DNA of 64,000 nucleotides from Gordonia effusa NBRC 100432. GTDB lineage: Bacteria > Actinomycetota > Actinomycetes > Mycobacteriales > Mycobacteriaceae. Position 1 is the stretch's first letter. Every line of letters starts with the position of its first letter. Below, in pieces: positions 1-64,000 of the stretch. Where the stretch lies: contig NZ_BAEH01000106.1 in assembly GCF_000241305.1 (NCBI RefSeq), positions 62,001 to 126,000 of the forward strand. The letters run 5' to 3'. The translations under genes and the position numbers were made by a program. Below the pieces are notes generated by a model that saw nothing but the letters and a program-made list of their open reading frames with translations, was not told the DNA's origin and did not search any database.

Positions 1-138
1 GATCAGCATGTAATGGTCTTCGACCTTGTATAGATCCAACGGCATGAAACGCGGAGTGCGTTGGGTACCGGCCACTGAACCGGTCATCAATCCACGAGCA
101 AGCGCGTCAGCATCAGTGAACGGATCAAAACGAAGCAC
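1..138 (-). CDS. Hsp20/alpha-crystallin small heat shock protein (5' part only)
   Basis: The reading frame starts at a GTG (136-138) and runs off the left edge after 46 codons, so only the N-terminus is present. It reads VLRFDPFTDADALARG and continues to FMPLDLYKVEDHYML, the usual start of actinobacterial 18-kDa-antigen/Hsp20 proteins, where a flexible N-terminal arm leads into the alpha-crystallin domain. A strong AGGAGG ribosome site lies eight bases before the GTG. Family members are ATP-independent holdases that bind unfolding proteins in the cytosol. A CIRCE element overlaps the promoter, so HrcA repression with heat induction is likely. The alpha-crystallin domain itself is outside the window, so the family call rests on the N-terminus and the heat-shock operator. 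Confidence 0.75.
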   Translation of the reverse strand, partial: MLRFDPFTDADALARGLMTGSVAGTQRTPRFMPLDLYKVEDHYMLI

Positions 139-208
139 AGCTACTCACCTCCTGAATATCACCCTGCTCGCCACTCGTTGACGAGCAGCATATCGCTGTA
201 CGACAACC

Positions 209-237
209 AAATTACCCAACAGATCTGGCACTCTCAA
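209..237 (-). promoter_or_regulatory. Predicted sigma-A promoter of the hsp20 gene
   Basis: Read on the minus strand, TTGAGA (237-232) and TAATTT (214-209) are separated by exactly 17 bases. The -35 hexamer lies inside the CIRCE element, so a bound repressor would block polymerase. The transcript would carry a leader of roughly 65 bases containing an inverted GCTCG/CGAGC pair (168-188). Confidence 0.55.
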
Positions 238-251
238 GACCCGAGTGCTAA
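225..251. promoter_or_regulatory. CIRCE element (HrcA operator)
   Basis: CTGGCACTC (225-233), a nine-base spacer (234-242) and GAGTGCTAA (243-251) match the CIRCE consensus TTAGCACTC-N9-GAGTGCTAA in 16 of 18 arm positions with the exact spacer. CIRCE is the binding site of HrcA, the repressor classically controlling groE and dnaK. Its position over the -35 box of the hsp20 promoter supports a functional operator. Confidence 0.88.
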
Positions 252-384
252 CTTTTTTGAAGATCTTGCGTCGGGGACAAATCGGCTCGACCGCGTGGAC
301 ACCCACTGCCCCAACGTCTTTGGTGAGCCCGGGAGAGACCGGGTCAGGCACCGCGGTGCGAGGTCGGGGAAATATGGGTGACGA

Positions 385-1350
385 TCACCCGCCGACTCCC
401 ACCCCGATAGCGAATTCATAGACCGCGGCGACTAGCTCATCCAAACCTGGCTGTTCGATGGGAAAGTGACCGGCGTTGGTCAACGTAACCGTGCTGACCT
501 CGACCTTGCGGATCGGCCCGAGCAATGGTTCGGACAGGTCTGCCGGCGTCCAGCGATCGTCGGCTGGCTGAGTATGCAGCACTGGGCACACATCGAAATC
601 CACCGGCTCGACGTCGGGCTGGTAGTGCATATAGCTGTCGAGGAATGCGACGCTCGCCCAGTTACCGGCGGAACTCTTGTCCCGATAGAAGACCTTCAAT
701 GCCGCCGGATCGTTCACCAGCGTCCGCATCTTCGAGACGAGCCGCATCGGCACCCGCACCTTGCGCAACGGTGTCTTCGCGAGCGTCTTCAACGTCGGCG
801 TCAGCCGCCCGGTGATCGGATCATGCGCGGTGTCGAGGGCGACACGTTTGTCCCGCTGGTCGAGGAAAGTCATGCCGACAATTCCCCGAACACCGCCGCG
901 CGCGGCGACGTGGAATGTTTCCGCTCCGCCGGCGGACAGTCCGTACAAGATGATCGGGCGATCGTCACGCGCCAATTCCCGTTGGACGAGAGCTGAACCG
1001 ATGTCGACCCAATCGTCGTAGGTTACGACGCTGCCCGGCGCCACCGACGTCACGCCGAAGGTCGGCATGTCGACAGCAATCGTCTCCAACCCGCGATGTG
1101 CGAGTGGACGGCCCAGGATCATGCTCATTTGCCGACCGTTGGTGCCGACGCCGTGAAACAGAATCACCTTTACGGCAGCATCGGGATTTCGGTAGGTATC
1201 AAGGTGAATCGAGTGGCCTTGGTAGTCCCACCATTCCTCGGCGGGCTGATCGTCTTCCGGGATCTGATAGTCGGCCGGCAGAAACGACTGGATCTCACGC
1301 CACGCGCGCTGTGTCTGGTAAGTCACAGCGCCATTATGGCCCGCCGACAC
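385..1350 (-). CDS. Alpha/beta hydrolase
   Basis: A 321-residue cytoplasmic protein with a GTG start. The oxyanion-hole region HGVGTNGR is near residue 65, the nucleophile elbow GLSAGG near residue 138, and the likely catalytic His is in NAGHFPIEQPG close to the C-terminus, so the triad of an alpha/beta hydrolase appears complete. There is no signal peptide or membrane segment. The substrate is unknown; the fold includes esterases, lipases and peptidases. It is transcribed away from the nuo operon, and the 147-base gap between them must hold divergent promoters. An in-frame GTG at 1326 is a possible alternative start, because no clear ribosome site precedes the chosen one. Confidence 0.8.
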   Translation of the reverse strand: MSAGHNGAVTYQTQRAWREIQSFLPADYQIPEDDQPAEEWWDYQGHSIHLDTYRNPDAAVKVILFHGVGTNGRQMSMILGRPLAHRGLETIAVDMPTFGVTSVAPGSVVTYDDWVDIGSALVQRELARDDRPIILYGLSAGGAETFHVAARGGVRGIVGMTFLDQRDKRVALDTAHDPITGRLTPTLKTLAKTPLRKVRVPMRLVSKMRTLVNDPAALKVFYRDKSSAGNWASVAFLDSYMHYQPDVEPVDFDVCPVLHTQPADDRWTPADLSEPLLGPIRKVEVSTVTLTNAGHFPIEQPGLDELVAAVYEFAIGVGVGG

Positions 1351-1497
1351 CGGCGCTGCCCATAGGCGTTCGTGTCAACAAGCAAATCCAACACAGCATC
1401 CGCATCTCGTGAGTAGGGTGTGCGGTAGGTCACAAGCATGACGTCGGATGCGTCGGTCAGCTCAGCGCATCGAGACTAGCGGAGGGCTTGGCAGCAG

Positions 1498-1860
1498 ATG
1501 AACGCTTACGTTCCCATTCTCGTATTGGGCGCAATTGCACTGGCGTTTGCGGTCTTTTCGGTCTTCATCGCTTCCGCCGTCGGGCCAAAGCGGTACAACC
1601 GCGCGAAGTTGGAAGCCTACGAATGCGGGATCGAGCCGCTGCCGCCGACGGCCGGCTTTGTCCAACGGATCCCAGTGAAGTACTACCTCACCGCGATGTT
1701 GTTCATCATCTTCGACATCGAGATCGTCTTCCTCTATCCGTGGGCGGTCGCCTTCGATTCACTCGGCTGGTTCGGCTTGAGCGCCATGGCTTTGTTCATC
1801 GTCAACGTCTCGGTCGCCTACGCCTACGAGTGGCGGCGCGGCGGGCTGAGCTGGGACTAG
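1498..1860 (+). CDS. nuoA: NADH-quinone oxidoreductase subunit A
   Basis: This 120-residue membrane subunit of complex I has three predicted helices. The loop after the first carries KRYNRAKLEAYECGIEP, the conserved ECG motif seen in NuoA/ND3 near the quinone-binding cavity. The second helix has the usual FIIFDIEIVFLYPWA. The start is an ATG preceded by a GGAGGG-containing ribosome site (about 1480). It is the first gene of a 14-gene operon, and its start region sits downstream of the only sizeable intergenic gap, which should contain the operon promoter. Confidence 0.95.
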   Translation: MNAYVPILVLGAIALAFAVFSVFIASAVGPKRYNRAKLEAYECGIEPLPPTAGFVQRIPVKYYLTAMLFIIFDIEIVFLYPWAVAFDSLGWFGLSAMALFIVNVSVAYAYEWRRGGLSWD

Positions 1861-1893
1861 TTACCGATCACGACCGGACAGACAGGAGCGCAC

Positions 1894-2448
1894 ATGGGCC
1901 TCGAAGAGAAACTGCCCAGCGGATTCCTGCTGAGTACTGTCGAGAGCCTTGCCGGCTATATGCGTAAGGGGTCGTTATGGCCGGCGACCTTCGGGCTGGC
2001 CTGCTGCGCGATCGAGATGATGGCGACTACTTCGGGCCGTTACGATCTGGCCCGGTTCGGCATGGAAGCATTCCGCGCATCTCCGCGTCAGGCTGATCTG
2101 ATGATCGTCGCCGGACGCGTCAGTCAGAAGATGGCTCCGGTGTTGCGGCAGATCTACGATCAGATGGCCGAGCCGAAATGGGTTCTGGCAATGGGGGTTT
2201 GTGCATCATCAGGTGGCATGTTCAACAACTACGCGATCGTGCAGGGCGTCGATCACGTGGTTCCGGTGGACATCTACCTACCCGGTTGTCCACCCCGACC
2301 AGAGATGTTGCTCAACGCAATCCTCAAGTTGCATGAGCAGATTCAGCAGATGCCCCTCGGTGTCAATCGCGAACAGGCAGTGTGGGCGGCAGAGCAGGCA
2401 GCGCTGAATTCGACGCCGACAATCGAACTCAAGGGGTTGCTCCGATGA
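1894..2448 (+). CDS. nuoB: NADH-quinone oxidoreductase subunit B
   Basis: A 184-residue peripheral-arm subunit that binds the terminal [4Fe-4S] cluster N2, which passes electrons to the quinone. The cluster ligands are visible as the paired cysteines of LACCAIEMM, the Cys of [10 protein letters not shown] and the Cys of PGCPPRPE. The gene lies 33 bases after nuoA, and its stop overlaps the nuoC start as ATGA. Length and motifs are normal for the family. Confidence 0.96.
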
Positions 2449-3140
2449 CCGGCGAGATCACCCCTAATGCGCACGGCGAGGCGGAGCAGATCGGCACTCG
2501 ACGTGGCCTGTTCGGTACCCGCGATTCAGGCGACACTTCCGGCTACGGGCGCATGATTGCACCAATCACGCTGCCGGGCAACACTACTCGACCCTACGGC
2601 GGCTACTTCGACGACCTCGCTGACCAACTCGCGGCAGGACTTGAGCGCCGTGATATCGGCTTCGACGAGGCCATCGACCATGTGGTGATCTATCGCGACG
2701 AGATGACGATTCATGTTCGGCGGACACATTTGCCGGTAGTCGCCGCGACATTGCGTGATGAACCGGCGCTGCGCTTCGAGTTGTGCTTGGGAGTCAGCGG
2801 CGCCCACTATCCGGAGGAGACCGCGCGCGAACTGCACGCCGTCTACCCGCTGCGGTCGATTACGCACAACCGCGTCGTGCGGCTGGAAGTGACTGCCCCG
2901 GACGCTGACCCGCGCATTCCGAGCCTGTGTCAGATCTACCCGACCAATGACTGGCATGAACGCGAAACCTTCGACTTCTTCGGCATCGTTTTCGACGGTC
3001 ATCGCTCGCTGACCCGCATCGAGATGCCCGATGACTGGGTCGGCCATCCTCAGCGTAAGGACTACCCGCTCGGCGGAATTCCCGTGGAGTACAAGGGCAC
3101 AACCATCGCTCCTCCTGACCGGCGGAGGTCGTACAACTGA
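2445..3140 (+). CDS. nuoC: NADH-quinone oxidoreductase subunit C
   Basis: A 231-residue 30-kDa subunit of the complex I connecting arm. The start is the ATG of the ATGA overlap with nuoB; an upstream in-frame ATG inside nuoB (2382) is less likely. Conserved features are the [15 protein letters not shown] segment and the C-terminal [13 protein letters not shown], which match the family signature around the NuoC-NuoD contact. It carries no redox centre. The stop TGA shares its last base with the nuoD ATG. Confidence 0.95.
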
Positions 3141-4444
3141 TGACCGAAACCACTTTCACTGTCACCGGGCGCGACTGGGAGGATGTCGTCAACGCGGTGC
3201 GCGAGCGAAGCGCGACCCTCCCCGACGACGAACGCATCGTCGTCAATATGGGCCCGCAGCATCCGTCGACGCACGGTGTGCTGAGGCTCATTTTGGAGAT
3301 TGACGGCGAGACGGTCACCGAGGCGCGCTGCGGAATCGGCTACTTGCACACCGGGATCGAGAAGAATCTGGAGTTCCGCACCTGGACCCAGGGCGTAACT
3401 TTCGTCACTCGGATGGACTACCTATCCCCGTTCTTCAACGAGGCGGCCTACTGCCTCGGAGTGGAGAAGCTGCTCGGCGTCACCGACGATATTCCCCAGC
3501 GCGCCACCGTGATTCGCGTTCTGCTGATGGAGTTGAATCGCATCACCAGTCATCTGGTGGCGCTCGCGACCGGCGGGATGGAACTCGGCGCGGTGACGCC
3601 GATGTTCCTCGGCTTCGGCGCGCGCGAAACCATTCTGGACCTCTTCGAGTACGTCACCGGTCTACGCATGAATCACGCGTTCATCCGACCCGGCGGTATC
3701 GCCCAAGACCTACCCGATGACGCGGCCGAGAAGATCGGCGCCGTACTCGACACGCTGCCCGGACAGATCGGGGAAGTCGAGAGACTTCTCAACAACAACT
3801 ACATCTGGAAGGCACGCACCCAGGGGATCGGCTATCTCGATCTCACCGGCTGCATGGCTCTTGGCATCACCGGACCGGTGCTGCGGTCTACCGGGCTACC
3901 ACACGACCTGCGCAAGTCGGAGCCCTATTGCGGCTACGAGACCTACGACTTCGACGTCATCACCGATACCACCCGTGATGCCTACGGGCGCTACATGATT
4001 CGGATCAAGGAGATGAAGGAGTCGATCCGAATCGCTCGTCAATGCCTGGAGCGGCTCAAGCCCGGACCCGTAATGATCGCCGACCGCAAACTCGCCTGGC
4101 CGGCCGACCTGGCCGTCGGACCCGACGGACTTGGCAATTCGCCCGAGCATATCGCCGAAATCATGGGTGTCTCAATGGAATCGCTCATCCACCACTTCAA
4201 GCTGGTCACCGAAGGTATGCGGGTACCGGCCGGCCAGTGCTACGTATCCATTGAATCGCCGCGCGGAGAGCTCGGGGTGCATCTAGTCAGCGACGGGGGC
4301 ACACGCCCGTACCGCGTTCACTTCCGCGACCCGTCATTCACGAATCTGCAAGCGGTGGCGGCGATGTGCGAGGGCGGCCTCGTCGCCGACGTCATCACCG
4401 CCGTCGCGAGTATCGATCCGGTAATGGGAGGAGTCGACCGTTGA
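3140..4444 (+). CDS. nuoD: NADH-quinone oxidoreductase subunit D
   Basis: A 434-residue 49-kDa subunit, homologous to the large subunit of NiFe hydrogenases, which forms the quinone pocket with Nuo[16 protein letters not shown] contains the His loop at the quinone head-group site, and [11 protein letters not shown] and the C-terminal [12 protein letters not shown] are also typical. As in all NuoD proteins, no hydrogenase metal ligands remain. The start overlaps the nuoC stop by one base, and the stop overlaps the TTG start of nuoE. Confidence 0.96.
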
Positions 4445-5130
4445 GTACCACTGATAATTCGGCGCCGGTCTACTTGGAAGTGCTGGCCGCACCGGCCCAG
4501 TTCGCGACGTCGACTCCGACGGCACCCATCGAATTCTCCGGGCCCACGAGCTATCCCGATGCCATCTCGACCACGCTCGCGGCCGAGGCGAGTGAGATCA
4601 TCGCCCGCTATCCGCGGACCCGATCAGCGCTACTGCCCCTGCTGCACCTGGTCCAGAGCCAGGACGGCTACCTCACTCGTGCGGGGATCACCTTCTGTGC
4701 CGATCAACTGAATCTGACTGCGGCACAGGTGGCTTCGGTCGCCACCTTCTATTCGATGTACCGGAAAGAGCCGACAGGTAGATATCTGATCGGAGTATGC
4801 ACCAACACGCTGTGCGCGGTCCTCGGCGGCGACGAGATCCTCGCCGCACTCACCGATCACCTCGGCGTCAGCCCGGGTGAGACCACCGGCGATGACGCTA
4901 TCACCCTCGAACATGTCGAGTGCAATGCCGCGTGCGATTTCGCACCGGTGGTGATGGTCAACTGGGAGTTCTACGACAACCAAAGCCCCTCTACGGCAAG
5001 AGAACTCGCCGACCAGCTCCACGCCGATACGCCACCACCGCCGTCCCGCGGCAATCCCACGCTATGTACCTTCCGGCAAACAGCCCGGCTGCTCGCCGGA
5101 CTACCACCAGCCGACGAACAGGCGATGTGA
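4441..5130 (+). CDS. nuoE: NADH-quinone oxidoreductase subunit E
   Basis: A 229-residue thioredoxin-fold subunit binding the [2Fe-2S] cluster N1a beside the NADH site. Cluster ligands are in [13 protein letters not shown] and [13 protein letters not shown], the expected C-x4-C and C-x3-C pairs. The start is inferred to be the TTG at 4441, which overlaps the nuoD stop as TTGA; an ATG further inside would cost only the variable N-terminus. The C-terminal roughly 40 residues (DTPPPPSRG onwards) are an actinobacterial-style extension. Confidence 0.93.
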
Positions 5131-6500
5131 TGACGACCGTCGATCTGCCACCGGTGACTCCCGAACCCGCCGAAGTCCCCGTGCTGAGTCGTTACTGGTC
5201 CGACGAACAGTCCTGGACGCTGTCGAACTACCTGCGTCACAACGGGTATCAGGGTCTGCGCGCGGCGCTGCAGCGCGAACCCGACCAGGTCATCGACATG
5301 GTGAAGGCTTCCGGGCTGCGCGGTCGCGGCGGTGCCGGTTTCCCGGTGGGCACCAAATGGTCTTTCATTCCGCAGGGGGCCGCACCCGGTGCCGATCGTC
5401 CGCACTATCTCGTCGTCAATGCCGACGAGTCAGAGCCGGGTACCTGCAAAGACATCCCGCTCATGCTCGCGTCTCCCCATACCCTCGTGGAGGGCGCGAT
5501 AATCGCCGCGTATGCGATCCGGGCGCGACACGCCTTCATCTACGTTCGGGGCGAAGTGGCGTCGGTAGTAGCGCGACTTCGGACCGCCGTCACCGAGGCG
5601 TACGGCGCGAATCTGCTGGGCACCAACATCTTCGGCTCGGGTTTCGATCTCGACCTTGTCGTGCACGCCGGTGCGGGTGCGTACATCTGCGGCGAGGAGA
5701 CGGCGCTACTCGACTCGCTCGAAGGCCGGCGCGGACAGCCTCGGCTACGTCCGCCGTTCCCCGCTGTTGCCGGGCTATATGCCAGCCCGACCGTGGTGAA
5801 CAATGTCGAGTCGATCGCGAGCGTGCCAGCCATCGCGCGCAATGGCGTCGACTGGTTCCGGAAGATGGGAACCGAGCAGTCGCCCGGCTTCACGTTGTAC
5901 TCGCTGTCCGGGCATGTCACCCGCCCTGGGCAGTATGAAGCGCCATTGGGGGTCACCCTGGCTGAACTGCTCGAGCGCGCCGGGGGTATCCGGGCCGGCC
6001 ACACCCTCAAGTTCTGGACGCCGGGCGGGTCGTCGACACCGCTGTTCACCGATCAGCATCTCGACGTTCCCCTCGACTACGAAGGCGTTGCCGCAGCCGG
6101 TTCGATGTTGGGCACCAAGGCAATTCAATTGTTCGACGACACCACCTGCGTCGTGCGAGCGGTACTGCGCTGGACTGAGTTCTACGCTCACGAGTCCTGC
6201 GGCAAATGCACACCGTGCCGGGAGGGGACCTACTGGCTGGTTCAACTGCTGCGCCGGTTGGAGTCGGGCGACGGAACTCTCGCCGATCTCGACACGCTGA
6301 CCGAGGTGACCGGCAATGTCATCGGGAAGTCCTTCTGCGCGTTAGGCGATGGCGCGGGCAGCCCGATCGTCTCGTCGTTGAAGTATTTCCGCGACGAATA
6401 CCTCGCACATCTTCCCGGGGATGGGCGCGACGGGGGCTGTCCGTTCGATCCCGCTCGGTCGACCGCGTATGCCGTTGCCGCACAGGGAGGACGACGATGA
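5130..6500 (+). CDS. nuoF: NADH-quinone oxidoreductase subunit F (NADH-binding)
   Basis: A 456-residue 51-kDa subunit that oxidises NADH with FMN and passes electrons to cluster N3. The NADH/FMN loop is [16 protein letters not shown] (near residue 55), followed by [11 protein letters not shown] and the glycine-rich [14 protein letters not shown]. The N3 [4Fe-4S] ligands are in [12 protein letters not shown] plus a later Cys in SFCALGDGA. The start ATG shares a base with the nuoE stop, and the end overlaps nuoG as ATGA. Confidence 0.96.
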
Positions 6501-8899
6501 CCACAACCAATGCGATCTCCACTACTCCGCAAGTTCCCGACGACCTGGTCACCGCGACCATCGACGGCACCGAAGTCTCAGTCCCCAAGGGGACGTTGGT
6601 GATCCGCGCAGCCGAACTGATCGGCGTCGACATCCCCAGGTTCTGCGACCATCCACTTCTCGCCCCCGTCGGCGCGTGCCGCCAATGCCTGGTGGAGGTG
6701 GAGGGTCAGCGAAAGCCGATGGCCTCGTGCACCATAACGGTCACCGACGGCATGGTGGTGCACACGCAGCACTCGTCGCCAGACGCCGCATCCGCTCAGC
6801 GCGGTGTGATGGAACTGCTGCTTATCAACCACCCGCTCGACTGCCCGACCTGCGACAAGGGCGGTGAATGCCCACTGCAGAACCAGGCGATGTCGGCGGG
6901 CCGCCCACAGTCTCGATTTGCCGAGACCAAACGAACTTTCACCAAACCGGTTCCGCTGTCGTCGGAAGTCTTACTGGATCGCGAACGGTGTGTCTTATGC
7001 GCGCGCTGCACCCGGTTCTCCGATGAGATCGCCGGCGATCCGCTGATCGCCCTCGCCGATCGTGGTGCGCTACAACAGGTCAGCGCTTACGCCGACGAAC
7101 CCTTCGAATCGTATTTCTCCGGCAACACGGTGCAGATCTGCCCGGTCGGCGCGCTCACCGGGGCCGCATACCGATTCCGCGCACGTCCCTTCGACCTGGT
7201 TTCCTCGCCGAGCGTCTGTGAACACTGCGCGAGTGGATGTGCACAACGCACCGACCATCGGCGCGGAAAAGTCATGCGGCGGTTGGCTGGCGACGACCCG
7301 GAAGTCAACGAGGAGTGGAACTGCGACAAAGGACGATGGGCGTTCGCCTATGCTGCCAGCCCCGCTCGAATCACTACGCCGCTGGCTCGCGATCGCACTG
7401 GCGAATTACGTCCCGTGTCATGGGCATTCGCGCTGACAGCCGCGGCGCGCGGGCTGCGCACGGGCGGTCCAGCCGGTGTCCTGGTAGGTGGACGGGCGAC
7501 CGTCGAGGACGCTTACACCTACGGCAAGTTCGCGCGAGTTGTGCTGGGCACCAACGATGTCGACTTCCGCATCCGAGCTCACAGCGCCGAGGAGTCGGAG
7601 TTTCTGGCCGCATATGTCGCGGGCTCCGGCATCTCGACGACCTATCACGAACTCGCGCAGGCTCCGGTAGTCGTTCTCGCCGGCTTCGAAGCCGAAGAGG
7701 AATCACCAATGGTGTTTCTGCGGCTGCGGAAGGCAGTTCGGCTTCACGGTCAGCGGGTGTATTCCATTGCGTCCTGGGCAAGTCCAGGATTGACGAAGCT
7801 ATCGGGTGAGCTGATCAGCACGGCGCCCGGCAATGAAGCAGAAGCACTAGATGCCCCGTCGACTCGCGGCCTGCTCGCCGCACCGGGGTCGGTCCTCATC
7901 GTCGGTGAACGACTGGCGGCGAGTCCCGGGGCACTTTCGGCCGCCGCCAATGTCGTCGCCCAGACTGGTGCACGGCTCGTCTGGATTCCTCGGCGCGCCG
8001 GCGAACGCGGCGCGGCGGATGTCGGCGCCGCGCCGATGGTACTACCCGGTGGCCGACCGGTCAGTTCCGAACATGCTCGCCGAGACATCGGTGCCGTATG
8101 GGGCGTTCGCCCGCCCGCTACGCCAGGTCGCGATACCGATGCCATCATCGACGCGGTTCGACGAAAAGAATTGTCGGCGTTAGTGGTCGGCGGCGTCGAG
8201 GCCGATGACCTGCCGACGCCCACGGCGCTCACCACGGCACTTGCGTCGGCGGACTTCGTAGTCAGTCTGGAACAACGGCACAGTCTGGTGACCGCACGCG
8301 CCGACGTTGTGTTCCCGGTCGCTTCGGTGGCCGAGAAGAGCGGCACTTTCGTCGATTGGGAGGGACGGCCGCGATCTTTCACCGCCGCCCTCGACTCGAC
8401 TGACGAAACTCTGCCACTGTCGGACCATCGCGTGCTCAACGCACTGGCCGCCGAACTGGGCATCGACCTCAATTGCGACACAGGCGAATCCATCCATACC
8501 GAACTCCATCGAATCGGCAGCTGGGACGGTGAGCGGCATTCGATGAGCCTCCTCGCGGCGCGACCCCGCCCAGCCCTAGAACCCGGTCAGGCCACCCTCG
8601 CCTCCTGGAGAATGCTGCTCGATGCCGGACTCCTACAGGATGGCGAGCCGCATCTCGCCGGTACAGCCCACCGCAGCGTCGCTCGGCTCAATGCGCGCAC
8701 CGCGGCGGAAATCGAAGTGGCCGACGGAGATCCGGTGTCGATATCGACCATGCGTGGGTCGATAACGCTGCCCCTGACTATTACCGACATGCCTGATCGG
8801 GTGGTGTGGATACCGATGAACTCGGCGAATTCGCGCCCCTACCCGACGCTCGGCGCCGCCGTGGGAAGTGTGGTCAGCATTGGCGGTGGTCGACGATGA
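6497..8899 (+). CDS. nuoG: NADH-quinone oxidoreductase subunit G
   Basis: An 800-residue Fe-S subunit with an N-terminal [2Fe-2S] domain (Cys50, 61, 64, 78; cluster N1b), then [14 protein letters not shown] (N5), CVLCARC with a later ICPVGAL Cys (N4), and a molybdopterin-oxidoreductase-like domain without cofactor. CEHCASGC followed 27 residues later by Cys in [10 protein letters not shown] gives the C-x2-C-x3-C-x27-C pattern of the extra cluster N7, which only some bacterial complexes keep. It overlaps both neighbours by four bases. Confidence 0.95.
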
Positions 8900-10221
8900 G
8901 TGGCCACTTCCCCACGCTGTCCGACTTCGGCTATGACACCTGGTGGTTGATCCTCGTCAAATGTATTGCCATCTTTGCCTTCCTGGTGCTGACCACACTG
9001 GCGGCAATCTTGATCGAACGCAAAGTGATGGCACGGATGCAGCAACGACTCGGCCCCAACCGGGTTGGGCCACACGGCATGCTGCAAAGTCTGGCCGACG
9101 GGATCAAACTCGCACTCAAAGAGGGCATCACACCGTTCGGGGTAGACAAAGTCGTCTATCTGCTCGCACCGATTATCGCCGTCGTGCCGGCAATCATGGC
9201 CTTCGCGGTGATCCCGATCGGTCCGATGGTATCGGTTGCCGGACACCGAACTCCGTTGCAGCTCACCGACCTTCCCGTCGGCGTGCTCTATATCCTGGCC
9301 ATCACCTCGATAGGTGTCTACGGCATCGTGCTGGCCGGCTGGTCATCGGGTTCTACCTATCCACTGCTCGGCGGTCTACGGTCAACCGCCCAGGTGATCT
9401 CCTACGAGATCGCGATGGGCCTATCCTTCGCCGCGGTGTTCCTCAACTCCGCGACCATGTCGACCTCGGAAATAGTTGCCGCACAGTCGAAGCACTGGTA
9501 CGTGCTCCTGCTGCTGCCGTCATTCGTCATTTACGCGATCGCGATGGTCGGCGAAACCAACCGCGCGCCATTCGATTTGCCCGAGGCGGAGGGCGAATTG
9601 GTCGGCGGGTTCCACACCGAGTACTCATCCCTGAAATTCGCGATGTTCATGCTCGCCGAGTACATCAACATGGTTACCGTATCCGCCCTTGCGACCACCC
9701 TTTTCCTCGGCGGCTGGCAGGCCCCCTGGCCGATCAGCATTGCCGACGCGGCCAACTCAGGCTGGTGGCCGGTGTTGTGGTTCGTCGCCAAGGTATGGAT
9801 CTTCCTTTTCGTATTCATCTGGCTGCGAACCACGTTGCCCCGCTTGCGCTATGACCAGTTCATGGCGATGGGTTGGAAGGTGCTCATACCGGTCGCGTTG
9901 GGCTGGGTCCTCGTCGTCGCTGTGCTGCGGGAAGTAACACGCGACTACTCACAGTGGATCGGTGTGACGGTCCTCGCCGCTGCCGGCATCGCGGTCTGCG
10001 CACTGCTCTTCGTTGGTATCTGGCGGCTCATCCGACTACCAAGTACCCCGCAAGCAACCGAGCCCGCCGCTGATCCATTCGATCCCATCGCGGGCGGATT
10101 CCCGGTCCCGCCACTTCCGGGGCAGGTCCTTCCCGATTCGCCTGCGCGGGAGCAAGTCTCCAGCAATATCATCCGGGCCCAACTCGCCGCGCCTGCTGCG
10201 AAGGAGAACAGTGATGCCTGA
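8896..10221 (+). CDS. nuoH: NADH-quinone oxidoreductase subunit H
   Basis: A 441-residue membrane subunit with about eight to nine helices that forms the entrance of the quinone channel. Signature segments are [21 protein letters not shown] and the [17 protein letters not shown] loop. The last roughly 70 residues are a Pro/Ala-rich cytoplasmic tail ([16 protein letters not shown] onwards), as in other actinobacterial NuoH. The start is the ATG of the ATGA overlap with nuoG. Confidence 0.95.
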
Positions 10222-10771
10222 TCTGAGCAAGCCCGTCGCCGGCTTCGGTGTGACCTTCTCGACGATGTTCCGAAAGCCGGTCACCGAACAGTATCCGGAA
10301 CAGAAGGAACCCACCGCGCCTCGCTATCACGGTCGGCATCAGCTCAATCGTTACGCGGACGGATTGGAGAAGTGCATCGGGTGCGAGTTGTGCGCGTGGG
10401 CGTGTCCGGCCGACGCGATCTTCGTGGAAGGTGCGGATAACACTGCGGAAGAACGATTTTCGCCGGGTGAGCGCTACGGCCGGGTCTACCAGATCAACTA
10501 CCTGCGCTGTATCGGCTGCGGACTGTGCATCGAAGCATGCCCGACTCGCGCGTTGACGATGACCAATGACTACGAACTCGCCGATACCTCCCGGGCGGGA
10601 ATGATCTACGAAAAGGATCAACTGCTCGCGCCGATGGAACCGACCATGACGCCGCCACCCCATGCGATGGCGCCGGGTTCGCGGCCGGAGAACTACTACC
10701 GCGGCGATATCGGTCCGGACGGAATGACCGACCGTGACACTACCAACAGCGACGAAGACGCGGCCTTATGA
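10214..10771 (+). CDS. nuoI: NADH-quinone oxidoreductase subunit I
   Basis: A 185-residue ferredoxin-like subunit carrying clusters N6a and N6b. Both CxxCxxCxxxCP motifs are present: [12 protein letters not shown] and [12 protein letters not shown]. The ATG at 10214 lies eight bases inside the nuoH end, and AAGGAGAAC just upstream is the ribosome site; the in-frame GTG at 10211 is an alternative. The stop overlaps the nuoJ start as ATGA. The C-terminal Pro/Met-rich tail is normal for actinobacteria. Confidence 0.95.
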
Positions 10772-11550
10772 CAGCTCTTCTGGCAGAAGAACTTTCCCGG
10801 ACGTCGGGAGCGGAGGCGGTCCAGTTCTGGATTCTCGGAGTAGTCGTCATCATCGGTGCCCTCGGTGTTGTTCTGAGTCCTAAGGCGGTCTACTCGGCGA
10901 TCTTCCTCGCGATGACGATGATCATCCTCGCAGTCTTCTACGTGGTCCAGGGCGCCCTGTTCCTCGGCGTTGTCCAGGTGGTTGTTTATACCGGCGCGGT
11001 GATGATGCTTTTCCTGTTCGTCCTCATGTTGATCGGCGTCGACTCGTCGGACTCGCTGGTGGAAACCATTCGCGGACAACGGATCATCGCCGTCGGGCTG
11101 GGTCTGGGTTTCGGTGTACTGCTAGTCGCGGGCATCGCGAACGCAACGTTGGCGGCCTTCGCCGGCGCACCGGATTACAGCCGGGGCACCGCACCCGGCG
11201 GCGGAAACGAGAATGTCCGCGCGCTAGCCGAACTGATCTTCGTGCGGTACCTGTGGGCGTTCGAGCTGACCGGTGCCCTGCTCATCGCCGCGACGCTCGG
11301 AGCGATGGTGCTAGCGCATCGTCAGCGGTTCGGGCCACGCCGCGGACAGCGCGAATTGTCCATCGACCGGTTCCTGCACGGCACTGACGTCACGCCCTTG
11401 CCCAGTCCCGGCGTATTCGCCCGACACAATGCCGTCGATGTACCCGCGTTGGAACCCGACGGTAGTCCATCGTCGCTATCGGTCAACGCGATGCTCAAAG
11501 CGCGCGAAGTCGGTGGCGAAGGCCCTCCCTCCCTGGAGGATTCCCAATGA
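10768..11550 (+). CDS. nuoJ: NADH-quinone oxidoreductase subunit J
   Basis: A 260-residue membrane subunit with five predicted helices. The conserved [21 protein letters not shown] helix carries the pi-bulge region of ND6/NuoJ that couples quinone chemistry to proton movement. A soluble C-terminal stretch of about 80 residues follows the last helix. It overlaps nuoI and nuoK by four bases each. Confidence 0.94.
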
Positions 11551-11846
11551 ACCCGGCAAACTATCTCTACCTGTCCGCGCTGATCTTCGCTATCGGTGCG
11601 GCCGGGGTGCTGCTGCGGCGCAACGCCATCGTGGTTTTCATGTGTGTCGAATTGATGCTCAACGCCGCCAATCTCTCGTTCGTTACCTTCGCCCGGATGC
11701 ACGGCAGTCTCGACGGTCAGGTGATCGCATTTTTCACGATGGTCGTCGCTGCTGCGGAAGTTGTTGTGGGACTGGCCATTATCATGACCATCTTCCGAAC
11801 TCGGCGGTCTGCTTCCGTCGACGACGCCGACCTACTGAAGCGGTGA
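11547..11846 (+). CDS. nuoK: NADH-quinone oxidoreductase subunit K
   Basis: A 99-residue three-helix membrane subunit. The two buried glutamates typical of NuoK/ND4L are seen in [14 protein letters not shown] and [13 protein letters not shown]. The length is exactly that of the family. It overlaps nuoJ (ATGA) and is separated from nuoL by only four bases. Confidence 0.95.
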
Positions 11847-11850
11847 GCCG

Positions 11851-13752
11851 ATGAGCGTCGAAGTGAGTCGTCAACTCCTCTGGCTGATTCCGGCACTGCC
11901 GGCGATCGGCTCGATGATCCTGCTCCTTACCGGCAGGCGCGCGGATCGGTGGGGCCACCTGCTGGCCACCGGGCTCGCGTTGCTGTCCGCGGTTATCGGA
12001 GTTCTACTGTGGATCGGCATGATCGGCCGCGACAGCCCGGATCGCACCGTGCATAGCGATCTGTTCAGTTGGGTGCCGGTCGGCGACCTCCGCGTGGACT
12101 TCGGTTTCCAACTCGACCAGCTCGCAATGTGTTTCGTGCTTCTTATCACGGTGGTCGGATCACTGATTCACATCTATTCGATCGGCTACATGTCCGACGA
12201 TCCCGACCGGCGTCGCTTCTTCGCCTATCTCAATCTTTTCCTGGCCGCGATGCTCGTCCTGGTCCTATCGGACAATTATCTTGGGCTCTATCTCGGCTGG
12301 GAAGGCGTTGGCGTCGCGTCATATCTGCTCATCGGCTTCTGGCAGCACAAGCCAAGTGCCGCAACGGCTGCCAAGAAGGCGTTCGTCGTCAATCGCGTCG
12401 GGGATATGGGCCTGGCGATCGCGCTGATGATCATGTTCGCGACTTTCGGGTCGGTGGCGTTCGGCGAGGTATTCGGCCGCGCCGACGGAGCTGGGGATGC
12501 GACGCTGACGGCGCTCGGCTTTATGTTCCTGCTGGCCGCCTGCGGCAAGTCCGCCCAAGTGCCGCTACAGTCGTGGCTCGGCGACGCGATGGAGGGGCCA
12601 ACTCCGGTGTCCGCGTTGATCCATGCCGCCACGATGGTCACCGCCGGCGTGTACCTGATCACGCGGTCGGGTCCGATCTTCAACCTCGCACCGCACGCTC
12701 AAACCGGTGTCGTGGTGGTTGGCGCGGTTACCCTCCTCTTCGGCGCGATCATCGGCTGCGCGAAAGACGACATCAAGAAGGCTCTCGCGGCGTCGACGAT
12801 GAGCCAGATCGGATACATGGTCCTAGCGGCGGGCCTCGGTCCCGCCGGATACGCGTTCGCGATAATGCACCTGCTGACGCACGGATTCTTCAAAGCCGGC
12901 CTGTTCCTCGGCGCCGGTTCGGTGATGCACGGCATGAACGACGAAACTGATATGCGCCGCTTCGGCGGGTTACGCACGGCCATGCCAATCACATTCGCCA
13001 CCTTCGGCCTCGGATATCTGGCCATCATCGGAGTGCCGCCATTCGCCGGCTTCTACTCCAAAGACCACATCATCGAAGCCGCCTTTGGCGCGGGCGGCGC
13101 GCGCGGCTGGCTGCTGGGCCTGGTCACTCTACTGGGTGCCGGGGTCACCGCGTTCTATATGACACGCGTTATGCTGTTGACCTTCTTCGGCGAAAAGCGT
13201 TGGGCCACTGGAGTTCACCCGCACGAGTCCGGTTCGACGATGACCGGGCCGATGATCGTGATCGCACTCGGCTCCATCGCATCGGGTGGTCTACTCGCTA
13301 TCGGTGGAACGCTTTCAGATTGGCTGGCGCCGGTAGTCGGCGACGCCCACGAGCATGCGTTGCCGATTCCCGCATGGTCGCTCACCGTAGTCATCCTGGT
13401 GACCGTGGCAGTCGGTGTCGCGGTCGCGTGGCGTCAGTACGGGCAGGCACCTATCCCGGTCCGTGCACCCATCGAGGTGTCGATGCTGACTATTGCCGCG
13501 CGCGCCGATCTGTACGGCGATGCTGTCAACGAGAAGCTTCTGATGCGGCCGGGCCAAGAAATTACCGCGGGCTTGGTCGCCGTCGAGAACGGTGGACTCG
13601 ACGCCGCCGGACGCGGCGTCGGGACCGCCGTCACCTCGACGTCGGCGTGGATTAGGCAGTGGCAGAACGGCTTTGTACGTTCCTATGCGATGTCGATGCT
13701 GGCGGGTACCGTCGCGGTCGTCGCGCTGATCATGGCGGTGAACATCCTATGA
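11851..13752 (+). CDS. nuoL: NADH-quinone oxidoreductase subunit L (antiporter-like)
   Basis: A 633-residue distal proton-pumping subunit with about 16 helices, homologous to Mrp antiporters. Recognisable segments are [18 protein letters not shown] with the helix-5 Glu, [32 protein letters not shown] with the helix-7 Lys, and [18 protein letters not shown]. The C-terminal part contains the lateral-helix region. The stop overlaps the nuoM start as ATGA. Confidence 0.96.
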
Positions 13753-15311
13753 GTCTCACCATTCTGTGGCTGCTGCCAGCTATCGCCTCGGTCGTGTTGA
13801 TGCTGCTACCTGTCGGTGCTGTACAGGCGGCCAAATATGTCGGCATCGCTACCTCCGCTGCAGTGCTGGTGTGGGCGCTCATTCTCGCGGTTATGTTCTC
13901 CCCCACCGGTTCCCGCTTCCAGTTCGTCGAAGACCTGAGCTGGATTCCTGCGTTCGGTGCCAGGTACTCGCTTGGCCTGGACGGCATCGGACTGGTACTG
14001 GTCTTGCTCACCACCATCTTGATGCCGCTCCTTCTACTGGCCGGTTGGCGGGACGCCGACTCCAGCGAGGGCCGTGGAGTGCACACCTATTTCGCGCTGA
14101 TGCTGGCTGTCGAAGCGATGGTTCTGATGAGCTTTGTCGCCACCGATGTACTGCTGTTCTACATCTTCTTCGAAGCGATGCTGATCCCGATGTACTTCCT
14201 CATCGGCGGCTTCGGAAATGGCGACGGCGGTCGAACACATGCTGCGGTGAAGTTCTTGTTATACAACCTCTTTGGCGGCCTGATCATGCTAGCCGCCGTC
14301 GTCGGGCTCTATGTGGTGACCGTTCGATCCGGACTTGGCGTCGACGGGCATGGCACGTTCAGCTTCGCGGCGATCAGCGAGGCGGCGGCCAGCGGCCGTC
14401 TCGATGCGTCGTCGGGCGTGCTCAATCTCATCTTCCTCGGATTCCTGTTCGCCTTCGCGGTAAAGGCACCGCTCTGGCCGTTGCATTCGTGGCTGCCCGA
14501 CGCCGCGGTGTCAGCGACGCCCGCGTCCGCGGTGCTGATGATGGCCGTCATGGACAAGGTCGGCACATTTGCGATGCTCCGTTTCTGCATCGGCCTGTTT
14601 CCCGATGCCGCAACGACTTTCGCGCCGATCATCTCGGCGCTCGCGGTGGTGAGCATTGTCTACGGCGCTGTCCTGGCCATCGGCCAAACCGATGTCATGC
14701 GGTTGATCTCCTATACGTCGATTTCGCATTTCGGATTCATCGTGCTGGGCATCTTCGCATTGACCAGCCAAGGACAGTCCGGCTCGACGCTCTATATGGT
14801 GAACCACGGAATCTCTACCGCCGCACTGTTTCTCGTGGCCGGATTCCTGGTCTCGCAGCGCGGGAGCCGACTCATCGCCGACTACGGCGGCGTACAAAAA
14901 CTCGCACCGGTTCTCGCCGGAGCCTTCCTGATCGCCGGCCTCGCGACCCTCTCACTTCCCGGACTCGCACCGTTCATTAGTGAGTTCCTGGTGCTGATCG
15001 GCACTTTCACGCGATATCCCGTCGCGGCGATCGCGGCATCGAGCGCGCTGGTGTTGTCCGCTATCTACATCCTGTGGACATATCAGCGGATGATGGGCGG
15101 CCCGCCACCCGCGAACGGGCTCGATGATGCGAAGCCGATTCGCGACCTCGGCTGGCGCGAACGAATCGTCGTGGCGCCGCTCATCTTAGCTCTGCTCGCA
15201 TTGGGATTCTTTCCTCGATTAGTGCTCGACTTCGTCAATCCCGCTGTGTCCCATACATTGACGTCGGTTCATCAGACCGATCCGGCACCACATGTGGCAG
15301 GAGACCGATGA
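13749..15311 (+). CDS. nuoM: NADH-quinone oxidoreductase subunit M (antiporter-like)
   Basis: A 520-residue proton-pumping subunit with about 14 helices. [20 protein letters not shown] carries the conserved Glu, and [26 protein letters not shown] the Lys and HSWLPDAH-like loop; the position usually occupied by His in LPDAH is Ala here. The start is the ATG of the ATGA overlap with nuoL, rather than an in-frame ATG further upstream inside nuoL. Confidence 0.95.
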
Positions 15312-16963
15312 CTTCGCCTTCGCTAATGACCATCGCAATGGATTCGCAGAGCATCGACTACTTCCGGCTGTCCCCCATGCTGATCGTATTCGGCGCGGCG
15401 GTTATCAGCGTGCTTATCGAGGCGTTCGCGGCCCGACATACGCGATATCGATTGCAACTGTGGTTGTCACTCACAGGTCTAGCCGCGGGGCTGGTCGCGT
15501 TGATCGCGGTCGCTCGGGCGCACGCGAATTCCACGGAGGTTGGCCGAATTGCGATGTCGGGGGCGGTAATCATCGATGGTCCCGCGCTGTTTCTCCAGGG
15601 TACGATTCTGTTGATTTCGCTTGCCGCAGTTGCCTTTATGGGCGAGCGTCGGCTCGACCGGGTCTGGGCTCCGGTCGAGGTACAGAGCGCGGCGTCGACG
15701 CGCATGCCGTTGCCGGCTTCGGGGGGAGATGCCGACCTGCCCGCCGATGCGTTCACACCGTCGGCCGCGACGGTGCCCGGGTCTGCGGACGAACTCGTGG
15801 CCGGCCGGGCCGGTGCCATCACCACCGAAGTGTTCCCGTTGACGCTCTTGGCGGTGGGCGGGATGATGCTGTTCCCGGCCTGCGGCGACCTGTTGACCAT
15901 GTTCATCGCACTTGAGGTCTTCTCCCTTCCCCTCTATCTCATGTGCGGTATCGCCCGACGTCGTCGTTTGCTGTCGCAAGAGGCCGCACTCAAATACTTT
16001 CTCCTGGGCGCGTTTTCATCGGCGATCTTCCTGTTCGGCGCGTCATTCGCTTATGGCGCGACGGGTTCGCTGTCCCTTGGCGTGATCGGCAGCAGGATCG
16101 CGGCGCAGTCGGATGTGACGCTCGCGCTGATATCACTTGCCCTGCTGGGCGTGGGGCTACTGTTCAAGGTCGGTGCGGTGCCATTCGGATCGTGGGTTCC
16201 CGACGTATACCAGGGTGCGCCGACGCCCGTAACGGCCTTTATGGCGTCGGCGACCAAGGTAGCCGCCTTCGGTGCTCTGCTACGCGTTCTCTACGTCGGA
16301 TTCCCCGCACTGCAAGATAAGTGGGAACCGGCGCTATGGGCGGTTGCGATCGCCACGATGGTGGTCGCGACTCTGATGGCGGTGACTCAGAGCGACATCA
16401 AGCGAATGTTCGCGTATTCGTCGGTCAGTCATGTTGGTTTCATCCTGGTTGGCGTTGTAGCCCTAAGCCGGTCGGGCTTGGCCGCAACGCTCTTTTACGT
16501 TGCGGCGTACGCACTTTCCGCATTCGGCGCATTCGCAATCATCGCCGTCGTGCGGGACACCGCCGGTCGCGAGGCATCGGATCTGCCTTCCTGGGCCGGG
16601 ATTGGTCGTCGGAACCCGCTTGTGGGAGCGCTACTTTCACTATTCCTGCTCGCCTTCGCCGGTATTCCGCTGACGAGTGGCTTCATCGCGAAATTCGCGG
16701 TCTTCGGCGCGGCCGGAGGCGCTGGCGGCTGGGCGTTGATCATCGTCGGCGTTGTGTGCAGCGCGATCGCGGCGTATTTCTACGTGCGGGTGATTGTGGC
16801 GATGTTCTTCGCGGATTCGGGTGCCGAGTCACCGAAGGTACTGAAACCCAGTCCGCTGACCACCATTCCTATCGCGCTGTGCGCGGCCGGCACTCTGGCG
16901 CTGGGGATCTTCCCCCAACCGCTACTGGACCTGGCGAACTCGGCGGCGCTGTTCCTGCCGTAG
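15308..16963 (+). CDS. nuoN: NADH-quinone oxidoreductase subunit N (antiporter-like)
   Basis: The 551-residue third antiporter-like subunit, last gene of the operon. FKVGAVPFGSWVPDVYQGAPTPVTAFMASATKV and QSDIKRMFAYSSVSHVGFI are classic NuoN segments. Residues about 115-170 form a long hydrophilic insertion (RLDRVWAPVEVQSAASTRM onwards) before the next helix, longer than in proteobacterial NuoN but common in actinobacteria. No strong terminator is seen behind the stop; only a short GGGCAA/TTGCCC pair near 17017-17029 without a T-run. Confidence 0.95.
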   Translation: MTSPSLMTIAMDSQSIDYFRLSPMLIVFGAAVISVLIEAFAARHTRYRLQLWLSLTGLAAGLVALIAVARAHANSTEVGRIAMSGAVIIDGPALFLQGTILLISLAAVAFMGERRLDRVWAPVEVQSAASTRMPLPASGGDADLPADAFTPSAATVPGSADELVAGRAGAITTEVFPLTLLAVGGMMLFPACGDLLTMFIALEVFSLPLYLMCGIARRRRLLSQEAALKYFLLGAFSSAIFLFGASFAYGATGSLSLGVIGSRIAAQSDVTLALISLALLGVGLLFKVGAVPFGSWVPDVYQGAPTPVTAFMASATKVAAFGALLRVLYVGFPALQDKWEPALWAVAIATMVVATLMAVTQSDIKRMFAYSSVSHVGFILVGVVALSRSGLAATLFYVAAYALSAFGAFAIIAVVRDTAGREASDLPSWAGIGRRNPLVGALLSLFLLAFAGIPLTSGFIAKFAVFGAAGGAGGWALIIVGVVCSAIAAYFYVRVIVAMFFADSGAESPKVLKPSPLTTIPIALCAAGTLALGIFPQPLLDLANSAALFLP

Positions 16964-17068
16964 CTGCACCCTCCCCCTCCCCCTTCCCAAGATTCTGGAT
17001 ATTGTCTGGCGACCAAGGGCAACTTGCCCCCGCCCGACATCAGTCATCCACAATTTTGGTACGAGGCC

Positions 17069-17092
17069 ATTGACATTAACGTCAATGTCAAT
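17069..17092. promoter_or_regulatory. Palindromic operator at the TetR/carboxylase operon start
   Basis: ATTGACATT (17069-17077) and AATGTCAAT (17084-17092) are perfect nine-base inverted arms around AACGTC. The dyad covers the likely start codons of the following regulator gene, so a bound dimer would block initiation. The size and symmetry fit a TetR-family dimer, and autoregulation is the simplest reading. Confidence 0.7.
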
Positions 17093-17771
17093 GCATGCTG
17101 AGCCCGTGGCGGTTAGCGAAACTCAGCAGCGCGCCCGGTCGGCGCGCAATTTCGAGGACAATCCGCGTCGACGACACATCATCGACGCAGCCGCTGACTG
17201 CTTCGCCGAGCTCGGTTTTCACGGCGCGACGATCGAAGTCATCGCCTCGCGAGCGCAGGTTTCCCGCCCGTCCGTCTATGCCTATTTCTCTTCGCGCGAC
17301 GAAGTCTTTCGAGGCGTCACCGACCACGTCTGCGAGCGCTTCCTGCAAGCACAACACGTCGAGGGAAAGCGGACTGCGGCCGAACACCCTGGCAGCGAGG
17401 ATTTGCGTCATGTCCTGACGATCACAACCAGCGCCTTCATCGAAGCGGTCTATGAATTCGGCGGCCTACTCGCGGTCATCGAGCAGCGCGCACTTCTCGA
17501 CCCCGACGTCGCCGAGAAGTGGGCGGCGGTCCGCTCACGCCTCATCAAGCGATACGCACGATTCGTCGAACAGCTAGCGCGGGCGCATGACATACAGCTC
17601 TGTGCCCCGGCAACAGCTATCGCCGAACTGCTCTCCGACGCCCAACTGGTCGGCGCGCGACGACTAGCCGCTGACTCGAAACGAAAACGCGCACAGTATA
17701 TCTCGTCCATGGTCACGATGTCGGAACAGTTAATCGGCCTCCCACAGGCAACAAAGGACGCACATGTTTGA
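17091..17771 (+). CDS. TetR-family transcriptional regulator
   Basis: About 226 residues. The N-terminal TetR helix-turn-helix spans RRRHIIDAAADCFAELGFHG, TIEVIASRAQVSRPSVYAYF and SSRDEVFRGV; the rest is the helical ligand domain. ATG 17091 is chosen, but ATG 17085 and GTG 17106 are equally in frame; all lie in or beside the palindrome at 17069-17092. The gene overlaps the carboxylase start by eight bases, so both form one operon, and the regulator probably senses an acyl-CoA or fatty acid linked to that enzyme. The ligand cannot be deduced from the sequence. Confidence 0.85.
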   Translation: MHAEPVAVSETQQRARSARNFEDNPRRRHIIDAAADCFAELGFHGATIEVIASRAQVSRPSVYAYFSSRDEVFRGVTDHVCERFLQAQHVEGKRTAAEHPGSEDLRHVLTITTSAFIEAVYEFGGLLAVIEQRALLDPDVAEKWAAVRSRLIKRYARFVEQLARAHDIQLCAPATAIAELLSDAQLVGARRLAADSKRKRAQYISSMVTMSEQLIGLPQATKDAHV

Positions 17772-20700
17772 TAGTCCAACTCTGCTCATCGCCAATCGCG
17801 GGGAGATCGCGCTGCGCATTATCCGCACAGCCAGTGAACTCGGGATCCCCACGGTTGCGGTCTATGCGCAGGATGATTCCGAAAGCCCGCACGTTCACGC
17901 GGCCGACACCGCCGTGGCGTTGGCCGGGATCGGACCGTCGGCGTATCTCGATCAAGATGCGGTACTGTCCGCTGCCCGGCAGACCGGGACAACCGCGATA
18001 CACCCCGGATACGGATTCCTTTCGGAGAACGCAGATTTCGCCCAACACTGTGCAGAAGCGGGGTTGATCTTTGTTGGGCCGTCCCCGCAAGTGCTCGAAA
18101 CATTCGGAAACAAGGCACTCGCTCGCGACGCCGCCCAAAGCGCCGGGGTGCCCGTTCTCGCCGCAACGGAGGCCGGCGCGACTCTAGACGAGGTCCACGC
18201 CTTCTTCGCCGATGTCGACGGCGCGATCATGATCAAGGCGGTTTCGGGTGGGGGCGGACGCGGCATGCGGGAGGTCTCTGACGCCGCCGACATCGACGAT
18301 GCCTATCGGTCATGTGCGGCGGAGGCAGAACTCGGTTTCGCCGACTCCCGACTCTTCGCCGAACAGCTATGTGAAAAGGCAAGACACGTCGAGGTCCAGG
18401 TCATCGCCGCTGTGGACAATGACGGCGGCACTACCGCGCTCGCGGTGGGTGACAGGGACTGCAGCATCCAGCGGCGCCATCAGAAGCTGATCGAAGTGGC
18501 TCCTGCCCAACAGCTTTCCGATGGTTTACGTCAGAGGCTGCACTCGGCCGCGACCCGGCTTTGCGCGGCAGCCGCGTATCGCGGGTTGGCCACCGTTGAA
18601 TTCCTTATCACCGGAGACGATTTCGTCTTTCTCGAAGTGAACCCGCGTATCCAAGTGGAGCACACCATTACCGAGGAGGTCGCCGGGATCGACCTCGTCG
18701 CGACACAACTAGCAATCGCTGGAGGAGTACCTTTCGATGGTCTGAACCTGCCGGCAGGCGTGACATCCCGGGACTCCAAGTCTTCGATCGGCAGCCCAGC
18801 CACCGCATCTGGCATCGCGATTCAGGTGCGGATAAACATGGAAACCATCACTCCCGATGGACAGACCGTGCCATCCGCCGGAACGCTAACCGAGTTCGCG
18901 CCACCGTCAGGGCCGGGGATACGGGTGGATAGCTACGGGCGGTCGGGATTGACCGTAAGTCCACGCTACGACTCGTTACTCGCCAAGGTGATTACTCATA
19001 CTCGACTCGATGACTTCGATGCCGCGGTGCGCAAAGCCATTGCCGCGGTAGACGACCTCACTGTTACCGGCGTGCCGACAAATACCGGAGTTCAACGGAC
19101 GCTACTGTCCCACAAAGATTTTCGGGCTGGCCTGGTAGATACCAGCTGGTTCGATACGCGGTTGGCCGACTTCGCCGACCAACCTGCCACCCCAACGCCG
19201 CTGTCGGACGACACTGTCATCCGGGCCACCATGGCAGGGGTCGTCGTCGAGATCGCCGAGCCGTCCCATCGAATAGCCGCGGGCGCTCAAGCGGTGATCC
19301 TAGAGGCGATGAAGATGCAACATGTGGTCAGCAGCGACGCTGGTGTCGTCGTGGAACGCGTTTTGGTGACGCCGGGGCAGGCGGTAAACCCCGGTGATCC
19401 GCTGCTCGCCGTTACTCTCGATGACAACGTGACAACGGACGACGCAATAGCTCAATCAACGGCCGGCGAGCGGACTGATCTCACGGAAATCCTTGCACGA
19501 CATGCGATTACCCTCGATGATGCGCGACCGGAGGCTGTTGCGAAACGACATGCCAAGGGGCGCCGAACCGCGCGGGAGAATATCGACGACTTGGTCGACG
19601 ACGGAAGTTTCATCGAATACGGCGCGTTAGCGATTGCCGCACAACGGAGTCGGCGTAGCGAACAGGATCTAATCGAGAACACGCCGGCCGACGGACTCCT
19701 AGGGGGTACCGCAACCATCGGCGCGAATCGCTTCGGGCCAGCCGCCAACGTCGTCGTGATTTCCTACGATTACACGGTGTTGGCCGGCACCCAGGGCATG
19801 CGCAATCACGCGAAGACTGACCGCCTGCTGGATTTAGCTGCGCGCAAACGGGTTCCGTTGATTCTCTTCGCCGAAGGCGGTGGCGGCAGACCGGGTGACA
19901 CGGATTGGTCGGGCAACGCGTTGGACGTGCCGACCTTCCGCGCCATCGCCGCGCTCAACGGGAAGGTGCCGACAGTGTCGGTGGTATCGGGCCGGTGTTT
20001 CGCCGGCAATGCCGCCCTCGCCGGGGCGTGCGATGTGCTGATCGCGACGCCGGATGCCAATATCGGGATGGGTGGCCCGGCGATGATATCCGGTGGACGT
20101 CTTGGTACCTATCAACCGGAAGACATCGGTCCCATCGATGTCCAGCGGCGGAACGGCGTGGTTGATCTGGTGGCAACCGATGAGGCGCATGCTGTCGCGT
20201 TGGCCAAACAATATCTGAGCTATTTTCAGGGTCCACTCGATGAGTGGGAGGCGCCCGAACCTCACCTCGCCCGCGACGCCGTGCCGGCAAATCGCCTGCG
20301 CGCCTACGACGTTCGGAACGCGGTTGACGCAATCGCCGATGTGGGTTCGGTGTTGGAGTTACGCCCCGACTACGGCGTCGGCATCATGACGGCCCTGGTT
20401 CGGGTGGAAGGTGTCGCCTACGGATTGGTGGCCAACAGCAGTCACCACCTGGGCGGTGCGATCGACGCTGAGGCGTCGGACAAGGCTTCCGATTTCCTCA
20501 CGCTCTGTGAAACGCACCAGATTCCATTGGTAATGCTCTGCGACACACCAGGTTTCATGGTTGGTCCCGAATCGGAGAAAGATGCAACGGTGCGTCGCTT
20601 CGGGCGTATGTTCATCGCCGGCGCACGACTGACCGTCCCGTTCGGCGCCATCATTCTCCGCAAGGCTTACGGCCTCGGAGCAATGGCGATGACCGGCGGC

Positions 20701-20961
20701 TCATTTCACGCGCCGGAGTTCACCATCGCTTGGCCGACCGGCGAAATCGGACCGATGGGTCTGGAGGGCGCGGTGCGACTGGGCTTTCGGAAGGAGCTCG
20801 ACGCCATCGAGGATCCGGTTGAGCGCGACCGGGTCTTCAACGAGATACTTGCCGCCGCATATCAGCAGGGCAAAGCGCTGACCGCCGCGACGGCATTCGA
20901 ATTGGATGACGTGATCGATCCGGCTGATTCACGACGCTGGATCGCAACACTGTCAACCTAG
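17764..20961 (+). CDS. Single-chain acyl-CoA carboxylase (biotin carboxylase, BCCP and carboxyltransferase fused)
   Basis: A 1065-residue protein joining parts that are usually separate. Residues 1 to about 450 are an ATP-grasp biotin carboxylase (LLIANRGEIALRIIRTA, KAVSGGGGRGMR, FLEVNPRIQVEHTITEE). The biotinyl domain around residues 480-550 has EAMKM with the biotin-accepting Lys517. From about 600 on there is a carboxyltransferase of the AccD type (GMRNHAKTDRLLDLA, CDTPGFMVGPESE). This architecture is that of the long-chain acyl-CoA carboxylase described in mycobacteria, which forms homohexamers and accepts a wide range of acyl-CoA substrates, making malonyl-type extender units. Substrate preference here is unknown. 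It is in an operon with a TetR regulator. Confidence 0.9.
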   Translation: MFDSPTLLIANRGEIALRIIRTASELGIPTVAVYAQDDSESPHVHAADTAVALAGIGPSAYLDQDAVLSAARQTGTTAIHPGYGFLSENADFAQHCAEAGLIFVGPSPQVLETFGNKALARDAAQSAGVPVLAATEAGATLDEVHAFFADVDGAIMIKAVSGGGGRGMREVSDAADIDDAYRSCAAEAELGFADSRLFAEQLCEKARHVEVQVIAAVDNDGGTTALAVGDRDCSIQRRHQKLIEVAPAQQLSDGLRQRLHSAATRLCAAAAYRGLATVEFLITGDDFVFLEVNPRIQVEHTITEEVAGIDLVATQLAIAGGVPFDGLNLPAGVTSRDSKSSIGSPATASGIAIQVRINMETITPDGQTVPSAGTLTEFAPPSGPGIRVDSYGRSGLTVSPRYDSLLAKVITHTRLDDFDAAVRKAIAAVDDLTVTGVPTNTGVQRTLLSHKDFRAGLVDTSWFDTRLADFADQPATPTPLSDDTVIRATMAGVVVEIAEPSHRIAAGAQAVILEAMKMQHVVSSDAGVVVERVLVTPGQAVNPGDPLLAVTLDDNVTTDDAIAQSTAGERTDLTEILARHAITLDDARPEAVAKRHAKGRRTARENIDDLVDDGSFIEYGALAIAAQRSRRSEQDLIENTPADGLLGGTATIGANRFGPAANVVVISYDYTVLAGTQGMRNHAKTDRLLDLAARKRVPLILFAEGGGGRPGDTDWSGNALDVPTFRAIAALNGKVPTVSVVSGRCFAGNAALAGACDVLIATPDANIGMGGPAMISGGRLGTYQPEDIGPIDVQRRNGVVDLVATDEAHAVALAKQYLSYFQGPLDEWEAPEPHLARDAVPANRLRAYDVRNAVDAIADVGSVLELRPDYGVGIMTALVRVEGVAYGLVANSSHHLGGAIDAEASDKASDFLTLCETHQIPLVMLCDTPGFMVGPESEKDATVRRFGRMFIAGARLTVPFGAIILRKAYGLGAMAMTGGSFHAPEFTIAWPTGEIGPMGLEGAVRLGFRKELDAIEDPVERDRVFNEILAAAYQQGKALTAATAFELDDVIDPADSRRWIATLST

Positions 20962-21005
20962 CTTTACGGGTATCAAGCCCCGAATTTGCCGTAACGTCAA
21001 CTGAC

Positions 21006-21671
21006 ATGATCAACGCAACCCCGATAAGCCAAATCCTCGGCAACAACGTGAAGCAGATGCGAACGGCCGCCGGCTACAACGGCGACGCGCTGGCTCGTGA
21101 ACTACGCGACTTCGGTCCGTGGACCACCTCACGCGTGTCCGATCTTGAGCTGGGGAGGGTATCGCCTACTGCCGCAACGCTTTACGCGGTTGCGCATGGC
21201 ATGTCCCGACTACTCGACAGGACTGTGCTGGTGGCCGATCTCTTGCACGACGACGGATATGCGGAGGTCGGAAAATTGGCCATCAAATCGACTGCCTTGG
21301 CGGCCGCGTTCGCCGGCGAGCCAACAACTCTGATACTGGCCGACCACAGAGACACCCGGCCGAACGAGACGGATTCCGACTACTTCGCCAACTACCGAGG
21401 GCCGGAAATGTCGCGCGACGAGAACCGTGCCTTAGTCGAGGCGTCTGGTGAGCCGGAGACCAAGATCGCGAAGAGTCTGGGTATCAGCGACAAGGAGCTG
21501 GCCGGGTGGTCTCACAAGCTGTGGGGGAAGATCTTCAGCGCTCGACGCGACGACCTAGTCGATGCCAACGCCAACGCGCAAAAGCGCGGCCAAGTCAGTC
21601 GCCGTCTCAAAGCCGAACTGAAGGCGGAGATCGCGTCGGCCAGCCAGCCGACAACCGGCGTTTCTACCTGA
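21006..21671 (+). CDS. XRE-family helix-turn-helix regulator
   Basis: 221 residues. The N-terminal XRE-type HTH covers LGNNVKQMRTAAGYNGDALARELRDFG through SRVSDLELGRVSPTAATLYAVAHGM. A middle region includes a possible second HTH (EPETKIAKSLGISDKELAGWSH), and the C-terminus is a Lys/Ala-rich helix. A TAACGT hexamer ends eight bases before the ATG, so the transcript may be leaderless. It stands between the carboxylase and a Fic gene in what looks like accessory DNA; the target is unknown. It is not obviously a phage repressor, because no phage genes are near. Confidence 0.75.
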   Translation: MINATPISQILGNNVKQMRTAAGYNGDALARELRDFGPWTTSRVSDLELGRVSPTAATLYAVAHGMSRLLDRTVLVADLLHDDGYAEVGKLAIKSTALAAAFAGEPTTLILADHRDTRPNETDSDYFANYRGPEMSRDENRALVEASGEPETKIAKSLGISDKELAGWSHKLWGKIFSARRDDLVDANANAQKRGQVSRRLKAELKAEIASASQPTTGVST

Positions 21672-21722
21672 CCGCCGCCCCGAACCAGATCACACAGTAT
21701 TCGCAGGCAAATGCGGGCAGGG

Positions 21723-22892
21723 CTAGTATTCCAATGCTGATAGCACCGCATCACATTGAAAGATCCTGTCGTAGCGCCCGGACGTTCGCTGTCTGAGGAT
21801 TCCGCGCTCCACGAGCTTCGCGATTGCAGTGTTTGCGGCTTGATACGACACTTCGTGAAGCTTGCTGGCTAGCGTGGCAGTGATCATTGGGTACCCGACC
21901 AGATCATCAGCAATTCGAAGGGCTACACCTTTCGAGCCATGGAGGGTCATCTGGAAACTCTCGCGCAACGCAAGTAGCCGGTCGACGCGCGCCACAACTT
22001 CTAGCGCTTCCGCGTGTATAGCCGCGGCAATGAAGCAGATCCACTCATTCCAATCGCCAGTCTGCGAAACCCTCAGAAGGCCATCCTGATACTCGGACCG
22101 ACGTTGCTCTAGCCAAGGAGAGATATTCAAGACCGGGTACCCGAGGTCACCGGCACTCATTAGTTGGAGCGCCGCCACCAACCTTCCAAGACGACCATTT
22201 CCATCATGGAATGGGTGAAGAGTCTCAAACTGGTAGTGCGCGACAGCCACTCGAATGATTGTCGGTATGCCTGCGTTGCTACGCACCCACTCCTGCCACG
22301 CTTGTAGGCCGTCGGTCAAACGGTGATCGGCCGGAGGGGGAACGAACCGCGCCGCTTCGACTCTCCGCGTGCCGACGCCGATGAATACTTGCGAGGTCCG
22401 CACACTTCCCGCATGAGCCCCGTCGCTGGCAGTGCCTCGTAGAAGTTCGGCCTGTAGATCCTCTAGCATTCTGATCGAGATCGGCTGCCCTCGACCAATC
22501 AGGTCGTACGCCCGTTCCGCCGCAGTCACGTAATTGCGCACTTCGCTTACCGATCGAGTCAGCTCATCGTCTTCAAGAAAGTCCGCCTCAAAGACATCGG
22601 AGAGCGCAGCGTACGTTCCCTCCAATGCTGAGGTGCTGACGGCCTCGCGTCGCGTTGCGGGTCTAACTAGTAGAGCTGGATTAGGCAGAAGGGAAGCGGC
22701 CTGATCGGCACGAGCCAGCGAAGCGGCCGCCTCGATCACGATCGAGTATGTCGAGCCCTCCAGGTCGAAACTGTCTGGAAGCGGATCGGGCACGAACCCG
22801 AAGTAGTCGTACTCTTCTCTAAATCTAGGGTCGTAGCCGGAGATCGGGACGAGTTTCCCCACCGGACTGTTCTCCAACTTATCGATGTCCAC
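21723..22892 (-). CDS. Fic/DOC-family protein with C-terminal winged helix (predicted AMP-transferase)
   Basis: 389 residues with a GTG start. The active-site motif HPFHDGNGRLGR (residues 226-237) matches HxFx(D/E)GNGRxxR completely, including catalytic His226, so the enzyme should transfer AMP from ATP to a target hydroxyl. An inhibitory helix motif TSALEG (87-92, Glu91) lies N-terminal, as in class II Fic proteins that block their own ATP site. The C-terminal 100 residues resemble a winged helix (DLVGYPMITATLASKLHEVS, NTAIAKLVERGILRQRTSGRYD). Two identical palindromes lie directly upstream, so it probably represses its own gene. There is no separate antitoxin gene beside it. Confidence 0.88.
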   Translation of the reverse strand: MDIDKLENSPVGKLVPISGYDPRFREEYDYFGFVPDPLPDSFDLEGSTYSIVIEAAASLARADQAASLLPNPALLVRPATRREAVSTSALEGTYAALSDVFEADFLEDDELTRSVSEVRNYVTAAERAYDLIGRGQPISIRMLEDLQAELLRGTASDGAHAGSVRTSQVFIGVGTRRVEAARFVPPPADHRLTDGLQAWQEWVRSNAGIPTIIRVAVAHYQFETLHPFHDGNGRLGRLVAALQLMSAGDLGYPVLNISPWLEQRRSEYQDGLLRVSQTGDWNEWICFIAAAIHAEALEVVARVDRLLALRESFQMTLHGSKGVALRIADDLVGYPMITATLASKLHEVSYQAANTAIAKLVERGILRQRTSGRYDRIFQCDAVLSALEY

Positions 22893-22903
22893 CGCGGAGC
22901 CCC

Positions 22904-22977
22904 AACCTTGAAAACTATTGATGTAATTTCAAGGTTACAGCGCGAACCTTGAAATTGGGTGCCAAGTTTTCAAGGTT
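22904..22977. promoter_or_regulatory. Double palindromic operator upstream of fic
   Basis: Four copies of AACCTTGAAA occur as two inverted pairs: 22904-22913 with 22927-22936, and 22945-22954 with 22968-22977. Both pairs have a 13-base spacer, and eight bases separate the pairs. The array begins 12 bases before the fic GTG, so it covers the promoter or the leader. Such equal geometry points to cooperative binding of two dimers, most simply of the Fic protein's own winged helix. Confidence 0.8.
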
Positions 22978-22990
22978 GCGCAACGCATGG

Positions 22991-23027
22991 AAAAAGCCCC
23001 CCACCTGAATTAACAGGTGAAGGGCTT
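22991..23027 (-). terminator. Intrinsic terminator of tRNA-Ser(CGA)
   Basis: On the minus strand AAGCCC and CACCTG pair with CAGGTG and GGGCTT around a six-base loop, with a two-base internal mismatch, and a run of five T follows. It lies immediately behind the tRNA 3' end and separates it from the fic operator. Confidence 0.8.
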
Positions 23028-23030
23028 CTG

Positions 23031-23118
23031 CGGTGGCGGGGGGATTTGAACCCCCGGTACGGGGTTACCGCACACAGCATTTCGAGTGCTGCACCTTCGG
23101 CCGCTCGGACACGCCACC
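23031..23118 (-). tRNA. tRNA-Ser(CGA)
   Basis: The 88-base gene folds with acceptor GGTGGCG/CGCCACC, a long variable arm typical of class II tRNAs, the T-loop GTTCAAATC and an anticodon loop CTCGAAA giving anticodon CGA (reads UCG). The 3' CCA is not encoded. A perfect T-run terminator follows. Confidence 0.95.
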
Positions 23119-23194
23119 GCGAAAGACACTACCGCAGCGGCCGTCCGAATCTTAAATCGTGTGGTCAGCGACCAAAATCAAAGATTCTCGACGC

Positions 23195-23587
23195 TCACGG
23201 GTTCGGCGTTCCCTTGCCCTCTTCACCCGCGCCGGGCTCGGTGGGCACATTCGGTGCGCTGAAGGTCTGCTCGACGTCGACAGGCGTCTCAACCGGCTTC
23301 TCCGATGACGCCGCGGTGTCCGAACCGACGAAACGATCCTTCAGCTCATTGAGCTTGCCGACAGCGGAGTTGACCGCGCCCTGGACCTTCTCGTTCGCCG
23401 CGAACTCGTTGATCTTCTCGACCGCGGTGTTCGTGACACCCTGAACCTTCTCGTTCGCCGCGAACTCGTTGACTTTGCCGACAGCGGTGTTCACCGCGCC
23501 TTGCACCTTCTCGTTGGCCGCGAACTCGTTGAACTTTTGCTTGGCCGCGTCGACGGCCTCGGTGACTTTATCGTTGGCGTCAGACAT
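23195..23587 (-). CDS. Amphipathic 20-residue-repeat protein, function unknown
   Basis: 130 residues starting MSDANDKVTEAVDAAKQ. Three consecutive units of exactly 20 residues share the core NEFAANEKVQG and end with a variant of NTAVGK; the unit pattern is strongly helical and amphipathic, and a Pro/Glu-rich tail follows (SSEKPVETPVDVEQ). There is no signal peptide, membrane segment or Cys. It resembles the helical repeat proteins that lie on membrane or lipid surfaces or act as stress protectants, but I do not recognise the family and assign no function. It is a single gene between tRNA-Ser and tadA. Confidence 0.7.
   Translation of the reverse strand: MSDANDKVTEAVDAAKQKFNEFAANEKVQGAVNTAVGKVNEFAANEKVQGVTNTAVEKINEFAANEKVQGAVNSAVGKLNELKDRFVGSDTAASSEKPVETPVDVEQTFSAPNVPTEPGAGEEGKGTPNP
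23341..23535. repeat. 60-bp tandem repeat inside the repeat-protein gene
   Basis: Units 23341-23400, 23401-23460 and 23461-23520 plus a partial fourth (23521-23535) repeat with exactly 60-bp period. The stretch CTTCTCGTTCGCCGCGAACT is nearly identical in all units. Conservation at the nucleotide level suggests recent duplication or gene conversion. Confidence 0.9.
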
Positions 23588-23674
23588 GATTTCTCCCTAG
23601 TGGGCGGGGCAGGATGTGCACCACCAATCTGCCACATCGGGGCGGCGATGGCACCCTGAGATCTGCTCTGACTT

Positions 23675-24693
<1,019 letters not shown>

Positions 24694-24760
24694 GCAGGTC
24701 ACGGTAGTCGCACTAGCGCCGTTCTCCCAACTTTGTCCGGCGATATGACACGCTGGAGCG

Positions 24761-25720
24761 GTGAGCAGCGACGACCCCACCCGTACAGCGGTGTGCATTC
24801 TCGGCCTCGGACTCATCGGCGGGTCACTCCTGCGCGCGATGTCAGTGAACGGGCGAAATGCCTTCGGCTACAACAGGTCCGCGACGACCGTCGACGCCGC
24901 GATCGCCAGTGGGCATGATGCGTCGACCGACCTCGAAGCGACGTTGCGCCGCGCAGCAGAACTCGACGCGGTGATCGTCTTGGCGACACCGGTAACCGCC
25001 CTGCGTGCGGTGCTGCCCGCCGTCGTCGAATACGCGCCGAACAACCTGCTCACCGACGTCGTCAGCGTCAAAGAGTCGGTAGCCCGGCTGATCGCGGAGC
25101 TTCACCCCGAAGCTCGATACGTCGGCGGCCACCCGATGGCGGGAACCAGTGAATCCGGTTGGGAGGCAACGGTATCCACACTGTTCGACGGCGCTATGTG
25201 GATGCTGACCACCGAGGACGACACCAACGCCGCGGACTGGCTGACCGTTGCCGCGATCGCACTCGACGCTGGATCGCAGGTTGTACCGGCCGCGGCCGAC
25301 TCACACGACCGCGCGGTGGCCGCCATTTCGCATCTTCCCCATCTGACGGCGAATGCGACAGCGGTCGTCGGGGCTGGGGAGAGCGAGCTGGCGTTGAGTC
25401 TGGCGGCGGGCAGCTTCCGGGACGGCACGCGGGTCGCGGGTACCGCCCCGGCGCTGCAACGGGCGATGCTGGAAGCGAATTCGACCGCACTGCTCAATGC
25501 GCTCAGCGAAACCATCGACCGGCTGACCCAGGCCCGGGACGAACTGCGGGAGCGGGGCACGGTCGAGGTCTTGGTCGACGACGGTCATCGAGCACGTCAG
25601 GCCTATGAACACATCGCAACCGGCGCTCGGCAACCGATCAGCGGCGTCACCGTCGGCGCACCGGGATGGGCGCAGGAAATGCGTCGGCAGGCCCACCGGG
25701 CCAAAGTGTGGCGCGGCTGA
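24761..25720 (+). CDS. tyrA: Prephenate dehydrogenase
   Basis: 319 residues, GTG start with GGAGC just upstream. The N-terminal NAD-binding fold begins VCILGLGLIGGSLLRAM (GxGxxG), and the prephenate-binding region includes VGGHPMAGTSESGW with the catalytic-site His and SVKESVARL. It makes 4-hydroxyphenylpyruvate in tyrosine synthesis. The C-terminal part lacks a clear ACT domain, as in other actinobacterial TyrA. It is divergent from the tadA operon and convergent with the following gene. Confidence 0.92.
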   Translation: MSSDDPTRTAVCILGLGLIGGSLLRAMSVNGRNAFGYNRSATTVDAAIASGHDASTDLEATLRRAAELDAVIVLATPVTALRAVLPAVVEYAPNNLLTDVVSVKESVARLIAELHPEARYVGGHPMAGTSESGWEATVSTLFDGAMWMLTTEDDTNAADWLTVAAIALDAGSQVVPAAADSHDRAVAAISHLPHLTANATAVVGAGESELALSLAAGSFRDGTRVAGTAPALQRAMLEANSTALLNALSETIDRLTQARDELRERGTVEVLVDDGHRARQAYEHIATGARQPISGVTVGAPGWAQEMRRQAHRAKVWRG

Positions 25721-25732
25721 GCCGGCAGCCGG

Positions 25733-26335
25733 TCAGATTCGGGTAGAGATCCCGGCGTAGTCCAGGACGAATCCGTTGTCGTCGACGGTCACCGACGTAC
25801 TCGCGATCGGTGTAGTGATGGCGATGGCGTCGGGGCTCGCGTTATAGGTCATCGTCGCGGCTTCGACCTTGGCCTCGGGCAGGTACACGTAGACGACCGG
25901 GATCGAATGCTCCCCGTCGGGATCGCGGTGCAAGCCGAGACGTCGGATAGGCAGCGCCTTGAACATCGGACTCATCGCGATGTCGACGTCCTGGGCACCG
26001 CCGAAGTCGCTGTGCACGGTGCCCTCGGCGGTTTGCACCAACCAGTTGTTCTCACCGTCGCGCGTGATAGCCAACTGAGACTCGCCGCCGGCCTGCACGA
26101 GATGCAAGCTCAGCCGTCGGGTCACGCCGGCGTCGTTGGTAACCAACTCATACGACGCCGAATACGGTTCATAGTCGGCTTCGGCTGAGATGATCCGGCC
26201 ATACGCCTTGATGCGGTCGCCGGTTACATGGAGACGGACCTGTTCGAGACGACTGTTGGTCAGTCGACGCCAGGTGATCATCGACTTGAAGTCGTCGGCG
26301 TCGGCGGGCTGCGGAGCCGATTCGGGTGAACTCAC
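25733..26335 (-). CDS. Putative glycolipid-binding-domain protein
   Basis: 200 residues, GTG start. The sequence (TWRRLTNSRLEQVRLHVTGD, AYGRIISAEADYEPYSASYEL, RRLGLHRDPDGEHSIPVVYVYLPE) matches the bacterial putative glycolipid-binding family PF06475, a single beta-rich domain. No signal peptide is present, so it is cytoplasmic. The physiological ligand is not known; in a mycolic-acid bacterium a cell-wall lipid is conceivable but unproven. The start codon lies inside a 14-base dyad GGGTGA-AC-TCACCC (26324-26337), and a TACCGT hexamer sits six bases before it. Confidence 0.75.
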   Translation of the reverse strand: MSSPESAPQPADADDFKSMITWRRLTNSRLEQVRLHVTGDRIKAYGRIISAEADYEPYSASYELVTNDAGVTRRLSLHLVQAGGESQLAITRDGENNWLVQTAEGTVHSDFGGAQDVDIAMSPMFKALPIRRLGLHRDPDGEHSIPVVYVYLPEAKVEAATMTYNASPDAIAITTPIASTSVTVDDNGFVLDYAGISTRI

Positions 26336-26341
26336 CCCTCT

Positions 26342-26347
26342 ACGGTA
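26342..26347 (-). promoter_or_regulatory. -10 hexamer of a predicted leaderless promoter (glycolipid-binding gene)
   Basis: TACCGT on the minus strand ends six bases before the GTG start at 26335, so transcription would begin at or next to the start codon. Confidence 0.5.
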
Positions 26348-26430
26348 GGCGACAGTCGACTATCGGCAGAAGTCATCGTCCATTTGCGGTGGTGGCGGCT
26401 ACTTTCGAGCCCGGCCCTGAAGCGACGACC

Positions 26431-26456
26431 AACGGCCCGCACCACCGCGGGCCGTT
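26431..26456. terminator. Hairpin behind aqpZ
   Basis: AACGGCCCGC and GCGGGCCGTT form a perfect ten-base stem with a six-base loop, 14 bases beyond the aquaporin stop. There is no T-run on the minus strand, so it may be a Rho-independent terminator of the U-poor actinobacterial kind. Confidence 0.6.
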
Positions 26457-26469
26457 TGTCGTCAGGTGA

Positions 26470-27240
26470 TTAAGCGTCGGCCTCAGCCGTCTTGCCAAGT
26501 GCGAATTTCCCGTTCTCGAACAGCAGCGGATAGAGGAGTCCGCCGATGAGCCCACCGACAAGCGGGGCGACCCAGAAGGCCCACAACTGTCCGGGCGCGC
26601 CATCTCCATTGAAGAATGCGACCGCGGTGGAGCGGGCGGGATTGACCGAGGTATTGCTGATCGGAATGGAGATCAAGTGGATCAGCGTTAGCGATAGCCC
26701 AATTGCCAACGGACCAAAGCCTTTTGGTGCTCGACCGTCGGTCGCACCCAGGATGACGATCAAGAAGAATGCGGTCAGCAGAGCTTCGGCAAGCAGCACA
26801 GCGGCGAGTGTGTAGTGATTCGGTGAATGGTCGCCGTATCCGTTGGCAGCCATGCTGCCGGTGGCTTCGAAACCCGGCATTCCCTTAGCGATCACCCATA
26901 GAGCGGTACCGGCGAGCAGGCCACCGAGCACCTGTGCCACCCAGTAGCCCGGTAGATCCTTGGCCGGGAGTCGGCCGCTGACTACCGCACCGAGCGTGAC
27001 GGCCGGGTTGAAATGTCCGCCGGAAATATGACCGACCGCGTAGGCCATGGTGACCACGGTGAGGCCGAACGCGAGCGCGACGCCGAGGAACCCGATACCC
27101 ATTTGAATGACGCCGATATGCCCCTGGCCGGCGTCGGCCACATTCTTGGCCGCGAATATCGCGCTGCCGCAACCACCGAATACTAACCAGAAGGTGCCGA
27201 AGAATTCGGCGAGTAACTTACTGATCCCTTTGACTTCCAT
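26470..27240 (-). CDS. aqpZ: Aquaporin Z-like water channel
   Basis: 256 residues from ATG 27240 ([20 protein letters not shown]). Six membrane helices and two half-helices with HFNPAVT and SVNPARS, the two NPA selectivity motifs. The Arg after the second NPA (NPARS) and the neighbouring residues fit the narrow water-selective filter of AqpZ rather than glycerol facilitators. A periplasmic-side loop between helices 3 and 5 ([22 protein letters not shown]) is as in other AqpZ proteins. It stands alone, with a hairpin behind its stop. Confidence 0.93.
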
Positions 27241-27595
27241 CGAGCAAACCCACTTTCCATCGACTGCGGTTAGGTACGAGGCGCGCAAACCCCCCGAACC
27301 GAACGCGCGCGTCTTACTGTGACAGATGTGGTTAGTGATGCGAAGTGATGTTATTGATTCGACGCCGCGCAGTTGCCGACCGCAGACCTGAGTAGACCGA
27401 GAGCGTCACTACATCTGGTATGACCGGCAGCCAGAAACAAATCGTCCCCGACAGCAGCGTCCGAGGGCATATTGCCCTCGAACCACATTGAGGGGGACGA
27501 AATTTCACGTTGCCGGAGCGACGTCGCTGATTCGCCGCGACTCAATCGCCGACCGCGGTTGGCGTATCAGGTCCGCGGTCGGCGTCAAGAGCACG
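27241..27595. other. Intergenic region between aqpZ and a secreted protein gene
   Basis: No credible gene is seen in these 355 bases on either strand. The aqpZ promoter must lie at its left end. A short CCCTC/GAGGG pair around 27475-27494 is the only symmetry noticed. Confidence 0.6.
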
Positions 27596-28138
27596 TCAGA
27601 CCGAGAGGGTGGTGAACCCTGGAATGAGCGTGGTGGTTATTTGCTGATGGTTGTAGTCGTCGCGGATCAACGACACCGACGCGACGACGATCCCGGCACC
27701 GGTCTGAGCGATGGCCGAGGTCGGGAGCGTTGCCGGGTATGAATCGAGTTTGTCGTATTTGAACTTGGGTATCGGCCACTCGCGAAGGTTGACGCGACCA
27801 GTCTTTCCAGTGTTGACGTTGCGCCAAGAAATCGAAAGATAGCGCACCGCGTTCTGGTAGTAGTACGGCACGATCCTCGCCACCGAGAATTCCACGGCGC
27901 GCGGCGGTGCCGGGTATTGCAGAGTAGTTGGCGCGCGTCGCGCATTAATCGATATCGGCCGCAAATGCTGGCCGGGTCCCCATTCGATTCCGCCGATCGC
28001 CGGAATCTGGAAGACCACGACGTTAGCCGACGCAACCGGTATTGGCGCAGGTGCCGGTGCGGCAGTTGCCACGGCCGGCGCGATCGCGGTGGCGACAGCG
28101 ATCGCCCCGGTCGCGGCGAGCAGACGTAGTTTGAACAT
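27596..28138 (-). CDS. Small secreted protein, function unknown
   Basis: 180 residues. A Sec signal peptide (MFKLRLLAATGAIAVATAIA, cleavage probably after ATAAP/ASA near residue 28-38) is followed by a beta-rich, Cys-free domain with many Tyr and Pro residues (ARIVPYYYQNAVRYLSISWRN). I do not recognise the family. It is the second of two consecutive secreted-protein genes on this strand, 22 bases after the stop of the first, so both may be co-transcribed. Confidence 0.7.
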   Translation of the reverse strand: MFKLRLLAATGAIAVATAIAPAVATAAPAPAPIPVASANVVVFQIPAIGGIEWGPGQHLRPISINARRAPTTLQYPAPPRAVEFSVARIVPYYYQNAVRYLSISWRNVNTGKTGRVNLREWPIPKFKYDKLDSYPATLPTSAIAQTGAGIVVASVSLIRDDYNHQQITTTLIPGFTTLSV

Positions 28139-28160
28139 GGATTTCCCCTCCTGTTGACGA

Positions 28161-28601
28161 CTAGCTAATTGGCGCGATGTCGATTGTCATGAGCTGCGCC
28201 GCGGTATGTGGCGCATTTGTGGTTACGGTGACATCGTAAATTCCAGCGGGTCCGGGGGACACCACATCTCTCGACGTTCCCCATACTCCCGGTCCCTGAA
28301 TATGGCGAACAAAGGTTTTGCGAATGTTGCTGCCGCGCTTGGCGAATGCGTAGGTGAGATCTACGGTGCATGGACCGACCCCGTATAGATTGCTGGTCAA
28401 CGAAAGCGCAGCCTGGCCCGGGTAGTGCCCCACCCCAACGTTGACCTTGCCGAGACAGGCCCCGGTGGCGCTGGCCGTATACAGACTCGCGGTGGTGTTC
28501 CCGTCGGCCGCGGCGGCTGGTCCGGCGGCCATCGCCGTTATCGTCGCGGCTGCGGTCACTGTTACCGCGGCACAAGCGGCGGATCGAGCTGCTGACTTCA
28601 T
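28161..28601 (-). CDS. Small secreted protein with two cysteines, function unknown
   Basis: 146 residues from ATG 28601. The N-terminus MKSAARSAACAAVTVTAAAT is a long alanine-rich signal peptide with likely cleavage at AAAADG. The mature part of about 112 residues is beta-rich and holds two Cys (TGACLGKV, GVGPCTVD) that could form one disulphide. No family is recognised. It precedes another secreted-protein gene in the same direction. Confidence 0.68.
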   Translation of the reverse strand: MKSAARSAACAAVTVTAAATITAMAAGPAAAADGNTTASLYTASATGACLGKVNVGVGHYPGQAALSLTSNLYGVGPCTVDLTYAFAKRGSNIRKTFVRHIQGPGVWGTSRDVVSPGPAGIYDVTVTTNAPHTAAQLMTIDIAPIS

Positions 28602-28798
28602 CGCGAGCCTTTCGGTTGTGAAGATTCTGTGAGACAGCTGTAGTCGTCGTATCGGGGCAACCGGGCAAAGCGTTAGCAAGGGGAAGGATCTAGCTATGAA
28701 ACGCAACGTGACAATCATTCAACTGAATGACCGTTAGTCACATAACTCGGACGCAATAGTTGGTCCGTTTGGAGGATAGATATCCGTTCGGGACACGC

Positions 28799-28832
28799 AG
28801 TGCAATTGAGAGTCCAGTTCAGGCATTGCACT
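28799..28832. promoter_or_regulatory. Inverted repeat upstream of the MmpS-like gene
   Basis: AGTGCAAT (28799-28806) and ATTGCACT (28825-28832) are perfect eight-base arms 18 bases apart, ending 14 bases before the ATG. This is an operator candidate; the binding protein is unknown. Confidence 0.5.
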
Positions 28833-28846
28833 TAGAACGGAGAATC

Positions 28847-29341
28847 ATGACAAACCCGCCCCCGCCACAGCCATATCCCGGACAGCCGTACCCACAGCAA
28901 CCGTACCCAGCGCCACCGAAGAAGAAGGCGAAGTGGCCGTGGATCTTGCTCGCGCTCGTTGTGGTGTTCCTAGCGCTGGTCGGCGGCTGCGTAGCTTTGG
29001 TTGGTGGTGCCGCAAATGAAGTCGCGAACGAGATCGATAAACAGTCGAACTCTGAGGTGGTCGTGACCTACAAAGTGACCGGCGACGGCGGCAAGGCATC
29101 CATTACCTACACGGGTACGGATACAAACATGGGGCAGGACACAGCCGCGTCGTTGCCGTGGGAAAAGAAGGTCACACTAAAGGGTTTCGCCAAACTCGCA
29201 TCAGTCTCGGCGTCGAACGATTTCGACGCCGCGGCCAGCACCAAGATCACCTGCGAGGTTTTGGTTGACGGCAAGGTCAAGTTCACCCAGACGGGCACCG
29301 GCCCCGGCGCGACCGCGTCCTGCTCGGGCTCGGTGGACTGA
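28847..29341 (+). CDS. MmpS-like membrane protein
   Basis: 164 residues. A Pro/Tyr-rich cytoplasmic N-terminus (PPPPQPYPGQPYPQQPYPAP), a KKKAKWPW anchor and one membrane helix (residues about 30-53) precede an exported domain of the MmpS type (VVVTYKVTGDGGKASITYTG, AASLPWEKKV, ITCEVLVDGKV, ATASCSG) with two Cys. MmpS proteins normally assist an RND-type MmpL lipid or siderophore exporter, but no mmpL is adjacent, so this is an orphan. AGAACGGAG before the ATG is the ribosome site. Confidence 0.8.
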   Translation: MTNPPPPQPYPGQPYPQQPYPAPPKKKAKWPWILLALVVVFLALVGGCVALVGGAANEVANEIDKQSNSEVVVTYKVTGDGGKASITYTGTDTNMGQDTAASLPWEKKVTLKGFAKLASVSASNDFDAAASTKITCEVLVDGKVKFTQTGTGPGATASCSGSVD

Positions 29342-29367
29342 GTCGCAGCCGTTCCCAACCGATAGGA

Positions 29368-29403
29368 GAATCCCCTCCCACCTATTACGGTGAGAGGGGA
29401 TTC
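29368..29403. terminator. Bidirectional hairpin between the MmpS-like gene and tRNA-Arg
   Basis: A 15-base stem with one mismatch (GAATCCCCTCCCACC with GGTGAGAGGGGATTC) and a six-base loop. It lies 26 bases behind the MmpS-like stop and five bases from the tRNA-Arg 3' end, so it can end both convergent transcripts. Confidence 0.75.
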
Positions 29404-29407
29404 CTTG

Positions 29408-29480
29408 TGCGCCCGTAGGGATTCGAACCCCAAACCTTCTGATCCGTAGTCAGATGCTCTATCCGTTGAGCTACGGGCGC
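29408..29480 (-). tRNA. tRNA-Arg(ACG)
   Basis: A 73-base gene with acceptor GCGCCCG/CGGGCGC, T-loop GTTCGAATC and anticodon loop CTACGGA, giving anticodon ACG. A34 is the substrate of TadA, encoded at 23675-24151. The CCA end is not encoded. Confidence 0.96.
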
Positions 29481-29526
29481 GTGCCTGTGTTCAGTTATGT
29501 CTTCCGCTGTCAGTGACCGCGGTCGG

Positions 29527-29615
29527 CGGAGGCGAGAGGATTTGAACCTCCGGTCCCATTTTAGTGAGACAACTCATTAGCAGTGAGTCCCATTCGGCCG
29601 CTCTGGCACGCCTCC
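29527..29615 (-). tRNA. tRNA-Ser(GCT)
   Basis: An 89-base class II tRNA with acceptor GGAGGCG/CGCCTCC, a long variable arm and anticodon loop CTGCTAA (anticodon GCT, reads AGC/AGU). It lies 46 bases upstream of tRNA-Arg in the same direction. The CCA end is not encoded. Confidence 0.95.
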
Positions 29616-29712
29616 CAGCGAAGTCCTTAACGAACTGCCGGATTGAAAGGTTACACACTCGCGCTCTCAGTAAGCAAACCGGCAGGACAGCAGGTCATTT
29701 CGGCATGTCGGC

Positions 29713-29718
29713 TACCCT
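29713..29718 (+). promoter_or_regulatory. -10 hexamer of a predicted leaderless promoter (hisC2)
   Basis: TACCCT ends seven bases before GTG 29726, matching the spacing of leaderless promoters. This supports the GTG over the upstream ATG at 29705. Confidence 0.55.
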
Positions 29719-29725
29719 ATTACGC

Positions 29726-30802
29726 GTGACTCCGCGCATCCGCCCCGACCTTGATGACCTGCCTGCCTACGTGCCTGGCAAGACGTTCCCGGGAGCCATC
29801 AAACTCGCCAGCAACGAGGTCACCGAGGGCCCCTTGCCCAGTGTGCGGGCGGCTATCGCCGATGCGGCGGCGAGCGTGAATCGCTATCCCGACAACGGGA
29901 TGGTGGAACTCACCGCCGAATTGGCAAAGAAGCTCGGTGTCACCGAAGACGAGATCCAGATCGGTTGTGGCTCAGTAACTTTGTGCCAGAATCTGATCAC
30001 CATCACCTCCACCCCCGGCGACGAGGTGCTGTTCGGCTGGCGATCATTCGAGACCTATCCGCTAGCCACTCGGGTCACCGGCGCGACCCCCGTCCAGATT
30101 CCGCTGACCGACGACCTCGTCTACGACCTCGACGCCATGGCCGCTGCCATCACCGACCGCACCCGGTTGATCTTCGTCTGCAATGCCAACAATCCCACCG
30201 GCACCGTCGTCGACGCCGCAGACCTCATCGCATTCCTGCGCAAGGTTCCCGCCGACGTCGTCGTCGCACTCGACGAGGCATACTTCGAGTACAACCGCCT
30301 GACCCCCACGCAGTCGTACGACGCCCTGGAGCTACGCAAAGAGTTCGCGAATCTTGTTGTGCTGCGGACTTTTTCGAAGGCATACGGCCTCGCCGGACTA
30401 CGCGTCGGATACGCCATCGCCGACCCGGAGGTCATCACCGCGCTCGGCAAGGTGCATATCCCTTTCTCGGTAAATAGCCTTGCGCAGAGCGCCGCAGTCG
30501 CCAGTCTTGGTGCAGCCGACGAATTGCTCGCCCGCACCGACGCGGTGGTTGCCGAGCGCGAGCGGGTAACCACCGAACTGCGCACCTTCGGTTACCGTGT
30601 CCCGGATTCGCAGACCAACTTCGTATGGCTCGAATTAGGCGACGATACAACAGAATTCGCGTCCAAATGCGTAGCGGCCGGCGTGGTAATCCGCCCCTTC
30701 GCCGGCGATGGAGCTCGGGTGACGATTACCAACGAAACTGAGAACAACGCGTTCTTGGCATTCGCACGACAATGGCGTGATCGCACTAACGAATCGAAAT
30801 AG
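29726..30802 (+). CDS. hisC2: Histidinol-phosphate/aromatic aminotransferase family protein (HisC2/Pat type)
   Basis: 358 residues from GTG 29726, close to the 353 of M. tuberculosis HisC2. It is a PLP fold type I aminotransferase: KLASNEVTEGPLPS substrate loop, NRYPDNG, CNANNPTGT with the PLP Asn, ALDEAYFEY with the PLP Asp/Tyr, and LRTFSKAYGLAGLRVGYA with the Schiff-base Lys. The family makes phenylalanine from phenylpyruvate and can also act on histidinol phosphate, which would complement the tyrA upstream in the window. A predicted leaderless promoter fixes the start. Confidence 0.9.
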   Translation: MTPRIRPDLDDLPAYVPGKTFPGAIKLASNEVTEGPLPSVRAAIADAAASVNRYPDNGMVELTAELAKKLGVTEDEIQIGCGSVTLCQNLITITSTPGDEVLFGWRSFETYPLATRVTGATPVQIPLTDDLVYDLDAMAAAITDRTRLIFVCNANNPTGTVVDAADLIAFLRKVPADVVVALDEAYFEYNRLTPTQSYDALELRKEFANLVVLRTFSKAYGLAGLRVGYAIADPEVITALGKVHIPFSVNSLAQSAAVASLGAADELLARTDAVVAERERVTTELRTFGYRVPDSQTNFVWLELGDDTTEFASKCVAAGVVIRPFAGDGARVTITNETENNAFLAFARQWRDRTNESK

Positions 30803-30850
30803 TCCTGCCGACTCGCTAAATTCCCTTGCCGCCCACCAACGGGGCGACAG

Positions 30851-31870
30851 CTACAGTCCGCGCGCGATGGTCGGCCACAACACCGGCAGGTCGCGTCGCC
30901 AGTACTGCCAACTATGAGTACCGATGAACCGGAAGCCATCGGTGAACTTGATGTTGTTCGCGCGCAGCTGCCATGCGAACTGCTGCGAGCATCGGTAGGT
31001 AAGCAGTTCCAGTGCCGAGCCCGACGCTGTCACGGCCTCCTTGGGGACGTCGCCATCGGGCCGAGTGTCGAAGTCCAGCGGGCCGATCGCACCCGAACCT
31101 GCCGCGATGAAGATGTTCTTCCCGCGCAATGCGTCCAAATTCGACGTCGGGTCGTGGGTTACCCATCCCTTGGACCCGAATGGCCCCCACATATTGGTGG
31201 CGTCGCCGCCGGCACGACCGACCGTCGTCCGCACATAGCCCTCGTTCAGCGGTGCCGATACCGGTGGGCAACCGCTCAGTGACGCGATGCCGGTGTACAG
31301 GTTGGGGTGCCGGACCGCGAGCGCGAAGGCCGACTGACCACCCATCGACAGTCCGACCACGGCGTTTCGTCCGGTTCCATTGAACCGCGCGTCGATCAGC
31401 GGAGGGAGTTCTTTGGTAAGGAACGTCTCCCACATCGGCTTGCCCAACTTGCGATCGCGTCGCTGCCAATCCGTGTAGAAAGTCCCGGCACCGCCGACCG
31501 GCAGCACGACATTGACGTTCTTACCCGCGAAGAACTCGCCGGCCTTGCCCTTGGTGATCCAATCGCTGACATCTGAGGTTCCACCAGCACCATCGAGCAT
31601 GTACACCGTGGAGCGCGGACCGTTGCCGCTGCGCGGTGTCAGCACGGACACCTTGACCTTGCCGCCCATCGACGGCGACTTAACCCATACGTCGGTGCGC
31701 AGTGCGCTGAGCTTCTTGGTGAGGGCGATCTTCGCAACCGGATGCTTAGCGTCGGGTGTTCGAGAAGTTGACGGTGCCGCGCCGACAACGCCAGCGGCGG
31801 GTGCACTCAGTCCTGCCACCGCGACTCCGGCCACCGCAAGTACCGTGACCAGTCGTTTTGTTACGCTCAC
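30851..31870 (-). CDS. Secreted mycolyltransferase (antigen 85 family)
   Basis: 339 residues, GTG start with AGGGAAG upstream. A Sec signal peptide (to about residue 32) is followed by the esterase-D-like alpha/beta hydrolase fold of antigen 85: STVYMLDGAGG, FYTDWQ, WETFLTKELPPLID, nucleophile Ser175 in GLSMGG, and catalytic His in GTHSWQYW. It moves mycolic acids between trehalose monomycolate molecules or onto arabinogalactan outside the membrane. A second paralogue lies at 35210-36253. No C-terminal anchoring domain is present. Confidence 0.92.
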   Translation of the reverse strand: MSVTKRLVTVLAVAGVAVAGLSAPAAGVVGAAPSTSRTPDAKHPVAKIALTKKLSALRTDVWVKSPSMGGKVKVSVLTPRSGNGPRSTVYMLDGAGGTSDVSDWITKGKAGEFFAGKNVNVVLPVGGAGTFYTDWQRRDRKLGKPMWETFLTKELPPLIDARFNGTGRNAVVGLSMGGQSAFALAVRHPNLYTGIASLSGCPPVSAPLNEGYVRTTVGRAGGDATNMWGPFGSKGWVTHDPTSNLDALRGKNIFIAAGSGAIGPLDFDTRPDGDVPKEAVTASGSALELLTYRCSQQFAWQLRANNIKFTDGFRFIGTHSWQYWRRDLPVLWPTIARGL

Positions 31871-32110
31871 TACAACTTCCCTACCAACTTCGTCCTCATG
31901 CCGGGCAATGCCGAGGACTTTGCCGATCCGCTCCGATTTCCATCTGGGCGAACCACGAACCCACCTAGCCTAACGAGGCTGTGTCGTGAACGCGAGTTCA
32001 GACGGCTTATTCTCAGGCTAATCAAATAGCAAGGTCACTCCTCAGATGAACTGGCGATGACGAATAGCTAAATAACGATGGCGGATATTCGCCGATGAGG
32101 AGACTACGAA

Positions 32111-32575
32111 ATGGCGGGACTAGCCAACGACGGCTATGCGTTCACCGCGACGGTTCCGGTTCGCTGGTCCGATATGGACGCTTTCGGCCACGTCAACCAC
32201 GCCCGGATGGTCACGTTGATGGAGGAGGCCCGCATCGAGTGGCTACTATCGGCCGGCGAGGAGTACCAGCCGCTGATCAAGAGCGCCATGATCGTGCATG
32301 TCGACATCCGTTATCAGGCTCAACTCCGCCACGACGACAGTCCGCTTCGAATTGGCATGTGGATCAAGGGTTTTCGATCGGTGGATTTCACCATCGGTTA
32401 TGAGATCCGAGCGGCCGGGCCAGCGGCGCAACAAACCAAACCCGCATGCGTAGCGAGTACCCAAATGGCGGTCGTGGACATCGAAGCGCATAGCCTGCGC
32501 CGACTCACCCCCACCGAGAAGAACTATCTGCGTCAATGGTCGCGCGACGCGGCGCCCCGATCGGAAGGTTCGTAG
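32111..32575 (+). CDS. Hotdog-fold acyl-CoA thioesterase
   Basis: 154 residues, ATG with GAGGAG ribosome site. The 4-hydroxybenzoyl-CoA/YbgC thioesterase motif is RWSDMDAFGHVNHARM, with the catalytic Asp in SDMDAFGHVN, followed by EEARIEWL and VDIRYQAQLRHDD. It should hydrolyse acyl-CoA in the cytosol; the chain length is unknown. Its 3' end overlaps the convergent gene by 43 bases. Confidence 0.85.
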   Translation: MAGLANDGYAFTATVPVRWSDMDAFGHVNHARMVTLMEEARIEWLLSAGEEYQPLIKSAMIVHVDIRYQAQLRHDDSPLRIGMWIKGFRSVDFTIGYEIRAAGPAAQQTKPACVASTQMAVVDIEAHSLRRLTPTEKNYLRQWSRDAAPRSEGS

Positions 32576-33801
32576 CGCTCGGGTAACCGCTCGGGCAGTG
32601 GCATCGGATTACTCATCGAAATACGCGCGATATTGCCCTGCAATACATCTCGATAAATACGCAGTTGCTCTTCGCCAGCGCGGACCTGCTCGGTCAATCT
32701 CTTCGAATTGTCGGCCGATATCTCACGGTCTCCAGAGCGGGAGATCAAGTGATCGATCCGATCATCGATTGACGCCGCGTGATTGTATTCAGCCAATAAC
32801 TGCAATTCCACGGCGGCCGACTCGACTACATGCGCGACCTCGGTCAACGCCTGCACACGATCGATCAACTGGCTCCACACCGGCCGCAGCGCGGCTTCTT
32901 TCATGCCGATGTGCTCAGCGAATGACCGGTCGAACCCGCCGTTGCTCAGTGCGCGATCCAGGTCGACGCGGACCGATCGCAGCGAAATAACGTCGGCGGC
33001 AATCTCTGCCAACTCCGCATGCAAATTGACCTGCGTCCGCGGAAGGGCGAAATGATCCGACGTCCAGGCCGGATTGCGCATGATCCGGTCGTAGTAGTGG
33101 CCCGCGACAAACAGGATCGTCTCGTAGCCGTCGACAAAACGCGCCTCACGCTGAGCAGCCTGAGATGTCGTGGTCGCCGAATCCGATTCGCCGAAAAGCT
33201 GCTCGGCCCACTGCTCGGCCTGATTCTTTCCGGTCTTCGATACCAACTGCCCCACGACGCCGGCGATCCGCTCGATTGCCGCTCCGCCAGCCTTACGCAT
33301 GTAGTTGACGTTGTTGATGTTGGGCGTCGGCGTGCACAGGAGCCCACCGAACAACCGTTCCCGATCGTCGAGCTCGAGGTAAAGATTCTCGCGTCGCTCG
33401 CGGCGGATCGACCGAGCACCCGACGCGAACACACCCTTGCCGATCACGACGGACTTATGTGCGTCATCGCGGCGACGTTGCAGACCATTGAGCCGGTTGC
33501 GCTGCACAGCGGCGACCATCGACGGCATCATCGGGTTGTTCAACTGCTGCTCGACCTGCGCGATGCTGCGTTGCAGGCGGCGCAGTTCACTGAATCCACC
33601 GGCCAACCCCGGCAACGACACCCCTGTTGACGCTCGACGCACGACGATGGCCCGCGCGGCCGGCGCGACAAATCCAGCCGCGATCAGCAGGGCGGCGTTG
33701 TCGGACAATTCCGCGCGCTCGCCGGGCATCCGCGAGGCATCGCACCAGCTACGAACGACGTCGCTGGTAGGCGAATTGATGGGGGCACTCACTTTTCCCA
33801 T
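32533..33801 (-). CDS. Conserved-looking protein of unknown function
   Basis: 422 residues from ATG 33801 (GTG 33792 is possible). The middle and C-terminal parts are helical with probable coiled coils (RLQRSIAQVEQQLNN, SKRLTEQVRAGEEQLRIYRDVL), and there is a possible membrane-near glycine segment (RKAGGAAIERIAGVVGQLV). There is no signal peptide or catalytic motif I can name. Codon use is like the neighbours. It follows the acyltransferase-3 gene by 38 bases on the same strand, so the two may be co-transcribed, which gives only a weak hint of an envelope role. The 3' end overlaps the thioesterase. Confidence 0.65.
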   Translation of the reverse strand: MGKVSAPINSPTSDVVRSWCDASRMPGERAELSDNAALLIAAGFVAPAARAIVVRRASTGVSLPGLAGGFSELRRLQRSIAQVEQQLNNPMMPSMVAAVQRNRLNGLQRRRDDAHKSVVIGKGVFASGARSIRRERRENLYLELDDRERLFGGLLCTPTPNINNVNYMRKAGGAAIERIAGVVGQLVSKTGKNQAEQWAEQLFGESDSATTTSQAAQREARFVDGYETILFVAGHYYDRIMRNPAWTSDHFALPRTQVNLHAELAEIAADVISLRSVRVDLDRALSNGGFDRSFAEHIGMKEAALRPVWSQLIDRVQALTEVAHVVESAAVELQLLAEYNHAASIDDRIDHLISRSGDREISADNSKRLTEQVRAGEEQLRIYRDVLQGNIARISMSNPMPLPERLPERYEPSDRGAASRDH

Positions 33802-33839
33802 CTTACCTACGGCCGGTTGGTGCGCGGCCGTGCCGCTGG

Positions 33840-35018
33840 TCACGTTGACCGACGCCGGTTTCGTCGCCAAACCGGAGCGGTGATTCGGTGCAGCCCCCAC
33901 GCGAGCGGCACCGAGAGCAGCGCAGTCACGACGGTCACGATGAGCATCGAATCGCCGCCGAATACGCGGTATCGCAACGCTGCCATCACCAGTTCGAGAA
34001 CGATGACGTGCACGAGGAAGACTTCGTAGGAGATCTCGCCGAGCCATACCACCGGCCGCGCCGCACACAGTCGCGTCCAAGCGTCGTCGGTGCCGAAGAC
34101 CAGCGGGCCGATGAGCGCAACCGAAATCACCAGGTACAGAAGATGTTTGACGACGGTTTGCGCCGCGGTATCGGGAATGATGGTTGGCCCACCGGCGATC
34201 GGCGTTGCCGACACCGCCAGCAGAATCACCGCGAGACCTACCGATGGCAACGCGGGCCAGCGGCGAACCAGGTCACGACAAACCGCGAGCATCATGCCCG
34301 CGGCAAACCAGGCGACGAAGGCCGGCGCCCACAGTCGCGCCGTCGCGTCCGCTCCTGATCCGATAGCGACCGCGAAGGTCCACGCGGGCGAGATCAGCAT
34401 GAGCGCCACCAGGCCGGCGATAAGCAAATCTGGCCGCCAGCCCGACGTCGGGGTTCGCCGGGAAACCAGCACCACCAGGAACCACGCCAGCGGCGGGAGC
34501 ATCAGGTAATAGACGACCTCGGCGGCCAGGCTCCACATCTGAGTCAGCCCCGCGTGCAGATGTCCAAAGCCGTACACCTGCGTCAAAGTCATATTCCGAA
34601 TGAATCCGGAAAGGCCGGCACCATACGTACTCGCCTCTGCCGGCAACCAACGAGTCACCGACGATCCGGCGTGATCGCGCACCGCGTAGATGGCGTAGAC
34701 GACGACCACGGTGATCCAGTAGGCGGGCAGAACCCGACGAACACGATGCGTGAAATACGTTGTGGTCGAAGGTAACTCCGACGTCGGATGCAATGCCGCG
34801 CGCGCCCACGGCCTAAACAGCAGATACCCGGACAGTACGAAGAATAGGGCGACGCCGATTTCCGCCCGCGCCAACAGCCTGCCCAGATAGTCGTCGGTGT
34901 AGTGGCCGGTCCAGTACGCCGCGTGGGTGAGCAGTACGAGCAATGCCGCGAACGCGCGAATACCGGTCAGCGCCGCGACACGGGGCGGAGCAGATACGAC
35001 GGCGGTAGTGCTTGGCAC
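33840..35018 (-). CDS. Acyltransferase-3 family integral membrane protein
   Basis: 392 residues from GTG 35018 with about ten membrane helices. Helix 1 carries the family R-x10-H pair (GIRAFAALLVLLTHAAY), and FFVLSGYLLFRPW follows. AT3 proteins O-acetylate sugars, peptidoglycan or lipids using cytoplasmic acyl donors. In mycolata one member (TmaT) acetylates mycolate before export. The position between two mycolyltransferase genes makes an envelope-lipid role attractive, but sequence alone cannot separate TmaT from other AT3 enzymes. Confidence 0.85.
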   Translation of the reverse strand: MPSTTAVVSAPPRVAALTGIRAFAALLVLLTHAAYWTGHYTDDYLGRLLARAEIGVALFFVLSGYLLFRPWARAALHPTSELPSTTTYFTHRVRRVLPAYWITVVVVYAIYAVRDHAGSSVTRWLPAEASTYGAGLSGFIRNMTLTQVYGFGHLHAGLTQMWSLAAEVVYYLMLPPLAWFLVVLVSRRTPTSGWRPDLLIAGLVALMLISPAWTFAVAIGSGADATARLWAPAFVAWFAAGMMLAVCRDLVRRWPALPSVGLAVILLAVSATPIAGGPTIIPDTAAQTVVKHLLYLVISVALIGPLVFGTDDAWTRLCAARPVVWLGEISYEVFLVHVIVLELVMAALRYRVFGGDSMLIVTVVTALLSVPLAWGLHRITAPVWRRNRRRST

Positions 35019-35209
35019 CGCCAGATCGTATCGGTGTCGAGCGATCCTCACGCACCGACTCGGATGACACCGCAAGATAACTGCCAGGTTTCGGTTTGGG
35101 CACCCAGCTTTCCCCGCAGCATCGCGCGGGCCATACTCACCAGTGTTACTGATGTGACTGGTGTGACTAAAGGAAGTAGGGTGCCGCGCACCCGCTGGAG
35201 GATCGACTT

Positions 35210-36253
35210 GTGAAAATGCGGATTGTGGCGACAGCGCTGTCGGCCGTTGCGGGATTGACTCTCAGCGCGGTTCCCGCGATCGCCGCGCCGGCCCCCGGCC
35301 CGCCTCCGGCGGCCCCACCCGCTCCGGGCGCGGCACCGGCGCCCGCGGCCCGTCCCAACGTGACCCGCGTCGTCGCGAAACGCCCACTGAAAGGTCGTGA
35401 GCGGCTGCGGATTTACTCCGCGGCGATGGAACGCGAGGTTGTCATCGACCTGCAGCGACCCAAAGGTGCCGACAAGAGCCGAGCCAAACGCCCCACCATC
35501 TACCTACTCGACGGCGCCGAGGCGCGCGACGACGAGTCCGGCTGGTATGCGAAGACCGACGTGGCCTCGCTGGCGTCCACCGAGAACCTCAACGTCGTCA
35601 CGCCGGTCGGCGACCCGCACAGCTACTACACCGACTGGCAACGCGTCGATCCCGGCATCGGCCGCAAATACATGTGGGAAACCTTCCTGACCAAAGAACT
35701 GCCGCCGATCATCGACCGCGACTTCGGCGGCAATGGCCGTAACGCGATCGCCGGAGCATCGATGGGCGGCGTCGCGGCACTCACCCTGGCCACCCGACGA
35801 CCCGACTTGTACACCGGCGTAGCGGGATTCAGCGATTGCGCCAATATCTCCAGTGGCCCCAACAAGTTCTTCACGCAGTGGGATATCAGCCGTGGCGGTG
35901 GCAACTCGATGAATATGTGGGGAAAATTCACCGACCCGGATTGGGAAGCGCATGACCCCTACCTTCACGCCGACAAACTAGCCGGCAAGACAATCTATAT
36001 GTCGTCGGGAAACGGTATACCCGGCGAATACAACGCGGTGTCGAGCGACCCGATGAACGAAACTCTCGCCGGAATCTTCCTGGAATTCGGTAGCGCGTTG
36101 TGCACCGGGCAGATGACCTCCAAACTCAAGGAGTTGAACATTCCGTTCACCTCCAACATCCATCCGGTCGGCACGCACCGGTGGGAGTACTGGCGCGACG
36201 AATTACGTTCTGCCTGGCCGGTATTGATGAAATCACTCGGCTTGAGACAATAG
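35210..36253 (+). CDS. Secreted mycolyltransferase with Pro/Ala-rich N-terminus
   Basis: 347 residues, GTG start after a GGAGG site. A signal peptide ending AIAAPA is followed by a low-complexity Pro/Ala stretch (residues 27-48), which could reach through the peptidoglycan, then the antigen-85 fold: TIYLLDGAEARDD, YYTDWQ, WETFLTKELPPIID, nucleophile Ser174 in GASMGG, and VGTHRWEYW with the catalytic His. It is a paralogue of the enzyme at 30851-31870; the nucleophile context differs (ASMGG against LSMGG). Confidence 0.91.
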   Translation: MKMRIVATALSAVAGLTLSAVPAIAAPAPGPPPAAPPAPGAAPAPAARPNVTRVVAKRPLKGRERLRIYSAAMEREVVIDLQRPKGADKSRAKRPTIYLLDGAEARDDESGWYAKTDVASLASTENLNVVTPVGDPHSYYTDWQRVDPGIGRKYMWETFLTKELPPIIDRDFGGNGRNAIAGASMGGVAALTLATRRPDLYTGVAGFSDCANISSGPNKFFTQWDISRGGGNSMNMWGKFTDPDWEAHDPYLHADKLAGKTIYMSSGNGIPGEYNAVSSDPMNETLAGIFLEFGSALCTGQMTSKLKELNIPFTSNIHPVGTHRWEYWRDELRSAWPVLMKSLGLRQ

Positions 36254-36426
36254 TCCGATGACCGCGATACTCGCCGTCGCGACCACTGCGACCAGGCGGG
36301 TCGTCACCAATCGTTTTCGCTATTTTGGATCGCGTTGGTAGCGTCCTGCGCACCGCTGATCACCAGGGTGGCCGCTGATCGCGCGCCTCATCGGTCCGCG
36401 ATCGGCCACGCGGGTATGACGGCAAC

Positions 36427-36432
36427 TAGACT
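36427..36432 (+). promoter_or_regulatory. -10 hexamer upstream of the microprotein gene
   Basis: TAGACT ends eight bases before ATG 36441 and no ribosome site is visible, so a leaderless transcript is likely. Confidence 0.5.
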
Positions 36433-36440
36433 TGGTGCCT

Positions 36441-36569
36441 ATGTGTCAACCAGTGAAATGTGACGTGTGCGGCAAGACGACCTGGGCTGGATGTGGTGAG
36501 CACATCGCGGAAGTCCGAGCGACAGTGCCCGCCGACCAGTGGTGCGCCGGCGAGCATCCGGGGCGCTAG
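36441..36569 (+). CDS. 42-residue zinc-binding-type microprotein
   Basis: The short frame starts MCQPVKCDVCGKTTWAGCGE and ends QWCAGEHPGR. It has five Cys (C2, C7, C10, C18, C35) and two His, arranged CxxC...GCGxH...WC..xH, a pattern recurring in small actinobacterial proteins usually annotated as hypothetical. The CGKTTWAGCG core suggests a zinc knuckle. It has its own promoter-like hexamer. The function is unknown. It could be missed by annotation because of its length. Confidence 0.75.
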   Translation: MCQPVKCDVCGKTTWAGCGEHIAEVRATVPADQWCAGEHPGR

Positions 36570-36589
36570 TCCACCGATCGGCGAACGCC

Positions 36590-38623
36590 TCAGCCGATCG
36601 GCCGGCTACTCGGCACCTGAATCCAACTGGGGTTATTCGGGTCGATCAACACATGTTCAGGTTTGAGTGCCGAATCATTCGACATTGGACCGAACGACAC
36701 CGCGCGCGGGGCGTTCAGCGCGTAGACGCTTACGCGAAGCCGGTGCCCCTTCTTCAGCAGCGCGTCGGTGCCGAGTAACCCGATGTCCAGGGTCTGTTTT
36801 GCTCCCGGCTTCACCAGATCGCGATGGAATCCATCGAGCGCGTAGATCGGGTCAATCAAGTCACCGTTGGGCGCATACCCGGACTTCGCCTTGTCGAGTT
36901 GGTTGCGGATGGACACCGTCATCGACCCGGTGGAGATGACCCGCGACGAACCGTCGGGCGCGACGTCGGTGACGACGGTGGCGTAGAAGCCATCCTTCGC
37001 ATCAACCTGGGTCCGCAGGTGCAGGTTGATGGGTCCGTTGATCGACGTCGCCTGCGACACCGGCGCCGAGGTGAACGTCAACGCGCCGCGTTCGGCGATT
37101 CGATTGTCCTTACTGCATACGTCGAGCCAGCTGAGGAAGCCAATCTGATCGCGGTTGGTGTCACCCGAGCACAACGTCGTAATGCCAGGTGCGACAGTCC
37201 ATTTCGCGCTACGAGCAGGCACGGCTTTGGACAGTGAACCGTCGGCGACCGATGTCGGCGAGGTGCGGCTGCGCTTGGTGGTCAGGTACAAGCGTCGATG
37301 CTGCTGGTTCTCTCGTGGGAAGGACGTCGACTGCACCCACCGGCCACCCTGCTGGTGACTGGTTGCCGGCGCGTACTCGTCGATGTGGTTGTCAATGCCC
37401 TTAATCCACTTGTCGAACCAGGCACGTTGGAGCACACCCCAGGCCGGCGGCTGACCGGGTCCACCGCGAGCGTCCCAGCCATTGGTGACGTGCTGGCCGG
37501 TGCTCATGAGCAGCTTCTTCTTGCTGCTCGGCAGCCCGCTGAGCTGGTCGAGGGTGCGCCATTCCATATTGGTGAATAGATCCTGCCAGCCGCCGACGAC
37601 GAAGGTCGGGACCGCGATCTTGGCGGCGTCAGTCGTCAATGCGTTGCGGTAGGAGGAATTCAGTTCCACGAGCTCCTTTGCCCGACCAGTCAAGGTATTC
37701 GTCGACTTGGACAGCAGCCCCTGGAGGTATTCCGGAATGAACACCGCAGGGTTGGTGAGACGGTCGCGTAACCACACCGGGTCAAACTGCCCGCGCAGCA
37801 AGCTGGGGATGTCGGGGAAGGTCTTGGTGGCGTTGACGGCGAACAGCCACAACGCGAGAAAGCCTGCGCCATAACCTGATCCGGGCGCGACGACGTCGGC
37901 GACGATATCGGTCATCGGAGCAGCGGGGAAGATCGCCTTGAGACCAAGCGGCCGCTTTGACGCGGCCTGCAGTTGATTCACAGCCGAGTAGGAATACCCG
38001 GACATGCCAAGGTCGCCATTGGAATACGACCGAGTGCGCGCCCAATCGAGGACTTCGAGGGTGTCCTTACGCTCGCGCGGACCGAACACGTCCCACACGC
38101 CTTGCGAGGTTCCGGTACCGCGAACGTCGACGACGACCTGGGTGTAGCCACTGCGAACAAGTTTCGGGTCGACGGAGAACGAACTCAGGAGCCCGCCCTG
38201 GGTGACCTTCAGTAGTTGTTCGGTACCTGAGATCGGCGTCCCGGACAGGTTGATACCGGCGAAGAAATCGAGGACCGGCTTCGACAGACCCGGGATGTTG
38301 GTCGCCGCCGTCGCGATCATGCTGATCAGCTTGTTGTACGGGGTCATGTTGACGATGACGGGGTTCTTGTCACTGGTGGCCCGCCCGGCACGGTCGGCGG
38401 GCCGGTAGATGTCGGCCCGCAAAATGGTGCCGTCGGACATGCGGATCGGCACGCTTGGAGTCACATGAATTCCCGCGTAACGCTGCGGGCCGTCGTAGGT
38501 CTTAGTCCACTGTGGTGGATTAATTCCCAGCGATGCCGCCTGCGTCGGCGGCACGGCAGCGACACCGATCGATACGGCCGACGCGACTAACACCGTCGCC
38601 AACCGACTGACAAACTTGTACAT
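36590..38623 (-). CDS. Secreted CocE/NonD-family (X-Pro dipeptidyl-peptidase S15-like) hydrolase
   Basis: 677 residues from ATG 38623. A signal peptide (MYKFVSRLATVLVASAVSIG, cleavage near TQAAS) precedes an alpha/beta hydrolase with DGTILRADIYRP, VVVDVRGTGTSQG and nucleophile Ser in GMSGYSYSA; the putative catalytic His is in STGQHVTNG. The C-terminal 250 residues are the jelly-roll domain of this family (INGPINLHLRTQVDAKDG). Members cleave esters or X-Pro peptides; the substrate is unknown. A good sigma-A promoter lies about 75 bases upstream of the start. Confidence 0.88.
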   Translation of the reverse strand: MYKFVSRLATVLVASAVSIGVAAVPPTQAASLGINPPQWTKTYDGPQRYAGIHVTPSVPIRMSDGTILRADIYRPADRAGRATSDKNPVIVNMTPYNKLISMIATAATNIPGLSKPVLDFFAGINLSGTPISGTEQLLKVTQGGLLSSFSVDPKLVRSGYTQVVVDVRGTGTSQGVWDVFGPRERKDTLEVLDWARTRSYSNGDLGMSGYSYSAVNQLQAASKRPLGLKAIFPAAPMTDIVADVVAPGSGYGAGFLALWLFAVNATKTFPDIPSLLRGQFDPVWLRDRLTNPAVFIPEYLQGLLSKSTNTLTGRAKELVELNSSYRNALTTDAAKIAVPTFVVGGWQDLFTNMEWRTLDQLSGLPSSKKKLLMSTGQHVTNGWDARGGPGQPPAWGVLQRAWFDKWIKGIDNHIDEYAPATSHQQGGRWVQSTSFPRENQQHRRLYLTTKRSRTSPTSVADGSLSKAVPARSAKWTVAPGITTLCSGDTNRDQIGFLSWLDVCSKDNRIAERGALTFTSAPVSQATSINGPINLHLRTQVDAKDGFYATVVTDVAPDGSSRVISTGSMTVSIRNQLDKAKSGYAPNGDLIDPIYALDGFHRDLVKPGAKQTLDIGLLGTDALLKKGHRLRVSVYALNAPRAVSFGPMSNDSALKPEHVLIDPNNPSWIQVPSSRPIG

Positions 38624-38705
38624 CCCGACCCCCAAGGTCTGGTTCCGCAGAATCAGCATGATGTGACTACGCACAGCATGCCTTAAGTCATGTGACTGGG
38701 ATCGC

Positions 38706-38735
38706 ACATTATTACTGGCGAGTAGCTTATGTCAA
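38706..38735 (-). promoter_or_regulatory. Predicted promoter of the CocE-like hydrolase gene
   Basis: On the minus strand TTGACA (38735-38730) is followed after 18 bases by TAATGT (38711-38706), or after 17 bases by ATAATG. The leader of about 75 bases carries two copies of AGTCACAT, 32 bases apart. Confidence 0.6.
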
Positions 38736-38767
38736 GATGTGATTTACCCAAGTGAAGGAGTCGAACA

Positions 38768-39628
38768 GTGGCTGTTAGCGTTGCCTCGTTCAACGTCAAC
38801 GGCATCCGCGCCGCACGACGTCGCGGCTTCGACAACTGGCTCGCCACACAGTCCCCGGACGTGGTGGCGTTGCAGGAATTACGTTGTCCGCCATCGGAAG
38901 TCGGCGACTTCGCCGGGTACACAGCGTCGGTCGACGCTGGGTCGATCCCCGGGCGCAATGGCGTCGCAATACTGACCACCACTCCGCCGGATGCCGTCCG
39001 CACCTGGATCACCCACCCGCCGCGGGCGCGAGGTCTGCGCGAATTCGCGTCGCACGGTCGCTACATCGAAGTGGACTTGGCGGATCGTCCGCTGACCGTG
39101 GGGTGTCTCTACCTTCCCAAGGGCGGCCTGCCAGCCGAGTTGCAACTCGCCGGGTCGATGCGTGAACAGCCCGACGGCGGCGCGAAATATGCGCGAAAGA
39201 AACGGTTCTTCGCTGCCTTCGCGCGGGAGCTTGATCGTAATCGCCTGTCCGCCTTGCATTCTGGGCGGGAGTTTCTGTTAGTCGGCGACCTCAACGTCGC
39301 TCACACGCAGTATGACGTGACCAATTGGCGACCGGCCCGCAAGATGGATGGGTTCTTGCCGGAGGACCGTGCGTGGTTCGATTCGCTACTCGGCAAGCGG
39401 CGCATGGTCGATGTTGTGCGGCGGATATACGGCGACCGACCCGGTCCGCTCACCTGGTGGAGTTGGGCCGGTCAGTCATTCGCCAAAGATGTCGGGTGGC
39501 GGGTGGATCATCAGCTCGCGACGCCCGCCCTTGCGGCACGGGCGTCGGCGGTCTGGGTGGACAAGGAGGACGCCCCGGACCTGCGGTTGTCCGATCATGC
39601 GCCGTTGATGGTGCGGTACGAGGATTAA
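38768..39628 (+). CDS. xthA: Exodeoxyribonuclease III (AP endonuclease family)
   Basis: 286 residues, GTG start with GAAGGAG upstream. The endonuclease/exonuclease/phosphatase fold shows SFNVNGIRAA, LQELRC with the metal-binding Glu, GDLNVAHTQYDV with the catalytic Asp and Asn, and the C-terminal LSDHAPLMV with the general base His. It removes abasic sites and blocked 3' ends in base excision repair. The length is slightly above the common 255-270. It stands alone, divergent from the CocE-like gene. Confidence 0.93.
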   Translation: MAVSVASFNVNGIRAARRRGFDNWLATQSPDVVALQELRCPPSEVGDFAGYTASVDAGSIPGRNGVAILTTTPPDAVRTWITHPPRARGLREFASHGRYIEVDLADRPLTVGCLYLPKGGLPAELQLAGSMREQPDGGAKYARKKRFFAAFARELDRNRLSALHSGREFLLVGDLNVAHTQYDVTNWRPARKMDGFLPEDRAWFDSLLGKRRMVDVVRRIYGDRPGPLTWWSWAGQSFAKDVGWRVDHQLATPALAARASAVWVDKEDAPDLRLSDHAPLMVRYED

Positions 39629-39692
39629 GCTCGTAACCCGGACTCCATACTGCGTTTCCCAACGCGCTAGTTCGGTGCGCGAGTCTGAGGCG

Positions 39693-41279
39693 ATGCCCTC
39701 AGATCATCTGAATACCGTGTCCCGCCGCTCCGTTTTGCGGGGCGCCGCCGTCGGCGCCTTTCTCATTCCGGCGGGCGGCGTGCTCGCCGCATGCGGACCG
39801 TCGGGCGAATCCGGTTCGGCCAGTACAAGTTTGGTCCGTAACCGACCGACGCTCACGCACGGCGTCGCAGTCGGGGACGTGACCACCAGCGGCGCACTGG
39901 TCTGGGCGCGGTCGGATAAACCGGCCACGTTGATCGTCGAAACGTCGGCGACCGAGAGTTTCGCGAATGCTCGCAAAGTGCGTGGCCCTGAGGTTGGGCC
40001 AGGTAGCGACGGAACTGGGCGGGTGCAGGTGGCCGGTCTGGAACCCGGCAAGTTGATCCACTACCGCGTGACGCCTGAAGGGGACGGCGGCGCCGTCGGC
40101 GAGCCGGTCACCGGGACGTTTACCACCGCGCCGTCGGGTGCCACTGATATCCGGTTCGTTTGGTCCGGCGACGTCGTGGGGCAGGGCTGGGGTATCAACC
40201 CCGACATCGGCGGCATGAAGATCTTCGGCGCGATGGCCGACCGCGAACCGCAGTTCTTCATCCACTCCGGGGACGCCATTTACGCCGACGGCCCGATCAA
40301 GGCGACACAGAAGCAGAACAACGGCAAGATCTATCGAAACGTCACTAGCCCGGCTAAATCACAGGCCGCACAGACTCTCGATCAGTTTCGCGGAAACTAC
40401 GCGTACAACCTTACCGACGAGCACTATCAGAGATTCAATTCCTCTGTCGCGCAACTGATTCAATGGGATGATCACGAAGTACTGAACAACTGGTATCCCG
40501 GAGAGAACTTGGCCGGGCAGGATCGAGAAGGCTACACCGAGAACAACGTCGACGTACTTGCCGGCCGCGCTCGGCAGGCGTGGCGAGAATGGCAGCCGGT
40601 TCAGCTCGACGATCGTGATCGGTTGTACCGCAAGGTTTCTTACGGACCACTGCTCGATGTCTTCATCCTCGACATGCGCAGCTACAAGAACCCGAATCCA
40701 GCGGCCTGGTCGAAAGACGACACCGCGGGCGTCCTGGGTGCCGAACAGACTCAGTGGCTCATCGACTCACTGCGCGGCTCCGCCGCTACGTGGAAGGTTA
40801 TCGCCAACGACTTGCCCTTGGGAATCGTCGTGCCCGACAAGGCAACTGGACCGAAGTCGATGGAGGCGGTTAGTCAGGGCGACGACGGCACGCCACTAGG
40901 GCGCGAGATCGCGTTCTCGCGAATCCTGTCCGAGACCAAGGAAGTCAAGAACAAGGTATTCCTGACCGCCGACGTCCACTACACCGCAGCCATCTCGTAT
41001 GAGCCAGATCGAGCCGCATTCAAGGACTTTCGACCATTCTGGGAGTTCGTCTCCGGACCGCTGCACGCTGGCGCGTTCCCCGAATCACCGGTAGACAAGA
41101 CATTTGGCGCGCAATACGAATTCGTCCACGCGCCAACCGAAGCCAACGTGTCCCCCGCCGAAGGGTTCCAGCACTTCGGCGAGGTGACGATTGCCAAAGA
41201 CACGAAGGCGTTGACAGTTCATCTGCGCGACGCGTCCGGAAAAGCGTTGTATACGAAGGAGATTGGGGCGGAACGTTGA
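39693..41279 (+). CDS. PhoD-type alkaline phosphatase/phosphodiesterase, Tat lipoprotein
   Basis: 528 residues from ATG 39693 (GAGG five bases upstream). The N-terminus SRRSVLRGAAVG is a twin-arginine signal, and LAACG is a lipobox, so the mature enzyme is probably a Tat-exported lipoprotein. PhoD motifs follow: the N-terminal fibronectin-like domain (LTHGVAVGDVTTSGALVWARS), SGDAIYADGPI, IQWDDHEVLNNW and FLTADVHYTA. The family hydrolyses phosphomono- and diesters, including teichoic acid, with Ca/Fe. Phosphate-starvation control is usual but no Pho box was recognised. Confidence 0.9.
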   Translation: MPSDHLNTVSRRSVLRGAAVGAFLIPAGGVLAACGPSGESGSASTSLVRNRPTLTHGVAVGDVTTSGALVWARSDKPATLIVETSATESFANARKVRGPEVGPGSDGTGRVQVAGLEPGKLIHYRVTPEGDGGAVGEPVTGTFTTAPSGATDIRFVWSGDVVGQGWGINPDIGGMKIFGAMADREPQFFIHSGDAIYADGPIKATQKQNNGKIYRNVTSPAKSQAAQTLDQFRGNYAYNLTDEHYQRFNSSVAQLIQWDDHEVLNNWYPGENLAGQDREGYTENNVDVLAGRARQAWREWQPVQLDDRDRLYRKVSYGPLLDVFILDMRSYKNPNPAAWSKDDTAGVLGAEQTQWLIDSLRGSAATWKVIANDLPLGIVVPDKATGPKSMEAVSQGDDGTPLGREIAFSRILSETKEVKNKVFLTADVHYTAAISYEPDRAAFKDFRPFWEFVSGPLHAGAFPESPVDKTFGAQYEFVHAPTEANVSPAEGFQHFGEVTIAKDTKALTVHLRDASGKALYTKEIGAER

Positions 41280-41337
41280 GGGGATTAGTCCACCGCTGAC
41301 CTTCTCGACGTTGTTGCGCCGACACGCCCCTCTAGAT

Positions 41338-41961
41338 TCACAAGAACGTCACGAAGATTGCGCCGACACTCACGCAGCCGACTATCGATCCGACCAACAC
41401 TTCAGTGCGAGTATGTGCACCCAGACGCAGTCTTGCCCAGCTCGTTGCCAGCGCAATCGGCACCGCGACGAGCACCCACGGAGATGATGCGATGAACGCG
41501 AGGGCAAGCGTCTGCCCCCACGCAACAGCCGCGTGGAAGCTCACCTTATAGCGAGAGACGAGAGTCACGGTACCGGCCGAAATGACCAGAAACAGCCCAC
41601 TAAGGACGAGTAATACCAATTGAATTGGAGCTGACCACACCATCATCACGCTGAGACCGACGGCAACGATTGCTGCTATGGCGCCGATAACTACAGGCCG
41701 CTCGCGTTTGTCAGATACATGATGGTCCTTCACGCGCCGCCTCAACATCAGCGCGACGATGACCACCATCGGTAGCACGCCCATAATTGCCGAACAGAAC
41801 AATCCCCACCACACTTGGCGCACTGTCAATCCCGCGGCAATCGAAACTGCGATGTTCCATACCCAAGGCGCAGAGATCTCACTGATCCAGATTGCGAGCT
41901 TGTTCAATCGAGAGTCGCCGTTCACCCTGTCCCCCAAGCGAGCTACGAGCTTATGGCCCAT
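41338..41961 (-). CDS. PAP2-superfamily-like membrane protein with altered motifs
   Basis: 207 residues from ATG 41961; an in-frame ATG at 42012 would overlap the upstream gene by 38 bases. Five to six membrane helices are present. The second PAP2 motif is reduced to VSFH and the third to ARLRLGAHTRTEV, where the two His remain but Pro-Ser-Gly and the final Asp are replaced. The protein is thus a PAP2-fold relative (phosphatidate or polyprenyl-phosphate phosphatase) whose activity is doubtful. It follows the zinc ribbon gene on the same strand. Confidence 0.65.
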   Translation of the reverse strand: MGHKLVARLGDRVNGDSRLNKLAIWISEISAPWVWNIAVSIAAGLTVRQVWWGLFCSAIMGVLPMVVIVALMLRRRVKDHHVSDKRERPVVIGAIAAIVAVGLSVMMVWSAPIQLVLLVLSGLFLVISAGTVTLVSRYKVSFHAAVAWGQTLALAFIASSPWVLVAVPIALATSWARLRLGAHTRTEVLVGSIVGCVSVGAIFVTFL

Positions 41962-41974
41962 TGCGGAAACCGGA

Positions 41975-42226
41975 CTAGACCGGCTCAGCGGCGAAGAGGT
42001 GTAGGTTCCCACAGCCCGTGCAGCGCCACGCCTCGATCACCCGGCGTTGTCTGCCCACCCGTTTCGCGCCTCCAAAGATCCCGCGTTCCAGCGGACCCGC
42101 GATCCAGCGCACGTAGCCGCTCGATCCCTCGCCGCGGTCCTCCATAAACCCGGGCTCGGCACTCGTACCTCCACAGTGAACACAGTTAATTGAACGCGAT
42201 TTGGCATTGTTGCTCATCCGGATCAT
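41975..42226 (-). CDS. Zinc-ribbon protein, function unknown
   Basis: 83 residues (ATG 42226; ATG 42217 possible). Two CxxC pairs, INCVHCGG near the N-terminus and WRCTGCGN near the C-terminus, frame a basic middle part (GGAKRVGRQRRVIE), which fits a single zinc ribbon. There is no signal peptide. It is encoded directly before the PAP2-like gene and may share its transcript. Family not recognised. Confidence 0.65.
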   Translation of the reverse strand: MIRMSNNAKSRSINCVHCGGTSAEPGFMEDRGEGSSGYVRWIAGPLERGIFGGAKRVGRQRRVIEAWRCTGCGNLHLFAAEPV

Positions 42227-42297
42227 CTTGCCATTGATTAATCCGCTGTGGCTCTTCCTGAATGACTATCCGTCGTCAGGGCCCAGCGAGAATCACG

Positions 42298-42945
42298 TCA
42301 GAACGCGGGGAAGTAGATCAGCTGCCCGACGTTGATGATGTCGGGGTCGTCAATCAGGTTGGCGCCGGCCACAATCTGGACCAGCTGCTGAGTTCGACTG
42401 TCCCCATAGGCCCCGTAGTTGTGCTCGACGAGCGCCCATAACGTGTCGCCCGAAAGCACTCGGTGACGACGGTTGAGGCCCGGCGCGATAATCACCGTCC
42501 CCGGCTCCGGGTCGACGTCGCCGGTGTGGTTGGCCCTTGCGATGATCGGCCACAGACTGGCTTCGCCATACCAACGCTCCGCGAGCACCGAGAGCAATTC
42601 ACCGTCGACGATGGTGTGATGCCCGGGGTTCTTCAGGTCCGGAATCAGCAGCCACTCCCCGGGCCTAAGATCGCGCTGCGCGGCGCCGTTTGGGATTTCG
42701 AACACCAGGCTCATCGTTGGGTCGTTGTAAAAACGTTGTGCCAGTTCGGCTTTCGCATCGCCTGGCTTAACCTGGTACCGGTAGGTGACGTCGGGAATCT
42801 CTAGTACCTGCCCGGCCGCGATGACATCTGGATCGGCGATCTTGTTGGCCGCGGATATCGCTCGATAGCGACGGGCGTCTCCGTAATGCATCCCGGCGAT
42901 CTTCCAGAGAGTGTCGCCCGGCTGGACTGTGTATTTCACGTTCAC
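42298..42945 (-). CDS. Protein of four LysM domains without export signal
   Basis: 215 residues consisting only of LysM-like repeats: about 4-51 (YTVQPGDTLWKIAGMHYGDA), 54-103 (degenerate, YQVKPGDAKAELAQRFY), 107-156 (HTIVDGELLSVLAERWYG) and 158-213 (HRVLSGDTLWALVEHNYG). LysM binds peptidoglycan GlcNAc, yet no signal peptide or membrane segment is seen with the start at MNVKYTVQ. Cytosolic LysM proteins occur in phage tail systems and as cell-division or spore factors. A hairpin-forming palindrome lies 20 bases upstream. Confidence 0.8.
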   Translation of the reverse strand: MNVKYTVQPGDTLWKIAGMHYGDARRYRAISAANKIADPDVIAAGQVLEIPDVTYRYQVKPGDAKAELAQRFYNDPTMSLVFEIPNGAAQRDLRPGEWLLIPDLKNPGHHTIVDGELLSVLAERWYGEASLWPIIARANHTGDVDPEPGTVIIAPGLNRRHRVLSGDTLWALVEHNYGAYGDSRTQQLVQIVAGANLIDDPDIINVGQLIYFPAF

Positions 42946-42964
42946 GGTGGCTCCTGCGATTGGA

Positions 42965-42984
42965 ATGCCTCACGGTTGAGGCAT
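42965..42984. promoter_or_regulatory. Perfect palindrome upstream of the LysM gene
   Basis: ATGCCTCA and TGAGGCAT flank CGGT, an uninterrupted eight-base inverted repeat 20 bases before the LysM start. It may be an operator or an RNA hairpin in the 5' leader. Confidence 0.6.
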
Positions 42985-43213
42985 GTACCAAGTGTCAGGA
43001 GGTGACGCCGGACTGTCATGCGTAGTGGGCTACTCGAATTGGGGGGGTGCGACCTTTTCGCCCCCGACCTCGTGGAATCGCCTGCATGCTGCGCGATCGA
43101 CTACGAGTTGAGGCAAGCACCGCGGGCGAAGCAGACGCCGAGGCCGTTCCCGGCAGCACTATCGGCCATCGCGAGCGGGACCAAGTCACGTAGACCGGGC
43201 AGGCCCCACCGAA

Positions 43214-43219
43214 TAGAGT
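43214..43219 (+). promoter_or_regulatory. -10 hexamer upstream of the frameshifted gene
   Basis: TAGAGT ends eight bases before GTG 43228. Its presence indicates that this GTG was the original start. Confidence 0.45.
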
Positions 43220-43227
43220 CATGGTCC

Positions 43228-43997
43228 GTGGCGATTGGATCACTTCAAGGGATCGATCTTGCAGGACGCTCAGGGGCGGTCTTTCCCTGCCGAGTCGTAC
43301 GGGAGCTCCTGGGGAACATGACGCGGGAAATTTTGCTCGACGGTTGGACAACGAAGATAAGCGGAACGGGTGACTGGCTCGCGACGTTCTCCGAGTCGAT
43401 GCTTCCGATCGAAGGTGTCGAGATAGTTGCCCGGCGACGTGCGAACGAGGCCTTGGACTACCTATGTGCGGTGGAGTTCTTGGACGCCGTTCTGTCAGGG
43501 GCCGAGGACGACTTCCTGTCTTGGGGCACGGACCCAGACACCCAATCGGCGACGTTACGAGTCACAGCAATCTCCAGTGTTCTTTTGAGTTTGGTGCACA
43601 AGTAGCGGTATATGACGCAAACGGTGTTGAGATCACTCAGCCGGTCCTTCCTCGTACACACGAAGCGATGCGCTTCATCAGAATGGCGAGGACTGCCAAC
43701 TCACGCCATGATTCCTACCGCAACCTGAGCCTTGCATTCGAATCCCTGCTCCACGAACTGCATCCTCATGTCCGAAAGGGGCCAAATAGACAGTCAGAAG
43801 GCGTCTGGTTTAGGACAGCTCTCGCGTTGGCCGACAAGTGCGTTCCGGTAGGTCAATTCGCGCCCGACGGCGAGCCCGACCCAATCGAATGGATCTCCGA
43901 GCACTTCTATGGCGAGTTCCGCTCGGCGTTGATGCATGCGAAGGAGGATGCCGAAAGCCGAGCTGAATCTGGAACGTCTCGACGCAGCTTCCGATGA
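43228..43997 (+). pseudogene. Frameshifted gene of unknown function
   Basis: Two frames appear to be one gene. The first runs from GTG 43228 to TAG 43605 (VAIGSLQGIDLAGRSG to TAISSVLLSLVHK); from about 43565 the next frame continues with coding character to TGA 43997 (LQCSFEFGAQVAVYDANG, then RFIRMARTANSRHDSYRNLS and LLHELHPHVRKGPNRQSEG). Joining them needs a single-base deletion to be undone, or a -1 slip, and gives about 255 residues. The second part, with RxxR and an amphipathic helix pair, has a HEPN-like appearance, but the family is uncertain. It may be a true mutation, a sequencing error or programmed frameshifting. Confidence 0.6.
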
Positions 43998-44185
43998 TCA
44001 GCGGCATTGGAAGCGCAGTAGCGGTTCGCGAACCTCCATCATCTCCGACGCTCCCGATCCGGGTCAGTGGTCCGAGTTCACGCACTTTGCCCGCAGGACA
44101 TTCCGTGACCGACAGGATGACTCCGTGACTCGGGGGTGACGGATATCAACTTGCTCGCTGGGCAACTCGACCCGTAGTGTCATCT

Positions 44186-44632
44186 ATGACATCTGATGCA
44201 GTTGCGGCATCTGGCGGCGAGAGAGGGAATCCAGTGGCTACATTCACGACTAGTGGAGTGCCCGCAGAACAGATCGATCAGCTTGGTGTGTTCGCAGCCA
44301 AAAGTGCGGGTCCCGAGTTGCGCGAACTTCTTGAAGGCCTGATCCCGTGCTTGCGCGCGGGCGATGGTCTGCAGACCGTTGACCCCGACAAGCCGTTCAC
44401 TCCGAACGAAGCGGCTCAGCGTCTCGGCGTGAGCCGGACACACCTGTACAAGCTGCTCGACAAGGGGGAGATCTTGTTCCACAACGTCGGCCGCGATCGC
44501 CGAATCGCACTGCGTGACCTCGTCGCGTTCGAACAGCAGCGCCAGAACGACCGCCGTGAACTCGCTGAACGTTTCGCTGCGCGCGACTCGACTCGTCGTG
44601 GGGCAATCGACGACATCGCTGCTGCCCTGTAG
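44186..44632 (+). CDS. Excisionase-type helix-turn-helix DNA-binding protein
   Basis: 148 residues from ATG 44186 (GTG 44177 possible). The C-terminal half is a MerR/excisionase-like HTH: PFTPNEAAQRLGVSRTHLYKLLDKGEILFHNVGRDRRIALRDLVAFEQ. The N-terminal half is helical (QIDQLGVFAAKSAGPELRELLEGL). Such proteins serve as excisionases or as antitoxins (helix_turn_helix_17 domain). The next gene is 35 bases away in the same direction, which fits a two-gene module. No integrase is present in the window. Confidence 0.8.
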   Translation: MTSDAVAASGGERGNPVATFTTSGVPAEQIDQLGVFAAKSAGPELRELLEGLIPCLRAGDGLQTVDPDKPFTPNEAAQRLGVSRTHLYKLLDKGEILFHNVGRDRRIALRDLVAFEQQRQNDRRELAERFAARDSTRRGAIDDIAAAL

Positions 44633-44667
44633 GTTCTGTCGGCACGATCTGCGGCATCATTGCATCC

Positions 44668-45669
44668 GTGCACCAACGTCGCGCTCGACCCACGCTTCGA
44701 CTCCTGCAGGAGGACCTAACCTCTGGGTGGAAATCGCCCGATACGCAGCGAAGCCTGTCCGAGCGCGACGTTGATGCGTTGCACCCTCTGTCGGCACTAG
44801 AGCACCCGCTGATCGCGAAGGCGGTTGACTGCTTCGGCGACGACGCTGCTGACGATAACTACGTCGGTCCAATCTCCAGCAGCGTGGAAATTCCTTTGCT
44901 GGAAATCAAGATGTCGCAGTGGCGGGGCGGCGTCTGGATCGACCACCAGACCGGAGTTTGCTGGCTCGTAGCCGCTGGCCTCGCCAAGGGCGACCACGAG
45001 GATCATGACGACTTCTACCAGCGAGTTCAGAATAGTTCCGCGAACGCGATACGACAGTGGCTTCCTACAGACGAAGACCAGCGCCTGCTCAGACGCGAGA
45101 CTGCTGCAAGGATGCTGCTCGACTGGGAGATCAACCTTCAAGAGGCGGCAACGTCAAGTTTGCTGGCAGTGATCGGAGGCGGTGCTCATCGCTTCGAGGT
45201 GCGGCACCCAATAAGAACAGCAGATCGCATGGCCACGGTTGAGGTCACCATGGGCCTGGTTCGAGAAGATGACTACGCCGCTGACGAGATCGTGGTGGAG
45301 GTAAGCGCTGCCGATGAGTTCAAGGGACAGGATCTGCTCTGGCAGCTCATCACACGGGTATTGATCACCTTGCTCCCACCCGCACAAGGCTGGGACAGAT
45401 TCAAGGAAACGTACTCGAACATCACCGAGCCTGGCTACTGGTCGGCAAGGGCGGCGGAGTTGGACCAGCTCATCAAGGAGAGGGCACTCGCCGAGGCTGA
45501 AGACGGAGAAGTTGCGCACTACTCACACCGGGAACACATAGCTGACTGCACCGTGAACGGCACTGCACTACGCGCCCTCTGCGGAGCGTTTTTCGTGCCT
45601 ATGCAGGACCACGCCACGAAGCCTGAGTGCCCGAAATGCAGCGAACGACATAGCGCCTTGCCCGGCTGA
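44668..45669 (+). CDS. Uncharacterised protein with DUF3039-like zinc tail
   Basis: 333 residues from GTG 44668. Residues about 60-270 are not recognised (GGVWIDHQTGVCWLVAAGLA, DLLWQLITRVLITLLPP). The C-terminal 55 residues, VAHYSHREHIADCTVNGTAL then LCGAFFVPM and PECPKCSE, resemble the short actinobacterial DUF3039 proteins, with Cys in LCG and CPKC likely binding zinc. Here that domain is fused to a large N-terminal part. With the HTH gene before it and decayed DNA behind it, this looks like cargo of a mobile island; a toxin or defence role is possible but not shown. Confidence 0.6.
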   Translation: MHQRRARPTLRLLQEDLTSGWKSPDTQRSLSERDVDALHPLSALEHPLIAKAVDCFGDDAADDNYVGPISSSVEIPLLEIKMSQWRGGVWIDHQTGVCWLVAAGLAKGDHEDHDDFYQRVQNSSANAIRQWLPTDEDQRLLRRETAARMLLDWEINLQEAATSSLLAVIGGGAHRFEVRHPIRTADRMATVEVTMGLVREDDYAADEIVVEVSAADEFKGQDLLWQLITRVLITLLPPAQGWDRFKETYSNITEPGYWSARAAELDQLIKERALAEAEDGEVAHYSHREHIADCTVNGTALRALCGAFFVPMQDHATKPECPKCSERHSALPG

Positions 45670-45696
45670 ACTTCGTCACTGGGCGATCAGCGCCAA

Positions 45697-46180
45697 AGTG
45701 TCCGCCTCAGCTTCCACCTACTTGAAAGCGATGCGCGAAGCGGTAGAACCGCCCGGCTCCGGGGAACCTCACTCCGCAAGCCGAGAGGGGACCCTCATGA
45801 CCACCGCATCCGTCGCGCGGCTGCAGATGTTCACCGACCACCGGCACCGACCAGATCAGCCGCCAGCTCGCCGATCAAAGCCGAAGAATCGCATCACGAC
45901 GGGTACTAGACCACCGTGGCCACATTCGACGGCGACGTGCAAATCGAGGTGACCACCGACATCGCACGCACCTGCCCGCGTTGCTGGAGTTCTCCGTCCT
46001 CGACGCCGAGGCGCTCACCGCCGCGACGACGGATGACCGCCGCGGGGTTCACTCCGGAACCGTGGCCCGAGGCTGATCCGCTCTACGCAGTGGTACACAT
46101 TAGCGAAGTCGCGGGCGTCAACGTGCAGAGGGAGCTGTGATGGCGGAGACCATCGACGAGCTGACCGGCAAGTAGCTGGT
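45697..46180 (+). other. Decayed coding remnants at the island edge
   Basis: About 480 bases with no intact gene. Short stretches look like former protein in alternating frames: MTTASVARLQMFTDH (from 45797), FDGDVQIEVTTDIA (from 45922), LPALLEFSVLDAEALTAATT (frame-shifted, about 45974-46033) and PEPWPEADPLYAVVHISEVAG (to 46138). Frame changes between them suggest a disrupted gene. The stretch ends beside tRNA-Ser(TGA). Confidence 0.45.
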
Positions 46181-46198
46181 CACCCAGCCCAACTTTGG

Positions 46199-46283
46199 CG
46201 GAAGCGGAGGGATTTGAACCCCCGGTGGTTTTACCCACGCTCGCTTTCAAGGCGAGTGCATTCGGCCGCTCTGCCACGCTTCC
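46199..46283 (-). tRNA. tRNA-Ser(TGA)
   Basis: An 85-base class II tRNA with acceptor GGAAGCG/CGCTTCC, a variable arm of the serine type, T-loop GTTCAAATC and anticodon loop CTTGAAA (anticodon TGA). The CCA end is not encoded. tRNA-Ser genes are frequent integration targets, and accessory DNA lies on its 3' side. Confidence 0.95.
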
Positions 46284-46342
46284 TTGCCAGAACAGGCTAA
46301 CCGACCGCCCGACCAGAACCCCAATCGCCCGACGCTGCGCCG

Positions 46343-46348
46343 TACGCT
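46343..46348 (+). promoter_or_regulatory. -10 hexamer of a predicted leaderless promoter (quinone oxidoreductase)
   Basis: TACGCT ends seven bases before ATG 46356, the same arrangement as before hisC2. Confidence 0.55.
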
Positions 46349-46355
46349 CGAGGCC

Positions 46356-47327
46356 ATGCGTGCCATCGTTGCGGAGAACTCCGAACTCGTCATCGTCGAC
46401 CGCCCCACCCCCTCCCCCGCCGCCGGCGAGGTCGTGATCAAGGTGGCCGCCGCCGGCGTCAACCGCGCCGACCTCATGCAGCGCCAAGGCTTCTACCCGC
46501 CGCCGCCCGGTGCGAGCGACGTCCTCGGCCTTGAAGTGTCCGGCGAGATCACCGAAGCGGCCCCCGACGTAACGCAGTGGTCGGTCGGCGACAAAGTCTG
46601 CGCTCTACTGGCTGGCGGCGGCTATGCGGAGTACGTGAATGTGCCAGCCGCACAAGTACTTCCGATCCCAGACGGTGTCGACCTCAATACCGCAGCCGCA
46701 TTGCCCGAGGTAGCCTGCACGGTTGTATCCAACGTCGTGACGGCCGCTGGCCTACAACGTGGCGAGACGCTGCTCATCCACGGCGGCGCCAGCGGCATCG
46801 GCACCCACGCCATCCAACTCGCCAAAGCTCTCGGCGCGAAAGTCGCGGTCACCGCTGGATCGCCAGAGAAGCTAGCCGCGTGCACGACCTTAGGCGCCGA
46901 CGTCGCCATCAACTACCACGACGACGACTTCGCAAAAACACTCACTGACCTCGGTGGCGCCGACGTCATTCTCGACATCATCGGCGCCAAATACCTCGCC
47001 CAGAACGTCGCCGCGCTGGCCACCGGCGGCCGCATCGTCATCATCGGTATGCAGGGCGGCGTCAAAGGCGAACTCAACATCGGCGCGTTGATGGCCAAAC
47101 GCGCCTCGATCACCGGCACCACGCTGCGTGCCCGGCCAGTCGACGGCCCGGGCGGCAAAGCGGAGATCGTCGCCAACACGCTCGCGACCACGTGGCCATT
47201 GATCGCCGATGGCGACATCAAACCTATTGTGTCCCAAACATTTTCATTCGACGACGCCACGTCGGCACACCTCTGCCTAGAACGCGGGGAAGCGACTGGA
47301 AAGGTTCTGCTGACCGTCTCCGATTAG
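46356..47327 (+). CDS. Zinc-free NAD(P)H quinone oxidoreductase (Rv3777-like)
   Basis: 323 residues of the medium-chain dehydrogenase family, quinone oxidoreductase branch. The catalytic domain has GVNRADLMQRQGFYPPPPG, and the Rossmann domain the AxxGxxG-like HGGASGIGTHAIQLAKALGA. Zinc-binding Cys/His of alcohol dehydrogenases are missing, as expected. It would reduce quinones or enoyl-type substrates with NADPH in the cytosol. The end overlaps the convergent MarR gene by four bases. The order with the following Rv3778c-like gene mirrors mycobacteria. Confidence 0.9.
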   Translation: MRAIVAENSELVIVDRPTPSPAAGEVVIKVAAAGVNRADLMQRQGFYPPPPGASDVLGLEVSGEITEAAPDVTQWSVGDKVCALLAGGGYAEYVNVPAAQVLPIPDGVDLNTAAALPEVACTVVSNVVTAAGLQRGETLLIHGGASGIGTHAIQLAKALGAKVAVTAGSPEKLAACTTLGADVAINYHDDDFAKTLTDLGGADVILDIIGAKYLAQNVAALATGGRIVIIGMQGGVKGELNIGALMAKRASITGTTLRARPVDGPGGKAEIVANTLATTWPLIADGDIKPIVSQTFSFDDATSAHLCLERGEATGKVLLTVSD

Positions 47328-47815
47328 GACTTCGCGATGTCGGCCAACACTGCCTGACGCACCTTGATCATCGCGGTGCCAAGTATCGCGAATTCCTCGG
47401 GCGTCACGACATCGACGACAAACTTGCGAACTAGCTTGTCGCGCAACTCCGACGCCTCCACCAGAAAGCGCTTTCCTTCGTCGGAAACCCGCACCCACCG
47501 CTGGCGGGCATCACATGCCTCACCCACAACGCGTTCGACCCGCCCAGTCTCGACAAGGCGCGTAATTTGTCGCGAAACCGTGCTCAGCGATATCTGAGTG
47601 GCCGATGCAAGATCGGAGATCCGCATCTGATCATGCCTCGACAGCGCCTCTAGGACGCGCCAATCGGGTGTCTGAGGTAGTCCCGCGTCAGCGAGCCCCT
47701 GATTGATCGCGGCGAACAAATGCCAGCCTCCGCTGACGAAGTCGTCCCACGATTGACGCTCAGATTCGGTGAAGCCATTCGCCCCCCGCACCACAACTGA
47801 TTCAGATTCGCTCAC
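47324..47815 (-). CDS. MarR-family transcriptional regulator
   Basis: 163 residues, GTG start. The winged HTH is MRISDLASATQISLSTVSRQITRLVETGRVERVVGEACDARQRWVRVSDEG, with the family DxR wing (DARQRW). N- and C-terminal helices form the dimer. MarR members respond to phenolic or oxidised compounds and often control the adjacent gene; the convergent oxidoreductase is a possible target, though no operator was recognised. Confidence 0.88.
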   Translation of the reverse strand: MSESESVVVRGANGFTESERQSWDDFVSGGWHLFAAINQGLADAGLPQTPDWRVLEALSRHDQMRISDLASATQISLSTVSRQITRLVETGRVERVVGEACDARQRWVRVSDEGKRFLVEASELRDKLVRKFVVDVVTPEEFAILGTAMIKVRQAVLADIAKS

Positions 47816-47856
47816 CGCAACTACCTATCACTCGCCAAATTACGCCCAGCGTAGTC

Positions 47857-49053
47857 TCACGCGAGCGACGCGAGCGTACGGACGAGATGATCGACCTCAT
47901 AGGGTGTCGAATAGGGGGATAATCCGATCGTCACCGCACCATCGACCTCGTCGACGCCGGCCTGCGCCAGCGCGCGTGACGGTACGGCGGTCAGTGCGCA
48001 GATCCCATTGTCGGCTAACCGGCGAACCACCTTGTCACCACTCACCCCGTCAACGGTGAAACTGACCAGCGGAACGCGGTTCTCGGCGGTCCCGAATACC
48101 CGCACCGGACTGAGATTTTCCAGGGAGTTGATGAGGTAGAACATCAGTCGCTGCAGATATTCGTACACCCCGTCGAGCGAGGTCACCAGCCGACGTCGAC
48201 GTTTGCCGATCGCGTCGTCGTCGAGGGAAGCAAGGTGTTCCACCGACGCAACCACACCGGCCAGCAACGCGCCTTGATGCTGGCCGATTTCCAGTCGCGC
48301 GGGTCCCGACGCCGCCGGGTCGACAGACAGCGATTCAAGCGTGTCGATTTCGGCGGGGTCGGCGAAAACCATCGCTGCCACTCGCGGACCGCCCCACCGG
48401 TCAGCCGAGACCACAACGACGTCGGCACCGAGTTCGGCGATATCGAGAGACAGATAGGGCGCAGCGCTACTCGCGTCGACGATCACCTTGGCTCCCGCGT
48501 TGTGGGCCAGCGTCGCGATCTCGTTGATGTCAGTGAGTGCACCCGTGGTCGACGATGCAAGGGTCACCGCGACGATTTTGGTCGCGTCAGAGATCAGATC
48601 GGTGAACTGCTCGGTGGGCAGCCGTCCGGACTCGATATCCATCTCGGCCCAGCGGACTCGAGCACCGAGTGCCGACGCGTGGCGCAACCACGGCACGATA
48701 TTCGCCTCGTCATCGACTTTGCTCAGCAACACTTCGGTACCCCACCACCGTTGTGTGCCATACGCATCGGCGAGGTTGCCGATCAGCGCGCCTACCGACG
48801 ATCCGAGGACCACTCCGCTGGGATCAGCGGCCAACAGATCGGCGATGGACCGTCGGGCACTGGACACGACGTCGAGTGTGGCTCGACTAGCTGGGTAAAC
48901 ACCGCCGGGCGCCGAGACCAACGATCGGAATCCGGTCGACACCGCCGAGGCCACGGCGTCCGGAATTTGCATGCCGGCCTGCGGGTCGAAATGTATCCAA
49001 CCGTCGCCCAGCGAAGGAAAGAGCCCTCGCGCGTGAGCGACATCGAACGTCAT
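47857..49053 (-). CDS. Class V aminotransferase/cysteine desulfurase-like protein lacking the PLP lysine motif (Rv3778c-like)
   Basis: 398 residues. The fold type I layout is clear: N-terminal HFDPQAGMQIPDAV, GSSVGALIGNLADAYG for cofactor phosphate, and KVIVDASSAAPYLSLDIAELGADVVVVSADRWGGP. At the place of the SxHK motif there is SADRWGGPR, so the PLP-binding Lys is replaced. Either the protein lost the enzyme reaction or it uses another residue. The cysteine-loop of true desulfurases is not evident. A predicted leaderless promoter fixes the start; the gene is divergent from bpa. Confidence 0.8.
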   Translation of the reverse strand: MTFDVAHARGLFPSLGDGWIHFDPQAGMQIPDAVASAVSTGFRSLVSAPGGVYPASRATLDVVSSARRSIADLLAADPSGVVLGSSVGALIGNLADAYGTQRWWGTEVLLSKVDDEANIVPWLRHASALGARVRWAEMDIESGRLPTEQFTDLISDATKIVAVTLASSTTGALTDINEIATLAHNAGAKVIVDASSAAPYLSLDIAELGADVVVVSADRWGGPRVAAMVFADPAEIDTLESLSVDPAASGPARLEIGQHQGALLAGVVASVEHLASLDDDAIGKRRRRLVTSLDGVYEYLQRLMFYLINSLENLSPVRVFGTAENRVPLVSFTVDGVSGDKVVRRLADNGICALTAVPSRALAQAGVDEVDGAVTIGLSPYSTPYEVDHLVRTLASLA

Positions 49054-49060
49054 GAGTCAC

Positions 49061-49066
49061 ACGATA
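49061..49066 (-). promoter_or_regulatory. -10 hexamer of a predicted leaderless promoter (class V aminotransferase-like gene)
   Basis: TATCGT on the minus strand ends seven bases before ATG 49053. Confidence 0.55.
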
Positions 49067-49172
49067 GACGGTGACACTTCGATGCCGTCCAACAGTTCAC
49101 TGCCCGCAGCCCAGACGGTGTGTGGCCAGCTGCCCCAACGGTCGGGCCGATCGGAGATGTCAGACTAGAGAG

Positions 49173-49715
49173 ATGATGAGTGGACCTTTTGGCTCCGGCG
49201 GCCCCGGTCAATTGAGCGGCGGCGGCAGTGAGGGCACCGAAATTCCCGATAACGTCATTGTCGTGAGCAATGGATCCGACGACGACAACCCCAGCGTCGC
49301 CGACATGGTCGAGCAGCCAGCGAAGGTGATGCGGATCGGCACCATGATCAAGCAGCTACTCGAGGAGGTCCGCGCCGCTCCACTCGACGACGCGAGTCGC
49401 ACTCGCCTGCGCGAAATCCATCAGTCGTCGGTCCGGGAACTCGAGGACGGCCTGGCTCCGGAACTGCGGGAAGAGTTAGAGCGCCTCGCATTGCCGTTCA
49501 CCGACGACGCGACGCCGTCGGATGCCGAATTGCGAATCGCTCAAGCCCAGCTCGTCGGCTGGCTCGAAGGCCTGTTCCACGGCATCCAGACCGCGTTATT
49601 CGCACAGCAGATGGCCGCACGAACCCAACTCGAGCAAATGCGACAAGGTGCGCTGCCACCCGGCGTCGGCCCCGGTGGCGCCGCCGGAGGACACGGCCCC
49701 GGCCAATATCTGTGA
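49173..49715 (+). CDS. bpa: Bacterial proteasome activator
   Basis: 180 residues (ATG 49173 or 49176). A disordered Gly/Ser-rich N-terminus is followed by a four-helix core (VADMVEQPAKVMRIGTMIKQ to GIQTALFAQQMAARTQLEQM) and a Gly-rich tail ending GQYL. The C-terminal GQYL is the motif by which Bpa (Rv3780) docks on the 20S proteasome and opens its gate without ATP, degrading unfolded proteins such as HspR. It precedes the galactan export genes as in mycobacteria. Confidence 0.93.
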   Translation: MMSGPFGSGGPGQLSGGGSEGTEIPDNVIVVSNGSDDDNPSVADMVEQPAKVMRIGTMIKQLLEEVRAAPLDDASRTRLREIHQSSVRELEDGLAPELREELERLALPFTDDATPSDAELRIAQAQLVGWLEGLFHGIQTALFAQQMAARTQLEQMRQGALPPGVGPGGAAGGHGPGQYL

Positions 49716-49753
49716 CCGCTCGCACTGCTCCGCGACAGGTAGAGTGACCCTTC

Positions 49754-50611
49754 GTGTCATCGGCAGTCAACGATCGAGTGATTCCCCCCGCGCCAGAGAC
49801 GTCGGATTCGAGGACTCTGCGGCGTGCCTTCGCCGATCTCTCCGAAGGTTTGCGTACCCGCGAACTGTGGCTGCATCTCGGCTGGCAGGACATCCGACAG
49901 CGTTACCGCCGCTCGGTTCTCGGTCCGCTGTGGATAACGGTCGCCACCGCGATCACTGCAGTCGCGATGGGCCTGCTCTACAGCCAGCTATTCGGCATCG
50001 ACATCGATACATTCCTGCCATACGTGACGTTGGGCCTGGTGTTCTGGAACTTCATTCAGAACTCCATCACTGATGGCTCGGAGGTGTTCGCCACCAACGA
50101 AGGCCTCATCAAACAACTCCCCGCCCCGGTCAGCGTGCACGTTTACCGCATCGTGTGGCGGCAGTTGATCATCTTCGCGCACAACATCGTGATCTTTATC
50201 GCGATCTGGGCCATCTTCCGTCCGCCGACCGGCTGGACAGCGCTGCTCATCGTGCCGGCGATGGCCCTGTTCGTGTTGAACTCGATCTGGGTGACCATCG
50301 TCTTCGGCATCTTGTCCACCCGCTTCCGCGACATCAAGCAATTGCTCACCACCGCGGTCCAGCTCATCTTCTTCATGACGCCCATCATCTGGTCGATCAA
50401 TATGGATTCGATGAGCAAGATGTCCGACCGCATGCGCTTGGTGGAACTCAATCCGATGTATCACTACTTGGAGATCACCCGCGGCCCACTGCTGGGTCAG
50501 CACGTCGAGTTCTACCACTGGGCAATCGTGTTGGGCTGCACCGCGGTTGGCTGGCTGATGGCACTGTTCGTGATGCGCAACTACCGCGCCCGTGTGGCGT
50601 ACTGGGTTTAG
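49754..50611 (+). CDS. wzm: Galactan export ABC transporter permease
   Basis: 285 residues, GTG start. It has six membrane helices of the ABC-2/polysaccharide export type, with the N-terminal amphipathic RQRYRRSVLGPLWITVATA and the gate helix PIIWSINMDSM. With Wzt it flips lipid-linked galactan, the inner part of arabinogalactan, across the membrane (Rv3783 in M. tuberculosis). The next gene starts eight bases after its stop. Confidence 0.92.
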   Translation: MSSAVNDRVIPPAPETSDSRTLRRAFADLSEGLRTRELWLHLGWQDIRQRYRRSVLGPLWITVATAITAVAMGLLYSQLFGIDIDTFLPYVTLGLVFWNFIQNSITDGSEVFATNEGLIKQLPAPVSVHVYRIVWRQLIIFAHNIVIFIAIWAIFRPPTGWTALLIVPAMALFVLNSIWVTIVFGILSTRFRDIKQLLTTAVQLIFFMTPIIWSINMDSMSKMSDRMRLVELNPMYHYLEITRGPLLGQHVEFYHWAIVLGCTAVGWLMALFVMRNYRARVAYWV

Positions 50612-50619
50612 GACTCACT

Positions 50620-51546
50620 GTGAAGCACTCAATACTCAAGTCCGCGGCCCTCGTCGACGCTGACAAGGTCCGCGTCGACACCTGGAATGCCTGCGTCGAC
50701 TTCCCCATCTTCGACGCCAAGACTCGCTCCATCAAGAAGTCGGTCCTCGGCAAGGCCGGCGGGGTCATCGGTTCCACCGGATCGAATCTTGTTGTGGTCG
50801 AGGCACTTCGCAACATCAACTTGCATCTTGAACACGGGGATCGTGTCGGTCTAGTCGGCCATAACGGGGCTGGAAAGTCGACGTTGCTCCGCCTGTTGTC
50901 CGGTATCTACGAACCGACCCGCGGCGCATGCCGGGTGCAAGGCCGCGTGGCGCCGGTCTTCGACCTCGGTGTCGGCATGGACCCGGAGATCTCCGGTTAC
51001 GAGAACATCGTCATCCGCGGCATGTTCCTGGGCATGAGCCGCAAGGAAATGCTGCGTAAGACCGACGAAATCGCCGAATTCACCGAGTTGGGCGACTATC
51101 TCGAAATGCCGCTGCGCACGTACTCCACGGGTATGCGCGTCCGCGTCGCGCTCGGTGTGGTCACCAGCATCGATCCGGAGATCCTGATCCTCGACGAGGG
51201 TATCGGCGCGGTCGACGCCGACTTCATGCGCAAGGCGCGAGTTCGCTTGCAGGCCTTGGTCGAACGCTCCGGCATTCTCGTCTTCGCCAGCCACTCGAAC
51301 GAATTCCTCGCCCAGCTCTGTGACCGCGCGTTGTGGATCGACCACGGCCAGATTCGCATGGAGGGTGGCATCGAGGAAGTGGTGAACGCTTACGAAGGCC
51401 CCGACGCCGCCGCGCGCGTCCGCAAGGTCCTCGCCAACCTCGAAGCCGACGACAAAGCGCGGCCAAATTTCGTCGGGTCGGTGTCCGACGCACCTGAGGT
51501 CGGCGCCGACGAGACCGTCGAAGGCAAGGCTGACAGTGGTGAGTAG
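50620..51546 (+). CDS. wzt: Galactan export ABC transporter ATPase
   Basis: 308 residues from GTG 50620. Walker A GHNGAGKST, signature YSTGMRVRVAL (the usual Wzt variant of LSGGQ), Walker B EILILDEGIGAVDADF and the switch His in VFASHS are present. It lacks the long C-terminal carbohydrate-binding domain of O-antigen Wzt, as expected for the galactan transporter (Rv3781-like); an acidic tail of about 35 residues is found instead. It overlaps glfT1 by eleven bases. Confidence 0.92.
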   Translation: MKHSILKSAALVDADKVRVDTWNACVDFPIFDAKTRSIKKSVLGKAGGVIGSTGSNLVVVEALRNINLHLEHGDRVGLVGHNGAGKSTLLRLLSGIYEPTRGACRVQGRVAPVFDLGVGMDPEISGYENIVIRGMFLGMSRKEMLRKTDEIAEFTELGDYLEMPLRTYSTGMRVRVALGVVTSIDPEILILDEGIGAVDADFMRKARVRLQALVERSGILVFASHSNEFLAQLCDRALWIDHGQIRMEGGIEEVVNAYEGPDAAARVRKVLANLEADDKARPNFVGSVSDAPEVGADETVEGKADSGE

Positions 51547-52486
51547 CCCCGACCGGATCGTCGCCGTGGTAGTGACGCATCGTCGGGCGGAGTTGCTCGC
51601 CGAGTCATTGAAAGTCATTGCCGCGCAAGATCGTCCGGTCGATCATCTGATCGTCGTCGACAACGCCGCCGAAGACCGCGTGGCTGATCTGGTCGCGGTC
51701 GCCGACGTCGAGACGACCTATATCGGGTCGCAGCACAACCTCGGCGGCGCGGGTGGTTTCGCGCTCGGCATGTTGCACGCGCTGGCGTTGGGCGCCGACT
51801 GGGTGTGGTGCGCCGACGACGATGGCAGACCCGAAGGACCCCAAGTGCTTTCGACGCTGCTCGACTGCGCGACGCGGCACGGGCTCGCCGAAGTGTCACC
51901 AGTGGTGTGCAATATCGACGACCCCGACACCCTCGCTTTCCCCCTGCGTCGGGGCTTGGTGTGGCGACGCAAGCGGTCGGAACTATTTGAGGGACAGGAG
52001 AATACCGGCGCCGGGAGCGCAGCGAGCGGGCCGCAAGCTACCGATGATCTCCTCGAAGGCATCGCATCATTGATGAACGGTGCGCTGTTCTCCGCCAAGG
52101 CGCTCGAGCAGGTCGGCGTACCCGATCTGCGACTATTCTTCCGCGGCGACGAGGTGGAGATGCACCGTCGGCTGACACGGTCGGGATTGCGCTTCGGAAC
52201 ATGCCTGAGCACGGCGTACCTCCATCCCGACGGCAGCGATGAATTCCGTCCGATCCTCGGTGGCCGCATGCACACCCAATACCCAGATAACGCGAACAAG
52301 CGCTTCTTCACTTACCGCAATCGCGGCTATCTGATGAGCCAGCCAGGGATGCGTAAGTTGATTCCGCAGGAGTATGCCCGATTCGGGTGGTACTTCCTGA
52401 TTCAGCAACGCGACGTCGGCGGCTTCCGCGAATGGCTACGGTTGCGCAAACTCGGTCGGGCGGAACACTTTTCGCGACCGGAGTAG
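51536..52486 (+). CDS. glfT1: Galactofuranosyltransferase GlfT1
   Basis: 316 residues, start GTG 51536 (or GTG 51539). GT2-family GT-A fold: IVAVVVTHRRAELL, IVVDNAAED, NLGGAGGFALGM, metal-binding DDDG in VWCADDDGRPEG, and LFFRGDEVEMHRRL with the likely catalytic acid. GlfT1 (Rv3782) adds the first galactofuranose residues to the rhamnosyl-linker lipid, beginning galactan. Placement after wzm and wzt joins synthesis with export. Confidence 0.92.
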   Translation: MVSSPDRIVAVVVTHRRAELLAESLKVIAAQDRPVDHLIVVDNAAEDRVADLVAVADVETTYIGSQHNLGGAGGFALGMLHALALGADWVWCADDDGRPEGPQVLSTLLDCATRHGLAEVSPVVCNIDDPDTLAFPLRRGLVWRRKRSELFEGQENTGAGSAASGPQATDDLLEGIASLMNGALFSAKALEQVGVPDLRLFFRGDEVEMHRRLTRSGLRFGTCLSTAYLHPDGSDEFRPILGGRMHTQYPDNANKRFFTYRNRGYLMSQPGMRKLIPQEYARFGWYFLIQQRDVGGFREWLRLRKLGRAEHFSRPE

Positions 52487-52535
52487 GTGCGGGGTCAGGA
52501 AAGTCGTTGGCTGAGTGGCGAATTCGTCTCGCGGG

Positions 52536-52688
52536 GTCTCGATACACGGCCCCCTCGCTGCGCTCGTGGGCCGCACTCGACCATCAGAAGGTGGTCACCC
52601 CTCCCCGCTCGTGGGCCGCACTCGACCATCAGAAGGTGGTCACCCTTCCCCGCTCGTCGAGTGCCCGACGAGGCGGGTGTATCGAGAC
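52536..52688. repeat. Terminal-inverted-repeat element (REP/MITE-like)
   Basis: The 153-bp element is bounded by perfect 12-base inverted ends, GTCTCGATACAC (52536-52547) and GTGTATCGAGAC (52677-52688). Inside are G+C-rich dyads (for example the CGAG/CTCG pieces around 52653-52666) and a tandem duplication. It codes for nothing. Similar GTCTCGATAC-ended palindromes are scattered between genes in several actinobacteria, so it is probably one member of a dispersed family. Confidence 0.75.
52561..52650. repeat. Two 45-bp tandem copies within the element
   Basis: 52561-52605 and 52606-52650 are identical except for one base near the end (CTCCC against TTCCC), and seven bases of a third copy follow. 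Each unit contains CACTCGACCATC and AGAAGGTGGTC. Confidence 0.92.
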
Positions 52689-52725
52689 GCCGCAACCAAC
52701 TTCGGCAACCCCGCCCCCACTGAAC

Positions 52726-52739
52726 TAGAACGTGTTCTA
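52726..52739. promoter_or_regulatory. KstR-like operator
   Basis: TAGAACGTGTTCTA fits the published KstR consensus TNNAACNNGTTNNA at every fixed position and is nearly a perfect palindrome. It lies 35 bases before the LLM oxidoreductase start. KstR is the TetR-family repressor of cholesterol and steroid catabolism in mycolata, released by a sterol-CoA. Confidence 0.75.
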
Positions 52740-52774
52740 CTGTGGAGAGACGCCCACTCCAGACAGGACCTCGA

Positions 52775-53653
52775 ATGCGTTTCACGTTCGCCGAAGCCAT
52801 GACCGATACGTCCTTCTACGCGCCGCTCGCCCAGGCGGCCGAGAAGGCTGGGTTCGACGGCTTCACCATCCCCGATTCACTCGCCTACCCCGAACAATCC
52901 GATGCCACCTACCCCTACACCCCCGACGGCAATCGTGAATTCCTCGACGGCAAAGACTTCATCGAAACCTTCATCGCCGGAGCGGCATTGGGCGCGGTCA
53001 CCGAGACGATCAGGTTCACCCCGTTCGTCGTGAAACTGCCGGTTCGCCCGCCCGCGCTGGTGGCCAAACAGGCGATGTCGATCGCGACTTTGACCAACAA
53101 CCGGTTCGCGATGGGCGTTGGCACCAGTCCGTGGCCCGAGGACTACGACTTCATGGGCGTCGACTTCAAACGTCGCGGCAAGCGAATGGATGAGTGCATG
53201 GACATCATCCGTGGTCTGTCGACCGGCGAGTATTTCGAGTTCCACGGCGAGTTCTACGACATCCCCAAGATCAAAATGTCCCCCGCTCCGACCGAACCCA
53301 TCCCGATGCTGGTCGGTGGTCATGCCGACGCAGCGCTCCGTCGTGCGGTGGTTCGCGGTGACGGATGGATGCACGGCGGCGGCGAAGCCGAAGAACTCGA
53401 CATGTTGCTCGACAAGATCAACGACATCCGCAAGGCCGAGGGGAAACTCGACGACCCCTTCGAGATTCATGTCATCTCCCTCGACGCGTACACCATCGAC
53501 GGCTGTAAACGCCTGGAAGACAAGGGAATTACCGACGTCATCGTCGGATTCCGGCTGCCCTACATCATGGGCAAAGACACCGAGCCGCTGCAGAAGAAGA
53601 TCGATCACCTCAACTGGTACGCGGAGAATGTGATCGCGAAGGTCAACGGCTGA
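52775..53653 (+). CDS. F420-dependent LLM-class oxidoreductase (Rv3520c-like)
   Basis: 292 residues from ATG 52775. A bacterial-luciferase-like TIM barrel: MRFTFAEAMTDTSFYAPLAQ, PFVVKLPVRPPALVAKQ, GVGTSPWPEDYDFMGV and PIPMLVGGHADAALRRA, the last forming part of the deazaflavin pocket. The closest known relative I can recall is Rv3520c of the M. tuberculosis cholesterol cluster. The KstR-like box upstream supports a part in steroid degradation. The exact reaction is unknown. Confidence 0.88.
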   Translation: MRFTFAEAMTDTSFYAPLAQAAEKAGFDGFTIPDSLAYPEQSDATYPYTPDGNREFLDGKDFIETFIAGAALGAVTETIRFTPFVVKLPVRPPALVAKQAMSIATLTNNRFAMGVGTSPWPEDYDFMGVDFKRRGKRMDECMDIIRGLSTGEYFEFHGEFYDIPKIKMSPAPTEPIPMLVGGHADAALRRAVVRGDGWMHGGGEAEELDMLLDKINDIRKAEGKLDDPFEIHVISLDAYTIDGCKRLEDKGITDVIVGFRLPYIMGKDTEPLQKKIDHLNWYAENVIAKVNG

Positions 53654-53654
53654 G

Positions 53655-53713
53655 ATATGTCCCCTCGCTGAGGCAGACGGCATATAGACATCTGCGTAAG
53701 CGTCGGGACATAT
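53655..53713. terminator. Large imperfect hairpin between convergent genes
   Basis: ATATGTCCC (53655-53663) and GGGACATAT (53705-53713) enclose further pairing segments (CGCT/AGCG, GCAGA/TCTGC). It begins inside or just behind the LLM stop and ends eight bases before the gtrA end, so it can serve both transcripts. It could also be a REP-type repeat; there is no T-run. Confidence 0.55.
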
Positions 53714-53720
53714 TTCGGCG

Positions 53721-54206
53721 CTACAACTTGAAAATCACCGCGCGCTGCACGACGAAGTTGATGACGGTGGCGATTCCCTGGGCGATGACAAAGGCAACCA
53801 CACTGAAAATCTGCGAGTCGCCGAAAACATGCAGCAGCCAGGTATAGACGCCGACATTGACGACGAACGTCACCAGGTAGAGCACGACGACGGCAATGAA
53901 ACGTGCTGTGCTCGGTTCAGCTTTGAACGTCCAGCGACGATTGATCAGGTAGGCAACTGTGGTCCCCAAGATGAACCCACATGCCTTGGCTAGCCAATTG
54001 TCTGCTCCGAAGCCGTACTGCAAGAGCTGAGTGAGTCCCAGATCCAGCACCGCCGACCCAGCACCGGTAATGATGAACCGAATTATCGCTGTTTTGAGGT
54101 CGACGTCGTCGCGCATCTCCTCGACCTCGAGCGGCAATTCCACCGGGGCCGGGATATGCGGGTGTTCGTTAGGGACGTTGGGGTCATGAGCGGACACCCC
54201 AGACAC
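53721..54206 (-). CDS. GtrA-family membrane protein (Rv3789-like)
   Basis: 161 residues, GTG start. An acidic cytoplasmic N-terminus (LPLEVEEMRDDVD) precedes four membrane helices with the GtrA signature AKACGFILGTTVAYLINRRWTF. GtrA proteins move or anchor polyprenyl-linked sugars; Rv3789 is linked with arabinogalactan assembly. Nearness to wzm-wzt-glfT1 supports an envelope role. It was first proposed as a decaprenyl-phosphoryl-arabinose flippase, and this remains debated. Confidence 0.88.
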   Translation of the reverse strand: MSGVSAHDPNVPNEHPHIPAPVELPLEVEEMRDDVDLKTAIIRFIITGAGSAVLDLGLTQLLQYGFGADNWLAKACGFILGTTVAYLINRRWTFKAEPSTARFIAVVVLYLVTFVVNVGVYTWLLHVFGDSQIFSVVAFVIAQGIATVINFVVQRAVIFKL

Positions 54207-54231
54207 TCTAGCGGTGCGGGTTACCGACGCC

Positions 54232-55062
54232 TCAGAACTCCTCGACGACGTCCGAATCTCGCGCCGCGGCCTCGCCCCGGTCGAGTCCAGTCAATGTCTG
54301 CAGGTCGGCGTCGTCGAGGGTGAAATCGAAAATGTCGGCATTCTCGTCCTGACGTCCCCGATGCGACGACTTGGGCACCACACCGATTCCCTGCTGCACA
54401 GCCCAGCGCAACGCGATTTGGGTCGGAGATTTGCCATGTTTGCGGGCGAGGGCAAGGACTGACGGGTCGTTGAGTAACCCTTCTTTCCGTCCGGTCGGGT
54501 GCCACGCCTGGGCAAAGATGCCGTGTTCGGCCATGAACGCACGCAACTCGGTTCTCGCCAGCGATGGGGAACATTGGATCTGATTGATCTGCGGCCACAC
54601 GCCGGTTGCGTCGTAAAGTGCTTGCAGCTGAGCCTGTTTGAAATTCGACACTCCGGGCACCCGGACGAAACCTTCGTCGGCGAGCGTTGTCAACGCCTGC
54701 CAGGTTTCCACCGTTTTGCCCAAACTCGGGCACGGCCAGTGGATCAGATATACATCGATCTGGGCGACTTGCAGGCGTCGGGCACTTTCCTTGGCCGCGT
54801 TGATCGTCTCGTCGTATCCGTGATCGCCGCCGGCGACCTTCGTCTGGATAAGAACGCGATCGCGGTCCACACCCGATTCGACGACACCAATGCCGACGCT
54901 GCGTTCATTGCCGTAGTGCGAGGCGGTGTCGAGCAATCGATAGCCATTGCGTACCGCGGTTTCGACCGCGCCGACACAGGGCTGCCCGAGCATGCCGAAT
55001 GTGCCCAGGCCAACGAGCGGCAGGGAAACACCATTGCGTAGTTTGTACGTCGGAATCTCCAC
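54232..55062 (-). CDS. Aldo/keto reductase
   Basis: 276 residues, GTG start. The catalytic tetrad of the AKR family is complete: Asp in RLLDTASHYGNE, Tyr in the same segment, Lys in VLIQTKV and His in VYLIHWPCP. The NADPH site contains GVVPKSSHRGRQDEN; the usual RxxEN is here SHRGRQDEN. It belongs to the AKR5 type (2,5-diketogluconate reductase-like), detoxifying small carbonyls. A TAGGCT hexamer lies six bases before the start. Confidence 0.9.
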   Translation of the reverse strand: MEIPTYKLRNGVSLPLVGLGTFGMLGQPCVGAVETAVRNGYRLLDTASHYGNERSVGIGVVESGVDRDRVLIQTKVAGGDHGYDETINAAKESARRLQVAQIDVYLIHWPCPSLGKTVETWQALTTLADEGFVRVPGVSNFKQAQLQALYDATGVWPQINQIQCSPSLARTELRAFMAEHGIFAQAWHPTGRKEGLLNDPSVLALARKHGKSPTQIALRWAVQQGIGVVPKSSHRGRQDENADIFDFTLDDADLQTLTGLDRGEAAARDSDVVEEF

Positions 55063-55068
55063 GTTGTC

Positions 55069-55074
55069 AGCCTA
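55069..55074 (-). promoter_or_regulatory. -10 hexamer of a predicted leaderless promoter (aldo/keto reductase)
   Basis: TAGGCT on the minus strand ends six bases before GTG 55062. Confidence 0.5.
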
Positions 55075-55137
55075 GTTGCGCCGCGCAGTGTCCGTAAGCC
55101 GATCACATGGCCGACTCCATAGTGGTAAACATCGATC

Positions 55138-55824
55138 ATGTCGATACAGAGTCTGCGTCAAGCCTTTCGATATCGAGTGGCCCGGCATATCCTCATCGGT
55201 CCGTTCCTGTTCGTCTGGGGACGGCCGAAATTCACTGGGCAACACAACATTCCGAAGACCGGTCCGGTCATCCTGGCGGCAAACCATCTGGCCATCTCCG
55301 ATTCGTTCTTCGTGGTCCTCGCCGCCCGACGTCCGGTGATGTTCCTGGCCAAGGCGGACTATTTCACCCAGCCCGGACTGCGCGGCAAATTTAAGAAGGT
55401 GTTCTTCTCGGGGATGGGCCAGATTCCGGTCGATCGCGCAGGCGGCGCCAAGTCGACCCCGGCCATCGACGCCGCAACGGGCATCGTCGACGACGGCGGC
55501 GCGTGGGGTATTCACCCCGAAGGCACGCGGTCACCCGACGGGCGAATGTATCGGGGTAAGACGGGCGTTGTGCGCGTCGCGGTCGCGACGGGCACCCCGA
55601 TCATCCCGATCGCGCTCACCGGCACCGACAACCGGACCCGCACCAACTTCTGGAAGAGTCGTGTCGCGGTCGACATCTTGCCGCCGCTGGACTTGAGCCA
55701 TATCCACGCCGACAACGAGGCCGAGATCCGCGAGGCCACCGACACGTTGATGTCGCAGATCCGCGCGAAGACCGGACAGGTCTACGTCGACACCTACGCC
55801 AAGCCGGGCAGCGCGACGAAATAG
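55138..55824 (+). CDS. 1-acylglycerol-3-phosphate acyltransferase-like protein (PlsC family)
   Basis: 228 residues. The acyltransferase motifs are NHLAISDS (HxxxxD, catalytic His/Asp), the FFSGMGQIPVDRAGG region and HPEGTRSPDG for phosphate binding, then the GTPIIPIALTGTD block. The family transfers acyl groups to lysophosphatidate or to other lipid alcohols at the inner membrane face. Several paralogues usually exist in mycolata, so the substrate is not certain. It converges with the amidohydrolase operon, two bases between stops. Confidence 0.88.
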   Translation: MSIQSLRQAFRYRVARHILIGPFLFVWGRPKFTGQHNIPKTGPVILAANHLAISDSFFVVLAARRPVMFLAKADYFTQPGLRGKFKKVFFSGMGQIPVDRAGGAKSTPAIDAATGIVDDGGAWGIHPEGTRSPDGRMYRGKTGVVRVAVATGTPIIPIALTGTDNRTRTNFWKSRVAVDILPPLDLSHIHADNEAEIREATDTLMSQIRAKTGQVYVDTYAKPGSATK

Positions 55825-55826
55825 CG

Positions 55827-57146
55827 TCAGAACGAATCGAGTTTGGCGTCCAGGTCGTCGAATCGCTCGACGTCGGGCCGTTCGAGGAGGTGTCCACGAA
55901 TCGCGACGAAACGCGGGCCGACGAACGCCCGGAAATCGGCGAGCGGATCGGCGTCGAGAACCACCAGATCGGCGGACTTCCCGACCGCCAATGATCCTGT
56001 CTCACCGTCGATTCCGAGGATTGCCGCATTGGCACCGGTAGCGGCGTGGAATGCCTCGGCGTGGCTGAGCCCGCCGTAGCGAACCACGTAGTCGAGTTCG
56101 CGCCAGGTGTTGTAGTGCGTGACATAGGTCAGCGCCGAATCGGTGCCCATTCCCATCGCGATGCCGTTCTCGTGTGCGCCGTGAATGGCGGCGATGATTC
56201 GATCGAGCACGATCTCCGCGTTGGCGCGGACGATCCGATCGGCACCCGTCTCGGACTCGCTGAGTTTCACCAATGGCAGCGCGGCCATCAACGTCGGGAT
56301 AAGCGCAGACCGGCCATGTAGCGAGCGAGGGTTGTCGTGGAACAAATCGATGATCTCGTTGTCCATTTCACTACCGTGTTCGATGGTGTCGACGCCGGCG
56401 CGAAGGGCGGACCGCACCCCGTCGAGACTCTCCGCATGAGCGGCGACCACGATGCCGGCCTTATGCGCCTCCTCGCAGATCGCCGTCATCTCCTCTTCGG
56501 TCATCTGCGGCCGGCCGGCCTCGCCGATCGCGCGGGCATCGGTTACGCCGCCGGTCGCGGCGATTTTGATGGCATCGACGCCGTTGCGCAGGTTGACGCG
56601 CACATTCTTACGGGCGTCCCAGGGGTTGTCGCTGACGAGCGCGATGGTCGGGGTGCCGTGTCCGCCGCTCACCGCGAGCAATGGTCCCGACGCCAGAATG
56701 CGTGGACCGGGATACTTGCCCGCACCGATCTCGTTGCGGACCGCGACCACCTCATACCCGGCATCGCCAAGACTGCGGATGGTCGTAACACCCGAACGCA
56801 GTTGTGTCAGAACGTTTTTCGTCGCACGACGTTTGACAAACATTCGCCCGATGGGGCTATGGAAGAAGGCGGCGACCGCGGTCTCCGAGTGCTCACTGGT
56901 CAGTATCGCCGGAAGCGGCTTGCCGTCGGAGAATAGGTGCGCGTGTGCGTTGATGAGGCCGGGTGCGGTGAACGTGCCGGTGGCGTCGATCGTTCGATGT
57001 CCGGCTAGGACATCGGTTGTCGCGGCCGGACCAATCGCCGAGATGGCGCCGTCGGGTCCCACGACGATCGTTTGATCGGGCAAGACGGTGCCGGTCGCGT
57101 CGCCGGTGACGACGGTGGTGTGGGTGAGCGCGTATGGCGTTGACAT
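55827..57146 (-). CDS. Metal-dependent amidohydrolase (imidazolonepropionase/prolidase-like)
   Basis: 439 residues from ATG 57146 (AGGAGA upstream). Amidohydrolase-fold metal motifs: GLINAHAHLF, the lysine likely to be carbamylated in DAIKIAATGG, VAAHAES, DTIEHGSEMD and GMGTDSALTY. The surrounding sequence resembles enzymes cleaving N-acyl or X-Pro dipeptides. It is last of a three-gene operon with a ThrE-like exporter and a CapA-like protein. Lack of a signal peptide places it in the cytosol. The substrate is unknown. Confidence 0.87.
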   Translation of the reverse strand: MSTPYALTHTTVVTGDATGTVLPDQTIVVGPDGAISAIGPAATTDVLAGHRTIDATGTFTAPGLINAHAHLFSDGKPLPAILTSEHSETAVAAFFHSPIGRMFVKRRATKNVLTQLRSGVTTIRSLGDAGYEVVAVRNEIGAGKYPGPRILASGPLLAVSGGHGTPTIALVSDNPWDARKNVRVNLRNGVDAIKIAATGGVTDARAIGEAGRPQMTEEEMTAICEEAHKAGIVVAAHAESLDGVRSALRAGVDTIEHGSEMDNEIIDLFHDNPRSLHGRSALIPTLMAALPLVKLSESETGADRIVRANAEIVLDRIIAAIHGAHENGIAMGMGTDSALTYVTHYNTWRELDYVVRYGGLSHAEAFHAATGANAAILGIDGETGSLAVGKSADLVVLDADPLADFRAFVGPRFVAIRGHLLERPDVERFDDLDAKLDSF

Positions 57147-57160
57147 CAGGTTCTCCTGGT

Positions 57161-58408
57161 TCACATGTGGTCCGCTGACGGATGTTTGACGACGAATAGG
57201 GTCTCGGCGATCAGGGCGCCGATCTTTGTGCCGAGGCACAGACTGACGAAAGTTTGGAAGATCATGCCGACCGAGCCGGCGTCCATCGACGCGAGCGCGA
57301 CTAGGCCGACGGTCCCGGGAACCATGAGCAGGAAGGCCGGCTGGAAGGAGACGGTTGCTGGTACCGCGACTGTCATTCGTTCCAGAATTCGGGCGGCGAC
57401 AAAAAGAACCGCCGCAGCGAATCCGGTAGCTACGACGTTGCCGACCAGCACGGTCACGGCAGAAACAACGCTGAAGGTGAGCGTCATCATCACCACGCTG
57501 AGCACGATCAATCGCGTCCCCGCACCGAACGCCAGGCCCACGCCGACCGCGAGTGCCACGACGCCGATCCACGACAGCGGGAACGGCGGCAGCCCCTGCC
57601 ATCCGCCATTACCCGCGAGGCCGGGTATCTCGCCGACGAGCATCGCGGAATCGTGGTCGATATGCAGTCCGGTCACCGCCCCGCCCGCCAGGATGCCAAC
57701 GCTCATGAACCCGAGCATCATCAATCCGTACATCAGCCGGGACGCCCCGGTGACGATGTCGGCGGCGGTGAGTTCGAGTAGCGCGTTGGTGATCAACGCG
57801 CCCGGCACCAGAATGGCGATCGGCGCGCAGACTCCGTAGAGCGGCACCGAATCGAAGTCGAAGATCGACGCCGTCGCACCGACCAGCGCTGTCGCGCCGA
57901 AGGCCGCGACAAATGGTGCCACGGCGTCGCCGTTGCGGGTCCGGCCGAGTATTGATGTCGTGAGGCCAACCAGTCCGCCGACGATGAACGCGACGACGAT
58001 CGACCACCACGGACAGCGGAACACGACGGCCAGGCCACCGGCGACGAGGGCGCTCCCCATCACCCATGAAGCCACCGGCCGCGTCCGGGGCATGCGCCGG
58101 ATGGCCGCGATTCGTTCGGGCACCTGAGCGAGCGCGACGTCGGCCGCAACGGTCTGCTGAACGAGCCGACTGGCGTGTGCCGCCTGTCGAAACGACAGTT
58201 CCTTCCCGGCGGACTGAACGAATGTCGTGTGTCCGGTGTCGCGGTCGGTGACCCACACGGCGATCGGCAATACCGCGAATTCGATGTCCTTTTCGGCTGG
58301 GTGCGTGTTGCGGACCGCTACCAGGTTGTCCCGGACGTCGGTAACCGACATTCCGGCGTCGAGCAAGAGCACACCGAGTTCGCCGAGTCGCCGGTCGTGA
58401 TTGGTCAT
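57161..58408 (-). CDS. ThrE-family threonine/serine exporter-like protein
   Basis: 415 residues from ATG 58408. The N-terminal soluble domain (GELGVLLLDAGMSVTDVRDNL, a ThrE/DUF1212 signature, with QAAHASRLVQQTVAADVALAQ) precedes about ten membrane helices. ThrE of Corynebacterium exports threonine and serine. Overlap with capA (ATGA) and a 14-base gap to the amidohydrolase show co-transcription, so here it may export a product of those enzymes rather than plain threonine. Confidence 0.87.
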   Translation of the reverse strand: MTNHDRRLGELGVLLLDAGMSVTDVRDNLVAVRNTHPAEKDIEFAVLPIAVWVTDRDTGHTTFVQSAGKELSFRQAAHASRLVQQTVAADVALAQVPERIAAIRRMPRTRPVASWVMGSALVAGGLAVVFRCPWWSIVVAFIVGGLVGLTTSILGRTRNGDAVAPFVAAFGATALVGATASIFDFDSVPLYGVCAPIAILVPGALITNALLELTAADIVTGASRLMYGLMMLGFMSVGILAGGAVTGLHIDHDSAMLVGEIPGLAGNGGWQGLPPFPLSWIGVVALAVGVGLAFGAGTRLIVLSVVMMTLTFSVVSAVTVLVGNVVATGFAAAVLFVAARILERMTVAVPATVSFQPAFLLMVPGTVGLVALASMDAGSVGMIFQTFVSLCLGTKIGALIAETLFVVKHPSADHM

Positions 58409-59694
58409 GGGTGGCTCGGCAATACCCTGATCGCCAAGTTCACCAGTCGGCCGATCTCCGCGCGCTCGGATGCTTCGTTCGCTGTCTCGTGCGCGGACAT
58501 GGCGAGTAGATCGTGTATCCGAAAGTCGGTGCAGTTGCCCTTGCGATCGAACCTCGCGCGGCGATAGATCGGCTTCCACGAGACGTCTTTGATTCGGGTC
58601 ACCGGCACGCCACCGTGGTGACCCTTCGCCAAGGTGAAGCGGATGATGTTGCCCAACATGCTGTTTGGCACCGCCCCAACATACGACATCAGATCGCCGT
58701 GCGCGTAGACGATAAGCGAATCCTTGCTGAAACCGGTACGCGGATCTGTGAAGCGATAGCGCTCCATCGGTTGAATCACGTGTGGATGATTACCCAGGAT
58801 CACGTCGATGCCGAGCTCGACGAGTCGATGCCCATTATCGATCACCGTCTGGACGGGGAACGACTCGAATTCCAGACTCCAATGGACACAAGCGACGATC
58901 GCGTCAGCGTTTCGGTGGTGGGCGATATCTACGTGATGTCGCACCATCGACAAATCGGCGTCGGGCAGATTCAGCCGAAGATAGTTGACCAAATAGTCCT
59001 GTCCGGGCGGTATGTCGCGTCCATTAACTGAGAAGGTGTAGGAGAGGAATGCGACGCGGATCCCGCCGACATCGAGTACCGGAATATCGTCCCGCTCGGC
59101 TTTGGTGCGCGCTGTCCCGACATGTCCGCAGTCGTGTTCGTCGAGTACGTCGAGCGTTTCTCGTACTCCGACCACCCCCTGGTCGAGAGCATGATTATTG
59201 GCCGTGGAGAAGAACCCGAAGCCCGCGCCGATCACAATCCGCAATGTCTCCGGCGAGCTGTTGAGCGGAGGTGCGGACAAGATGCTCGATGGCGGGGCGC
59301 CTACTGCTCGTGACGGCGCTACCGGGGTTTCCAAATTGGCTATCGCGATGTCGGCGGCACGAAGGAACTCGTCAACGTCGTCCCACAGGTGCGCTGTGGT
59401 TTCCGGTCGAATGTGTTCGGAAGTGAGGATGTCGCCGGCCGAAGCGATCCGAGCGGAACATTCTTCGACGAAATCACCTGGCAGCGAATAGCGCATATCC
59501 TGAGCGGCGAAATAGTCTTCGATTCCGCTGCCGCGTTCGGCGTTTTCAACCGCGCCGAGGAAGAATTTATGCGCCCACCAGAGTTTTTCGGAAAGGCCCA
59601 TCGTCCCGGCATTACCCTCGATCGATCGTGAGTAGCCCGCACCCGTGACCAGTCCATAGATCCAGCAGATCGTCCGAACCAGTCCGGTCAGCAT
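58405..59694 (-). CDS. CapA-family protein (poly-gamma-glutamate capsule type)
   Basis: 429 residues. The metallophosphatase-like CapA domain shows DIAIANLETPVAP, FFSTANNHALDQGVVG, VACVHWSLEFESF and VILGNHPHVIQPMERY. The N-terminus is hydrophobic (VRTICWIYGLVTGAGYS) but short and no clear cleavable signal is seen. CapA acts in making or exporting poly-gamma-glutamate; many homologues have no capB or capC partner, as here. It is the first gene of the operon and divergent from a TetR gene. Confidence 0.85.
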   Translation of the reverse strand: MLTGLVRTICWIYGLVTGAGYSRSIEGNAGTMGLSEKLWWAHKFFLGAVENAERGSGIEDYFAAQDMRYSLPGDFVEECSARIASAGDILTSEHIRPETTAHLWDDVDEFLRAADIAIANLETPVAPSRAVGAPPSSILSAPPLNSSPETLRIVIGAGFGFFSTANNHALDQGVVGVRETLDVLDEHDCGHVGTARTKAERDDIPVLDVGGIRVAFLSYTFSVNGRDIPPGQDYLVNYLRLNLPDADLSMVRHHVDIAHHRNADAIVACVHWSLEFESFPVQTVIDNGHRLVELGIDVILGNHPHVIQPMERYRFTDPRTGFSKDSLIVYAHGDLMSYVGAVPNSMLGNIIRFTLAKGHHGGVPVTRIKDVSWKPIYRRARFDRKGNCTDFRIHDLLAMSAHETANEASERAEIGRLVNLAIRVLPSHP

Positions 59695-59713
59695 CTCATC
59701 TCCTCGTCACTTG

Positions 59714-59733
59714 ACTGTCACAGCTGTGACAGT
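59714..59733. promoter_or_regulatory. Perfect 20-bp palindrome (operator) upstream of capA
   Basis: ACTGTCACAGCTGTGACAGT is an uninterrupted palindrome 20 bases before the capA start. The size suits a TetR-family dimer and it sits on the capA side of the divergent region. Confidence 0.8.
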
Positions 59734-59775
59734 TGAAAGTGTGATCAGAAGACGTAGGCAAGTCAATGAAATGAC

Positions 59776-59794
59776 GGCAAGTGACACACTTGCC
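59776..59794. promoter_or_regulatory. Second palindrome, TetR side
   Basis: GGCAAGTG and CACTTGCC are perfect eight-base arms around ACA, 17 bases before the TetR start. The sequence differs from the capA-side palindrome, apart from a shared GTGACA piece, so two regulators or two binding modes are possible. Confidence 0.7.
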
Positions 59795-59810
59795 CGGAAT
59801 GTGAGACACG

Positions 59811-60362
59811 ATGACTGATTCGGCCGATCTCAGCGGCATCAATCCCATTGCGGCACGCTCACAGGAGTGGTTGATCAACGCGCTCTTCGCGCTCATGCGC
59901 GAAAAGTCGTATAGCGATATCACCATCACCGATATCGCTACCCGCGCAGAGTTGTCTCGTCGCACCTTCTATCGAAACTTCGCCACCAAAGATGAACTGA
60001 TCGACGCATATTGCCGCAGGCTTGTCGACGACTACGTCCACCGTATGCGAAAAGCGGACTTGACCAAGTCTCGAGACGTCGCGCTGCGCTTCTTCGAATT
60101 TTGGACCGATCACGCCGACTTCCTCGAACTGCTCACATCGAGCGGTTTGAGCAGTTTGCTCCTGCGGAAGTTCAACGAGCACATCGGTGCGATCTTCATT
60201 CGCACTCAGACCCCGAGATTCGATGACGCCGTACATCTGGAATACGCGTTGGCATTCACCGCAGGCGGATACTTCAATGTGTTGTTCGCGTGGCTGCACC
60301 TCGGCAAACGCGAGACGCCGGCGGAGATGGCTGATGCCATCGTCTCACTCCCCGGCAATTAG
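59811..60362 (+). CDS. TetR-family transcriptional regulator
   Basis: 183 residues. The HTH is YSDITITDIATRAELSRRTFYRNFATKDELIDAYCRRL, and the C-terminal part (FTAGGYFNVLFAWLHLGKRETPAEMADAI) matches the TetR_C_7 type of domain. It is divergent from the capA-thrE-amidohydrolase operon with two palindromes in the 116-base gap, so it most likely controls that operon and itself. The ligand is unknown. Confidence 0.88.
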   Translation: MTDSADLSGINPIAARSQEWLINALFALMREKSYSDITITDIATRAELSRRTFYRNFATKDELIDAYCRRLVDDYVHRMRKADLTKSRDVALRFFEFWTDHADFLELLTSSGLSSLLLRKFNEHIGAIFIRTQTPRFDDAVHLEYALAFTAGGYFNVLFAWLHLGKRETPAEMADAIVSLPGN

Positions 60363-60369
60363 TCAGCGC

Positions 60370-61287
60370 TCATTCTGCGCTGGCGATCTCCGGGAATCTG
60401 TTCCGCACATGCGCTTGCAAACGCAGCGCCGCAGCCGACACCGTCGACGACGACATCGCCAGCCCGACACTTCGGGTGAAGTCGCCGCCGGTCAGTTCCA
60501 GTGCCACAACGTCGTCTGCTGCATCGGCGTCGATCGACTGGGGCATGATCGCGATGCCGAGTCCCCGAGCGACCATCGATCGCATCGTCTCGAAATCCGC
60601 GACCTCGACGGTCACTCTCGGCTCGAATCCCGCTGCGGCACACCACCGTAACGTCTCTTGACGCAGGTGATAAGTCGACGGATTAGCGATGAAGTCCTCG
60701 TCGGCAAGGTCGGTGAGCCGTATCCGTTTCCGTCGCGCCAACCGATGATCGCGAGGAACGTGCACGCTTAGTCGCTGGGTTCCCAACGGCGCTGTCGGTA
60801 ATCCAGTTGGCGTCGGAATCACGATGGCCAGGTCGAGTTCACCTTCGCGCAAGCAGCGCACCAGTTCGGCGCCGTGTGCCTGCCGCAGCACCAGACGAAT
60901 TCTCGGCGCGATGTCGTGGAATTCGGCAAGCATCTTCGGAATCAGGTTGGGTCCCAAGCTAAGTGGAAATCCAAACCGAACCAGGCCAGCGTCGGGGTCG
61001 GCGTCGTCGACCGCCGCGCTCAATGCATGATCGATAGCTCGAAGGGGACCGCGAATACTGGCGAGCAGTTCACGACCCGCCGCGGTCAGCACCAGTCGAC
61101 GACCCGCCGGAACGAACAGAGTCACTCCGAGCGTCTTCTCCAGGGCATGCAGTCTGCGACTGATCGATGACTGCGGAAGATCCAACAGCGCTGCCCCACG
61201 AGTGACATGCCCAGTTGTCGCGACCACTTCGAATGCCGCCAACGACGGCATCAGCTCACGAGTATGCATGGCCAGCATTTCATCCAT
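60370..61287 (-). CDS. LysR-family transcriptional regulator
   Basis: 305 residues from ATG 61287; the inner ATG 61269 (MHTRELMPSLAAFE) is an alternative. The N-terminal HTH is LAAFEVVATTGHVTRGAALLDLPQSSISRRLHALEKTLG, and the periplasmic-binding-like effector domain follows (LVRFGFPLSLGPNLIPKML). It is divergent from mqo and probably controls it. The start lies in a CATCCA-TATT-TGGATG dyad (61281-61296), which suggests self-repression. The stop is seven bases from the convergent TetR gene. Confidence 0.88.
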   Translation of the reverse strand: MDEMLAMHTRELMPSLAAFEVVATTGHVTRGAALLDLPQSSISRRLHALEKTLGVTLFVPAGRRLVLTAAGRELLASIRGPLRAIDHALSAAVDDADPDAGLVRFGFPLSLGPNLIPKMLAEFHDIAPRIRLVLRQAHGAELVRCLREGELDLAIVIPTPTGLPTAPLGTQRLSVHVPRDHRLARRKRIRLTDLADEDFIANPSTYHLRQETLRWCAAAGFEPRVTVEVADFETMRSMVARGLGIAIMPQSIDADAADDVVALELTGGDFTRSVGLAMSSSTVSAAALRLQAHVRNRFPEIASAE

Positions 61288-61293
61288 ATTTGG

Positions 61294-61299
61294 ATGATA
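61294..61299 (-). promoter_or_regulatory. -10 hexamer of a predicted leaderless promoter (lysR)
   Basis: TATCAT on the minus strand ends six bases before ATG 61287 and partly overlaps the dyad at 61281-61296. Confidence 0.5.
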
Positions 61300-61376
61300 A
61301 CCATCGAAACATACATTGGACAGATTGATTATTGTCGGCGCAGGATGGTGCCACACGCATCCAGGAAGGCCACACA

Positions 61377-62801
61377 ATGACTACTCGATCCGCTTCGGCC
61401 ACCTACGACGTCGTCTTGATCGGGGGTGGCATCATGTCAACGACGCTGGGAGCGATGCTGAGCACGCTCGCTCCCGATCTACGCATTGTGCTGCTCGAAC
61501 GCGCCGACCGGCTCGCCCAGGAGAGTTCTGGATCGTGGAACAACGCGGGCACCGGCCATTCAGGATTCTGCGAACTCAATTACATGCCCGACCCCGCCGA
61601 CGGCGAGAAGGCACTCGACGTCGCGCGGCAATACCGGATCACCCGCCAGTGGTGGTCATCGCTCGCCGACCGCGGGCTCGTCGACCTCGAAACATTCGTC
61701 CGTTCGACGCCGCATATGAATCTGGTATTCACCCCAGAAGATGTCTCCTACCTTCGGCAGCGCCACGAAACTCTCTCGGCATCAACACTTTTCGATGAGA
61801 TGGAATACAGCGAAGACCCCGATACCATTCGGTCCTGGGCTCCGCTGTCGATCCAGGGGCGCACCGACGGGCCCATCGCCGCAACGCGAGTCGCCGGTGG
61901 CACCGACGTCGACTTCGGGTCGCTCACCCACTCCCTCGCATCGATCATCACCGAGAACGGCGGCGAAGTGCGCACCAGCGCCGAGGTGACCAAGCTGCGA
62001 CGAAGCTCGGGAGGTTGGGTTATCTACGGACGAAATCGGCACGGAGATAAGGGTTTTGAACTTGACGCGCGGTTTGTCTTCGTCGGCGCCGGCGGTCAGG
62101 CTCTACGACTCCTACAGAAGGCCAACGTCGCCGAGGTGCGCGGATACGGGGTCCTGCCGGTGGGCGCCGCATTCCTCCGCTGCACCGATCCTGAGGTCGT
62201 CGGCCGGCACGACGCGAAAGTCTACGGTCAAGCACCGACCGGGGCGCCGCCGATGTCGGTGCCGCACTTGGATAAACGGTTCGTCGGCGGCGAACTGGCA
62301 CTGATGTTCGGTCCGTATGCGACCTTCAGTACCCGTCTCCTCCGTGGCGGCAAGCTGACCGACTTCTTCGCAACGGTCCGTTGGCATAACGCCGTCGGCC
62401 TGGCATGCGCGATAGCTGGAAACTGGCGGTTGGTGAAATACCTTCTAGGGCAACTGCTTTCCTCGCGAACACGACGATTCGCACAGCTCCGCGCGTATTA
62501 CCCCACCGCGAACCCCGACCAGTGGGAACTGATCGGAGCAGGTCAGCGAGCACAGTTGATCCGACGGGTCGGCCGCAATCCCGGTGTGCTGCATACCGGT
62601 ACCGAGTTGGTCGTCGGCGCCGACGGCACTATCGCGGGCCTGCTCGGCGCATCACCGGGCGCGTCGACCGCGGTTCCGATCATGCTGGACCTTCTGCGAC
62701 AATGCTTCCCAGACCGTTGGCACCGGGACTGGCAGGCACAGCTCACCCGCGCGATACCCGACGTAGCATCCGCTGCCGGGCCGAGCGGGTCGCCACGGTA
62801 A
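61377..62801 (+). CDS. mqo: Malate:quinone oxidoreductase
   Basis: 474 residues from ATG 61377 (AGGAAGG upstream). The FAD-binding N-terminus is DVVLIGGGIMSTTLGAML (GxGxxG type), followed by LAQESSGSWNNAGTGHSGFCELNY and the C-terminal GASPGASTAVPIMLDLL typical of Mqo. This peripheral membrane flavoprotein oxidises malate to oxaloacetate and reduces menaquinone, bypassing NAD-malate dehydrogenase. The length is slightly short of the usual 490-500. Its 3' end overlaps the convergent DUF4188 gene by 59 bases. Confidence 0.93.
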   Translation: MTTRSASATYDVVLIGGGIMSTTLGAMLSTLAPDLRIVLLERADRLAQESSGSWNNAGTGHSGFCELNYMPDPADGEKALDVARQYRITRQWWSSLADRGLVDLETFVRSTPHMNLVFTPEDVSYLRQRHETLSASTLFDEMEYSEDPDTIRSWAPLSIQGRTDGPIAATRVAGGTDVDFGSLTHSLASIITENGGEVRTSAEVTKLRRSSGGWVIYGRNRHGDKGFELDARFVFVGAGGQALRLLQKANVAEVRGYGVLPVGAAFLRCTDPEVVGRHDAKVYGQAPTGAPPMSVPHLDKRFVGGELALMFGPYATFSTRLLRGGKLTDFFATVRWHNAVGLACAIAGNWRLVKYLLGQLLSSRTRRFAQLRAYYPTANPDQWELIGAGQRAQLIRRVGRNPGVLHTGTELVVGADGTIAGLLGASPGASTAVPIMLDLLRQCFPDRWHRDWQAQLTRAIPDVASAAGPSGSPR

Positions 62802-63228
62802 TGGGCTCCGACGTCGTCGCGGCGGCCAAACCGGTGACCGGCATTGCGCCATAGATAGATTCAGCATTTCCGGCCGGAACGTCGTAGGTTTCGTGCCAGA
62901 TCCCTACCGCCTCGGGGGCGGCTTTTGCCCTGGCGTAGAAGGCTTTCCACGCGGGCCAATGTCGATGATCGGCGTCGCGTGCGTACTGATAGAGCTCGTC
63001 GACGCTGCGCCAGTACTGGACAACCATCGCGCCGCGCGGCTGTAGCGCGAGCTGGTAGTTCAACAGCCCGCTAGCCGGGTCCTGTTCAAGTTCCCGCAGC
63101 ATTCTCGGCATGGCCGTGAATACCGGGACCCACTGTTTGACTCGAAGTGGATTGTTGATGCGGAATCCGATGAGAAACAGAACCATCGGGTCATCGGACT
63201 TATGTGTCGTGGTCGGTACATTGCCCAT
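62743..63228 (-). CDS. DUF4188-family protein
   Basis: 161 residues from ATG 63228 (GGAGG upstream). The sequence FLIGFRINNPLRVKQWVPVF, QYWRSVDELYQYARDADHRHWPAW and VGIWHETYDVPAGNAESIY is that of the DUF4188 family, a ferredoxin-like-fold relative of the dimeric alpha-beta-barrel monooxygenases and of phenylacetaldoxime dehydratase. No reaction is established. It is divergent from a MerR-type regulator and has a MerR-type promoter, so it is probably induced by that regulator's signal. Confidence 0.82.
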   Translation of the reverse strand: MGNVPTTTHKSDDPMVLFLIGFRINNPLRVKQWVPVFTAMPRMLRELEQDPASGLLNYQLALQPRGAMVVQYWRSVDELYQYARDADHRHWPAWKAFYARAKAAPEAVGIWHETYDVPAGNAESIYGAMPVTGLAAATTSEPITVATRSARQRMLRRVSRG

Positions 63229-63269
63229 GATTGCCTCCGGGAGGGCTGATTGGATAGTACGACTCTCCA

Positions 63270-63299
63270 ATAATGGATAGCGGTAGTATCCAATGTCAA
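63270..63299 (-). promoter_or_regulatory. MerR-type promoter of the DUF4188 gene
   Basis: On the minus strand TTGACA (63299-63294) and CATTAT (63275-63270) are 18 bases apart, longer than the ideal 17. The spacer holds the dyad GGATA/TATCC (63275-63291). MerR proteins bind such a spacer dyad and twist the DNA to activate. Flanking ATTGGATA/TATCCAAT arms (63249-63256, 63287-63294) add further symmetry. Confidence 0.65.
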
Positions 63300-63315
63300 G
63301 CAGATTGGAGATCCA

Positions 63316-63978
63316 GTGCAAATATCCGAGTTGGCCGCAACCACCGGACACACCGTGGCCACCGTCAAGTTCTATCTCCGCACCGGACTACTGCCGCCCG
63401 GCGAACGCACCAGCGCGACGCGCGCCACCTACGACGCCGACCATGTCCAACGATTGCGGCTGATCCGCGCGCTGATCGACGTCGGCGGGCTCAGCTTGGC
63501 GCAGGTACAACAGGTGCTGGAGGTGCTGGGCGGTGAAGACCGTTCTCCGACCGAAGTTCTCGGTGCCGCCTATTTCGCACTGGCCGGTCGCGCGCCAACC
63601 GAGAGCGATGGGCGAGTGCGCAAGGTGCTCGTCGAACTGGGCTGGGCGCCACTGTCCCACGATCCGTATCTCGCACGGCTGGAGGAAGTTGTCATCGCGT
63701 TGGACGATCTCGGCGTGCCAATATCCGACGACGCTTTGCGCACATACGCGCGCGCTGCGATGGATGTCGCGACCGTCGACATCGATCGCGCGGACATCTC
63801 CTCTAACCAGATGACCAACCTCAGCAAAGGTCTGACGACGATGGCCGCGGGAACCATTCTCTACGAACCGATCCTGACCGGACTACGCCGTCTTGCGCAC
63901 GCCGAAATCACGATATCGCGGTATGGACGACCCACACCCGCAGATGACGAGCGCGCACATGACAAGATGGGCGAATGA
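63316..63978 (+). CDS. MerR-family transcriptional regulator
   Basis: 220 residues, GTG start with GGAG upstream. The winged HTH of MerR is QISELAATTGHTVATVKFYLRTGLLPPGERTSATRATYDADHVQRLRLIRAL, then a linker helix (LSLAQVQQVLEVLGGED) and a C-terminal ligand domain of about 130 residues without Cys clusters, so an organic ligand rather than a metal is likely. It is divergent from DUF4188. The stop TGA overlaps the next start (ATGA). Confidence 0.88.
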   Translation: MQISELAATTGHTVATVKFYLRTGLLPPGERTSATRATYDADHVQRLRLIRALIDVGGLSLAQVQQVLEVLGGEDRSPTEVLGAAYFALAGRAPTESDGRVRKVLVELGWAPLSHDPYLARLEEVVIALDDLGVPISDDALRTYARAAMDVATVDIDRADISSNQMTNLSKGLTTMAAGTILYEPILTGLRRLAHAEITISRYGRPTPADDERAHDKMGE

Positions 63979-64000
63979 CCAGCCCAGCCAACTTCGCGAC
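63975..64000 (+). CDS. Start of a gene cut by the window edge
   Basis: ATG 63975 overlaps the MerR stop as ATGA and reads MTSPANFA before the window ends. Its position implies co-transcription with the MerR gene. Nothing more can be said about the product. Confidence 0.5.

Follow-up and report, generated by a model that had tools for sequence, protein, structure and literature searches.

In Corynebacterium glutamicum, ThrE exports L-threonine and L-serine according to a source that also describes a dipeptide feeding assay for SerE (PMC7260847). Distant kin of the amidohydrolase considered here include the epsilon-lysine acylases (PMC10699109) and a metal-dependent bile salt hydrolase, for which a preprint names near structural kin that include 3MTW (PMC13081902). 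The lasso-peptide epimerase MslH, a structural relative of the CapA-family protein discussed below, was mutated at residues that include Asp11, Glu44, Asn87, His88, Asp91, His259 and His295 (PMC10406935).

We analysed a 64-kb stretch of Gordonia effusa DNA, referred to throughout as the window, which is part of contig C28 in a 4.7-Mb genome. On its minus strand the window carries, in this order, genes for a CapA-family protein, a ThrE-family exporter and an amidohydrolase, with the gene for a TetR-family regulator facing away (Table 1). The unit composed of TetR, its likely operator and capA is genuine, and two species share it. Once thrE and the amidohydrolase gene are included, the operon is likewise genuine in its own genome and so far unique, a modestly novel arrangement of known components.

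Organisation of the locus and its encoded proteins

The capA stop codon (TGA) and the thrE start codon (ATG) share a 4-base overlap, ATGA, and the 14-base gap between thrE and the amidohydrolase gene holds a ribosome-binding site, AGGAG, ahead of the amidohydrolase start. This overlap and gap, together with Pfam matches to all four proteins, bear out the three-gene operon with a divergent TetR proposed in an earlier inspection of the window (the sequence-only reading); the 116-base divergent region that it described was confirmed as well.

Table 1. Positions of the genes and of the intergenic elements at the capA-thrE-amidohydrolase locus.
Feature	Position in window	Strand	Details
COG1228-type amidohydrolase	55827-57146	(-)	439 aa; PF01979 E 2.3e-44
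ThrE-family exporter	57161-58408	(-)	415 aa from ATG in the ATGA overlap; PF06738 E 4.7e-33
CapA/PGA_cap-family protein, calcineurin-like fold	58405-59694	(-)	429 aa; PF09587 E 1.6e-51
tetR/capA divergent intergenic region	59695-59810		116 bases
Palindrome 1, likely TetR operator (predicted)	59714-59733	no strand	perfect 20-mer; core TGTCACANNTGTGACA
TCACACTT, candidate -10 region of capA promoter	59737-59744	(-)	17 bases on from TTGAC; kept in G. spumicola; putative
TTGAC, candidate -35 of capA promoter	59762-59766	(-)	kept in G. spumicola; putative
Palindrome 2, tetR side	59776-59794	no strand	19 bp: 8-base arms, 3-base centre
TetR-family regulator	59811-60362	(+)	183 aa; divergent from operon; PF00440 E 3.3e-10, also PF14278

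The exporter belongs to the ThrE family, with its Pfam ThrE domain scoring 115.1 bits against a gathering cut-off of 26.3 and PF12821 passing its cut-off narrowly, and its hydrophobic stretches lie between residues 113 and 407. The apparent likeness to the Corynebacterium threonine/serine exporter lies in the PF06738 and PF12821 domain matches, that is, in family profiles only. The ThrE type of the window was found at a level of at least 49% in six of 59 Gordonia genomes, its own included.

The best PDB match of the predicted CapA model (pLDDT 87) was the MslH lasso-peptide epimerase (8gq9; E 2.3e-17, TM-score ~0.55). An MslH-type epimerase is expected to have four metal ligands and two His/Asp dyads. 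Seven of the eight MslH residues whose importance was shown by mutation align with D88, E122, N167, H168, D171, H271 and H305 of CapA, where E122 to D171 are covered by a good pairwise alignment, the pairwise alignment around H271 and H305 is weak, and D88 was placed by the family alignment alone. The remaining residue, His261, corresponds to S273, and two residues conserved in the CapA proteins compared here, E275 and H303, have no MslH counterpart in the alignment. Across 32 aligned CapA proteins, the MslH-matching residues are mostly invariant or nearly so. With the NCBIfam MslH model (NF038314) the protein scored 51.2 bits, below the cut-off of 700, and no lasso-peptide genes were noticed near capA. 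Judging from the alignment and the predicted model, epimerase activity of CapA is possible. The protein has no strong hydrophobic segment, the largest 19-residue mean being 1.3 (residues 1-19), a profile that would fit a location inside the cell.

The closest solved structure to the amidohydrolase is 2p9b (“possible prolidase”; E 1.8e-146, 436 residues aligned), for which we know of no substrate. Further structure matches were to Xaa-Pro dipeptidase, arginine carboxypeptidases and ochratoxinase. The ligand pattern of prolidase-type amidohydrolases consists of HxH, Lys, His, His and Asp, and all of these metal ligands are present here (H68, H70, K194, H237, H257 and D336), in register with 2p9b. 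The protein resembles 2p9b and the wider prolidase and arginine carboxypeptidase amidohydrolases in both alignment span and metal-ligand motifs. In view of its prolidase relatives we take it to be of the COG1228 type; COG1228 prolidases were reportedly treated by Xiang et al. in 2010. Its score with the NCBIfam Xaa-Pro dipeptidase model (NF051886) was 233.7 bits, below the cut-off of 500. The metal-ligand list in the bile salt hydrolase preprint (PMC13081902) agrees with the HxH/Lys/His/His/Asp pattern.

A defence system was also considered for the locus and was rejected, PADLOC having returned no match among CapA, ThrE, the amidohydrolase and TetR.

The tetR-capA intergenic region

The sequence-only reading had placed two palindromes between tetR and capA. 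The perfect 20-mer on the capA side (palindrome 1) was found and lies beyond chance, since a perfect 20-bp palindrome occurred in 1 of 5,000 dinucleotide shuffles of the region; it is also the only perfect spacer-free 20-bp palindrome across the 64-kb window. The intergenic DNA can be aligned with that of Gordonia spumicola (score 60 against a null maximum of 41 in 2,000 shuffled pairs), and palindrome 1 has 13 of its 16 core bases, and 15 of all 20, in common with its counterpart there. Immediately ahead of the capA ribosome-binding site, TGTCACACATGTGCCA in G. spumicola occupies the place of TGTCACAGCTGTGACA here. This conservation of a palindrome in the divergent promoter region of a TetR gene was seen across two genomes. 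The two TetR proteins are nearly identical in the region that we presume, from knowledge of the TetR family, to contain the recognition helix (LSRRTFYRN here and LSRRTYYRN in G. spumicola), and the exact operator pattern occurs in each of the two genomes at this locus only. Because of this conservation, near-identity and uniqueness, palindrome 1 is likely to be a private operator of the adjacent TetR. When one mismatch was allowed, the pattern was no commoner than a backward control in either genome, and with three mismatches four sites were observed in the window against 2.08 expected; since these scans lie near control or expectation, we claim no further TetR targets.

The 19-bp palindrome on the tetR side (palindrome 2) is present as described, but it is not clearly above chance, because 165 of 5,000 shuffles of the region contain 8-base arms separated by 0-8 bases, and its palindromy is not preserved in the G. 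spumicola counterpart. By this comparison it is probably not an independent operator. Nor are the two palindromes wholly unlike, as had been stated: GTCACTTG, at 59706-59713 next to palindrome 1, is the inverse of CAAGTGAC, which lies within palindrome 2 (59778-59785). As control sites, then, comparison supports palindrome 1 and does not support palindrome 2.

The TTGAC and TCACACTT elements together would make a plausible capA promoter, in which case palindrome 1 would sit at the transcription start. A consensus scan returned no sigma-70 promoter and two terminator-like sites, both on the opposite strand and within chance.

Distribution and gene neighbourhoods

At E 1e-20, CapA was found in three of the 59 Gordonia genomes (its own, G. 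spumicola at 66% and a third, G073, at 37%), and TetR at E 1e-15 was found in two (its own and G. spumicola), with at most 58 candidates scored per genome in the TetR search. The TetR (64%) and CapA (64-66%) relatives co-occur, in divergent orientation, in the same two of 59 genomes. The G. spumicola locus (NBRC 107696, NZ_BJOV01000002.1) resembles the present one in its TetR, its CapA, the intergenic region and palindrome 1, and differs in what comes after capA, namely a YhgE/Pip-type gene and, past it, a convergent amino-acid permease gene. The 19 kb read at that locus contained neither thrE nor an amidohydrolase gene; the G. spumicola thrE and amidohydrolase genes lie on the same contig as capA, more than 300 kb away. 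The amidohydrolase was found at a level of at least 50% in four of the 59 genomes, the G. spumicola copy being split over two reading frames. All three genes occur together in a single genome, their own. The sequence-only reading had named as a refutation that the three genes should not occur together elsewhere, and no second trio appeared among the 59 Gordonia genomes searched. The neighbourhood search it proposed nevertheless gave a divided outcome, as the same kinds of gene do adjoin in pairs in other Gordonia.

Wider samples were searched with at most four candidates scored per genome, so that a miss in them is not proof of absence. Under this limit, no CapA relative at E 1e-36 was found outside Gordonia among the other 393 class-sample genomes, and ThrE at E 1e-60 was found in its own genome only in the 397-genome order sample. 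CapA at E 1e-25 was present in 105 of those 397 genomes, its own included; its own hit aside, the best order-sample match reached 6.6e-35, and matches were confined to residues 77-369.

The G+C of capA (0.586) and tetR (0.558) differs from that of thrE (0.651) and the amidohydrolase gene (0.641), with a window mean of 0.623 (sd 0.022, 44 well-scoring genes), which suggests that tetR-capA and thrE-amidohydrolase may have two origins. A low G+C is not intrinsic to tetR and capA, because the G. spumicola copies have values of 0.671 (capA) and 0.656 (tetR). An acyltransferase gene is located upstream of the operon. It has matches at E 1e-60 in 17 other genomes, and in all five of these that were opened the genes that we name dprE1-like and dprE2-like stand one or two genes past it; here both are on another contig (C70). 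Because the gene order breaks after the acyltransferase in comparison with these relatives, the region of the operon appears to be an inserted or rearranged block. Large genes with the look of arabinosyltransferase genes begin about 9.6 kb past the acyltransferase, outside the window.

In G073 (locus L112), the capA gene is convergent to an amidohydrolase frame, and the neighbourhood also includes a PucR regulator gene and one for a putative transporter, whose PF03553 match barely exceeds the cut-off. This frame may be incomplete or broken, because it has 332 aa and its profile match starts only at position 90, so that the first part of the profile is missing. In G004 (locus L148), an orthologue of the same amidohydrolase (77%) is flanked by a PucR gene on one side and thrE (28% ThrE) on the other, and another relative is found in G036 by a PucR gene and the gene for a choloylglycine-family hydrolase. 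In three Gordonia loci, a choloylglycine-type hydrolase (CBAH) gene adjoins thrE. These partner proteins are distant from those of the window (27-30% for ThrE, ~34% for the amidohydrolase); coming from distant relatives, the pairs lend a shared pathway indirect support.

All 12 ThrE matches outside the genome itself were opened, and five of the resulting 13 ThrE loci, the present one included, have a tested partner within 4 kb and eight have none; no tested amide hydrolase or CapA lies within that distance of any of the five nearest ThrE relatives (49-65%). Three of ten opened amidohydrolase loci outside the genome have a tested partner within 4 kb and seven have none, where two of the three were opened because match lists already showed a neighbour. 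By coordinates, three of 36 amidohydrolase matches (its own, G004 and G073) adjoin a ThrE or CapA match, the 36 including its own and counting one split gene twice. The gene caller used here was crude and picked some frames antisense.

CapA relatives on rhizobial plasmids (26-28%) have genes for amino-acid or peptide importers as neighbours, together with genes for an asparaginase, M20 peptidase, amidohydrolase or amidase. A tested amide hydrolase was present within 6 kb at six of 11 extended CapA loci against two of 78 other CapA loci, and ThrE or a tested amino-acid or peptide permease at eight of 11 against none of 78, in a comparison that is biased in that most queries were drawn from extended loci, other phyla supply most of the controls and five of the 11 represent one rhizobial operon. 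The G. spumicola locus had been opened twice (L031 and L113) and was counted once, and six near-identical Bradyrhizobium plasmids were left out. The extended loci with neither type of partner are those of G. spumicola and Roseibacterium.

Readings of the operon

The best single reading, which we hold tentatively and rate as somewhat short of probable, is that of an inducible, TetR-repressed operon whose products degrade a peptide or N-acyl amino acid and export the amino acid so released. Without the compound, TetR bound to palindrome 1, at or just past the putative capA transcription start, would block transcription. Binding of the compound or a product to TetR would then allow the three genes to be made from one transcript, as we infer from the gene overlaps. 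Inside the cell, the amidohydrolase would cut an amide or peptide bond beside an amino acid, and CapA, as a calcineurin-fold metal enzyme, could either hydrolyse the same molecule or epimerise its terminal residue. ThrE would export the amino acid as it accumulates. The operon may have been assembled from a mobile TetR-CapA pair with a variable exporter slot downstream, filled here by ThrE and the amidohydrolase. The amide- or peptide-handling and export pathway suggested by the sequence-only reading thereby gains from the operon anatomy, the conserved operator-like palindrome, the prolidase-like amidohydrolase and the gene pairs in other Gordonia, whereas the occurrence of the trio in one of 59 genomes, the G. 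spumicola locus without thrE and the amidohydrolase gene, the unpaired closest ThrE relatives and the split in G+C weigh against it. None of the operon's genes is an uptake gene, which also counts against breakdown and export.

Ranking close behind is the possibility that TetR and CapA are the sole functional unit, with thrE and the amidohydrolase gene riding behind capA as passengers on a shared transcript and with no shared pathway; we would not expect this to be so, and we give it serious weight. The capA-tetR pair of G. spumicola stands without the other two genes, the G+C of the two pairs differs, the trio is confined to one of 59 Gordonia genomes and the region is a point of insertion or rearrangement, as the dprE1-like/dprE2-like order in the five relatives suggests, all of which agrees with passengers. 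Against them stand the ATGA coupling and the tight gene spacing, as well as amidohydrolase relatives that adjoin CapA in one genome (L112) and ThrE in another (L148).

Resistance modules commonly combine an exporter-bearing operon with a divergent TetR gene, and the locus would fit this layout. A toxic amide or peptide from another microbe would induce the operon, its enzymes would inactivate the compound and the exporter would remove it or its products. The patchy distribution and the change of exporter type, from ThrE here to the YhgE/Pip type in G. spumicola, are in line with such a module. We nevertheless consider it unlikely, as the functionally characterised ThrE transports threonine and serine (PMC7260847) and the PADLOC result lends no support to any of the four proteins in this role.

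A role for CapA in building a poly-gamma-glutamate capsule, in which ThrE and the amidohydrolase would be ancillary, has the family name in its favour and is highly improbable, given that no capB- or capC-type gene was seen beside capA (by eye among the frames at 52-64 kb, and in a Pfam scan of ten neighbours), that the protein lacks a strong hydrophobic segment and that the nearest solved fold is a peptide epimerase.

It is conceivable, if doubtful, that the extended CapA branch (the present protein, those of rhizobial plasmids and one from another Gordonia) represents an unrecognised metal-dependent enzyme for the breakdown of peptides or amino-acid conjugates, and not for capsule formation, perhaps an epimerase by which D/L terminal residues are prepared for the action of the amidohydrolase. 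Annotated rhizobial CapA relatives carry a GO term for capsule polysaccharide synthesis; if the branch does serve peptide or amide breakdown, these annotations mislead, and ThrE exporters would be linked with amide hydrolases in the role of overflow valves. With one operator, the tetR-capA pair offers a small system in which the function of the branch can be tested. CapA relatives were also found at four loci on viral contigs, with 25-28% identity.

Gene order around the operon

The arabinogalactan-type gene order is unbroken in all 5 related Gordonia that were opened, whereas in G. effusa it breaks past the acyltransferase gene upstream of the operon, and the dprE1-like gene of this genome is located on another contig (C70). 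The same region carries a second malate:quinone oxidoreductase gene (46% against the copy on contig C59), adjoined by a divergent LysR gene; this pairing was also identified in 4 of 5 Gordonia loci opened.

Coordinates of the features described
Feature	Sequence	Position
Gene-order break	window and contig beyond	55825-64000 and beyond
Malate:quinone oxidoreductase	window	61332-62801
45-base tandem repeat, two near-perfect copies, between two genes	window	52561-52657
Amidohydrolase relative, two overlapping frames	G. spumicola locus L146	6438-7756

Related loci in other Gordonia

The split of the G. spumicola amidohydrolase relative perhaps reflects a frameshift or an assembly error. A choloylglycine-family hydrolase and/or ThrE characterises a recurring Gordonia locus (L148, L149, L153, L154 and L158), some examples of which also contain dihydrolipoyl-dehydrogenase-like, ProP-like, old-yellow-enzyme-like and PucR-amidohydrolase genes.
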